IMG/VR virus record: IMGVR_UViG_3300047551_001470
Span: 1-31,771 of that record
Reading direction: 5' to 3' (one strand)
Source: a virus
Length of the DNA stretch: 31,771 nucleotides
Within the stretch, counting starts at the first letter, position 1. Each line of letters begins with the position of its first letter. A program made the translations under genes and the position numbers. Of the stretch, positions 1-31,771 are shown one piece after another. Below the pieces are notes generated by a model that was given only the letters and a program-made list of their open reading frames with translations, searched no databases and was not told where the DNA came from.

Positions 1-187
1 CGTCATTAAGGCCGCCGCGCCTGAGACTGACGCGATGAAGGAAGAAGATAAGGAAGAGATGACCAAGAGCATCCGTCGCGAAGTCGCTTCGCGTCTGGAT
101 TCGATGCCTCGCGGTCTCTCGGTCGTCGGCAACGTCGACGAGAAGCCATGGGAGAAGGTTGCGACCTACTCGAACAAGGTCAAGAGC
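1..187. repeat. Left copy of the terminal repeat (circular closure)
   Basis: These bases recur at the right end of the window, 31585-31771. The first 126 bases are identical. Five single-base differences follow, at 127, 139, 148, 154 and 160. The repeat lies inside the major capsid gene, and the reading frame runs from the right end into the left end without a break. It is therefore best read as overlap of a circular or permuted genome, not as two gene copies. Confidence 0.9.
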
Positions 188-1201
188 TTCTCATCGAAGG
201 AGATGGCATGGAAGTTCGGCACATGGTGCCTTGCGACCATGGGTCACAAGAAATCGCTCGACAACTGCCGCAACCACGGTATTCAGATCAAGGCACACAC
301 CGAAGGCGTGAACTCGCAAGGTGGCTTCCTTGTTCCTGACGAGATGGCCGCTGAACTGGTGACTCTCCGCGAGCAGTACGGTGTGTTCCGTCGCAACGCG
401 AAGATTTACCGCATGGCATCCGACACGCTCCGCATCCCACGCAAGAACACCGGCTTGACCGCGTACTGGGTTGGCGAAGCCATCGCAGGCACCGAGTCGA
501 CAATGGGCTTCGATTCGATCCAGCTCGTCGCGCACAAGTTGACCGCTCTCACGACCGTCTCGAACGAACTGCTCGAGGACAGCGTGATCGATCTTGCAAG
601 CGATGTTGCGAACGAAATCGCGTACCAATTTGCCTTCAAGGAAGACGACGCAGGCTTCAACGGCGACGGTACCTCTTCTTACGGCGGCATCGTTGGCCTC
701 AAGAATGCTCTCACGGACACGACCTATCAGGTCGCGACTTCGAGCACGAATACAAAGGCTGGCGTGACTCGCGACGAAATCTCGAACGCGCTCGCGATTC
801 TTCCCCAGTGGGCCTTCCAGCGCAATAATGTCAAGTTCTTCTGCAACAAGTCGACCTTCCACGCGATCTTTGAGCGCCTCGCGCAAGGCGTTGGCGGCAC
901 GACTATGGCGGAACTCTCGAACGGACTCGCGCCGCGATATCTCGGATATCCAGTCGAGTTCTCGCAAGCAATTCCGCATCCGGCAGATGCCGACGGAAAC
1001 GTCGCCTTCTATGTCGGAGATCTTCAGCAGGGATGCTACCTCGGCGACCGCCGATCGACCTCGATCGCGTTCTCTGACTCGGCGCTCAATGCGTTCGAGC
1101 AAGACGAGCGCGTTGTTCGTGGCACTCAGCGCGTCGACATTGTGTGCGCCAACGTCGGCAGCTCTTCGGCCGCAGGCGCGATGGTCAAGTTTACCCTCTG
1201 A
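2..1201 (+). CDS. Major capsid protein, HK97 fold (C-terminal part, cut by window edge)
   Basis: This is the main shell-forming protein of the phage head. The visible part opens mid-gene. An in-frame ATG at 35 exists, but the true start is at 31427 at the other end of the circle, which gives a full protein of about 452 aa. The sequence after the proteolysis region has the standard HK97-type layout: a GGFLVPDEM segment near the start of the mature domain, then a stretch with YWVGEA and TESTMGFDSIQL, then LTTVSNELLEDS, and a long C-terminal half. The charged N-terminal part (KEEDKEEM, SIRREVASR) fits a delta/scaffolding domain removed by the prohead protease encoded just upstream (30678-31346). 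Identification is firm from sequence and gene order: terminase, portal, protease, capsid. Confidence 0.93.
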   Translation, partial: VIKAAAPETDAMKEEDKEEMTKSIRREVASRLDSMPRGLSVVGNVDEKPWEKVATYSNKVKSFSSKEMAWKFGTWCLATMGHKKSLDNCRNHGIQIKAHTEGVNSQGGFLVPDEMAAELVTLREQYGVFRRNAKIYRMASDTLRIPRKNTGLTAYWVGEAIAGTESTMGFDSIQLVAHKLTALTTVSNELLEDSVIDLASDVANEIAYQFAFKEDDAGFNGDGTSSYGGIVGLKNALTDTTYQVATSSTNTKAGVTRDEISNALAILPQWAFQRNNVKFFCNKSTFHAIFERLAQGVGGTTMAELSNGLAPRYLGYPVEFSQAIPHPADADGNVAFYVGDLQQGCYLGDRRSTSIAFSDSALNAFEQDERVVRGTQRVDIVCANVGSSSAAGAMVKFTL

Positions 1202-1215
1202 TCCGAAGGAGGATC
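1200..1215 (+). promoter_or_regulatory. Hairpin holding the ribosome binding site of the 1220 gene
   Basis: GATCC (1200-1204) pairs perfectly with GGATC (1211-1215) around the loop GAAGGA. The Shine-Dalgarno GGAGG of the 1220 gene spans loop and 3' arm, and the 5' arm overlaps the capsid stop codon (1199-1201). Folding could hide the site until ribosomes finishing the capsid gene open it. The AAGGA in the loop also fits the ANGGA motif bound by CsrA proteins. The stem is only 5 bp, so chance is possible. Confidence 0.4.
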
Positions 1216-1219
1216 TCTC

Positions 1220-1651
1220 ATGGTTCCTGCAAGTAAATACGTCACGCTCAACGCCAGCGGCAACACTTCCGGTATCACGACTCTCACCGGAAGCATCGAC
1301 ACCCGCGGATACTCCTACGCTCAGATTCTCGTCGTCGCAAGCTCAAACGCGGCCGTACACACGACCGCGGCGAACAATGCGCTCGAGGAGAGCGACGACA
1401 ACAGCAGCTTCTCTGCAATCTCTGCTGCTGCGTCTGGAACGGGTTACACGCCAACGACCGTCACCGTCGCGTCGACTGGCCCGAAGATCGTCTACAACGT
1501 CGATCTCCGAGGTCGAAAGCGATACCTGAAGGTGACTGCCGGACTGGCCGCAACTGCCAACAGCATCTCTATCGTTGGCGTGCTCGGACGTGGTTCCGAT
1601 GCTCCGGCGAGCGCGAGTGAGCAGAACGCCGCGTATCAGGTCTCGATCTGA
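1220..1651 (+). CDS. Small protein following the capsid gene; possible head decoration protein
   Basis: This protein of 143 aa sits directly after the major capsid gene with a strong GGAGG site 8 bases before the ATG. It is rich in Thr, Ser, Ala and Val, has few charges, and alternates in a way that suggests a beta-sandwich (for example YAQILVVASS, PKIVYNVDLRGRKRYLKV, SISIVGVLGRG). I recognise no catalytic motif or membrane segment. A gene of this size and composition right after the capsid gene is often a decoration, cement or head-fibre protein, and that is an inference from position only. An intrinsic terminator follows 28 bases after the stop, so this is the last gene of the packaging-head transcript. 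Confidence 0.75.
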   Translation: MVPASKYVTLNASGNTSGITTLTGSIDTRGYSYAQILVVASSNAAVHTTAANNALEESDDNSSFSAISAAASGTGYTPTTVTVASTGPKIVYNVDLRGRKRYLKVTAGLAATANSISIVGVLGRGSDAPASASEQNAAYQVSI

Positions 1652-1679
1652 TACACGCTAGAAATGCCTCTTCCTCTTG

Positions 1680-1719
1680 TAGGGCCGGAGCAGGATCCAT
1701 GCTCCGGCCCTATCATTTT
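1680..1719 (+). terminator. Rho-independent terminator after the head gene block
   Basis: A perfect 13-bp stem pairs 1680-1692 with 1700-1712 (arms containing AGGGCCGGAGCA and TGCTCCGGCCCT). The 7-base loop at 1693-1699 contains GGATCC. It is followed by TCATTTT. The U-tract is short, but the stem is long and GC-rich and sits in the only gap between the capsid block and the tail block. Confidence 0.85.
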
Positions 1720-1743
1720 GGAGCCGCAACGGCAGGAGACAAC

Positions 1744-2793
1744 ATGGAAGAAAAGAAGAGCGCCTGTGACATTGGAAACGGTCTCACAAAGATCAAGACC
1801 GAGGATGCGATCGCATGGCTTCGAGGAATCGCAGAGCAACTCAAAGACGGTGGCGAGTTGCGTCTAGAAGTTCCAGATCTTGATGGAATCATCAAAGCCT
1901 ATGAGCAAGGAGAATCCGAAACAGAAGAGATGCTTCTCGGCGACGGCGCAAAGTCCATCTGGAATCGAGAGAAACTTTCTCGCGTTCTAAATCTTGCAGG
2001 CTTTGAGGTATCAAGAGGTCGCGATGGATGGTCTTGGAATGCAACGCGAACGAAGCTTTCAGTCGTTGCGCGAAAGTTCTCGCGGCCGTCTCCATCGTTC
2101 CCCATGAAGGACATCGAGTGCATCATGTCTCTTCCTCGCGTTTGTTGGACGGACACTCAAGGCGAGGTGCATCAGGCGGCGCACAAGTTGGGATTCAATG
2201 TCACGCGGGCGACCGGCGTTTTTTGGGGACAATGCTTGCAACGTCTCATCGAGCAGATGTTGAAGAGCGAAGAAACGAAGTACATACTCACGATTGATTA
2301 CGATTCGATCTTTGATGCAGAGGACATCATTCGATTGTGGCAAGTCATGGAATCGAATCCAGATGTCGCCGCGCTCTGTCCTTTGCAGATCGGAAGGGAC
2401 AAGGATCTTCCGCTCTTCTCGATTCGTGCTCCAGATGGATCGCTCCTCAAAGAAATGACCGAAGACAATCTCTATACAGACGCGCTCGACGTGAACACGG
2501 GTCACTTCGGATTGACGCTGATTCGTGCTGATGTTCTACGAGGATTGAAGCGACCGTTCTTTCAAGGCATTCCAAGTCCAAACGGCGACTGGGGAGAAGG
2601 CCGCGTCGATGACGACATCTTCTTCTGGAATCGCCTTCGAGAAGCGGGAAAACGCATCTGCCTCTGTCCTCGCGTTCGCATCGGCCATCTGCAAAATGTC
2701 GTGACGTGGCCTGGGGAGGACTGTCGAGCGATCACGCAATATCTCACGGACTATCACGAGAACGGGAGGCCTCGACAGTGCATGACCTTCTAA
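1744..2793 (+). CDS. Glycosyltransferase (GT-A type) with a methyltransferase-like N-terminal remnant
   Basis: This protein of 349 aa starts at ATG 1744 behind AGGAG; an in-frame upstream start at 1699 would lie in the terminator. Residues about 125-320 look like a GT-A nucleotide-sugar transferase. ILTIDYDS (182-188) carries a DxD metal/sugar-nucleotide motif (D185, D187). NTGHFGLTLIRADVL (251-265) and VDDDIFFWNRLREAG (288-302) resemble the acceptor and catalytic-base segments of GT2-like enzymes. Residues about 15-110 resemble only the C-terminal half of a class I SAM methyltransferase (LKDGGELRLEVPDLDGII, then NREKLSRVLNLAGFEV) and lack the glycine-rich SAM-binding motif, so that part is probably not an active methyltransferase. 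It sits between head and connector genes, which suggests virion or host-glycan modification (inference). Base composition is somewhat more AT-rich than in the genes that follow. Confidence 0.75.
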   Translation: MEEKKSACDIGNGLTKIKTEDAIAWLRGIAEQLKDGGELRLEVPDLDGIIKAYEQGESETEEMLLGDGAKSIWNREKLSRVLNLAGFEVSRGRDGWSWNATRTKLSVVARKFSRPSPSFPMKDIECIMSLPRVCWTDTQGEVHQAAHKLGFNVTRATGVFWGQCLQRLIEQMLKSEETKYILTIDYDSIFDAEDIIRLWQVMESNPDVAALCPLQIGRDKDLPLFSIRAPDGSLLKEMTEDNLYTDALDVNTGHFGLTLIRADVLRGLKRPFFQGIPSPNGDWGEGRVDDDIFFWNRLREAGKRICLCPRVRIGHLQNVVTWPGEDCRAITQYLTDYHENGRPRQCMTF

Positions 2794-3104
2794 TCATTCT
2801 TCGGAACTGCTCGATCCAAACAGACTCCGGTCGAATGGATCTCCGACCAGGAGCGCTCGTCAACGTCGCAGCGAGTGTCGCGGAGAACTTGATCTCGAAG
2901 GGATACGCGAGACACGCCGTGCCGCCGGCTCCGCTCTTCGTGAACTCTACCGATCCGCCAAAGAAGCCGAAGAAGACAGCAAGGAGAGCCGATGGCAATC
3001 TCGACGAACAGTCTGGTCACGCTCGCGACGCTGAAAGCGTTTCTCGGAATCACAACGACAACGGACGACGCAATTCTCGAAGCGACGATCGATCGGTCGA
3101 GTGA
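2778..3104 (+). CDS. Small hypothetical protein overlapping the connector gene
   Basis: The chosen start is GTG 2778, preceded by GGGAGG at 2764-2769 and overlapping the end of the glycosyltransferase gene by 16 bp; this gives 108 aa. Residues 1-50 look like real protein (LLIILRNCSI, LRPGALVNVAASVAENLISKGYA), resembling small phage proteins found between capsid and connector genes. Residues from about 60 are Pro/Lys-rich. The last 38 or so residues translate the first 113 bp of the next gene in another frame and look like unconstrained coding. No function is recognised. The long overlap is unusual in this genome, where neighbours overlap by 1-17 bp. Confidence 0.6.
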   Translation: MHDLLIILRNCSIQTDSGRMDLRPGALVNVAASVAENLISKGYARHAVPPAPLFVNSTDPPKKPKKTARRADGNLDEQSGHARDAESVSRNHNDNGRRNSRSDDRSVE

Positions 3105-3807
3105 CTACATTCGTCGATACTGCGCTCGGAACTTCGTCTCTGCTCGGTACTACGAGTGGAAAGACACCTACGGCGCGAATCGAATCTCGCTGCGTCACAA
3201 TCCTGTGACAAACGTTCGATTCGTCGGTGTCGGCGGCGACAACGTCGTCAGCGTGAATTCAACGATCTCGAGCGATGCTGCGGCGACTATATCGGTCAAC
3301 GACGTGCATGTGCATCTCTTCCGAGTTGATGCCAACGGACAAGAGCACACGACGACCTTGACTTTCGCGAGTCACGACACGACGAACGAGCTGGCCTCGC
3401 AGATCTCGGCGACGACTGGCTTCACAGCATCGGCGCTGTTGAATGTGAAGACGCACTACCTTCGCAAGTTGGCAGGTCGCGATCTCAAGCAGCAGACATG
3501 CTTGCTCGAGGCTCCGACGGAAGGTCTCACCGACTACACGATCGACTACGATCGCGGCATCCTTTACGGCCCGACGCTCTCGAGGTATCAAGGCATCCTC
3601 GTGGACTACACAGGCGGCTTCGATACGGTGCCGTACGACATACAGCAAGCGACGATCGAGATGGCGACGCGCCTTTACCGAGGTCGCAAGCGAGATCCAG
3701 GCCTCGCGAGCGAAAGCCTCGGTGGCTACTCGTACTCGACGCGATCTGTTTCTGAAGTCGACGCATCGACAAAGATGATCCTCGATGGATACCGGAGGCT
3801 CCGATGA
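2992..3807 (+). CDS. Head-tail connector (gp6-like adaptor)
   Basis: This protein of 271 aa has an AAGGAG site just before the ATG. The N-terminus (VTLATLKAFLGITTTTDDAILEATIDRSSDYIRRYC) and C-terminus (GGFDTVPYDIQQATIEMA, then LYRGRKRDPGLASESLGGYSYS) match the helical HK97 gp6 / SPP1 gp15 adaptor family that docks under the portal. The family is usually 100-190 aa. Here about 90 extra residues (roughly 80-170, rich in Thr/Ser/Val) are inserted in the middle, a likely added beta-domain. It starts the run of connector, stopper, neck and tail terminator seen in lambdoid/HK97 siphoviruses, and it overlaps the next gene by 4 bp. Confidence 0.8.
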   Translation: MAISTNSLVTLATLKAFLGITTTTDDAILEATIDRSSDYIRRYCARNFVSARYYEWKDTYGANRISLRHNPVTNVRFVGVGGDNVVSVNSTISSDAAATISVNDVHVHLFRVDANGQEHTTTLTFASHDTTNELASQISATTGFTASALLNVKTHYLRKLAGRDLKQQTCLLEAPTEGLTDYTIDYDRGILYGPTLSRYQGILVDYTGGFDTVPYDIQQATIEMATRLYRGRKRDPGLASESLGGYSYSTRSVSEVDASTKMILDGYRRLR

Positions 3808-4184
3808 GTATCGAGAGCCTCATCGATACCTTCGGAAAGACGTTGTACATATATCCGCCGCGATATAGCGACGCTTCCGATGGAACGCAGAGCAGAACCT
3901 ACGACACCTATACGAGTGGCGTCGGATTCGTTCAGCCGACATCGATGACGCAGATCGTTGCACAGGATCGGCTCGAGGGAAGAACCACAGCTGTGATCTA
4001 TTTCAAGAGCGGAACGAGCGTCGGAATCGATTTCGAGATCAAGGACGACATCCTTGGCGGCGCTCGTCGATGGCTTGTGACTGGTGTGACGAATCCTGCG
4101 ATCCTCAATCAGACAGGCGCGAGGCCCGATCTCGATATGGTCGTCGTCGACTGCATCGAAGTCACGATGGAGGACTCTCTATGA
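3804..4184 (+). CDS. Head closure / stopper protein
   Basis: This protein of 126 aa shares an ATGA overlap with the connector gene. It is predicted mostly beta, with a compact barrel-like pattern (TLYIYPPRYSD, FEIKDDILGGARRWLVTGV, DMVVVDCIEVTM). Size, position after the adaptor and the pattern of an oxidised-surface SPP1 gp16-like barrel fit the head-tail joining stopper that plugs the portal after DNA packaging. Sequence similarity in this family is weak, so the assignment leans on synteny. Confidence 0.65.
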   Translation: MSIESLIDTFGKTLYIYPPRYSDASDGTQSRTYDTYTSGVGFVQPTSMTQIVAQDRLEGRTTAVIYFKSGTSVGIDFEIKDDILGGARRWLVTGVTNPAILNQTGARPDLDMVVVDCIEVTMEDSL

Positions 4185-4687
4185 GCGACGCGAAGGTTCG
4201 CATCGAGAAGCTCAAGATCAAGGCCAAGCTTCAGGAGGCGGCGCTTACCGCTCTCGCTGGGTCTATGGTCAATTCTTCTGCGCTGTTGAAAAAGCAACTT
4301 TCAAAGCCAGGAACGGGCCGCATATACAAGATCGGGAAGGGAAAGAAGAACGGAAGGAACTTGCGCGAGACAGGATTCCATCGCGCATCGGCTCCAGGAC
4401 ATCCTCCAGCTGTAAATACGAATCGCCTTCGAGCCTCGTGGTCTGTTGAGCGAGTCGGCGTGAAAGTGGATGGATTCGCAGAGATAAAGCAGACTCGAGA
4501 CACGAGCGTACTTCGTCTCGGATCGAATGTTCCATACGCTCGCATCTTGGAGTACGGCGGCAACGCCGGACGGCGACGAAGGACGACGATCAAAGCGCGT
4601 CCGTACATTCGACCGAATCTGCCTCGTATCGCGAAGATCGTTCCGAAGATCTTCCAAGAGGCCATCGCGAGGAGATTCGCGACATGA
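4181..4687 (+). CDS. HK97 gp10-like neck protein
   Basis: The start is taken at ATG 4181 (ATGA overlap with the stopper), giving 168 aa; an open frame extends upstream but only inside the stopper gene. The diagnostic segment is VPYARILEYGG (about 126-136) followed by KARPYIRPNLPRI (about 145-157), the core of the HK97-gp10 family. The basic segment at 47-60 (RIYKIGKGKKNGRN) and the APGHPPAV element are also typical. Gp10-like proteins sit at the head-tail junction and help tail attachment. Confidence 0.82.
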   Translation: MSDAKVRIEKLKIKAKLQEAALTALAGSMVNSSALLKKQLSKPGTGRIYKIGKGKKNGRNLRETGFHRASAPGHPPAVNTNRLRASWSVERVGVKVDGFAEIKQTRDTSVLRLGSNVPYARILEYGGNAGRRRRTTIKARPYIRPNLPRIAKIVPKIFQEAIARRFAT

Positions 4688-5082
4688 GTAAAGCAATTCT
4701 GGATGCGCTCAACTCGCGGCTCGACGCGACGGCATCGCTGCTTTCGATCGTCGGCTCCAAGATCTACCTTCAGGAAGGGCCTCCGGATGTCAATCCTCCG
4801 CTCCTTGTGTACAAGGCTACGGCGGTGCGAACATTTCCCTACTTCGGAGCGGTCAGTCGAGTCGAGATCGATCTCGACTTCGTCTTTCATCTCGGGAACG
4901 CTGGCACGTCGACCGGATACACGGCAGCGGCGGCACTCGCGACGGCGCTCTCGACTCCTCTGACATCTGTCACGGGATACGACCGAGTGCGATTCACGCA
5001 GGTCGAGAGCGGCGTACCCTCATTCGACGATGACTCTTGGTCGATTGTTGAAAGGTACAGAGCGGTCGCGCACGACACATAA
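4684..5082 (+). CDS. Tail terminator / tail completion protein
   Basis: This protein of 132 aa has an ATGA overlap with the gp10-like gene. It has the alpha-beta pattern of the DUF3168 / lambda gpU-like group: an N-terminal helix (ILDALNSRLDATASLLSIVG), then YLQEGPPDVNPPLLVYKA, a beta strand with VEIDLDFVFHL, a helix (TAAAALATALSTPL) and a C-terminal strand ending WSIVERYRAVA. Such proteins cap the tail tube at its head-proximal end and stop its growth. Position directly before the tail tube gene supports this. Confidence 0.72.
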   Translation: MSKAILDALNSRLDATASLLSIVGSKIYLQEGPPDVNPPLLVYKATAVRTFPYFGAVSRVEIDLDFVFHLGNAGTSTGYTAAAALATALSTPLTSVTGYDRVRFTQVESGVPSFDDDSWSIVERYRAVAHDT

Positions 5083-5091
5083 GGAAGCACC

Positions 5092-5547
5092 ATGCCAATC
5101 GATACATACATCACAGGCAACGACGGGAACTTCGCGTACACAATCAACAGCAGCGCCCAGACGCTCTTCAAGGTGCGTTCGTTCGCTGCGACCATCAATC
5201 GCGTCGTTACCGATCAAACTGGCTTCGGCGACACGGGCCGCCGCAAGCGTCTCGGTATGCTCGATCTCACCGGAACGCTCAACGCGACGATCGGTATCGA
5301 CTCGAGCGCGTCGACGAGCTCGACGAGCACGGCGAATGTGATGATGTCCTCGCAGGACACGACATCGACTCGACCAGCTGTGACTCTCACGCTTTACGAT
5401 GGCACTGGCACAACAGACGCAAAGATCACCGGAAACTGTGTCTTCTCTTCTTTCGCTTTCAATAGCGACCGAGGCGGAGACTCGACCGTCACGGTCAATT
5501 TTGAGAACGCCGACGGCACAGCTCCAGTCGTTTCTTGGTTGGTGTGA
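5092..5547 (+). CDS. Major tail (tube) protein
   Basis: This protein of 151 aa has an AAGGAAG site before the ATG. It is rich in Thr, Ser, Gly and Asp and almost all beta in appearance (RLGMLDLTGTLNATI, TRPAVTLTLYDGTG, DSTVTVNFENADG). It lies between the tail terminator and the tail assembly chaperone, the standard slot of the tube subunit in siphoviruses. No Ig-like C-terminal domain is present, so this is a minimal tube protein. Confidence 0.78.
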   Translation: MPIDTYITGNDGNFAYTINSSAQTLFKVRSFAATINRVVTDQTGFGDTGRRKRLGMLDLTGTLNATIGIDSSASTSSTSTANVMMSSQDTTSTRPAVTLTLYDGTGTTDAKITGNCVFSSFAFNSDRGGDSTVTVNFENADGTAPVVSWLV

Positions 5548-5550
5548 TCG

Positions 5551-5823
5551 ATGAAGTTTGCAAATAGAGAAGAGGTCGTCGGGCTGTTCGGGCCGTCCGA
5601 TCAGGACTGGATCGTCACGCTTGTGACGAAGGACGGGCGCGTCGTGAATCGTCGCGTCTCTCCAGGAAAAATCGAGGAGGAGGCCGCTGTCCGCTTCGCG
5701 ATGTGCGCTAGTGAAATCATGCTTGCAGACTTGGACTCGTTCTCCGTTCGTCGTGCTTGCGATCGTTCGCTCGTCACGAATGGAGACGAGTTTCTCGCTG
5801 AGTTGAGAAAGAAGAAGAGATGA
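5551..5823 (+). CDS. Hypothetical protein between tail tube and tail chaperone
   Basis: This 90-aa protein starts 3 bases after the tube gene stop and overlaps the chaperone gene by 4 bp. It has a small beta start (DWIVTLVTKDGRVVNRRV) and a helical, charged C-terminus ending KKKR. I see no clear Shine-Dalgarno, so translation is probably coupled to the tube gene. No function is recognised. It may help tail assembly because of its position. Confidence 0.7.
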   Translation: MKFANREEVVGLFGPSDQDWIVTLVTKDGRVVNRRVSPGKIEEEAAVRFAMCASEIMLADLDSFSVRRACDRSLVTNGDEFLAELRKKKR

Positions 5824-6206
5824 CTGTCGCTCCTTTTGAGATCGTGGAGAATGGCCGCACATTCAAGCTTCGACCTTTGACCGTGCGCGAGCGCATGGGA
5901 CTCGTCGACGCGCATGTCGCGTATGAGCGAGAGAAAGCGTTCGCGATCGTCAAAGCCTCTGGGCTTCCGACGAAAGACGCGCTGCCTTTCGTTGGAGAAG
6001 CCGTCGAGAGGGCCGAGCGCGTTTCCGCGATCGTGATGGATTGCTTCACGCTTCGCGGCGCGATGGCTGTGCTTCGGATCGCGCTCGAATCCGATTCGGA
6101 AGTCGACGCGCTCGCATCGTGCGTAGAACCCGGAAGGCTTTCCGTGCTTGCCGCGAAGTGCCTCAATGTGAACACAGAAGAGAAGGCAGGCTCGGGAAAC
6201 GGGTGA
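5820..6206 (+). CDS. Tail assembly chaperone, short form (lambda gpG-like)
   Basis: This 128-aa protein is helical (FKLRPLTVRERMGLVDAHVAYERE, then AVERAERVSAIVMDCF) and lies immediately before the tape measure gene, the slot of the gpG chaperone that coats the tape measure during tail building. The last codons are TCG GGA AAC GGG TGA. The heptamer G_GGA_AAC at 6194-6200 is a canonical -1 slippery site in exactly the right phase. Slippage leads into the 6203-6403 frame, giving a G-T fusion of about 194 aa (127 shared residues, Arg, then 66 more). The arrangement matches lambda G/GT. Confidence 0.85.
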   Translation: MTVAPFEIVENGRTFKLRPLTVRERMGLVDAHVAYEREKAFAIVKASGLPTKDALPFVGEAVERAERVSAIVMDCFTLRGAMAVLRIALESDSEVDALASCVEPGRLSVLAAKCLNVNTEEKAGSGNG

Positions 6207-6254
6207 GCGCTTCGCCTGTGAAGCCGCGTCCTCGCGACTTCTTGAGCGAAGCGC
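6194..6254 (+). promoter_or_regulatory. Programmed -1 ribosomal frameshift signal
   Basis: The slippery heptamer GGGAAAC (6194-6200) is followed by a 6-nt spacer. Then comes a perfect 9-bp inverted repeat, GCGCTTCGC (6207-6215) with GCGAAGCGC (6246-6254). The 30-nt loop can fold further (GAAG 6220-6223 with CTTC 6238-6241). The zero-frame stop TGA sits at 6204-6206. Heptamer phase, spacer length and downstream stem together meet the standard definition of a -1 frameshift element. Confidence 0.88.
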
Positions 6255-6403
6255 ACTTGATCGCGAGAACCGCAGCCGGCCTTGGAAATCCTCTCGACCT
6301 CACGATCGCAGAGTTCGATGCTCATCTTGCTCTCGCCTGTAAGGGCGGAGAGGTCGATAGAAGACCGTGGCATGAGCGCTTCGTTGAGGATCAAATCCGA
6401 TGA
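6203..6403 (+). CDS. Tail assembly chaperone extension (gpT-like part, made by -1 frameshift)
   Basis: This is an open frame of 66 aa if counted from GTG 6203, but most likely it is translated only as the C-terminal extension of the upstream chaperone after -1 slippage at 6194-6200. The first fused codons are CGG GTG AGC. Residues such as PRDFLSEAHLIARTAAGLGNPLD and AEFDAHLAL are helical. In lambda the T domain recruits tail tube subunits to the tape measure complex. The frame overlaps the tape measure start by 4 bp. No independent strong ribosome binding site is seen before GTG 6203. Confidence 0.82.
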   Translation: MSASPVKPRPRDFLSEAHLIARTAAGLGNPLDLTIAEFDAHLALACKGGEVDRRPWHERFVEDQIR

Positions 6404-7440
6404 AAGCCGGCGAAATCGAAATCAACATTCTCGCGAACTACCAACAGATTGAGAAGGATCTCAAGCATGTTGAGCAGCGCGCACAAGACGCAGGGAATCG
6501 CGCCGGACGAAGTTTCCGAGAGGAGTTCGCGACTAAGAGCCAGATGCAGGCCGAGTCGATATTGGGCAAGTTCCAAGGAATCAAAGTCGCGGAAGGCTTG
6601 GCGAGAGCCATGGCTTCGTTTCTGCGATCTGACAAGTCATTCGCGGAGGCGCTCCTCGATTCTCTCAAGAGTGTTCCATTCGCCGGCGCGTTCGTCGACA
6701 TGGGCCACGCGATCTTTGACACGATCTACGATAACACGATCGGAGCAGCAGAGAAAGCCGCAAGAGAACAGGCTCGACTTGCTGAAGCCGCATACGCTGA
6801 ACATATCGCCGCCGTCGAGAAGTCTATGGCCGAAGACATCGACAACGAAAAGCGTGTCGCTCAACTTCGGCAAGATTTCGCGGAAGAATTTCGGCGCGGT
6901 GAAATCGAATTCGTAGAGAAACGCATCGAGACGGAAGCCGATCTCGAGGAAGTGTTTCAGCGCAAGCGGAACGACATCATCGCGAAAAACGAGCGCGAGA
7001 GAACAAAGGCCCTCAACGAGACAAAATCCGAAGAGGAAGCGTCGCTGACCTACGATATCTACGAGAAGCGAAAACAGATTGCACTCGAGGCGCTCGAGGT
7101 TGAGATGAAAGGTCGTCGCGATGCGATGAGCCGTGAGCAACAGCAGCAGATGAAAGAGGCGGAACAACTCGCGGAAAAGAAGGCGAAGGAAGAAGAGGAC
7201 ATCGCAAACAAACTTGCAGAGGAGAGAATCAAATCTCTTCGCGAGTATGAGAAGCAGGCAGAGGAAATTGAGTCGCAGCGAGAGGCGGCGCTCACCGCGG
7301 GAATCACGAGCGCGAATACGGCGCTCGGTACTTTCACCTTCGACGCATATTCCGACGCGGACAAGAAGCGAAACGATCAGGACTCGCTTCGGCAGTTGCG
7401 AGAGATCAATCAATCCATCACGAACTTGGGAATCCAATAG
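6400..7440 (+). CDS. Tape measure protein (very short)
   Basis: This protein of 346 aa has an ATGA overlap with the chaperone frame. Residues about 1-60 are amphipathic helix with heptad-like spacing (QQIEKDLKHVEQRAQDAGNR). Residues 75-120 hold a more hydrophobic helical region (LLDSLKSVPFAGAFVDMGHAIF). Residues 120-310 form a long, highly charged coiled coil rich in Glu, Lys and Arg. Position right after the G/GT chaperone is the classic tape measure slot. At about 0.15 nm per residue it would set a tail of only about 50 nm. No peptidase or lysozyme domain is present. Confidence 0.8.
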   Translation: MKAGEIEINILANYQQIEKDLKHVEQRAQDAGNRAGRSFREEFATKSQMQAESILGKFQGIKVAEGLARAMASFLRSDKSFAEALLDSLKSVPFAGAFVDMGHAIFDTIYDNTIGAAEKAAREQARLAEAAYAEHIAAVEKSMAEDIDNEKRVAQLRQDFAEEFRRGEIEFVEKRIETEADLEEVFQRKRNDIIAKNERERTKALNETKSEEEASLTYDIYEKRKQIALEALEVEMKGRRDAMSREQQQQMKEAEQLAEKKAKEEEDIANKLAEERIKSLREYEKQAEEIESQREAALTAGITSANTALGTFTFDAYSDADKKRNDQDSLRQLREINQSITNLGIQ

Positions 7441-8244
7441 ATGGCCGTCGAATACATCGAGCTACAAGAGACGCGAGGATTCAGCGACAACGGCGGCAAG
7501 AAGACTGCCTCGAGGAAGTTCCACGTCTGGGACGACGCGGCTCCGATCACTTCTCCCTCGGGAGTTCGAGCGACCTTCGGATCATCGCTTCCAGATGTCG
7601 GCGACCTCTTTCCAGACGAGACGGTTGTGTATGCCATCTCGTACTCGATCAGTCACGTTCCGACTTCGAGGAACGTCTGGGAGGTCGTGTTCAACTACGA
7701 GAACACCGAGCCAGGCGGCAAGCTTCCTCAGGAAGAGGGATACACGCAGATCACGATCGACTATCGATCGGAGTTCCGCGACCTATGGCGAATCGGGCCG
7801 ACGATCCCGAGCAACGGAACGCAGAACGGCAACGACTGCGGCGGCACGAAGATCGACAGCGCCGGAGTCCCTCACTCCGTTCTCGTTCGTATGAGCGATA
7901 TCACGATCTCGGAAACCGTGAGCGCCGCATCTTTCCCTGCTCGCAGCATCAATATTCGAGCCGCTCGAGGCCGACGAAATCTCACCGTCTTTCAAGGCGC
8001 ACCGATCGGACAGGTGCTCTATACAGGAGCGCAAGCGTCGCGAATCGGCCTCGAGAAATTCTCGATAACGCACAAGTTCGCGCAGGATGAATTCTCGCAC
8101 ATGTTGCAGAGTCCGAAGCGAAATCAAACCGGAGAGGTCATGTACTCGCCGGACACGCAAGGAAATCAGCGAGCGACATTCGTGACGCTCATCCAGCCAT
8201 TTCCAGGCTTCGCAGACTTCAACCTTCTCTCGGAGAACTTCTGA
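7441..8244 (+). CDS. Probable distal tail / tail tip protein
   Basis: This protein of 267 aa begins directly on the base after the tape measure stop and overlaps the next gene by one base. It is mixed and mainly beta (TRGFSDNGGKKTASRKFHVW near the N-terminus, VVYAISYSISHVPTSRNVWEVVFNY in the middle). A gene in this place is usually the distal tail protein or a baseplate hub component. I do not recognise a specific family motif, so the role is inferred from position. There is no strong Shine-Dalgarno, which suggests translational coupling. Confidence 0.62.
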   Translation: MAVEYIELQETRGFSDNGGKKTASRKFHVWDDAAPITSPSGVRATFGSSLPDVGDLFPDETVVYAISYSISHVPTSRNVWEVVFNYENTEPGGKLPQEEGYTQITIDYRSEFRDLWRIGPTIPSNGTQNGNDCGGTKIDSAGVPHSVLVRMSDITISETVSAASFPARSINIRAARGRRNLTVFQGAPIGQVLYTGAQASRIGLEKFSITHKFAQDEFSHMLQSPKRNQTGEVMYSPDTQGNQRATFVTLIQPFPGFADFNLLSENF

Positions 8245-8609
8245 TGGCGAACGAAATCACGCTCAACCTCAAACTCTCGGCGCTGAAGGGAAGCCTCAAT
8301 CACACCGAGAATCCTGGAACGCTCACCGTCGATCTTTCCGGCCTCGTCGCGGCTGGTGGTGTCACGACTCTCACGACGACAGCCGCCGCGATTCCGATCG
8401 GAAGCGTAACGAGCGCCGGATACGCGTACTTCAGGAATACCGGCCCGACCAACTTCCTCGAGATCGGTACGGGAACTGGTGGATCGTTCGTCGCCTTCCT
8501 CAAGTTGAAGGCCGGCGAGGCCGCGATCTGTAGGCTTGGGACGAACGCGCCGACGGCTCGAGCGAACACGGCGAGCGTGCAACTTCAGTACTACATTCTG
8601 GCGGACTGA
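8244..8609 (+). CDS. Hypothetical small beta-rich virion protein
   Basis: This 121-aa protein overlaps both neighbours by one base (TGATG type). The composition is Thr, Ala, Gly and Leu rich with clear beta alternation (TLTVDLSGLVAAGGVTTLTTT, YAYFRNTGPTNFLEIGTG, FLKLKAGEAAICRLG). The phrase about a field or value with TGTGGSFVAFLKLKAGEA resembles small jelly-roll proteins in phage tail-tip regions. It has no catalytic motif and no membrane segment. It is probably structural, given its place between tail genes. Confidence 0.65.
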   Translation: MANEITLNLKLSALKGSLNHTENPGTLTVDLSGLVAAGGVTTLTTTAAAIPIGSVTSAGYAYFRNTGPTNFLEIGTGTGGSFVAFLKLKAGEAAICRLGTNAPTARANTASVQLQYYILAD

Positions 8610-9316
8610 TGACGCTACCACGCTTCACATCTGGCTCGATCGGGAAGTTGACTTTCGCTCATCTGAACGAGGTCTTCGATCTCATCGAGTCGATCTCCGG
8701 CTCTCCTGAGATGGCACAGGCCGCGAGGAACTTAGCAGCGTCGAAGATTATCGTCGCGAAGGTTCTCGCAAAGCAAGGAAGCGGAGCGAGCGAGGTCGGA
8801 TCTTTCGAGCAGGTATCGCTCACGAGTCCGACGAGCGGCGTATACGAGGCTGTGCAGGGTGGAGTGAAGTCGAGCGATGGCACGAACGCTTTCGCGGCTC
8901 CGATTGTGGCTCCGGTGTCTGCGGTCGATACGATAGTCACGCTTCTCGCGCATCGATCGAAGGACGGAGCGCTTTGCTTCCGTGAGGTCGGAACTGTCAA
9001 AGATCCCAGCGTTGTCATGCTGAAGATTCTTTCGTCGAGTGGAGGGCCGACATCGTGGACTTACACCGCTCGCGTAGTTGAATGGAACAACGGATTCGTC
9101 GAGACAACTGGTCAGGATGTCACCGCAAGGAATGGAGCGGAATCCGCCACAGATAACACAGCCTCGAGAAACATCGGAGTCGGCACGGTGCATGTGGTTG
9201 GATCAGTCGCAACAAGACAGCCGATCAAGACTGGCACGATAGTCGGAGCAGCGATCAAGTACGGCGACACTTATACCTTCTCAATTCCAAACGGCTATGC
9301 CTTTGCATGCACATGA
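8609..9316 (+). CDS. Hypothetical tail-tip / fibre-associated protein
   Basis: This protein of 235 aa has a TGATG start overlap. The N-terminus (LPRFTSGSIGKLTFAHLNEVFDLIESI, about 3-29) is a short strand and helix of the kind seen at the start of phage fibre or baseplate proteins. A helix follows (PEMAQAARNLAASKIIVAKVL) and then beta-rich sequence to the end. It ends 3 bases into the next gene. I recognise no enzyme motif. A virion role is inferred from context. Confidence 0.62.
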   Translation: MTLPRFTSGSIGKLTFAHLNEVFDLIESISGSPEMAQAARNLAASKIIVAKVLAKQGSGASEVGSFEQVSLTSPTSGVYEAVQGGVKSSDGTNAFAAPIVAPVSAVDTIVTLLAHRSKDGALCFREVGTVKDPSVVMLKILSSSGGPTSWTYTARVVEWNNGFVETTGQDVTARNGAESATDNTASRNIGVGTVHVVGSVATRQPIKTGTIVGAAIKYGDTYTFSIPNGYAFACT

Positions 9317-9675
9317 GCGTCATTGAAAACTACAACGCCACATCGATATACGCTCGAATTTCGAGACGGATTGTCGCCGCCACAGCGAAATCGACTGCAT
9401 CGGTCATCTATGAAATCCCACGCGATCGTTCGCTTCGTGTGACGAATGTCACGATCTGCAATACAAGCTCGAGCCGCGTCACGATTCGTCTACATCATCT
9501 CGCGGCAGGAGAGACGGCGAATGTCGCGAACGCTCTCTTCTACGATCTCGAGATGCAAGGCAACACGACGATCTCAGATGATGCTCTTCGGTATTTCAAC
9601 GCCGGAGACAAGATCTTCGCTCAAGCATCCACGGCCAGCGTTGTCGCGTTTATTGTGTACGGTGAAGAGGCATGA
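9313..9675 (+). CDS. Hypothetical small beta-rich virion protein
   Basis: This protein of 120 aa starts at ATG 9313 (ATGA overlap); an in-frame ATG at 9307 is an alternative that adds two residues. It is beta-rich with a compact pattern (ASVIYEIPRDRSLRVTNVTICN, RVTIRLHHLAAGE, ASTASVVAFIVYGEEA). In size and look it resembles the 8244-8609 product and the 82-aa pair at 22366-22865: all are short, beta-rich and end in a hydrophobic strand. A shared small beta-sandwich fold is possible but unproven. Confidence 0.62.
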   Translation: MSVIENYNATSIYARISRRIVAATAKSTASVIYEIPRDRSLRVTNVTICNTSSSRVTIRLHHLAAGETANVANALFYDLEMQGNTTISDDALRYFNAGDKIFAQASTASVVAFIVYGEEA

Positions 9676-10655
9676 GCGTCGATGCCGCGTGTACCGGCTG
9701 TTGTTGTAACCCGATGCTTCCATGTTGTGCTTGCCCAGATGCTGAGATTCGAGTTCGATTCAACCTCGTCCAACGCCGGCTTACGGTCGCGAACGCATCG
9801 ATACCGCTTGTCGACTGGACAGACACAATGCAATTCGATCTTCGACTGAAGCGAGTCGGTGGATCTTGTTACACGGCGCAAACATCCGTGCCAATTCAAG
9901 ATCTTGGATCAAGTTTTTCTTGGTTCCAACAGTATCGGGAATGGAGATTCCGAGGAGGAAATTCATCGTCTCCATTGGTTGAGTACTCTCCAAATTGCCG
10001 GCCCTGCTTGACTCCAGAATTGAAAGCCAACATCACCAAGTCGGCATCTGGATCGACATTCGAGTTTCTCCGGCTTCAGTGTGTCGAGTTGTATTGTCCA
10101 TGTTCTTTGACTCCGGCCGGATTTTTTTGGCAACTCGGAGTTCGCTTTTCTGGATTGACGACTCTTGCTGGTAGTTACTTCGGTCAAAATGTGGCATCGC
10201 AAACAACTCTGGCAAGAACCGATACTTTCTATGGCAGTGCTACGAACTGTCTGAATCCAAGCACATTTCTAAATTCTGCACACGAGTCTGATGCGATAGA
10301 AACTTTCCAGCCAATTTCGGCTAGTGCGCCGTGGCTTGGATTGAGAATTCCAGAAGAAGCAGATCTTCCTGATGGTTGCAACCCGATCACCTATCCGAGT
10401 TGGTATCCAAATCTCATTGAATGTTCAGGAACGCGAAGAGGAGATGTCGGCGAGCAGTCTGTGATTCCAGTCCCAAGCTTTACGAAGACATCTAAGCCTC
10501 AAATAGATTGTGCTCGTACTGTTTGTCTGCAACAGCCTCCAATTACCACCGTTGTATATGAATGCGGATGCGCGTCATACGGCGGAGATAATTCTCTTGG
10601 CTTGTATCAGTATAGAACCACGGTCAGCAGGTCGCTAAGTGCCTCAATCATCTAA
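9672..10655 (+). CDS. Cysteine-rich protein of unknown function, AT-richer than neighbours
   Basis: This 327-aa protein has an ATGA overlap. The N-terminus is strikingly Cys-rich (CTGCCCNPMLPCCAC at about 7-21), with further Cys pairs (CRPC, YCPC, ECGC) spread over the protein, about 20 in all. Aromatic residues and Trp are common (SSFSWFQQYREWRF). The DNA is visibly more AT-rich, and its codons are less biased to C/G at the third base, than in flanking genes, which suggests recent acquisition. Disulfide-rich or metal-binding surface protein are both possible. No family is recognised. Its place among tail-tip genes suggests exposure on the virion. Confidence 0.7.
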   Translation: MSVDAACTGCCCNPMLPCCACPDAEIRVRFNLVQRRLTVANASIPLVDWTDTMQFDLRLKRVGGSCYTAQTSVPIQDLGSSFSWFQQYREWRFRGGNSSSPLVEYSPNCRPCLTPELKANITKSASGSTFEFLRLQCVELYCPCSLTPAGFFWQLGVRFSGLTTLAGSYFGQNVASQTTLARTDTFYGSATNCLNPSTFLNSAHESDAIETFQPISASAPWLGLRIPEEADLPDGCNPITYPSWYPNLIECSGTRRGDVGEQSVIPVPSFTKTSKPQIDCARTVCLQQPPITTVVYECGCASYGGDNSLGLYQYRTTVSRSLSASII

Positions 10656-10917
10656 CTGCATCTTCTTGATCGATGGCGCGTGTATGCATCCTCGCATACA
10701 TGGAGAAACTACTCCAGAGAAGTGTGCCTCATGCTCTGAATACTCAGGGCCGTCTCGAGGAGTCGGAGATACGGTCGCGAAAGTCGCAGAGATGACAGGC
10801 ATAGCCTCGGTCGTGAAGTTCGTCTCTGAGGCAACTGGCACAGACTGCGGATGCGGCAAGCGCCGCGCCGCGCTGAACGAGGCTCTTCCGTTCTCCGATA
10901 GAACAAAGCAGGAGTAA
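10639..10917 (+). CDS. Small Cys-rich protein, possible metal-binding
   Basis: GTG start at 10639, overlapping the Cys-rich gene upstream by 17 bp; 92 aa. Cys residues fall in two clusters. The first is near the N-terminus (NCIFLIDGACMH, then EKCASCSEYSG), a spacing that could bind zinc or an iron-sulfur cluster. The second is DCGCGKRRAALNEALPF near the C-terminus, a Cys-x-Cys element followed by a basic helix that I associate with short C-terminal segments of phage and prophage proteins. A role together with the upstream Cys-rich protein is plausible. No function is established. Confidence 0.68.
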   Translation: MPQSSNCIFLIDGACMHPRIHGETTPEKCASCSEYSGPSRGVGDTVAKVAEMTGIASVVKFVSEATGTDCGCGKRRAALNEALPFSDRTKQE

Positions 10918-10919
10918 CG

Positions 10920-12305
10920 ATGGCACTCACCTACGACGGCAGCGGCGGTCTATTCACTCGTCTTGGAGCGCTCATCTACATGATGGATCAAGTCCGCGCA
11001 CATCAGGCGAACTTGAAGACGCTGCTCGCGAATGTGCAAGCCGAGTACTCGTCGACCGATGCTTGGATGATCGATGTTCTTTCTGGTGGAATTGAGTCCC
11101 GCATCGCGGAAGCCGGAAACATTCTTTCCGATGTGCAAGCAGCAGCACAAAAGACACTCATCGAGATGTGCTTTGCGGAGGCGAACACGTCGGGCGCGAC
11201 GAACACGATGATTCGGAAGGACATCACCGATGCGCTCGTCTGGCTCATTCGTCAGATGGACACCGATTCCAAGTCGATCGACGGAACGACGATCACGAAG
11301 TCGAGCCTCGTCGTCGGCGGCTCGAACAATGGAAACGGAAAGTTCTACTATCTGTTCGAGGCTCCGAACATCCTGCTCTCGAGCACGGCGGATTGGCCGA
11401 ACATCCGCACCGAGCAACTTGAAGCGCGATGCGTTCAAGATGGCACGAACGGCGCGATCTCTCGAGGCGCTGAGATCTTCGAGATCCGAGGACAGCCGGC
11501 CTATGGAAATCTCGACTATCGCTTTCCTGCCGGCAGCGGTACTCGCATGATGCTCGCGACGACCTGCGCTTCGATCGACAACGGAGCGCCAGGACAAAAC
11601 ATCCTCTTCAACTCCGACTTCGAAGATCAGACCTCGAACCTTCCAGACAACTGGACGCTCGTGAGCGGCACGGCTGGTACGGAGTTTCTGACGGAGACGA
11701 CCGCGGCGAATGTGTACCGCGGTGGCAAGTCGCTTCGCCTTGCTGTGACGGGATCGACGTTCAAGATCAAGCAGCAGCTCGGAGCGTTCGCGGGAACGCT
11801 TGGCCGGCTCACGCCAGATCGGCCCTACCTCATCACGGTCGCGATCAAGAAGAGCACGACGGCGACAGGAACGCTCCGCCTCTCTGTGCAGGATGCATCG
11901 AACAACATCATCGACGGTGGCAACTTCTTTCTCTCGCAGTCGATCGCGGCGACGACAACGTCGTTCGCTCAATACAGCGCGACTCTTCGATCTCCTCGCG
12001 TCGTTCCGAGCGAGGTGTATTTCGTGATCGAGACGACAAGCGCGATCGCGACCGATTCCGTGTACATCGACGAAATCACGTTCAGCGAGATGACGCCGAT
12101 TGCGCCAGGTGGGCCTGCTATCGCGATCGTCGCAGGCTCGAGCGACTGGGCCGCGGATGATTTCGCGAGGTACAACTTCACCAACAACAATGAAGGCAAG
12201 TTCGCAGAAGCATTCGATCGCTTCTTCGATATGTACGGCAAGGGACTTTCTATCCCCGCGAACTACCTCGGCACCGAAACGATTGACGATTCGCTGATCG
12301 CTTGA
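10920..12305 (+). CDS. Tail fibre-like protein with a carbohydrate-binding-type domain
   Basis: This protein of 461 aa has AGGAG before the ATG. Residues 1-115 are helical (LGALIYMMDQVRAHQANLKTLL) and could trimerise or anchor to the tail. Residues about 224-392 resemble a CBM4/9-like or galactose-binding beta-sandwich: a start like NILFNSDFEDQ, then LPDNWTLVSGTAG, GGKSLRLAVTGS, YLITVAIKKSTTATGTLRL, and an end with YIDEITFSEM. Such domains bind sugars, so this is the best candidate in the tail block for receptor contact. The last 60 residues are acidic and Asn-rich. It ends the tail operon and converges on the reverse gene, overlapping it by 56 bp. Confidence 0.72.
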   Translation: MALTYDGSGGLFTRLGALIYMMDQVRAHQANLKTLLANVQAEYSSTDAWMIDVLSGGIESRIAEAGNILSDVQAAAQKTLIEMCFAEANTSGATNTMIRKDITDALVWLIRQMDTDSKSIDGTTITKSSLVVGGSNNGNGKFYYLFEAPNILLSSTADWPNIRTEQLEARCVQDGTNGAISRGAEIFEIRGQPAYGNLDYRFPAGSGTRMMLATTCASIDNGAPGQNILFNSDFEDQTSNLPDNWTLVSGTAGTEFLTETTAANVYRGGKSLRLAVTGSTFKIKQQLGAFAGTLGRLTPDRPYLITVAIKKSTTATGTLRLSVQDASNNIIDGGNFFLSQSIAATTTSFAQYSATLRSPRVVPSEVYFVIETTSAIATDSVYIDEITFSEMTPIAPGGPAIAIVAGSSDWAADDFARYNFTNNNEGKFAEAFDRFFDMYGKGLSIPANYLGTETIDDSLIA

Positions 12306-12552
12306 TGAGAGCAGCGAGGATGGCTCCTCGTGCTTGCCCGACGAGGAATCGAAGGTCATCGTCCTCGCATAGATCAAATGCCAGCGTGTAGAGGTCGAAC
12401 GACATCCACGAAATCTCGAGGATGTGAACGGCCTTCCATGCATCGCGCTTCGGCTCGGGCCTCAATCTCAGAGAGCGCAGGACTTCCGCAACGTGAGCGC
12501 GAACGCGCTTTGCTGCGAGTTTCTGCGGAATCTCAGAAAATTCTGTTGCCAT
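12250..12552 (-). CDS. Hypothetical protein, the only supported reverse-strand gene; possible regulator
   Basis: This frame gives 100 aa from ATG at 12552-12550. Codon use (CTC, GAG, ATC, CGC, AAG) matches the forward genes, and the protein looks natural: a charged helix (EIPQKLAAKRVRAHVAEVLRSL), then WKAVHILEISWMSFDLYTLAFDL, then DDDLRFLVGQARGAILAALI. The two same-region forward frames (12330 and the N-terminal extension at 12424) look like unconstrained translation. It is divergent from the RecT-like gene (60 bp between the ATGs) and convergent with the fibre gene. No helix-turn-helix is obvious and no good Shine-Dalgarno is seen, so certainty is moderate. Position at the border of late and early blocks suggests a regulatory role. 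Confidence 0.55.
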   Translation of the reverse strand: MATEFSEIPQKLAAKRVRAHVAEVLRSLRLRPEPKRDAWKAVHILEISWMSFDLYTLAFDLCEDDDLRFLVGQARGAILAALIKRSANRQSFRCRGSSRG

Positions 12553-12574
12553 TCCGATGATGTGTCGATACCCT
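12546..12574 (+). promoter_or_regulatory. Candidate promoter for the RecT-like gene
   Basis: TTGCCA (12546-12551), a 17-base spacer, then TACCCT (12569-12574). The -35 matches the sigma-70 consensus at 5 of 6; the -10 is poor (3 of 6) but resembles TATCCT in the candidate at 14946-14973. The -35 lies over the start codon of the reverse gene, so the two genes would compete. Confidence 0.35.
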
Positions 12575-12582
12575 GTCTGAAA

Positions 12583-12612
12583 TCGGACACGGAGTCCGAG
12601 CAAGGAGACCAC
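12583..12612 (+). promoter_or_regulatory. Leader hairpin with ACGGA loop before the ribosome binding site
   Basis: TCGGAC (12583-12588) and GTCCGA (12594-12599) form a perfect 6-bp stem with loop ACGGA. Four bases later comes GGAGACCAC and the ATG at 12613. A GGA-containing loop on a short stem, next to a Shine-Dalgarno AAGGA, is the classic dual-site layout for CsrA repression. A further TCCGAT at 12553 pairs with ATCGGA at 12582, so this could also be a DNA operator. Confidence 0.5.
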
Positions 12613-13506
12613 ATGTCACAGAATATCGTACTCGCATCGTCTGCGAGTGAATCGTCCGCTCTTTCGTTGGCTCAGGCTGGTACGAAAGCGCTTGAGGCTT
12701 ACATTGCAGCAGGCGACATCGGTCGCCTCGATCCGTCGCAGCGTATCTCGCTGTACAAGGCGGTCTGTGAGTCTCTCGGGCTGAATCCTTTGACCCAGCC
12801 GTTTGAATACCTCACGCTCAACGGCAAGGTACAGCTCTACGCGAAGAAATCCTGCACCGAGCAGCTTCGCCAGATTCACGGCGTTTCTGTTCTCGCGCTC
12901 GAGCAGGAGATCCGCGGCGACATCCTCTGTATGACTGCTCGAGTTCGCGATCGGTCTGGCCGCGAGGACATCGCGACTGGTGCGGTCAATCTCAAGGGTT
13001 TGGGCGGAGAGGCGCTCGCCAACGCCTACATGAAGTGCGAGACAAAGTCCAAGCGCCGAGCGACGCTTTCTATCTGTGGGTTGGCCGTGCTCGACGAAAC
13101 CGAGGTCGATTCAATTCAGGGAGCCAAGCCGGTTTCGGTCGAGGAGTTCCACCGATCAGAGCAGGTCGCGCCAAGTCCCGTCAAATCCCGCGAGGAGCGC
13201 CGCAGAGACACCGAGGAACTTCTTTCGCCTGTCCCGCAGTCTGAGCGCTCGAAGGCCGTGGAGGCCATTCCTGCGGCCCTAGACATCATCACGATCGACG
13301 CAGATGCAGCGATTGCCACTCTCGAGAACAAGCGCGGCCGCGTCTGGCGGGTGGATCAGAAGGGATGCGATAAGCCGTTCGCGATTCTCGACGAGCGGGT
13401 GGCATCTGGCCTCGAGGCGAATCAGGCGTTCGGTCTGGCATCGCGTGTCCGAATCGAGACAGTCGGATCGAAGTCCATCATCGTTGAGATCTTGGAGGAT
13501 CAATGA
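12613..13506 (+). CDS. RecT/Redbeta-like single-strand annealing protein (probable)
   Basis: The start is ATG 12613 with AAGGAG; the frame is open upstream to 12424, but that stretch looks non-coding. Length 297 aa. Residues about 45-170 carry the pattern of a phage recombination family: LYKAVCESLGLNPLTQPFEY, LNGKVQLYAKKSCTEQL, a GREDIATGAVNL strand, and the helix LANAYMKCETKSKRRATLS followed by ICGLAVLDETEV. The Lys/Arg-rich helix with a conserved Thr-Lys-x-Lys-Arg core is what is seen in RecT-type annealing proteins. Residues 180-240 form a charged linker, and 245-297 a small C-terminal domain (GRVWRVDQKGCDKPFAIL) that might bind a partner. It would pair single strands during recombination-dependent replication. 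The family assignment is from motif memory. Confidence 0.62.
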   Translation: MSQNIVLASSASESSALSLAQAGTKALEAYIAAGDIGRLDPSQRISLYKAVCESLGLNPLTQPFEYLTLNGKVQLYAKKSCTEQLRQIHGVSVLALEQEIRGDILCMTARVRDRSGREDIATGAVNLKGLGGEALANAYMKCETKSKRRATLSICGLAVLDETEVDSIQGAKPVSVEEFHRSEQVAPSPVKSREERRRDTEELLSPVPQSERSKAVEAIPAALDIITIDADAAIATLENKRGRVWRVDQKGCDKPFAILDERVASGLEANQAFGLASRVRIETVGSKSIIVEILEDQ

Positions 13507-13874
13507 ACGCAGAGATTCCAGGATCTGTGAGCCTTCGCGAGCAACTCGGCATCGAGCAGGAAGACCCGAAGATCTTCAAGCCGATCACGCTCGAGGAATC
13601 GATGGAGGCCGCGAAGGTCGTCGCCGCCGACACTACCATCGATGAGGATCTTCGACCCTGCATCGAGATCGGAGTCATTCTCGATCTCATGCCAGCACAT
13701 CTCACGCCGCGGAAGGAACGGATCGCCAGAGCGATGAACATCTCAGCGCGTACTGTGCGTCGCCGAGAGTTAGACTGGGAGCTTCTTGATCCGCTCAAGC
13801 GTTTCGATCTGGTGAGAAACGCGCTTCGCGTTGTCATCACCGGCAGAGCGCGGAAAGCATGGGTCGGCAACTAG
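13503..13874 (+). CDS. Helix-turn-helix protein, possible regulator or replication factor
   Basis: This 123-aa protein has an ATGA overlap with the annealing protein. Residues about 70-90 (PRKERIARAMNISARTVRRREL) form a convincing helix-turn-helix with a basic recognition helix. The N-terminal 65 residues are acidic and helical. It is the last gene before a strong terminator, so it shares a two-gene transcript with the annealing protein. It could control this operon or bind the origin; neither can be told from sequence. Confidence 0.68.
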   Translation: MNAEIPGSVSLREQLGIEQEDPKIFKPITLEESMEAAKVVAADTTIDEDLRPCIEIGVILDLMPAHLTPRKERIARAMNISARTVRRRELDWELLDPLKRFDLVRNALRVVITGRARKAWVGN

Positions 13875-13895
13875 CCACGGTGAATCTTTGCCTCG

Positions 13896-13936
13896 CGGCC
13901 GTCGGGTTGGAAAACTCGACGGCCGTTTTTCTTTTT
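13896..13936 (+). terminator. Strong Rho-independent terminator
   Basis: The 5' arm CGGCCGTCGGGTT (13896-13908) pairs with AACTCGACGGCCG (13913-13925) with one G-U pair, around a GGAA loop. TTTTTCTTTTT follows. This is the best terminator in the window and ends the annealing-protein transcript. Confidence 0.93.
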
Positions 13937-13959
13937 CTAAATTCCGAAGTTTTTCCCTC

Positions 13960-13988
13960 TTTACAAGTTGATCTTTCCCCCCTAAAAC
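13960..13988 (+). promoter_or_regulatory. Candidate sigma-70-type promoter for the early block
   Basis: TTTACA (13960-13965), a 17-base spacer, TAAAAC (13983-13988): 5 of 6 and 4 of 6 matches. It lies in the most AT-rich intergenic stretch, right after the terminator and before the long 14137-21989 operon. A C-run flanks the -10 on both sides. The rest of the gap (to 14136) shows only a pyrimidine-rich tract with no further recognisable site. Confidence 0.5.
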
Positions 13989-14136
13989 CCCCCTATCTGA
14001 TCGGCCCTCAGAACTGCGTTTGTGGTGCTGTGTGGCTGACTCCCTACATGTAACTCCTTCTCTCTTCTCCTTCGTGGTTCGCAGGTTTGAGAAGACACGA
14101 CGGACTCAGTTCGGAGAGAGAGAAGAGGAATTGCGA

Positions 14137-14823
14137 ATGTTCCGCGACATGAAGTCGCGAGAAAGAGAGACTATGAATCTTGATCCGATGACCAAGAGCG
14201 ACCTCGCGAACTTCGCGATCATGGCCAAGCGCCATTTCCGCGGCGACTGGGATGATGCGCTGTGGAAGCTTGCGCTTCCGCGTATCGCTGCGGAGCCTCG
14301 CGAGATCGCGATGAGAGCGCTCGACGAATACGCGCTTCAATGGAGTGGCCCTCGAGCGCGATTCATTCCCTCGAAGTTCTTTCAGATCCTCGCGCAGGTT
14401 CGAGATCACATGGAAGGCGCTCGATCTGCTGAGCGTCGAATCGCCGACTCAACAGCTCGAATGATGGCTCTCGACGAGAACGCGAAAGCCGTCGAGGCTG
14501 ATTGGCTTGAGCGTCGCCGAGAGATCGAGATCGCGAATCCTCTGCATGTCGGAGAAGCGATCGACTACCTTCGCTCGCTCGGCTGGGGAAATCCTCCGCA
14601 GGATTTCAACGACTGGAGTCGAGCGTGGATTCTCGCCGTGAGCGATCTGGTGACAGATCGCCAGTGTCCGGCACTTGATCCTGCGACTGGATCGTTCGTC
14701 GCGAACGCGGGAGACGGCGGCTCGTTTCGAGCCGGTCGCATCCTGAATCCTGTGACGGCTCGCGAGTTCTACCGGAGGGCCGGAAAGGCCGCGCCGTTCG
14801 CGCTAGGTGCCACCGAGCGCTGA
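14137..14823 (+). CDS. Hypothetical protein, possibly replication-linked
   Basis: The start is uncertain. ATG 14137 (228 aa) has a GAGG site 8 bases upstream; ATG 14173 (216 aa, beginning MNLDPMTKSDL) is also plausible; the frame is open back to 14020. The protein is helical and charged: FAIMAKRHFRGDWDDALWKLAL, then a GPRARFIPSKFFQIL segment, a coiled-coil-like stretch (ARSAERRIADSTARMMALDENAK) and a C-terminal part with RILNPVTAREFYRRAG. As the first gene of the early operon it could act in DNA replication, but I recognise no motif. It has 192 bases of non-coding DNA after it. Confidence 0.68.
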   Translation: MFRDMKSRERETMNLDPMTKSDLANFAIMAKRHFRGDWDDALWKLALPRIAAEPREIAMRALDEYALQWSGPRARFIPSKFFQILAQVRDHMEGARSAERRIADSTARMMALDENAKAVEADWLERRREIEIANPLHVGEAIDYLRSLGWGNPPQDFNDWSRAWILAVSDLVTDRQCPALDPATGSFVANAGDGGSFRAGRILNPVTAREFYRRAGKAAPFALGATER

Positions 14824-14945
14824 GGATGGCTCGTATAGCCTTCCATGGGGGAAGGGCTGTACGGGGCATTTCCGGCGTGTTTGGTATCCGTAAGGTACAG
14901 ATAACAAGAATCGCAAGAATATTCGCAGAATGTTCAATAGATATC
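14824..14945. other. AT-rich intergenic stretch with short repeats
   Basis: No gene is seen. Two near-direct repeats, TCGCAAGAAT (14911-14920) and TTCGCAGAAT (about 14922-14931), are followed by TCTTGC at 14944 and 14962, inverted relative to GCAAGA at 14913. The stretch is more AT-rich than the surroundings. It could hold binding sites for a regulator or be part of an origin. This is a description of repeats only. Confidence 0.35.
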
Positions 14946-14973
14946 TTGCATTCACCGATACTCTTGCTATCCT
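14946..14973 (+). promoter_or_regulatory. Candidate promoter before the 15016 gene
   Basis: TTGCAT (14946-14951), a 16-base spacer, TATCCT (14968-14973). The -35 is weak. The -10 resembles TACCCT at 12569. Transcription would start near 14980, just before the conserved TCAACC and leader hairpin. Confidence 0.4.
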
Positions 14974-14980
14974 CTGCGTA

Positions 14981-15015
14981 TCAACCGAGGCACGAAGCCT
15001 CAGAAGGAGACAGCC
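14981..15015 (+). promoter_or_regulatory. Leader hairpin upstream of GGAGACAGCC (copy 1)
   Basis: TCAACC, then GAGGC (14987-14991), loop ACGAA, GCCTC (14997-15001), AGAA, then the site GGAGACAGCC directly before ATG 15016. The same layout recurs at 15373-15409 with a matching two-sided base change in the stem (GCGGC/GCCGC), which supports a real RNA structure. Confidence 0.6.
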
Positions 15016-15315
15016 ATGTTCATGACTCAAACCGAAGTGGATGCCGTTCAGAAGTACGTCGCGATGAGCCGCGATCGAGTCGCGCTCGGTTCAATGGGTG
15101 ACAACCTCGACCGAGATGCGTATCGCGAGGCTCGTGAGATCGCCGAACTTGCTTGCCGAAATACAACCAAGCGAAACGAGGAACTTTACCAAGTCTGGCT
15201 CGCTTGCAGCGATGAAGGTCGGAAGCAGATGGAGGCCGATGTTGAATCAGGCGAGTACGCCAAGCGAATGAACTACGTCGACTTCTGGCACGACGTTATG
15301 AAGTATCTCAAGTGA
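15016..15315 (+). CDS. Hypothetical small acidic protein
   Basis: This 99-aa protein starts at ATG 15016 behind a strong GGAGAC site and the leader hairpin. It is entirely helical in appearance and charged (EVDAVQKYVAMSRDRVAL, DAYREAREIAELACRNTTKR, YVDFWHDVMKYLK). No domain is recognised. It has its own candidate promoter and is followed by a hairpin, so it may be transcribed as a single-gene unit early in infection. Confidence 0.72.
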   Translation: MFMTQTEVDAVQKYVAMSRDRVALGSMGDNLDRDAYREAREIAELACRNTTKRNEELYQVWLACSDEGRKQMEADVESGEYAKRMNYVDFWHDVMKYLK

Positions 15316-15327
15316 CGACTCGGAACG

Positions 15328-15351
15328 GGGGAGCCTCGCGAGAGGCTCCCC
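15328..15351 (+). terminator. Stable stem-loop after the 15016 gene (weak terminator or processing site)
   Basis: GGGGAGCCTC (15328-15337) pairs perfectly with GAGGCTCCCC (15342-15351) around a GCGA tetraloop. No U-tract follows, so it may not stop transcription fully. It may serve as an mRNA-stabilising end or an RNase site. Confidence 0.5.
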
Positions 15352-15372
15352 GACTCCGCGCCGTTGCGGAAT

Positions 15373-15409
15373 TCAACCGCGGCAAGATGCCGCAGAACTG
15401 GAGACAGCC
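15373..15409 (+). promoter_or_regulatory. Leader hairpin upstream of GGAGACAGCC (copy 2)
   Basis: TCAACC, then GCGGC (15379-15383), loop AAGAT, GCCGC (15389-15393), AGAACT, GGAGACAGCC, ATG 15410. It aligns closely with 14981-15015. The A-T pair in the middle of the first stem is C-G here, a compensatory change. Confidence 0.6.
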
Positions 15410-15631
15410 ATGGAACTCACATCACAAGAAATCGATTCCGCGATTGTGCAGATCAACGCGCGCGTCCGCGAGCCGTACCGATGCGCTTATGGAGACTTCC
15501 CTTGGCTCGACGCGACGAACTTGGATAGTTGGATTCAAGCGCTTGAGCAGGATGGTGAGGTCGAAATCCAAGCGTTCTACACGCGCTCTGGACGAACGGA
15601 GCGCGTTCGCCGCCCAGGAGGTTCGCGATGA
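15410..15631 (+). CDS. Hypothetical small protein
   Basis: This 73-aa protein is translated from a GGAGAC site preceded by leader hairpin copy 2. It has an N-terminal helix (TSQEIDSAIVQINARV), an aromatic middle (YRCAYGDFPWLD, DSWIQALEQDGEVEIQAFY) and a basic end. No family is recognised. It overlaps the lysozyme gene by 4 bp (ATGA), so the two are co-translated. Confidence 0.7.
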   Translation: MELTSQEIDSAIVQINARVREPYRCAYGDFPWLDATNLDSWIQALEQDGEVEIQAFYTRSGRTERVRRPGGSR

Positions 15632-16029
15632 CGCTCCTCCTCATCCTTTCTCTCGTACCGCCGCCGGCCGCGCTCGACACTCGACCGATCCTTGATGCGA
15701 TTCGCGTCGTCGAGACCGGAGCTGAATCTGATCCCGACCATGCCATCGGCGACGGCGGAGACGCACTTGGCGCGTACCAGATCCATCGCTCGTACTGGCT
15801 CGATGCCACCGAGAAAGACCCTGCGCTCCGAGCGCTTGGATACGAGTCGGTGACAGATCGCTCCGTCGCCGAGCGCGTTGTCATCGCGTACCTCACTCGC
15901 TACGCGCCACGATGGGATCTCGACACCGTCTCGCGAATCCACAACGGAGGACCGAAAGGCCACACCAAGAACAGCACCAAAGGCTACGCGGCGAAAGTCG
16001 CGAAGGCCGCGAAGGAGGCACGACAATGA
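15628..16029 (+). CDS. Endolysin: lysozyme / transglycosylase-like protein with signal sequence
   Basis: This 133-aa protein would cleave peptidoglycan. The N-terminus (MTLLLILSLVPPPAALD) is a short hydrophobic export signal. The core shows a lysozyme-like pattern: AIRVVETGAE with the probable catalytic Glu at 29, GDGGDALGAYQIHRSYW (41-57), and RIHNGGPKGH (103-112) followed by TKGYAAKVAKA. These are features of small transglycosylase/muramidase families in which a GDGG..GxYQI block follows the Glu. A signal sequence means the enzyme could leave the cytoplasm without a holin (signal-arrest-release or Sec export). It lies far from the holin and spanin genes at 22877-23618. Confidence 0.75.
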   Translation: MTLLLILSLVPPPAALDTRPILDAIRVVETGAESDPDHAIGDGGDALGAYQIHRSYWLDATEKDPALRALGYESVTDRSVAERVVIAYLTRYAPRWDLDTVSRIHNGGPKGHTKNSTKGYAAKVAKAAKEARQ

Positions 16030-16319
16030 GAGAGGACAATCGAACCGAAGGCGACATCTGGATCAGGCTCGAGCGCGACGACCTCGAGGTCGGCAAGGAG
16101 GCAGTCGACTTGATCGCGTGGGTCGAGGGACTTTCGCTCGGAAGCGAGAACGAGCCGACCGTGACGTTCCTCGCGCACAAGGTCGGCGAGGAACTCGGGT
16201 CGAGTGAGAACATCTGGAACATCTCGGTCAAGCGGCTTCGCGCTCTCTGCGACGCAGCAGAGGCCATGCACAAGGTCGGCGTCCAGCAGTTCGACGCGCA
16301 CGAAGGGAGCGTCAAGTGA
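16026..16319 (+). CDS. Hypothetical acidic helical protein
   Basis: The start is taken at ATG 16026 (ATGA overlap with the lysozyme gene), giving 97 aa; the upstream extension lies in the lysozyme gene. It is acidic and mostly helical (VGKEAVDLIAWVEGLSL, PTVTFLAHKVGEEL, VKRLRALCDAAEAMHKV). No domain is recognised. It is coupled to the Gp157 gene by a GTGA overlap. Confidence 0.68.
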   Translation: MREDNRTEGDIWIRLERDDLEVGKEAVDLIAWVEGLSLGSENEPTVTFLAHKVGEELGSSENIWNISVKRLRALCDAAEAMHKVGVQQFDAHEGSVK

Positions 16320-16840
16320 ACCAGACGCTCTACAACATCGCGGACGATCTCCGCGCACTCGAAGCGATTCTCGTCGAGGCTGGCGGCGACATCTCCTCAC
16401 CAGAGGCGCTTGCCGCAGTCGAGGCGTGGGAAGTCGAACTCGAAACGAATCTCGGCTCGAAGATCGACAACTACTGCGCTCTCATCTCGGAGATCGAGGC
16501 ACGATCATCGGCCCGAAAGGCCGAGGCCGATCGGCTCGCCGATCTCGCTCGCGTCGACGAGAACGCGGCGAAGGCACTTCGCGAGCGGCTCAAATTCGTC
16601 TTCGAGTCGCGCTCGCTGCCGACGATGCAAACCGAGCGCTTTCGCGTCTCTCTGGCGCGAAACGGCGGCAAGGCTCCGCTCGACATCCGCGTCGGGCCAG
16701 ATGAACTCCCCGCATGGGCCGTCAAACGGAAGACCGTCGTCGAGACGGACAAGGACGCGATTCGCGCTCGGCTTGAGGCTGGAGAGTCGCTCCCATTCGC
16801 AAACCTTATGGAGCGAGGCTCGCGCCTCGTCATCAAGTGA
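16316..16840 (+). CDS. Siphovirus Gp157-like protein
   Basis: GTG start at 16316 (GTGA overlap); 174 aa. The pattern is that of the Gp157 family: LYNIADDLRALEAILVEAGGD at the N-terminus, a long coiled helix (KIDNYCALISEIEARSSARKAEADRL), then LKFVFESRSLPTMQTERFRVSLARNGG, and a C-terminal DELPAWAVKRKTVVETDKDAIRARLEAGE. Gp157 was linked to phage resistance in Streptococcus thermophilus phages, and family members lie beside recombination or replication genes. Length and motifs are normal for the family. This is one of the most certain calls in the early block. Confidence 0.82.
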   Translation: MNQTLYNIADDLRALEAILVEAGGDISSPEALAAVEAWEVELETNLGSKIDNYCALISEIEARSSARKAEADRLADLARVDENAAKALRERLKFVFESRSLPTMQTERFRVSLARNGGKAPLDIRVGPDELPAWAVKRKTVVETDKDAIRARLEAGESLPFANLMERGSRLVIK

Positions 16841-17133
16841 ATCGAGATCACCACGCACACACGGCCATGATGCGAGCCAAGCGCAAGGAGCGAGCGGCGA
16901 TCGTCAAAGTCAATCGCAGGAAATATCTCTCAAAATGCGTCGCTCGAGGCATTGAATCGATTCTTCAGCGCATCACAGCAGAGACCGAGGATGAATTTCA
17001 CGCGACGAAATGGCTTCGCGACATGCTGAGTGATAGGATGTTGAAGCTGTCCGCGCAGGATGCGCCGTCTCCGCAGCGCTCCGAGGGAGGAGAGAGCCAG
17101 TCTCTCTCCTCTCTTGGGGAGGAGGCCCGATGA
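16837..17133 (+). CDS. Hypothetical basic protein
   Basis: GTG start at 16837 (GTGA overlap); 98 aa. The first 45 residues are strongly basic and helical (MMRAKRKERAAIVKVNRRKYLSK), which could bind nucleic acid. A middle helix follows (TEDEFHATKWLRDMLSDRML). The last 25 residues are low complexity and coincide with a 10-bp inverted repeat in the DNA. No family is recognised. It overlaps the CsrA-like gene by 4 bp. Confidence 0.65.
   Translation: MNRDHHAHTAMMRAKRKERAAIVKVNRRKYLSKCVARGIESILQRITAETEDEFHATKWLRDMLSDRMLKLSAQDAPSPQRSEGGESQSLSSLGEEAR
17087..17111 (+). promoter_or_regulatory. 10-bp hairpin just upstream of the CsrA-like gene
   Basis: GAGGAGAGAG (17087-17096) pairs perfectly with CTCTCTCCTC (17102-17111) around CCAGT. 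It ends 18 bases before ATG 17130 and lies in the coding end of the upstream gene. The CTCTCC arm could instead pair with the GGGGAGGAGG site of the CsrA-like gene, so this may be a switch controlling that start. Confidence 0.45.
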
Positions 17134-17330
17134 AGCCACAACGAAATCCACGTCGAGGTCGGCTGATTCGCGAGATGAAGGCCGACGAAGCAGACCGTAT
17201 CTACATCGAGCGAGACGGTGTCACGCTCGGATCGGTGCGAGTGATCGAAATCAACAATACCGACTGTCGAATCGCGTTCGAGTTCGATCGCGATATTCGC
17301 ATCGCACGGAAGGAGGCGGAGTCATGCTAG
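17130..17330 (+). CDS. CsrA-like RNA-binding protein (probable)
   Basis: This 66-aa protein has a strong GGAGGAGG site and an ATGA overlap. Residues 23-62 align with the CsrA core: DRIYIERDGVTLGSVRVIEI, then CRIAFEFDRDIRIARKE. Arg47 and Arg60 are 13 residues apart, exactly like R31 and R44 of E. coli CsrA, the latter being the key RNA-contact Arg in the VHREE motif. Five short strands are predicted. The N-terminus differs: it has a basic 16-residue lead (PQRNPRRGRLIREMK) instead of the LILTRRVGE start. CsrA dimers bind GGA in hairpin loops near ribosome binding sites, and such sites exist here (12583-12612, 1200-1215). The homology is judged by eye and needs a profile test. Confidence 0.5.
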   Translation: MKPQRNPRRGRLIREMKADEADRIYIERDGVTLGSVRVIEINNTDCRIAFEFDRDIRIARKEAESC

Positions 17331-17548
17331 GCGCGGCAATGATGCGAGCGGCGAACGCCAGCGCACACAATGAGATGATCGAGAGGACGCAACGCATCGC
17401 ATCGCTCGTCACTCCAACGGCGTGGGAGATCGCGAAGCAAACGCATCCACTCACGAGCGAATCGGAAATGATTCGAGTCACTGCGACCATCGCAGTCGGT
17501 ATCGCTCGAGAGATTCGAGAACTCGCCGCGCAAAAGGAGGAGCGATGA
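17324..17548 (+). CDS. Hypothetical small helical protein
   Basis: The start is ATG 17324, overlapping the CsrA-like stop (17328-17330) and preceded by three GGA motifs within 18 bases (ACGGAAGGAGGCGGAG). Length 74 aa. It is helical with Ala-rich ends (MMRAANASAHNEMIERTQRI, ATIAVGIAREIRELAAQK). The upstream open frame lies inside earlier genes. No function is recognised. The clustered GGA motifs make it a possible CsrA target. Confidence 0.65.
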   Translation: MLGAAMMRAANASAHNEMIERTQRIASLVTPTAWEIAKQTHPLTSESEMIRVTATIAVGIAREIRELAAQKEER

Positions 17549-18120
17549 GCGATGAATATAAGTCGGAATGGGAGCGCCGAAAGTCGTTCATCCGCGACGG
17601 TTTCCCGATGCCACATTGCGGAGGGAAGAGATACACGATGCCGGAGGACATCGCAGAGGAACTCAAGGTACGAGCGGCGATCGAGCAGGTTGAAGGTACG
17701 GTGTTCGAGCGAGCCGCGGTCGAGATCATTCGCCTTCGCGCTGAGCGCGAAGAACTCCAGAAATGGAAGGACGCGCACAACACCTTCTGGCGCGACCGAG
17801 CGGAACGCCGCGACGCCATGCGCGAGAACGGAGACGGCATTGACTGGAAGCATCGCTGCTTGTGCGCCGAGGCCAAACTCGCGACATACAAGCGAGCCTA
17901 TGCGCGATCATGCTGCAAGGATCTCTACTCGTCCGGCGCGCGATGGAAGACGCGACCGAATCCCATGCGAGACGACGGTGTTTTCGTCGAGGAGGCCTGC
18001 GACCCCGGAAAGAACCGGACCCACTTCCCATTCCCGCACCAGTTCGAGCACGACGTCGCGAACGAGATCGTCGAACTCCTCAACCGAGCGACCGATGATC
18101 GAGAGAGGGAGGAGCGATGA
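17545..18120 (+). CDS. Hypothetical protein, Cys- and Trp-containing
   Basis: The start is ATG 17545 (ATGA overlap); 191 aa. An N-terminal stretch (FIRDGFPMPHCGGKRYTMP) is followed by a helix with EIIRLRAEREELQKWKDAHNTFW, a recurrent early-phage pattern. A Cys-containing part (HRCLCAEAKLATYKRAYARSCC) then leads to a C-terminal segment with NPMRDDGVFVEEA and FEHDVANEIVELLNRA. Cys and His positions could bind metal, but no known domain is recognised. Confidence 0.65.
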   Translation: MSDEYKSEWERRKSFIRDGFPMPHCGGKRYTMPEDIAEELKVRAAIEQVEGTVFERAAVEIIRLRAEREELQKWKDAHNTFWRDRAERRDAMRENGDGIDWKHRCLCAEAKLATYKRAYARSCCKDLYSSGARWKTRPNPMRDDGVFVEEACDPGKNRTHFPFPHQFEHDVANEIVELLNRATDDREREER

Positions 18121-18452
18121 GCGACAAGGCATACCGACGTCGCGATCTCGAGCCGCCGCCACCGAACTCTCTCTTCTCTCCTCTCGCTCGCACCAGCGAT
18201 CCAGAGACATCCAAGAGGGCCGCGAGATCTCTCGACGCGAACGGACATCTCGAGGCGCTCACCGCGATCTTCCGCGAAGCCGGTTCTCAGGGATTGACAG
18301 CTGAAGAGGCTGGAGACCGTGCAGGATTCGACGGCGCTTGGAAGCGCTGCTCAGATCTTCTCCGGCTCGGAGTGATCGTACCGACAGGAAGAACGCGAAC
18401 GGCTCGATCGGGCCGAGCGCAACGTGTGATGTGCATCAAGGAGGCACGATGA
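18117..18452 (+). CDS. Winged-helix DNA-binding protein (probable)
   Basis: This 111-aa protein has an ATGA overlap. The segment RTSDPETSKRAARSLDANGHLEALTAIF (about 25-52), then GLTAEEAGDRAGFDGAWKRCSDLLRLGVIVPTGRTRTARSG (59-99), has the layout of phage winged-helix proteins: a helix, a recognition helix, and a basic wing that starts after a LGVIV strand. The DPETSK opening is common in small phage HTH proteins. It may regulate the early operon or assist DNA metabolism. Confidence 0.68.
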   Translation: MSDKAYRRRDLEPPPPNSLFSPLARTSDPETSKRAARSLDANGHLEALTAIFREAGSQGLTAEEAGDRAGFDGAWKRCSDLLRLGVIVPTGRTRTARSGRAQRVMCIKEAR

Positions 18453-18628
18453 AAGAGGAACTTGAGGAAGTCATGCGTCTGGTGTGTGCCGTTCGCGAGG
18501 TCGTGAAGGACATGCGCTTTCACGAAGACGATCGTGATCCAGACTCCGAGCATTCGTTCTGTATCGATGCTCTGAACAAGGCGGCGACGAAGTTGGAATT
18601 CATGCGAAAGAAAGAGGAACAGCGATGA
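18449..18628 (+). CDS. Hypothetical small protein
   Basis: This 59-aa protein starts at ATG 18449 (ATGA overlap). It is charged and helical (KEELEEVMRLVCAVREVVKDMR, CIDALNKAATKLEFMRKKEEQ), with an acidic middle (HEDDRDPDSEHS). It resembles small dimeric helical phage proteins with no assigned role. A GAGGCAC site precedes the start. Confidence 0.62.
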   Translation: MKEELEEVMRLVCAVREVVKDMRFHEDDRDPDSEHSFCIDALNKAATKLEFMRKKEEQR

Positions 18629-19104
18629 GCAAGAAGAATCTGGAAGTTGATGATCGTATGGACGTGATCCTTCGCGAGGCGCTTGGTAGCGCTGTGCGCG
18701 TGGCATACAAGTTTCAAAGCACGGACAGAGAAGTCGCGCTCCTGGATAAATTGGTATCGATTCTTGCAGTCGATCCGAAATGGGTCGCGTTCAAAGACGA
18801 GTACAAGGTACAGGTGCAAAACGAAGCAGTCGAAATCATTGCGAAGTTGAAAGACAATCACACTCGCATGTCTGAGGAAGCCGCTCTTGAGCGTGATCGA
18901 TACAAGAAGGCAACAGAGGAAAAGCAAAAGCTTCTCAAGGAATGGGAAGAGGCGAGTCCGCTTCTTCGTGAGATGCGATCGATGCTCGGCTTGTTGTACG
19001 AGACTTTCAGCGATGCAAAAAGCAAGAAAGACTTCGAGATCGTCACTGAGTGTCAGAGAGCCATCTTCCTCAAGTATCTCGAACAAATGGGGAAAAACGC
19101 ATGA
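18625..19104 (+). CDS. Hypothetical coiled-coil protein
   Basis: This 159-aa protein has an ATGA overlap. It is mostly long charged helix; residues about 65-120 have coiled-coil character (EAVEIIAKLKDNHTRM, RYKKATEEKQKLLKEWEEA). The C-terminal part (LLREMRSMLGLLYETFSD) is a further helix. The gene is visibly AT-richer than the region before it, and this shift continues to about 19850. No family is recognised. Confidence 0.65.
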   Translation: MSKKNLEVDDRMDVILREALGSAVRVAYKFQSTDREVALLDKLVSILAVDPKWVAFKDEYKVQVQNEAVEIIAKLKDNHTRMSEEAALERDRYKKATEEKQKLLKEWEEASPLLREMRSMLGLLYETFSDAKSKKDFEIVTECQRAIFLKYLEQMGKNA

Positions 19105-19556
19105 GCCATGACATCGTGAAGCTCTTACGCGATGTGCCTCGAGGTATCGGCGGCCACTATCATCATCTCATGCAGAAGGCCGCAGACGAGATTGAGCGTC
19201 TTCGCGCCGGCGGATGTGCTCGCGATCAGAGGACGACGCAATTCTGCACTGAGGCTGTTGCGTTGGAGGATCGGCTCCGCGAACTATCCGGCGAAGCCGG
19301 AAAGTTGCTCGCCGAGCGCGACGGTTACCTTCACGGAAATCGGCAAACGCTTGCCGCGCTTGCCGAAGCCAACGAGATCGCCAAGCGGTACAAGGCAGAG
19401 CGCGACGAGGCAAGACGGGAGGTGTGCGTGTGGTCTTGCCGAGTTGTACGAGCTGATCGTTGGATGCCAACGGAGCGAGTTGCGTTTGGGAATGAGGAAG
19501 ACGTTGCAAAGGCGCGTGGATGGGACTGCTTCAAGGGAGCGAACAATGAGCGATGA
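19101..19556 (+). CDS. Hypothetical protein, paralogue of the 19704 gene
   Basis: The start is ATG 19101 (ATGA overlap); 151 aa. It begins MSHDIVKLLRDVPRG, carries AADEIERLR, a coiled middle (ALAEANEIAKRYKAERDEARREVC), and ends with VAKARGWDCFKGANNER. The 19704 product shares all four elements in the same order: MSEDIV, AADEIERLR, ERDEARREVC and a WDCFKGA tail. The AADEIERLR..ERDEARR pattern is common in early phage proteins of unknown role. The two genes are separated by a small membrane-protein gene, so the set looks like a local duplication. Confidence 0.7.
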   Translation: MSHDIVKLLRDVPRGIGGHYHHLMQKAADEIERLRAGGCARDQRTTQFCTEAVALEDRLRELSGEAGKLLAERDGYLHGNRQTLAALAEANEIAKRYKAERDEARREVCVWSCRVVRADRWMPTERVAFGNEEDVAKARGWDCFKGANNER

Positions 19557-19707
19557 CCATTGGGGATCACGTTGGGAGCGATTCATCAGGTTTGGAATGA
19601 AGCCGATTGATCGATACGACGATGACTACCTACTGATATGGGGTTTGCTTATCCCTTTCGCTTTCTTTGCGATTTGCATGTTTATATTTTGGAAGAGGAG
19701 CACATGA
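19546..19707 (+). CDS. Small membrane protein, 53 aa
   Basis: The start is ATG 19546, overlapping the previous gene by 11 bp. The N-terminal 27 residues are charged (WGSRWERFIRFGMKP). Residues 29-49 (LLIWGLLIPFAFFAICMFIFW) form one clear membrane segment, then KRST. N-terminus outside or inside cannot be told. Single-segment proteins of this size in phage early regions include antiholins, superinfection-exclusion proteins and lysis regulators. It is AT-rich like its neighbours. Confidence 0.68.
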   Translation: MSDDHWGSRWERFIRFGMKPIDRYDDDYLLIWGLLIPFAFFAICMFIFWKRST

Positions 19708-20045
19708 GCGAAGACATCGTGGCGCGGCTTCGCCAATTCGACAAAGATTTGGTGGAAGAAATTGTGAACGGAGATCACGGCAAAGATGGTGAACATTGGG
19801 TGATTCCGTTTGACTGTTTGTGTGAAGCCGCAGACGAGATCGAACGTCTGCGGAAGGAACGCGACGAGGCGAGGCGGGAGGTGTGTGGGTTTGCGGCCTC
19901 GGATATTGATCGGGCTGGGAGGATTGAAGTAAGGGGATTGGTATCAGGTTTGCTTGCGGTATCTCGCAAGCCGACCCGACCAGTTGATATTGCGAGGTCG
20001 CGCAATTGGGACTGCTTCAAAGGGGCAACTCGTGGTGACGATTGA
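19704..20045 (+). CDS. Hypothetical protein, paralogue of the 19101 gene
   Basis: The start is ATG 19704 behind GAGGAGCAC, with an ATGA overlap; 113 aa. It is shorter than its paralogue: the middle coiled section is missing, so AADEIERLRKERDEARREVC is one unbroken segment. The end, DIARSRNWDCFKGATRG, matches the tail of the 19101 product. The duplicated pair suggests a protein whose N- and C-terminal ends both matter, with a flexible middle. Function unknown. Confidence 0.7.
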   Translation: MSEDIVARLRQFDKDLVEEIVNGDHGKDGEHWVIPFDCLCEAADEIERLRKERDEARREVCGFAASDIDRAGRIEVRGLVSGLLAVSRKPTRPVDIARSRNWDCFKGATRGDD

Positions 20046-20322
20046 ACTCGAAAACCAAGTTGAGTTTCTTTCCTCCGATCATCGTGAGAAGATGCTTGAG
20101 GCCGTTGGGAGAAACGCCAACGACCACAAAGAGAAGATCGTCGGAGAAGTGCGGATCGATACCCACCACGAAGCAGAGTTCCGACTCGCGGCAAGTCGAC
20201 CAGATGAGAACGGATACCGAGCATCTCTCGCAGTCATCGTCGTGACTCGGCGAGACCTCGAGTTGGTTCTTGCCGCGATGAAGGCCATCGAGATCGAGGA
20301 AGAGCGCACACGCGGCATCTGA
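20032..20322 (+). CDS. Hypothetical protein
   Basis: GTG 20032 is chosen (AAGGGG about 6 bases before it, 96 aa); the next codon is also GTG. The first codons overlap the end of the upstream gene. It has an alternating strand (TIELENQVEFLS), a charged helix (DHREKMLEAVGRNANDHKEKIVGEV), then strands with DTHHEAEFRLAAS and ASLAVIVVTRRDLELVL. No domain is recognised. The beta-alpha pattern suggests a small compact fold. Confidence 0.55.
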   Translation: MVTIELENQVEFLSSDHREKMLEAVGRNANDHKEKIVGEVRIDTHHEAEFRLAASRPDENGYRASLAVIVVTRRDLELVLAAMKAIEIEEERTRGI

Positions 20323-20336
20323 CCGATAGAGCCGGC

Positions 20337-20681
20337 ATGGGTTCACTTTCGCGACAGAAAGGAAAGCGCGTCGAGCGAGAGGCCGCGAAGGCAGTCTCCT
20401 CGGCGCTTTCCATTGAGGCGCGACGATCTGTGCAGTTCTGCGGTAGGGCCGGAGACGCAGATCTGCAAACGACTCTCGAAGGGGTTCACTTCGAGGTGAA
20501 AGCGAGGGCCGCGCATTCGACCCTGCGATTCATGGAGCAAGCAGAGGAAGACGCTAAGGAAGGCGAGATTCCCGTAGTGCTGCTCCGTGAAGACGGCGAC
20601 ACGAGATTCTTCGTGCTCGTCGAACTTACCCACATCCGCACTCTGGCCGCAAAGATCGCTCGAATAGGGGAACTACCCTAG
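20337..20681 (+). CDS. PD-(D/E)xK nuclease, Holliday junction resolvase-like
   Basis: This 114-aa protein (ATG 20337) has the core of small resolvases of the Hjc/PDDEXK group: SRQKGKRVEREAAKAV (5-20, with E13/E15 as the usual N-terminal acidic residues), GRAGDADLQ (37-44, D40/D42), and the E-V-K catalytic pair E53..K55 in HFEVKARA. A helix with Q68 and a strand with IPVVLLREDGDTRFFVLV follow. It would cleave branched DNA left by recombination or clear branches before packaging. It sits beside the phosphoesterase gene and in the same transcript as the early genes. Confidence 0.78.
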   Translation: MGSLSRQKGKRVEREAAKAVSSALSIEARRSVQFCGRAGDADLQTTLEGVHFEVKARAAHSTLRFMEQAEEDAKEGEIPVVLLREDGDTRFFVLVELTHIRTLAAKIARIGELP

Positions 20682-20690
20682 GAGGCTGGT

Positions 20691-21566
20691 TTGACTCGCA
20701 AGGCCGCAAGTCGACTGCAAGGCCCGAACGTCGTCGTGTTGGATGTGGATCACGACGATGAGAACAACAAAGACCCGATCTGGTTTCTCCTCAGATCCGA
20801 CGCGCACCACGATGCCGTGGGAGCAGATCGAGAGCTCGAGGATCGCCACCTCAAGCAAGCCAAAGCGCTTGGCGCGTACATCCTCGACATCGGCGACATG
20901 TTCGACTGCATGCAAGGCAGGTACGACAAGCGAGCGGATCGCTCCGCGCTTCGCGAGGAGTACCAGCACGGGCCGTATCTCGACCGGCTCGTCGATGTCG
21001 CGTATGAGCGGTATCTACCCTACGCGGATCGATGGCTTCTCATGTCTCCTGGAAACCACGAGACATCGGTCGCGAAGCACAACGACACCAACCTCACCGA
21101 GCGCCTATACGCTCGACTAAAGCCACACGCGCCGCTCCTCCAGATGGGAACGTATCAAGGGTTCGTGCGGATCCGAGTCAGCCGGCGCAAAGTGCGAAGA
21201 GGAAGCGTCACGCTTGCATACCATCACGGGTTCGGCGGATCGGCTCCCGTGACTCGCGGCGTGATTCAATCGAACCGGATGGCGATCTCCTATCCTGACG
21301 CTGAGATTGTGTGGAGCGGCCACACGCATACCGAGTTCTATCTTTCTCTCGCTCGTATCCGGCTCAACTCCGAAGACGTGGTCACTCGAGACGAGCAAAT
21401 ACACATCAAGTCGCCAGGCTACAAGGAAGACACGCTCAAGGGTGAAGGGTGGGCCGTCGAGAAAGGATTCATGCCGCAGAGCCTCGGGGCATGGTGGCTC
21501 AAGATCGTCATCGAGGGATACACGGATCGCAAGCGAATTCGCTTCACACTGGAGCCTGCAAAATGA
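20691..21566 (+). CDS. Calcineurin-like metallophosphoesterase
   Basis: TTG start at 20691 is supported by AGGAGG 5 bases upstream; 291 aa. All metal motifs are seen in order: SDAHHD (36-41, D37 and H39), GDMFD (68-72), GNHE (121-124), YHHG (177-180) and SGHTH (209-213). The family includes SbcD/Mre11-type DNA nucleases and other phosphodiesterases. Near a resolvase and an annealing protein, a DNA repair or recombination role is likely, but substrate cannot be read from the sequence. No partner ATPase (SbcC-like) is present. Confidence 0.85.
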   Translation: MTRKAASRLQGPNVVVLDVDHDDENNKDPIWFLLRSDAHHDAVGADRELEDRHLKQAKALGAYILDIGDMFDCMQGRYDKRADRSALREEYQHGPYLDRLVDVAYERYLPYADRWLLMSPGNHETSVAKHNDTNLTERLYARLKPHAPLLQMGTYQGFVRIRVSRRKVRRGSVTLAYHHGFGGSAPVTRGVIQSNRMAISYPDAEIVWSGHTHTEFYLSLARIRLNSEDVVTRDEQIHIKSPGYKEDTLKGEGWAVEKGFMPQSLGAWWLKIVIEGYTDRKRIRFTLEPAK

Positions 21567-21847
21567 CGAGCGACGATCCAAAGCCGGAGCCACCGAAACC
21601 GCTCAAGGCGAGCGACATCGAGGCCGCCACGATGGATCAACTCGCGAGGGAAGCGATCGAGACAATCGGGGCCGACGCTATCATCGTCGTGTGGACGAAG
21701 CAGCGGAAACGGAAGACGGAAATCAAGTCGACGGCCATCGGAAACATGCTCACCGTACATGGCCTGATGCGATACGTCCGAGACAAAATCAACGACATCG
21801 AAGAGCCAGAGGTCGAGGAAGATGAAGACGATGAAGACGATGAATGA
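21563..21847 (+). CDS. Hypothetical protein with acidic tail
   Basis: The start is ATG 21563 (ATGA overlap); 94 aa. The N-terminus is Pro/Lys-rich (PKPEPPKPLKASDIEA), the middle is helical (DQLAREAIETIGADAIIVV), and the last 15 residues are almost all Glu and Asp. Acidic tails of this sort occur in DNA-mimic or DNA-binding-partner proteins, so an interaction with a basic host or phage protein is possible. The DNA coding the tail is a GAAGAC-type repeat that supplies the start codons of the next gene. Confidence 0.65.
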   Translation: MTSDDPKPEPPKPLKASDIEAATMDQLAREAIETIGADAIIVVWTKQRKRKTEIKSTAIGNMLTVHGLMRYVRDKINDIEEPEVEEDEDDEDDE

Positions 21848-21989
21848 CGACGACTGGATTGAGAATCCGTGGGAAGAGCCTACAATCGAGGAGGCGCGTC
21901 GAGAAACGTTCGCGATCCTCGTCGGTGCATCCTGCATCATCTCGGGATCCGTGGCGCTTCTGTGGTTTGTTCTCTGGCTCCTCAACTAA
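21831..21989 (+). CDS. Small membrane protein (about 50 aa)
   Basis: This is a frame too short to be picked by length alone. In-frame ATGs at 21822, 21831 and 21840 arise from a 9-base repeat. ATG 21831 is chosen for its distance from GAGGA and gives 52 aa. The body is acidic (DDDWIENPWEEPTIEEARRE) followed by one membrane segment (FAILVGASCIISGSVALLWFVLWLL) that runs to the last residue. It ends 11 bases before a strong terminator. It is the last gene of the early operon and could be a lysis or membrane effector. The competing frame from ATG 21844 looks basic and unstructured and is less likely. Confidence 0.6.
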   Translation: MKTMNDDDWIENPWEEPTIEEARRETFAILVGASCIISGSVALLWFVLWLLN

Positions 21990-22000
21990 GCTTTCGCGTG

Positions 22001-22040
22001 GGCCGTCGCGAGTTGCCTCCTCTCTCGCGGCGGCCTTTTT
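22001..22040 (+). terminator. Strong Rho-independent terminator
   Basis: GGCCGTCGCGAG (22001-22012) pairs with CTCGCGGCGGCC (22024-22035) with one G-U pair, followed by TTTTT. It divides the early operon from the late lysis-packaging-head block. The next 59 bases hold no recognised promoter. Confidence 0.92.
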
Positions 22041-22099
22041 GACCTCTCATATAAAACGGCGGAAGCGAGAGGCCAGATCCGCGAGCCGATCTAGAACGC

Positions 22100-22369
22100 A
22101 TGGCAGATGAGAAGCGCAGCGGCCTTACCACGGCCATCGGTATCGGGCAGATCGCGACCATGATCGTCGGGTTCTCGACGCTCGTGTATTCGCTCGGGTT
22201 GAAATCCGCAGCGATCGACGAGGCCAGAACGGACATCGACAAACTCGCATCGACGGTGAATGATCTTGCACGAGCGCAGGCAAGCGCAGCAGTCACCGAC
22301 GCGACACACGCGAAGACTCTCGAAGACATACAACGACGGCTCGACATGATCGAGCGGAGGTTCAAGTGA
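22100..22369 (+). CDS. Membrane-anchored coiled-coil protein
   Basis: This 89-aa protein has one hydrophobic segment near the N-terminus (about 11-33, TAIGIGQIATMIVGFSTLVYSLG) and then a heptad-rich helix (residues 38-88, EARTDIDKLASTVNDLARAQ). This architecture is common for small phage lysis-region proteins and resembles the i-spanin layout (inner-membrane anchor plus periplasmic coiled coil). It starts the lysis-packaging block just after a terminator. The ribosome binding site is not strong. It could be a spanin, an antiholin, or a virion-linked membrane protein. Confidence 0.65.
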   Translation: MADEKRSGLTTAIGIGQIATMIVGFSTLVYSLGLKSAAIDEARTDIDKLASTVNDLARAQASAAVTDATHAKTLEDIQRRLDMIERRFK

Positions 22370-22614
22370 AACGGATCATTACCTATACGAACGTGACGGC
22401 ACAGCGAGTCGACGCGAATGCTCGACTCGGAGATTTGCGACGGATCATCGCCGTGACTGGTGGCACGGCCGTCACGATCGGACTCGAGAGCGGAATGTCG
22501 CCAGTCGTGACCGTTCCTGCGAATACCGCGCTCGACATCGGAGAGACCGACCTGTCGACGTTGCACGTCACCGCGTCTGGTGCAGGAGTCACCATCGCAC
22601 TCATCGTGGATTGA
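22366..22614 (+). CDS. Small beta-rich protein, tandem paralogue A
   Basis: GTG start at 22366 (GTGA overlap); 82 aa. It shows repeated beta alternation: MKRIITYTNVTAQRV, LGDLRRIIAVTGGTAVTIGL, VPANTALDIGETDLSTLHVTA and the end TIALIVD. The next gene codes another 82-aa protein with GDLRR, VPAxxxxDxGExDxS and an IxLIxD end in the same places. A small sandwich or capping protein of the virion is plausible, but no family is recognised. Confidence 0.72.
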   Translation: MKRIITYTNVTAQRVDANARLGDLRRIIAVTGGTAVTIGLESGMSPVVTVPANTALDIGETDLSTLHVTASGAGVTIALIVD

Positions 22615-22616
22615 AC

Positions 22617-22865
22617 ATGAAGACGATCCTCAACGTATTCGCGACTCCGGCTCCAGCTCTCGCTTTGAGCGGAAGTCGCACCGGAGATCTTCGCCGCGTG
22701 AAGTTGTATCCACAGTCGGCGAACGCATATGTCGGACTCAACGTCGCGCACAGTCCGCGAATCGAAGTCCCCGCAGGCGCGTGGAAGGATCTCGGCGAAG
22801 TTGACATCTCGTCTTTCTTCATCGCGTCGGCAAGTATCGACACTATCGAACTCATCATCGATTGA
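22617..22865 (+). CDS. Small beta-rich protein, tandem paralogue B
   Basis: The start is ATG 22617 (a TTG at 22611 is less likely); 82 aa, the same length as paralogue A. It opens MKTILNVFATPAPAL, has GDLRRVKLYPQSANAYVGL, then VPAGAWKDLGEVDISSFFIAS and ends TIELIID. Roughly one third of residues match the neighbour. Tandem duplication followed by divergence explains the pair. Because it lies near holin and fibre genes, a virion or receptor role is as likely as a lysis role. Confidence 0.72.
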   Translation: MKTILNVFATPAPALALSGSRTGDLRRVKLYPQSANAYVGLNVAHSPRIEVPAGAWKDLGEVDISSFFIASASIDTIELIID

Positions 22866-22876
22866 AAGGGAATCAC

Positions 22877-23083
22877 ATGATCTCGAAGGCATCTTGGAAG
22901 ACCACGACGACCGGCATCCTCGCGATTGTTGTCGCGCTTGCTGGCGCACTCAAGGCAGAACTCGACGGTGATCCTGTGACGGTCGCGGACTGGGGCGCGG
23001 TCGCCGTGGCAGTCATGGCCGGAGTCGGCCTCATCTTCGCTCGCGACGCGAAGGTCTCATCGCAGCAAGAAGGCATCCGATGA
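22877..23083 (+). CDS. Holin-like protein
   Basis: The start is ATG 22877 with AAAGGG; 68 aa. Two membrane segments are seen (about 12-26, TGILAIVVALAGALK; about 39-55, WGAVAVAVMAGVGLIFA) joined by a short acidic loop (LDGDPVTVADW), and a polar tail with ARDAKVSSQQEG. This matches a widespread class of small phage holins that end in a RD..VSSE/Q-type tail. It would permeabilise the inner membrane at the time of lysis and let endolysin out. Confidence 0.75.
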   Translation: MISKASWKTTTTGILAIVVALAGALKAELDGDPVTVADWGAVAVAVMAGVGLIFARDAKVSSQQEGIR

Positions 23084-23292
23084 CACAGAAGCTCGAGAAC
23101 CTGCTTGCCGCGAATCTCGAACTCCGCGCTCGCATGGCTCGGGCTGAATCTGTATCCGAGAGGATACGAGTGATCTCGGATGCTCCCATGTATTCGTTCT
23201 GGACGGAGGTCAAAGACGAACTCAAGCAGGCCGCAGATACGATCGAGCGGTTGGAGGCACGCATTCGAGCACTCGAGGGCGAAGATGCTTGA
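23080..23292 (+). CDS. Hypothetical coiled-coil protein
   Basis: This 70-aa protein has an ATGA overlap with the holin-like gene. It is nearly all charged helix with heptad spacing (KLENLLAANLELRARMARAE, LKQAADTIERLEARIRALE). The TIERLEARI pattern recalls the AADEIERLR segments of the 19101 and 19704 products. It has no signal or membrane segment, so it is probably cytoplasmic. It may be a regulator of the neighbouring lysis genes, which is inferred from position only. Confidence 0.65.
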   Translation: MTQKLENLLAANLELRARMARAESVSERIRVISDAPMYSFWTEVKDELKQAADTIERLEARIRALEGEDA

Positions 23293-23452
23293 GAGAATTC
23301 TTCTCGCTTTCGCGACGGCGATCATCGGCTTCCTCGAGCGACGCGCCGAGCAAAGCACAAAGGCTACAGATGCAAAACACGATCGCGCTCTTCTTACTCG
23401 CGCTGCAATTCGTCTTCGCAGGATGCGCACCAAGAACCGTCCTCGTTCCTGA
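23285..23452 (+). CDS. Small membrane-anchored protein, possible inner-membrane spanin
   Basis: The start is ATG 23285, overlapping the previous gene by 8 bp; 55 aa. The N-terminus has one short hydrophobic segment (ERILLAFATAIIGFLERR), then a basic soluble tail. The lipoprotein gene at 23370 begins inside this gene in another frame, the arrangement of lambda Rz/Rz1. At 55 aa it is much shorter than usual i-spanins, so the call is tentative. The coiled-coil part may be supplied by a different protein (22100 or 23080). Confidence 0.5.
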   Translation: MLERILLAFATAIIGFLERRAEQSTKATDAKHDRALLTRAAIRLRRMRTKNRPRS

Positions 23453-23618
23453 ATCTGCGCCGATGCGCGTCGGGCCAGACGTGAAGGCATTCGTCTACAC
23501 GTCGGAAGGATCCCAATGGGTTCTCAGCGGGAATCGCGTCGAGATCCCAGAGGGTTGGTATCTCGTCCCCCCGTCATTCGTCGAGGCACTCGACGAAGAG
23601 GCCGATCGTGAAGGCTAG
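23370..23618 (+). CDS. Outer-membrane lipoprotein, o-spanin-like
   Basis: The start is ATG 23370 (AAAGG upstream); 82 aa. The first 18 residues are a lipoprotein signal (IALFLLALQFVFAG) ending at Cys19, with FAGC as a lipobox variant. The mature part (CAPRTVLVPESAPMRVGPDV..., then WVLSGNRVEIPEGWYLVPPSF) has the form of a short surface lipoprotein of Gram-negative phages. It overlaps the membrane protein gene at 23285-23452 out of frame, like Rz1 inside Rz. It would act in the outer membrane during lysis. Confidence 0.68.
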   Translation: MQNTIALFLLALQFVFAGCAPRTVLVPESAPMRVGPDVKAFVYTSEGSQWVLSGNRVEIPEGWYLVPPSFVEALDEEADREG

Positions 23619-23850
23619 AAGCAGGCTGATGCATCCGCTCGACGTGCCGTGCGATCGCATCGCGAAATGGCTCACGACTGGAGAGGTAGCAGCGAGGCTC
23701 GGTATCAGCAAGAATCACGCGGCACGGCTCATCGATCAAGGCATCATCTTGGGAGTTCGCATACCTGAGTCCCTGCATCGTCGCGTCCATCCAGACGTGC
23801 TCGCGGAGTTCGAGCGCACGAGAGGCTACAAGAGAGCGAGAGGCGCATGA
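23608..23850 (+). CDS. Excisionase-like helix-turn-helix protein
   Basis: GTG 23608 gives 80 aa and overlaps the lipoprotein stop; ATG 23629 would give a form seven residues shorter at its N-terminus. The segment LTTGEVAARLGISKNHAARLIDQG (22-45), then VHPDVLAEFER, is the MerR/Xis-type HTH_17 domain used for DNA bending. No integrase is seen, so excision is unlikely. A role as a regulator of the late block or in packaging initiation beside the terminase genes is possible. It has an ATGA overlap with the fibre gene. Confidence 0.75.
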   Translation: MKARSRLMHPLDVPCDRIAKWLTTGEVAARLGISKNHAARLIDQGIILGVRIPESLHRRVHPDVLAEFERTRGYKRARGA

Positions 23851-24542
23851 TTCAAACCTACCCCGCGCAGCGCGATCGATTCAAGCCGAAGACGAGTGTC
23901 TTCTTGGGATCTGATCTGGATTCGGTCGCACCATTCACGACGAGCGTATCGGGAACGAGCGCGTCCGTCGTGTTCACGACTGCGGCCATCGCGGAGACGA
24001 ATCGATTCGGCATCGCGACGCTCACGCAAGGCACAACGACGACAGGAAGAGCAAGCGTAGGATCGGCAACCGCAGACTCTGTGATCTTCAACTCCGGCAC
24101 GACGACCCTTTGCGCGGCCATCAAGACGCCAGCGAACCTGAGCGACGGAACAAATCGATACTCAATTCAAGTCGGTTTCACGAACGCTTTCGCCTCGCTT
24201 TCACCGACAATCTCTGCGCAGTTGCGATATCGCGACAACAACAACTCTGGGAAATGGCAAGCGTACTGCTCAGAAAACGTCGGCGGAAGTTCCACGGCAG
24301 ATACGGGGATCACGGTGGCCGCGAGCACTTGGTACACGCTTGAAATCCGGCTTGCGAGGAGCGGCGGCCCTGTTCAGTTCTATATCAACGGATCTCTCGT
24401 CGCGACCATCAGCGGGGCCACTGTGCCGACCGGATCGAGCAACCCGTGCGGAATTTTCTGCGGTACGGTCAAGGCGCTTGGAACTACTGCTCGTCCCATG
24501 TACGCGGATTTCCTCACGTTTGAGCAGGAGGTGTCGCGATGA
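23847..24542 (+). CDS. Lectin-like (concanavalin A-type) fibre or receptor-binding protein
   Basis: This 231-aa protein has an ATGA overlap. It is Thr/Ser/Gly rich and beta throughout. The segment AASTWYTLEIRLARSGGPVQFYINGSLVATISGATVP (about 155-192) is the typical strand pair of ConA-like/LamG jelly rolls, and RYSIQVGFTNAFAS and ISAQLRYRDNNNSGKWQAY are further strands. It would bind glycans on the host surface. It is encoded away from the tail operon but beside a small protein of the tail-fibre-partner type. Confidence 0.72.
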   Translation: MIQTYPAQRDRFKPKTSVFLGSDLDSVAPFTTSVSGTSASVVFTTAAIAETNRFGIATLTQGTTTTGRASVGSATADSVIFNSGTTTLCAAIKTPANLSDGTNRYSIQVGFTNAFASLSPTISAQLRYRDNNNSGKWQAYCSENVGGSSTADTGITVAASTWYTLEIRLARSGGPVQFYINGSLVATISGATVPTGSSNPCGIFCGTVKALGTTARPMYADFLTFEQEVSR

Positions 24543-24901
24543 AATGGGCCGTCGTGAATGAGAAGAATGTCGTGATCGAAATCGTCGAGGCCGACATACG
24601 GCCAGTGTCGGCCGTTCGCATCGACGATCTGCCGTGTCGCGTTGGCCTTCAATGGACTGGCTGGGATTTCGCGCCGCAGCGATTCACAGCCTTTGAGTTC
24701 CTGCAACGATTCACCGATGCCGAGTTGGAACTTGTGCGATCTCGGGCCGCGATTGACGCGACGTGCTGGCGCTTCCTGACGCTCGCGCAGGCCGCACAGG
24801 AGGTCGACACAGGCGACCCGATGACGATCGCAGGCATGGAATACCTCGTTTCGATCGCTCTCTTGACGAGTGCGCGTCGAAATGAAATCATGTGCGCATA
24901 G
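24539..24901 (+). CDS. Fibre-associated hypothetical protein (assembly-factor-like)
   Basis: This 120-aa protein has an ATGA overlap with the lectin-like gene. It starts MKWAVVNEKNVVIEIVEAD, then has WTGWDFAPQRFTAFEFLQRFTDAELELV (about 39-66) and a helical end (AGMEYLVSIALLTSARRNEI). The VG..WTG.....RFT..EFL.RFT..E pattern is one I associate with proteins encoded right after fibre genes in many phages. It may assist folding or attachment of the fibre. No enzyme motif is seen. Confidence 0.65.
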   Translation: MKWAVVNEKNVVIEIVEADIRPVSAVRIDDLPCRVGLQWTGWDFAPQRFTAFEFLQRFTDAELELVRSRAAIDATCWRFLTLAQAAQEVDTGDPMTIAGMEYLVSIALLTSARRNEIMCA

Positions 24902-24909
24902 GAGACATC

Positions 24910-25602
24910 ATGGCACTAGAGGAACTGAGAAGCTATTCGCAAGCGAGGCAAGATCTTTTCGCGTGGCTTTGTCGCGGACAATCGAAGAACGGATCCTTCG
25001 TCGATCTCGGTGCAGGCCATCCAGTCAACGGAAGCAACACGAAATTTCTTGAGGAGATGGGGTGGCGCGGAATCCTCGCGGACATCGCGACCTTCGATGA
25101 TCTGGTGAAGGAACGCAGCGAAGACAACGAGATCTTCGGCGATGCATTCGATCCGACCTTGGATGCGACGTTGATCGAGATGGCCGCTAAGAGCGCAGGC
25201 GTGATCGACTTCCTCTCCTTGGATCTCGAGCCGCCGATGCTCACTTTGCAAAGGCTCGTCACGCTTCCTCTCGATCGCGTGAAGTTCGCCGTCGCCTGCG
25301 TCGAGCACGATCTGTACCGAGGCAACGAGCACATCCGAGCAGCGATGCGCGGCATCATGGAGAGCCGTGGATATTTATGCGTCGCGCACGATGTGCATAT
25401 GCTTGGCTACACGGCAAGCCTTGCGAATCTCGTTCCGGTCGAGGACTGGTGGATTCATCCTGATTTCGTGAACGCTCGCAACGCGAGGCAGATCGCGAAG
25501 GCGCTGATTCAAGGATATGAGGCCGAGTGCGTCGAGCAGATCGAATTTCTCGAGCGTGCGAAGGCACAGCCAGAAACGGATCTCGAGGAGGATGTGGCGT
25601 GA
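24910..25602 (+). CDS. FkbM-like SAM-dependent methyltransferase
   Basis: The start is ATG 24910 behind AGGAGAC (an earlier in-frame start at 24892 lacks a site); 230 aa. SFVDLGAGHPVNGSNTKFLEE (29-49) is SAM motif I with the Asn-rich FkbM extension, followed by GWRGILADI (51-59), and GVIDFLSLDLEPP (97-109) as the post-II strand. FkbM-type enzymes methylate hydroxyls of sugars or small molecules, rather than DNA. With the glycosyltransferase at 1744-2793 it may form a glycan-modifying pair. The C-terminus is acidic. Confidence 0.78.
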   Translation: MALEELRSYSQARQDLFAWLCRGQSKNGSFVDLGAGHPVNGSNTKFLEEMGWRGILADIATFDDLVKERSEDNEIFGDAFDPTLDATLIEMAAKSAGVIDFLSLDLEPPMLTLQRLVTLPLDRVKFAVACVEHDLYRGNEHIRAAMRGIMESRGYLCVAHDVHMLGYTASLANLVPVEDWWIHPDFVNARNARQIAKALIQGYEAECVEQIEFLERAKAQPETDLEEDVA

Positions 25603-25937
25603 ATCGAGGCCGTCCAAAATCGGAAATCGATCTGAAGATGGTTGAGTCTCTCGCTCGCATCGGATGCACGCTCGAGGAAATCGCATCGATCACAGGTGTT
25701 TCCGAATCGACGCTCAAGCGCCGCGCAGGGAATGAAATCGCGAAGGGGCACGACGAGATGAGGACTTCTCTTCGCCGATGGCAGTTCCTCAAGGCGAAAG
25801 ACGGAAACGTCGCCATGCTCATCTGGCTTGGGAAGCAGTACCTCGGACAGCGTGAGCGCATCGACGAGACGAGGCGCGAAGAGGTCGTCACGATCGAGCG
25901 CATTGCGCCGAAGATCGCGCTCGCGGATACTGCGTGA
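25599..25937 (+). CDS. Terminase small subunit
   Basis: GTG start at 25599 (GTGA overlap with the methyltransferase gene); 112 aa. Residues 12-44 form the DNA-binding HTH (MVESLARIGCTLEEIASITGVSESTLKRR), then a helical hairpin (EMRTSLRRWQFLKAKDGNVAMLIWLGKQYLGQRE, 54-87) that assembles the ring, and a C-terminal ERIDETRREEVVTIE. This is the usual layout of phage TerS. It recognises the packaging site and hands DNA to TerL, encoded next with a 4-bp overlap. Confidence 0.88.
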   Translation: MNRGRPKSEIDLKMVESLARIGCTLEEIASITGVSESTLKRRAGNEIAKGHDEMRTSLRRWQFLKAKDGNVAMLIWLGKQYLGQRERIDETRREEVVTIERIAPKIALADTA

Positions 25938-27112
25938 AGATTCGAGTCCCCTCTATCGAATCCGTTCTACACGCTTCGCAGCGTGAGGTATACCGAAGCC
26001 TCGCTCGATTCTCCGTGCTCGAGATCGGCCGTCGTTGGGGTAAGACGACATTCGGAATGCAACTCGGGATCGAAACTGCCATACATGGCAAGAAGTGTGG
26101 TTGGTTCGCTCCGTCGTACAAATACCTCGCGGATCCCGTGCGTGAGTTCGAGCGAGCGTTGAAGCCAGTTCTCAAGCGGCACGATCGCGTCGAGAAGCGC
26201 ATGGAATTCTCCACCGGCGGATCGATTGACTTCTGGACGCTCGAGGATGTCGATGCAGGCCGCGGCCGCTCGTACGATCGGATCGTCATCGATGAAGCTG
26301 GCTTCGCTCCGAATCTGCTCGAGGCATGGCGAGCATCGATGCGACCTACCCTTGCAGATCGGAGAGGGAGCGCACTCTTCCTCGGAACTCCGAAGGGTAC
26401 AGGCGATTTCCATCGTCTCTTTCTTGAGGCGGAATCCGACACCACAGGCGCTTGGAAAGCGTTTCGCATTGGAAGCGTTGCGAATCCGTTCATTGATCCC
26501 GACGAGATTCGAGACGCAAAGCGCATGCTTCCGCCGGAAATCTTCGCTCAGGAGTTTGAAGGTATTCCCGCTGAGGACGGTGGAAACCCATTCGGCCTCG
26601 ATGCGATTCGCGCTTGCATCGCGCCTCTCTCAACAAAGCAGGTCGAATGCTTCGGCGTTGACCTCGCGAAGTCGCAGGACTGGACGGTCATCGTGGGCCT
26701 CGATGCCGAGGGCCGTGTGTGCCATCTCGATCGGTGGCAAGCGTCGTGGAACGTGACTCGAGAGCGACTTGCGAGACTCATCACGGAGAAGCCAGCGCAG
26801 ATCGATTCGACTGGCGTGGGAGATCCGATCGTCGAGGATCTTCGCAAGGTTTGCCGTCGCGTCGAAGGTTTCAAGTTCACGAGCCAGAGCAAGCAGCAAC
26901 TCATGGAAGGCTTGCAAATTGCGATTGCGACGGCCGAGATACGATTCCCTGACGGTTGGCTTCGCGCTGAACTTGAATCCTTTGGTTTCCGATACTCAGG
27001 GAGAAGCGTCTCGTATGAGGCTACGGTCGGTCACGATGACGGTGTGTGCGCTCTGGCGCTGGCCGTTCTCGCTCGACGCGCAAGAAGGCCGCTCGTTCTG
27101 AAGGTCATCTGA
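25934..27112 (+). CDS. Terminase large subunit
   Basis: GTG start at 25934 (GTGA overlap); 392 aa. The ATPase part has Walker A GRRWGKTT (32-39), Walker B IVIDEAG (117-123; D120, E121) and coupling LGTPKGTG (150-157). The nuclease part has GVDLAKSQDW (241-250; D243), DSTGVGD (291-297; D291) and GHDDG (367-371; D368/D369). All residues for packaging and DNA cutting are present. The protein is on the short side for TerL (typically 400-550 aa). The stop overlaps the portal ATG by one base. Confidence 0.95.
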   Translation: MKIRVPSIESVLHASQREVYRSLARFSVLEIGRRWGKTTFGMQLGIETAIHGKKCGWFAPSYKYLADPVREFERALKPVLKRHDRVEKRMEFSTGGSIDFWTLEDVDAGRGRSYDRIVIDEAGFAPNLLEAWRASMRPTLADRRGSALFLGTPKGTGDFHRLFLEAESDTTGAWKAFRIGSVANPFIDPDEIRDAKRMLPPEIFAQEFEGIPAEDGGNPFGLDAIRACIAPLSTKQVECFGVDLAKSQDWTVIVGLDAEGRVCHLDRWQASWNVTRERLARLITEKPAQIDSTGVGDPIVEDLRKVCRRVEGFKFTSQSKQQLMEGLQIAIATAEIRFPDGWLRAELESFGFRYSGRSVSYEATVGHDDGVCALALAVLARRARRPLVLKVI

Positions 27113-30100
27113 TGAATCTACTCGCACGAATCAAAGCGGCATTTTCCAACGAGCGATGGATGCGCTCTACGATGACGGTTCTTCGCGGAGAGGAGGCAAA
27201 GAGAGCGCCTTTCTCGCAGACTGCCGCGGTATCTGCGTATCGATCTTGGATCTACGCGGCCGCGAATCTCAACGCAGTCGCCGTCGCATCTCAGCCGCTG
27301 CGCTTGTACGTCAAGAATCGCAGCTCGGGAACGAAGCTGTGGAACACGCGCAAGGCATCTCGTCGCACGAAAGCGTATCTGAGCGGATCGCTCGAGCAGA
27401 TTCCATCTCGATACGCGATGACGAAGGCCGCAGAGTACGGCGATGACTACGAGGTCGTCGAGGATTCACATCCGATCCTCACGCTGCTCTCGAAAGTCAA
27501 CCCGTACCAGAATGGTTTCGACGCGACCGTGCTTCGCGTTCTGTACGGCGAATTGACGGGAAACTCCTACATTCATCCGGTCATCGACGAGAAGCGCGGC
27601 ATTCCCGTGGAACTCTGGACGATGCCGTCGCAGTACGTCGAGATCATTCCAGGACAGCAAGCAGGCGAGCCGTTCGTCAAAGGGTATCGATACGGGGCCA
27701 CGGAAGAGCAGAAGCGCTCGAACACGTTTGAGCCAGACGAAGTCATTCACTTCAAGCGGCCGAATCCCGCGGATATCTACTACGGCATCGGCAAGGTCGA
27801 AGCCGCGTGGGGCGCGACGATGGCGAACGAAGCCGTCCACGAGATGGACACGGCATTCTTCGCGAACAAGGCGCGACCAGATTATCTCCTCGTCGTCAAG
27901 TCTCCGGCACACGATGACGAGATCGAGCGTCTCGAGGTCGCGATCGATGAGAAGCTCCGCGGATCGAAGCGAACTGGCCGCTTCCTCACGACGACGGCGG
28001 ACATCGATCTGAAGCCGCTGTCGTTCCCGCCGAAGGATCTCGCGGGGCGCTCGGAGATCGTCGAAGAGATCGCGGCCGTCTTCGGTGTGCCGGTCTCGAT
28101 GCTCAAGGCGAACGATCCAAACCTCGCAAGCGCGACGGTTGGCTTTGCATCATGGAAGCAAACCACGATTCTTCCTCTTCTTCGCATGGATGAAGAGACG
28201 CTGAATCAGAATCTTCTTCCTCTCTTCGGCATCGAGGAAGATGCGTTCCTCGCGTACGACAACCCCGTATCGGAAGACGAGCGCTTCGCATTCGAGAAGC
28301 TTCGCTCGATGGTCGCTGGCGGAATGATGACCGCGAACGAAGCGCGCATGCGCGAAGGTCTCGAGCCGATCGAAGATCCGATGGCCGACGCGCTGCTCGT
28401 CAACGGACAGCCGCTCGGAGGCCCAGCTCCGATGCCACAAGTCGGCCTTGCAAGTGCCGAGCCAGATGGCCTTGTCGGGCCTCTCGATCAAGCGCCGGAT
28501 CTCGACGATCCGCCACAAGCTACGCAGCAGAACGCAGGCTTGACGTTCGAGCCAATGGACGAGCCGCAACAGAAGGACGCGCTTTCCGACTGCGTCTCCG
28601 AGAAGATTCGCAAGCTTCTCGATGAGGGATACGATCAAGATCAGGCCGTGGCCATCGCGTACTCGATGTGCAGCGAAGGGAAGTCCCTCGAAGATGCTGC
28701 TTCATTCGTGCTCGATGAGTTGATGGAGACTCTTCCGACGGTCACGAAGGCGCTCGGAGACATCGATACACGACCGCCTCAGAGCGTCGCAGACAATGCG
28801 AAGCGAGCGCTTGAGGTTCGCGCACGAAAGCCGGAATCCGAGCGCGGCATGACTGCTGTCGGCATCGCTCGTGCTCGAGATCTCGCGAATCGCGTTGCGC
28901 TTTCCGAGGACACGATCCGACGCATGGTCGCGTACTTCGAGCGCCACGAATCCGACAAGCAAGGCTCGACTTGGGACGAGCAAGGAAAGGGATGGCAGGC
29001 GTGGAACGGCTGGGGCGGTGACGATGGATTCGCGTGGGCGAAGCGGAAGCGCGATGAGTTTGATCGCGAGCGCGAGCGCAACGCCGAGCGAAAGAAGAAG
29101 TCATGCGGATGCGGATGCGGATGTGACAAAACACCATCACTTTCTGAAGATGAAATGTGGGCCAAGGCGCTCGAAGATTGTGAACTCGAAGGGGAAGACA
29201 TCGACTGCAAGAATTGTGGAGTCGGTGCAGAAGGTTTCGAGGAAGGCAACACTTGCGCCGGTGGCGGCGGAGGTGGAGGCGGAGGCAGTAGCGGAAGTTC
29301 CGAATCCGGTGGAGGCGATTCCAAGCCAGCAGCAAAACCCGCAGACAAGCCGAAGAAGCCATCAAAGCCAAAGGAGCCGAAAGCTCCAAAGGCTGGCAAG
29401 CCTCCGAAGGGATCTCCTCCAGCGGAGGGAGTTGCAGCACCGAAGGAGCATGGTGTAAAGCTTCCTTCAAATCCGCGGAAAATGGACATCGACACGACAG
29501 AAAACGCGCTCCGTGGAATGGGCTACCAGATGACATCTTGGAAGCCGACCGTGACTGGAACTACTGTCACGATTCGCGACTCGTCAGGAAAGGAAACGAA
29601 GCTTCCAAGTCACGAAGTCGTCAATCTGATCTATGCGAACAGCAACGATCCAGCAGACAACGCTCGACCCGCGCTCAAGCCTCGAAAGTCTTTGCAGTCT
29701 GACGCAAAGAAGACACTCGTCTCGGATCTGTGGAAGAAGGCCATCGAGGCCGACGAAGTCGAGCCGCGATTCATCCACACGAAGGCAAGCGAGCGAGACG
29801 CGAAGCGCGAGTTCGAGAAGATCACCCAGCAAGAAGAAGAGATCGGATCGAGCGTCTCGAAGATCTTCGATCGGCAAGTCAAAGCCGTGCTCGAGAAGAT
29901 CGAAGGTGCATCGGCTCCGACGCAAGAGTTGGTCACGGAAATCGAAAGCATCCTCGCATCGAAGCGATGGAACAAGCAGCTCATCGATGCGCTTCGACCG
30001 TATCTCGAGGATTCTCTGCTCGCCGGTCTCGACATCGGGCGACAAACGCTTGAGAAACTCTCTGCGCTCCCCGTCACGTTCGAGAAGCGCGGCGACGATC

Positions 30101-30681
30101 TTCGAGCATATGCGCGAAGCGAATCGGTGCGCCTCGCTGATCGAGCCGCAAACTCCGTGAACGGATACACGGCAGTCCGCTTCCGAGAGATCCTCGGCGA
30201 CGGTGTCGCCAACGGTGAAACCGTTCCGCAGCTTGCTGATCGCGTCAAAGAGTGGGCCAAGGCCGAAGGCGACGCGGAGCGCCAGACGAAGCGACGCGCC
30301 TTGACCATCGCTCGAACGGAATCGCAGAGAGCAAGCCGACGCGCTGAAGTCGAAGCATGGAAAGCATCTGGAGTCGTGACCGGAAAGACGTGGCTTCTGG
30401 CTCCAGATCCGTGTGAGTTCTGCGAGGCCGCGTCGGAAGCGTTCTCAAACAACGCAGTCGACATCGACGACTCCTTCTATGAGCAAGGCTCGGAGATCCA
30501 AGGCAAAGATGGAGGGACAATGGTCGCCGATTATGAATCGATCGACGGCCCCCCTTTGCATCCGAATTGCCGATGTTCTCTCATGCCGAAACTCGACGGC
30601 GAATACCAAAGCATTCTCGATGAAGCATTGGCCGAGCAAGAAGCCGAGATGGCGCTGAACCAACCATGGAGCGGAGAATGA
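27112..30681 (+). CDS. Portal protein fused to a MuF-like minor head protein
   Basis: The start is taken at ATG 27112 (TGATG overlap), giving 1189 aa; the longer frame from 27046 lies in TerL. Residues 1 to about 440 form an HK97-type portal (for example FSQTAAVSAYRSWIYAAANLNA, then GVPVSMLKANDPNLASATVG). After a Pro-rich linker come DCVSEKIRKLLDEGYDQDQAVAIAYSMC (about 490-517) and RALEVRARKPESERGMTAVG through MVAYFERHESDKQG (about 564-625), both known accessory segments of phage head proteins. Then a Cys cluster (CGCGCGC, about 664), poly-Gly (about 718-726), and a Lys/Pro stretch. Residues from about 1060 are MuF (TIARTESQRASRRAE, PCEFCEAASEAF, PLHPNCRCSLMP). A portal-MuF fusion of this size is long but open throughout. 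Confidence 0.9.
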   Translation: MNLLARIKAAFSNERWMRSTMTVLRGEEAKRAPFSQTAAVSAYRSWIYAAANLNAVAVASQPLRLYVKNRSSGTKLWNTRKASRRTKAYLSGSLEQIPSRYAMTKAAEYGDDYEVVEDSHPILTLLSKVNPYQNGFDATVLRVLYGELTGNSYIHPVIDEKRGIPVELWTMPSQYVEIIPGQQAGEPFVKGYRYGATEEQKRSNTFEPDEVIHFKRPNPADIYYGIGKVEAAWGATMANEAVHEMDTAFFANKARPDYLLVVKSPAHDDEIERLEVAIDEKLRGSKRTGRFLTTTADIDLKPLSFPPKDLAGRSEIVEEIAAVFGVPVSMLKANDPNLASATVGFASWKQTTILPLLRMDEETLNQNLLPLFGIEEDAFLAYDNPVSEDERFAFEKLRSMVAGGMMTANEARMREGLEPIEDPMADALLVNGQPLGGPAPMPQVGLASAEPDGLVGPLDQAPDLDDPPQATQQNAGLTFEPMDEPQQKDALSDCVSEKIRKLLDEGYDQDQAVAIAYSMCSEGKSLEDAASFVLDELMETLPTVTKALGDIDTRPPQSVADNAKRALEVRARKPESERGMTAVGIARARDLANRVALSEDTIRRMVAYFERHESDKQGSTWDEQGKGWQAWNGWGGDDGFAWAKRKRDEFDRERERNAERKKKSCGCGCGCDKTPSLSEDEMWAKALEDCELEGEDIDCKNCGVGAEGFEEGNTCAGGGGGGGGGSSGSSESGGGDSKPAAKPADKPKKPSKPKEPKAPKAGKPPKGSPPAEGVAAPKEHGVKLPSNPRKMDIDTTENALRGMGYQMTSWKPTVTGTTVTIRDSSGKETKLPSHEVVNLIYANSNDPADNARPALKPRKSLQSDAKKTLVSDLWKKAIEADEVEPRFIHTKASERDAKREFEKITQQEEEIGSSVSKIFDRQVKAVLEKIEGASAPTQELVTEIESILASKRWNKQLIDALRPYLEDSLLAGLDIGRQTLEKLSALPVTFEKRGDDLRAYARSESVRLADRAANSVNGYTAVRFREILGDGVANGETVPQLADRVKEWAKAEGDAERQTKRRALTIARTESQRASRRAEVEAWKASGVVTGKTWLLAPDPCEFCEAASEAFSNNAVDIDDSFYEQGSEIQGKDGGTMVADYESIDGPPLHPNCRCSLMPKLDGEYQSILDEALAEQEAEMALNQPWSGE

Positions 30682-31346
30682 CGATCGAACTCAAGCGCAA
30701 AGCACTCGGAGCGCAACTCTCGCAAACAGCGAAGGGATTCTCTGCTGTCATCACGGCAGAGACGCTCGATCGCGACGGTGAAGTTTTGATTCCGAGCGGC
30801 ATGAACTCCAAGGAGTTTGAGCAGAACCCAACGCTCTTCTGGAATCACGACTACTCAGAGCCAGTCGGCACGACGACGCAACTCAAGCGCCGAGAGCGAG
30901 ACATCCTCGGCGAGTTCGTCTTCGCGAAGCGTCCAGATGGCTACGCAGGTGAGTTCTTCCCCGAGGTCGCCGCGGCGCTCGTGGGGCAAGGCATCGTTCG
31001 CGCCGTGTCTGTTGGATACGTTCCTGAGGACGGCGGTATTCGTCGCGCCACAGATGCAGACCGCAAGAAGTACGGCGATGCTGTCAAGACGATCTACTCG
31101 CGTTGGAAGTTGCTCGAGATCTCGCTTGCACCTTTGCAGGCGAATCCCGAAGCGCTTATCACGGCCGTAAAGAAGGGAATCGTGTCGCCGGCCGGCGCGA
31201 AGCGTTGGTTCGGTATCGAAGCACCGAAGCGCACCGTCGTTTCGATTTCGATTCCTGCGCCCTCATTCGCGCAGAAAGCAAAGCCGATTATTGAAGAGGC
31301 CGTCGCACGCGAGATCGCTCGCGCTCGCGGCTCCATCTATCTCTGA
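30678..31346 (+). CDS. HK97-type prohead protease
   Basis: The start is ATG 30678 (ATGA overlap; ATG 30666 would add 4 residues); 222 aa. The family signature is clear: ETLDRDGEVL (28-37), FWNHDYSEPVG (54-64) with the catalytic His57, VRAVSVGY (107-114) with the catalytic Ser111, and KLLEISLAPLQANPEAL (144-160) with Glu147. It cuts the N-terminal delta domain from the capsid protein encoded 80 bases downstream. The C-terminal 60 residues are less conserved and may target it to the prohead. Confidence 0.93.
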   Translation: MTIELKRKALGAQLSQTAKGFSAVITAETLDRDGEVLIPSGMNSKEFEQNPTLFWNHDYSEPVGTTTQLKRRERDILGEFVFAKRPDGYAGEFFPEVAAALVGQGIVRAVSVGYVPEDGGIRRATDADRKKYGDAVKTIYSRWKLLEISLAPLQANPEALITAVKKGIVSPAGAKRWFGIEAPKRTVVSISIPAPSFAQKAKPIIEEAVAREIARARGSIYL

Positions 31347-31426
31347 AACCGCGGTCGCGCTCACGGCACTTCGCTTGAAACGCTTCCTTACGGGAAAAGA
31401 AGTGGATGTCACACGGAGTTTTTGAA

Positions 31427-31771
31427 ATGAAGACGATGAATCTCGATCAGTTCAAGGCCGCGCTCGATCGCGCCGCCAAGATCAAAGGCGCTGAAGGCGT
31501 CGCGCACCAGAAGAAGTTGATTCTCGAAGGCTACATGGTCACCGATGCAGAAGGCATGATGGTCGACCCTGAGAGCCTCGACGTCGTCATTAAGGCCGCC
31601 GCGCCTGAGACTGACGCGATGAAGGAAGAAGATAAGGAAGAGATGACCAAGAGCATCCGTCGCGAAGTCGCTTCGCGTCTGGATTCGATGCCTCGCGGTC
31701 TCTCGGTCGTTGGCAACGTCGATGAGAAGCCTTGGGAAAAGGTCGCGACCTACTCGAACAAGGTCAAGAGC
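31427..31771 (+). CDS. Major capsid protein, N-terminal part (continues at base 2)
   Basis: This is the true start of the capsid gene. ATG 31427 lies 10 bases after GGAG, and the frame runs through 31619, the ATG equal to base 35. The first 64 residues (MKTMNLDQFKAALDRAAKIK..., then KKLILEGYMVTDAEGMM) are helical and form the delta/scaffold region. Adding 388 residues from the left end gives about 452 aa. The gap 31347-31426 holds no gene; GTGGATGT and ACACGGAG there lie close to the start and resemble CsrA-type GGA sites. Confidence 0.92.
   Translation, partial: MKTMNLDQFKAALDRAAKIKGAEGVAHQKKLILEGYMVTDAEGMMVDPESLDVVIKAAAPETDAMKEEDKEEMTKSIRREVASRLDSMPRGLSVVGNVDEKPWEKVATYSNKVKS
31585..31771. 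repeat. Right copy of the terminal repeat (circular closure)
   Basis: It equals bases 1-187 apart from five third-codon-position changes near its end, all silent in the capsid frame. See the left copy. Joining the ends at this repeat rebuilds one complete genome. Confidence 0.9.

Follow-up and report, generated by a model that had tools for sequence, protein, structure and literature searches.

Leader Hairpins in the Window

The window, i.e., the whole stretch of DNA analyzed here (31,771 bases), is the record of an uncultured siphovirus-like virus. Four early genes starting at positions 12613, 14173, 15016, and 15410 were found to carry leaders built to the same plan, in which a hairpin consisting of a 5–6 bp stem and an ANGRH pentaloop is located a few bases 5' of the ribosome-binding site. 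The loops are, in order, ACGGA, ATGAA, ACGAA, and AAGAT, and each hairpin is followed by a short A-rich linker, GAGAC, and ATG, the GAGAC being extended to GGAGAC in three of the four leaders. These four genes, with their leaders and predicted promoters, are all on the + strand, as is the small CsrA-like gene described further below.

The first hairpin (12583–12599), TCGGAC-ACGGA-GTCCGA, is followed by GCAA-GGAGACCAC-ATG, with the ribosome-binding site GGAGAC at 12604–12609, and precedes a 297-aa gene (12613–13506) which is conserved throughout the lineage and has no Pfam or PHROG match; by our own reading of the sequence, its product may be recombinase-like. The first-pass annotation attributed the same plan to the leader at 12583–12612, and this assignment holds (38.1 bits, E 5e-9). 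A promoter (TTGCCA, 17 nt, TACCCT) is predicted at 12546–12574, the onset of the hairpin being 9 nt past the -10 box, the position of which agrees with that observed in the relatives (TATAGT/TAGGAT at an equal distance). Orthologous leaders are present in 24 relatives. The second hairpin (14143–14159; 25.2 bits, E 4e-5), CGCGAC-ATGAA-GTCGCG, is followed by AGAAAGAGAGACT-ATG and is an additional copy not previously noted. It lies upstream of a 216-aa early gene with no assigned function (14173–14823), and its orthologous leaders in 16 relatives have stems which are mostly different yet paired.

The two near-identical hairpin leaders originally described, those of genes 15016 and 15410, were both confirmed from the sequence. 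The third hairpin (14987–15001; 43.8 bits, E 1e-10), GAGGC-ACGAA-GCCTC, is followed by AGAA-GGAGACAGCC-ATG and lies about 7 nt into the transcript predicted from the promoter at 14946–14973 (TTGCAT, 16 nt, TATCCT; predicted +1 near 14980); the ribosome-binding site GGAGAC is located at 15006–15011 and the 99-aa gene, which has no assigned function, at 15016–15315. The fourth hairpin (15379–15393; 38.4 bits, E 4e-9), GCGGC-AAGAT-GCCGC, is followed by AGAACT-GGAGACAGCC-ATG, with the ribosome-binding site GGAGAC at 15400–15405 and a 73-aa gene, again without any assigned function, at 15410–15631. It is intercistronic, no promoter having been seen, and the hairpin is present in 8/8 of the orthologous genes. 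The compensatory change from A-T to C-G reported between these two leaders is present, but it affects the second pair from the base of the stem and not the middle pair. A strong hairpin without any T-run, GGGGAGCCTCGCGAGAGGCTCCCC (15328–15351), is located between gene 15016 and the fourth leader, and hairpins of the type GGAGCCTC-TTCG-GAGGCTCC occur 5' of intercistronic leaders in the relatives L005, L008, L010, L014, L017, and L020; hairpins of the kind found at 15328–15351 possibly form a 3' end or a processing site turning the next leader into a 5' end. Within the same early-gene block, a 133-aa protein (15628–16029) shows a match to Pfam Destabilase (lysozyme-like) scoring 29.5 bits, which is above the cut-off, and is a possible endolysin.

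The site at 1723–1740, which had been put forward as a further member, was dropped from the family because it gives an E value of only 0.22 in a different register, its loop is not of the ANGR form, and in the orthologous leaders only GCC/GGC is kept with unrelated loops, or is lost. Just upstream of this site, a terminator-like hairpin, GGGCCGGAGCA...TGCTCCGGCCC-TATCATTTT (1679–1720), follows the gene ending at 1651.

Scanning the window with the loop rule yielded four copies on the + strand and none on the - strand, and among 300 dinucleotide shuffles of the window, 285 contained no leader and 15 contained one; the rule was learned from the relatives and was fixed only after these had been seen. 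The core-stem probability obtained with ViennaRNA ranged from 0.77 to 1.00 in the four leaders.

Covariation and Distribution in Relatives

The 297-aa protein has 26 relatives among viral contigs, and a few more were detected by alignment. In the regions upstream of these genes, which were chosen by protein homology alone, the hairpin was found again, with different stem letters and the pairing maintained: GCGGAC/GTCCGC, TCGGAC/GTCCGA, GCGGC/GCCGC, GCCTCGC/GCGAGGC, TCGCCGC/GCGGCGA, and GCGGGA/TCCCGC. In an alignment of 36 leaders, 95.4% of the cells were paired, and none of the unpaired stem changes which, according to the first-pass annotation, would have refuted a selected structure were seen, the five core pairs being standard in 36/36 leaders (100% paired). 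These percentages are biased upward, since only leaders chosen for having hairpins were aligned. Double compensatory changes occur at 6/6 stem pairs (83 cells), and the covariation score is 0.967, as compared with 0.232 ± 0.033 when shuffled and at most 0.143 with slid partners. The idea of a selected RNA structure is therefore supported by compensatory changes at every pair, and judging from the sequence evidence, the leaders almost certainly constitute a selected RNA element.

Alternatively, the repeats might lack any RNA function and stem from a leader cassette that was duplicated recently, or might be palindromic DNA operators. Leaders do seem to have been exchanged between genes, the same 140-aa protein being preceded by two quite different intact leaders in L008 (12598) and L017 (12297), and a GTGTCCGC-AA-GCGGACAC palindrome, which could be an operator in the DNA or another way for the 5' arm to pair, spans the predicted +1 of the promoters of 297-aa-type genes in L008–L020 (near 9945–9975 in L008, for example). 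However, the stems differ between copies and between orthologs with the pairing kept, and the orientation and the spacing to the start codon are strict, so that in the light of the covariation this explanation is hardly credible.

With a covariance model built from the 36 leaders, 27 lineage loci (423 kb) yielded 104 copies at E ≤ 0.026, every one of them on the + strand of its locus, which is the early-gene strand. Nearly all these copies are located directly 5' of open reading frames (ORFs), in about 40 gene families. Some of them had served to seed the model and are bound to match it, which is not so in the case of the unseeded ones (the 216-aa gene family, for example). In 53 control loci of phage DNA (724 kb), the best score was 16.7 bits and no convincing copy was found. 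The search in related phages which had been proposed as a check thus had a positive outcome, and the supposition of a cis-regulatory RNA family of this phage was upheld as far as the family is concerned, but the family is wider than supposed, since it extends to the whole terminase-defined lineage, and regulation has not been shown. A structure-blind test covered 23 families of orthologous genes. Two of these carry the motif hairpin almost throughout (8/8 and 15/17 members), and the 12613 family, where clustering and start calls were mixed, carries it frequently; the hairpin was near zero in the other 20 families, which include structural genes. The stems of the 216-aa family differ between orthologs (CGCGAC/GTCGCG, CCCGGC/GCCGGA, and TCTGGA/TCCAGA beside TCTGGC/GCCAGA). 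The first DNA pattern used, ACGGAGN{3,7}AGAAGGAGACA, retrieved only known members plus chance matches without stems; scanning with the GCGGC version of the pattern brought up additional phages, not all of which have the 297-aa protein.

Several peculiarities were observed in individual loci. Doubled leaders occur in L021–L023, L083, L084, and L087. The hairpins stand in tandem in one leader at L083:6364–6414, L084:7862–7911, and L087:7866–7917, and in L021–L023 before the leaders at about 9870–9890; in L083, L084, and L087, the second loop is TCGGA and the stems are compensated (GCGATC/GATCGC, AGGATC/GATCCT). In L180, L192, and L203 (records G028, G031, and G033), from which the lineage terminase is absent, there is a single leader of the type GCGGC-ACGAW-GCCGC-AGAA-AGGAGAGACACATG, which reflects either horizontal transfer or convergence. 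Small hydrophobic ORFs of 27–34 aa are found directly behind the leader at L009:9918, L016:9843, L021:9898, L023:9919, L024:3450, L033:5226, and L038:4640; in many relatives, though not in the window, they lie just 5' of the conserved 297-aa-type gene.

The leader-bearing phages nearly all share one terminase lineage. Among isolated phages, we found no DNA match to the window and no match for the small CsrA-like protein described below, and the terminase showed less than 60% identity to every record (24–38% in the twelve listed). No cultured member of the lineage was found in the collections, and when 84,980 genomes of bacteria and archaea were searched for a host, neither the 297-aa protein nor the leader pattern gave any match. 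The literature, of which the coverage was incomplete, documents csrA genes in phages (PMC7366521) but yielded no comparable phage regulon. On these comparative grounds, the hairpins are a new family of small RNA elements located just 5' of many early genes in a lineage of uncultured phages.

Anatomy of the Element

The lineage-wide leader consists of a 5–8 bp stem, the loop A(N)GR(H), an A-rich linker of about 2–9 nt, the ribosome-binding site (G)GAGAC, and the start codon. The first base of the loop is A and the third base is G in 102/102 copies, the fourth base is a purine (70 G and 32 A, the latter about 30%), the second may be any base and is absent in 19, and the last is A, T, or C. About 90 leaders have a C-G closing pair. 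GGA is present in most loops but missing in ACGAA, AAGAT, ATGA, ATGAT, and ACGAT. The GAGAC 5' of the start codon is kept even in the absence of the classical GGAG (GCGAGAC, TCGAGAC, GAGAGAC), and a second GGA is thus present at the ribosome-binding site in the GGAGAC copies and absent in these others. Several leaders contain no GGA at all (e.g., L039:8441), including those of G024, the record with the most CsrA-like protein. RNA folding gave a median core-stem probability of 0.996 and a mostly open ribosome-binding site. No match above threshold was obtained among 4227 Rfam models.

A -10-like box ends 5–12 nt 5' of the hairpin in 49/104 copies and hardly ever occurs at other distances; because of this clustering, these 49 hairpins are predicted to be located right at the start of the mRNA (about +1 to +7). 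The remaining leaders, amounting to about half, are intercistronic and no promoter was seen. The main rival to recognition of the leaders by a protein is based on these features: the hairpin may be simply a 5' stabilizer which blocks decay depending on the 5' end and keeps the ribosome-binding site open without any dedicated reader, as in the ompA leader and in engineered 5' hairpins. The position of the -10-like boxes, the strong stems, and the mostly open ribosome-binding site are in keeping with such a role, which nevertheless would not call for an invariant A and G in the loop, does not account for the intercistronic half of the leaders, and leaves unexplained why the element occurs on early genes and not on the structural genes of the same phages. 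We regard it as unlikely, but by no means negligible.

The element also recalls transcription antitermination or pausing elements (nut boxB- or put-like) acting near early promoters: many copies are promoter-proximal, and boxB likewise has a 5-bp stem and a 5-nt loop. The copies are situated, however, a few nt 5' of the ribosome-binding sites of successive genes, often with no promoter nearby, and no conserved boxA-like block was seen beside them in the alignments, and we give this possibility very little weight.

The loop A(N)GR(H) is similar to A(N)GGAX, the site bound by CsrA/RsmE, which likewise has an optional N and a C-G closing pair (PMC4005645). This similarity is part of the case for a CsrA-like reader encoded by the phage, which is our preferred reading (see below). 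The reader might, however, be the CsrA/RsmA of the host, used or titrated by the phage, the phage-encoded 66-aa protein described below being either unrelated or a modulator. CsrA is widespread in bacteria, most of the loops carry A(N)GGA, and most of the ribosome-binding sites carry the second GGA. This reading has to contend with the loops (ACGAA, AAGAT, ATGA, ACGAT) and the whole leaders lacking GGA, and neither the host nor its csrA gene has been identified; it seems distinctly improbable, more so than passive stabilization.

A Small CsrA-Like Protein Encoded in the Early Region

A protein of 60–70 aa encoded in the same early region as the leaders is conserved in the lineage. In the window, it consists of 66 aa (17130–17330) and is not itself under an ANGR leader. 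At E ≤ 1, the window protein matches no Pfam family other than CsrA (PF02599; E 0.001; 18.6–19.5 bits), and the score is below the curated cut-off (19.5 bits vs 27). Matches were also obtained with a close relative of this protein and with diverged members in G021 and G024, the latter scoring 23.7 bits; the best E value in the family was 1.6e-5, and all the scores are sub-threshold. The alignment with CsrA runs through the R44 region, with KVRMAFCCDKRLRIMREEI facing QVRIGVNAPKEVSVHREEI, for example, and five strands are predicted in the order expected of CsrA. In hhalign comparisons with CsrA including three bridging members, P was 1.1e-4 in one direction and 0.009 in the other, whereas without these members it was 0.02–0.12, which is not significant (reversed control, 0.29). 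No CsrA was present among the Foldseek matches listed for two models, and single-chain models cannot form the swapped dimer. For a relative, Foldseek ranked the YqeH GTPase first by probability (prob 0.95, E 0.9, TM 0.61), a match which was noted but was not significant. Searching the PDB sequences with profiles of the small protein gave only chance matches or matches with repetitive proteins. Since the profile comparison is only suggestive and the structure comparison gave no CsrA among the matches listed, we have called the protein CsrA-like rather than CsrA.

The protein is encoded in 10/10 of the records with three or more leaders that were found by the RNA pattern alone. The contrast with records having one leader (0/7) was rejected as a statistical association because most of the records share the terminase; the single-leader records G029, G035, and G036 are fragments in which the leader is close to the contig end. 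As the hairpin and the protein occur together in one terminase-defined lineage, common descent accounts for this no less well than a functional link would.

A Proposed Shared Early-Gene Operator

Recognition by a protein is suggested by a loop that is conserved while its stem varies freely, and it is probable, although inferred without binding data, that the leaders are read in this way. That the reader is the phage's own CsrA-like protein is likewise an inference, and it falls somewhat short of an even chance. On the evidence of the sequence, one cis-acting RNA element forms the common 5' leader of early genes across the whole phage lineage; in the mechanism we propose, a small RNA-binding protein would grip the loop, reach the adjacent ribosome-binding site, and either compete with the ribosome or protect the mRNA. 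A single protein would thus set the translation and/or the lifetime of the whole early set, which would rise and fall together. In the simplest version, the control would be repression, the early genes being shut down as the protein accumulates, but the direction of control is not known. The hairpin may also protect the mRNA itself, because it is predicted to be at the very 5' end in about half of the leaders.

We give the chain as a whole, in which a shared early-gene RNA operator is read by the CsrA-like protein of the phage, a probability of about 0.45, the regulation and the binding being inferred; no expression, binding, or 5'-end data are available. The CsrA reading is weakened by the tenuous relationship of the protein and by the fact that about 30% of the loops lack the GGA which classical CsrA needs. 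Somewhat more tentative still is the possibility that these phages may have a self-contained Csr system, in which a far-diverged CsrA and several early-gene operators of its own per genome, no longer requiring A(N)GGA but only A(N)GRH in the loop, would form a post-transcriptional early switch.

In DNA phages, the timing of gene expression is generally attributed mainly to transcription. The presence of one small RNA element across about 40 gene families of a lineage suggests that the early genes share one post-transcriptional control. If the leaders are read by the phage's own protein, they would illustrate how a phage can take over a global regulator of bacteria as a switch for its private use, and the loops and proteins occurring as a natural series would make it possible to dissect the specificity of the CsrA type. 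The leader element can also serve as a marker of early genes in uncultured phages.

Comparison With Known Systems

In Csr systems, the dimer can be brought to the GGA of the ribosome-binding site by a GGA hairpin which lies upstream and binds it with high affinity; tight binding of RsmE to the pentaloops AGGGA and AAGGA has also been reported (PMC4005645). The phage leaders have the same layout and share with the CsrA/RsmA/RsmE leaders of the hcnA, glgC, and flhDC type (the flhDC leader being stabilized by CsrA) an A(N)GGA-like loop, the C-G closing pair, the optional N, and, in most copies, the second GGA. They differ from them in that the loop has 5 nt (or 4) instead of 6, the second G is replaced by A in about 30% of cases, many genes of a single small genome carry the same element, and the regulator has not been shown.

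As regards the protein, csrA genes were identified in 30/2517 phage genomes, and the accessible part of that survey describes no cognate leaders for them (PMC7366521). In both cases a small protein of the CsrA family, or here a CsrA-like one, is encoded by the phage, but the known products are close to bacterial CsrA, mostly about 50–70% identical, whereas the present family is far diverged and a longer stretch separates its strands 2 and 3. RsmN, unlike the present protein, contains a helical insertion, and the structure of its complex with RNA has been solved (PMC3791407). RsmN/RsmF is comparable in being a diverged CsrA whose match to E. coli CsrA is weak too (20 bits) and limited to strands 3–5.

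In the case of the coat operators of RNA phages and of T4 RegA/RegB, a phage protein acts at the ribosome-binding sites of phage genes, RegB cutting GGAG and RegA binding largely unstructured sites; the loop of the present leaders and the protein folds involved are different. The nut boxB of lambda occurs on early transcripts and has a GNRA-like loop, a boxA partner, and no tie to ribosome-binding sites, and the phage leaders, having an ANGRH loop and no conserved boxA-like block, do not fulfill the boxB/nut criteria. The leaders probably belong to a known type, that of protein-binding leader hairpins, their lineage-wide use being what is new.

Follow-up and report, generated by a model that had tools for sequence, protein, structure and literature searches.

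A divergent CsrA-like gene of uncultured phages and a conserved structured RNA leader within the gene that precedes it

The locus and its gene family

The window, by which we mean the whole stretch of DNA analysed (31,771 nucleotides), corresponds to positions 1–31,771 of one virus record, IMGVR_UViG_3300047551_001470, and has no near DNA-level match in the annotated phage collection. Its two ends (positions 1–187 and 31585–31771) repeat each other imperfectly over 187 bases, with 5 mismatches, inside the likely major capsid gene. The record likely represents a genome that is nearly complete and either circular or permuted. A tyrosine integrase was found neither here nor in 13 related records; the lytic lifestyle assumed in an initial sequence-only reading of the window is unproven. 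A Destabilase (i-type lysozyme) domain is encoded at 15628–16029 of this phage, probably as part of its endolysin. Three consecutive genes are central to this analysis:

16316–16840, plus strand: Siphovirus Gp157 / Mu Gam-like gene, a conserved neighbour
16837–17133, plus strand: upstream gene of 98 amino acids with no known family; the RNA element described below lies in its 3′ end, and its stop codon and the start codon of the next gene share the sequence ATGA
17130–17330, plus strand: CsrA-like gene of 66 amino acids with an ATG start; predicted strands at residues 9–16, 22–28, 31–38, 46–53 and 56–59, with Arg60 aligned to CsrA Arg44

The last of these open reading frames was singled out by the sequence-only reading, and its substitution pattern shows that purifying selection acts on it and that the gene is genuine. 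Third codon positions account for 17 of the 20 nucleotide differences from a 95%-identical homolog (IMGVR_UViG_3300046009_006217), with only 3 amino acid changes; the start has a strong Shine-Dalgarno (SD) sequence and the ATGA overlap. The proposal that it belongs to an early operon is plausible from its Gp157/Gam-like, RusA-like and exonuclease-like neighbours.

A terminase search yielded 80 related contigs, and the family was extended by iterated HMM searches and by means of the conserved neighbour Gp157. Related uncultured phages encode at least 20 distinct relatives of the window protein at this position of the operon, with identities to it (for the relatives in alignment A1) of 24–95%. 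Core members share the gene order Gp157, small upstream gene, CsrA-like gene, and the small-gene stop overlaps the CsrA-like start as ATGA in all 21 members checked. Searches of annotated phage proteins yielded no relative of the window protein and no relevant one of the bridging family member L124 (one chance match), and searches of PHROGs and PDB sequences with the window protein returned nothing useful. Four relatives (L009, L011, L014 and L016) carry a C-terminal CxxC...CxxC extension, so that, as at L011:1698–1964, a CsrA-like domain is followed by two CxxC pairs, which likely form a zinc ribbon. Two short CsrA-like ORFs (L132:949–1167 and L136:1–168; Pfam CsrA E 0.004 and 0.0095) lie about 3 kb or less from Gp157 in more distant phages and are not accompanied by the leader element.

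A conserved leader RNA within the upstream gene

The 3′ tail of the upstream gene contains an RNA element with the following parts:

17053–17065, plus strand: small hairpin GCGC-AGGAU-GCGC with a 4-bp stem and GGA in the loop, a candidate high-affinity CsrA-type site; the stem is exchanged among relatives
17067–17072, plus strand: GUCUCC, an anti-SD segment; predicted pairing with GGAGGC of the SD amounts to about 0.65 per base
17079–17119, plus strand: long hairpin of 18 pairs (including 3 G-U) with a 5-nt loop; its pairing is conserved, its sequence is not
17116–17125, plus strand: strong SD GGGGAGGAGG with GGA motifs, the predicted partner of GUCUCC

The same order is present in the 90 nt 5′ of the start codon in every core member: the small hairpin, GUCUCC, the long hairpin and GGAG repeats ending in the SD. 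The loop of the small hairpin, positioned about 70–86 nt 5′ of the start codon, reads A(G/C)GA(C/U) across core members, with ACGA instead of AGGA in several lineages, and its GCGC/GCGC stem is swapped for CCGC/GCGG among relatives. GUCUCC is present in every core member; relative to the codons of the upstream gene, it occurs in all three frames. It is predicted to pair with the SD (in the window and several relatives) or with an upstream GGAGAC copy (in others); the SD itself is predicted to be paired in the window and in L002, L037, L028, L049, L053, L076 and L124. The long hairpin varies from 9 to 18 bp, and almost every lineage has its own sequence there. We considered whether the motifs might be conserved for the protein that they encode and rejected this, as the small hairpin and GUCUCC are read in different codon frames by lineage, which implies that selection acts on the RNA. 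The element is absent from the most distant members (L079, L118 and L139), and a search of Rfam gave no family match for the leader, only a chance match to mir-14 (21.5 bits against a cut-off of 53). Two close relatives, L037 (3300034356_001519) and L053 (3300042691_013374), have exchanged long hairpins, TGGGAGGGAGCA/TGCTCCCTCCCA versus TGGGGGAGGGCC/GGCTCTCCCCCA.

Because MAFFT did not align the long hairpin, we placed its arms in register by counting outward from the loop and inserted artificial spacer letters to keep them there. In 11 distinct sequences 98.5% of the inner-helix cells are paired, a value inflated by the fact that the hairpins were chosen for pairing. Two-sided changes occur at 12 of 12 pairs, and the covariation score was reached by none of 500 shuffles. 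Sliding the register by one column lowers pairing to about 50% (36–54% in slid controls). Independent support comes from the position of the hairpin, since hairpins of at least 10 bp occur only about once per 1–4 kb in these sequences.

In the loci and scan matches covered here, the RNA element, with its covarying helix, is linked exclusively to this gene family, in one operon slot and next to the ATGA overlap. Across 1.36 Mb of related virus loci, the full architecture including the loop hairpin was found only 5′ of the CsrA-like gene. When viral contigs were scanned blindly for just the short sequence motif, at least 80 loci matched; among the matches listed, 7 combine the motif with a long hairpin and GGAG, and all 7 precede a CsrA-like gene, including a previously unseen relative (L331) with the same ATGA overlap. 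Just 1 of the other 73 loci among these matches precedes such a gene.

Relationship of the protein to CsrA

When the window protein was compared with Pfam (24,736 families, E ≤ 10), CsrA (PF02599) was the sole match (19.5 bits, E 9.9e-4), with a score below the family cut-off of 27 bits; MCE/MlaD (PF02470) was not found in this search. Residues 35–63 align with profile positions 19–47; the two lengths are equal, so the alignment is ungapped and places Arg60 on CsrA Arg44 and Arg47 on position 31. Arg44 of CsrA is essential for RNA binding. The sequence-only reading had drawn attention to these two arginines 13 residues apart and to one of them as the RNA-contact residue, and the profile alignment supports Arg60 in that putative role; an Arg occupies this position in 17 of the 19 rows of alignment A1. 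Leu4 and Arg6 of CsrA strand 1 are absent from the window protein, which has an Arg near position 4 instead. The Arg6-Arg/Lys7 pair is kept in L124 and in the zinc-ribbon clade, which thus retains the Arg6-type residue of CsrA.

Each family member scanned singly, L124 included, also scored below the Pfam cut-off. A profile of the non-zinc members finds L124 at E 8e-13, and L124 in turn matches Pfam CsrA over profile positions 3–47, nearly the full length (19.6 bits, E 8.8e-4), as well as TIGR00202 (E 2.8e-3); its search against PDB sequences at E ≤ 10 returned RsmF and RsmN only (E about 0.4). A CsrA scoring above the Pfam cut-off (29.7 bits) is encoded at L095:1474–1686, on a contig of a Rhodobacteraceae MAG, where it directly adjoins homologs of the window genes 12610–13503 and 16316–16840 (56% and 37% identity). 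The contig probably stems from a phage and ended up in the MAG through binning.

The AlphaFold2 models of the window protein (pLDDT 77) and L124 (pLDDT 84), compared in strand order only, both contain five strands in CsrA order, in agreement with the predicted strand pattern noted previously. Neither model has a predicted C-terminal helix, and the C-terminal residues are of low confidence. No CsrA chain was listed in PDB fold searches with the window model; since one chain modelled alone says little about a swapped dimer, we do not take this result as a refutation. For the L124 model the top Foldseek match was RsmN (probability 0.96, TM 0.58, 24% identity, with a weak E of 0.4), and VIA-align gave RsmF a Z of 3.6 (rmsd 2.9, 45 aligned, 31% identity), tied with unrelated folds. 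L124 and RsmN/RsmF of Pseudomonas aeruginosa (PDB 4kji, 4krw, 4k59) are also similar at the N-terminus (GFLILSRREGEGITL versus GCVVLVRKEGERVSL), whereas RsmN has a longer insertion between strands; this structural match belongs to L124 and not to the window protein. In comparison with CsrA/RsmA generally, the family shares the length (about 60–70 amino acids), the order of five predicted strands and the Arg at position 44, but differs in having DGxxLG between strands 2 and 3.

A different assignment, as a small beta protein unrelated to CsrA whose middle part resembles MCE/MlaD or a generic beta hairpin, draws on profile comparisons. In hhalign the main family gave 48–55% for MCE versus 4–8% for CsrA, although the MCE match is partial (about 35–37 columns), and the CsrA profile used was narrow (gammaproteobacterial and phage sequences), so that its score is probably too low. 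TIGR00996 (MCE) matches three family members, with a best E of 2.9e-4, and the failure of the window model to find CsrA in the PDB points the same way. A full MCE domain has about 80 positions. For the zinc-ribbon clade and L124 the hhalign MCE match vanishes, and both match CsrA all the way from the first strand to the fifth. The length, strand number, Arg44 and RNA leader also agree with CsrA, whereas they do not suit an MCE ring protein anchored in a membrane, and we regard this assignment as unlikely.

Overall, the earlier CsrA identification is partly supported. The sole Pfam match, Arg44, the strand order, the bridge through L124 and the CsrA of the related cluster on L095 argue for it; the sub-threshold Pfam score and the lack of Leu4 count against it, together with the MCE matches (weak, yet the main counter-evidence), the window model without a CsrA match and the missing Arg6. 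Because of these last three observations we call the protein CsrA-like, that is, a very divergent relative or a look-alike, without counting it as an established CsrA member.

A candidate autoregulatory circuit and its alternatives

In E. coli, CsrA represses glgC by gripping an upstream GGA loop and bridging to the SD with one dimer; csrA represses its own translation, CsrA repression via translational coupling is known, and hairpins selected by CsrA in SELEX mostly have four or fewer pairs (PMC7652899). The phage leader resembles that of glgC in having GGA in a hairpin loop just 5′ and a second GGA at the SD. It differs in the long variable hairpin and the anti-SD segment inserted between the two sites and in lying wholly within an upstream coding region, 5′ of the regulator's own gene. 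Since it holds the parts with CsrA precedent in the same order, we infer autorepression coupled to the upstream gene: the explanation that we favour, and judge to be rather probable, is that the CsrA-like phage protein binds RNA and, in the manner known from glgC, represses translation of its own message. The small protein would act mainly on phage messages, its own first. The mRNA leader would present the A(G/C)GA loop together with an SD able to pair with GUCUCC across the strong hairpin, and a dimer would bind the loop and bridge to the GGA of the SD. Translation would be shut off once enough protein had been made, and ribosomes reaching the end of the upstream gene would melt the structure and reinitiate at the ATGA overlap. 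The CsrA-fold dimer, its RNA binding, the leader as its target and repression as the direction of control are all steps that we infer. The ACGA loop of several lineages does not sit easily with this scheme, as a strict GGA binder would not accept it, and neither do the low Pfam score, the MCE profile matches, the lack of a CsrA fold match for the window model and the lack of a predicted C-terminal helix.

The RNA structure could be real and yet serve solely as a coupling device that hides the SD until upstream ribosomes melt it, with a protein that does not bind. The ATGA overlap in all 21 members checked and the predicted pairing of the SD in the window and seven relatives fit this well, but it leaves unexplained why the A(G/C)GA-loop hairpin is separately conserved across reading frames and why the full element is seen (in the 1.36 Mb of loci and the scan matches listed) only 5′ of a CsrA-like gene; we hold it to be doubtful, if a little less so than the MCE-like assignment. 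A protein aimed mainly at the host, replacing or blocking host CsrA and redirecting carbon use or motility, is harder still to credit. CsrA homologs occur in 85 annotated phage records and, according to one catalogue, in 30 of 2517 phages searched by PSI-BLAST from E. coli CsrA (PMC7366521), and host effects can be imagined. The CsrA genes listed from the annotated records (Pseudomonas and Vibrio phages included) are 57–100% identical to E. coli CsrA. The window protein, however, is far from any host-type CsrA, and the sole CsrA-type RNA element found in the same loci and listed matches is the phage's own leader. For the takeover of host carbon or motility control suggested earlier we thus have no evidence, and the other half of that suggestion, action on the phage's own messages, is the better supported one because of the conserved leader 5′ of the gene. 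It is very improbable that the hairpin stimulates a −1 ribosomal frameshift fusing the upstream gene to the CsrA-like frame: in 12 of 12 members tested that frame runs without a stop for at least 26 codons upstream, but in most of them the third frame is comparably free of stops (13–83 codons), the hairpin is not preceded by a conserved slippery heptamer, and a good SD and start are conserved. Just as hard to believe is that the repeat acts as DNA, for example as an origin or as a site of recombination or packaging. The inverted repeats, perfect or nearly so and unrelated in sequence, would suit such a role, but the helix mismatches are mostly G-T on the sense strand (G-U in the RNA, 9 versus 2 C-A, the latter at the outer end of the helix), the distance to one start codon is nearly fixed, and the repeat is linked to the loop hairpin and the anti-SD segment.

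On the autorepression reading, the locus may represent a self-contained phage post-transcriptional circuit, in which a CsrA-like branch (with one clade fused to a zinc ribbon) co-evolved with a cis-acting RNA switch in the preceding gene, the loop specificity being altered from AGGA to ACGA in some lineages; we put this forward tentatively, as a proposition slightly nearer to doubt than to acceptance. Phage CsrA is already known; the divergent CsrA-like clade and its folded leader RNA, the latter previously undescribed, were not found in the annotated phage collection, Rfam or the literature searched (which covered few subscription journals), and the accessible part of the phage CsrA catalogue (PMC7366521) contained no leader RNA. 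The leader constitutes a structured RNA class absent from Rfam. Its conservation points to a concrete first target of the protein, the phage's own message, so that a single protein and a short RNA suffice to test the function. The natural pairs of RNA and protein variants (loops with AGGA or ACGA, Arg6 present or missing, zinc ribbon present or absent) would show how the CsrA-type RNA code drifts.
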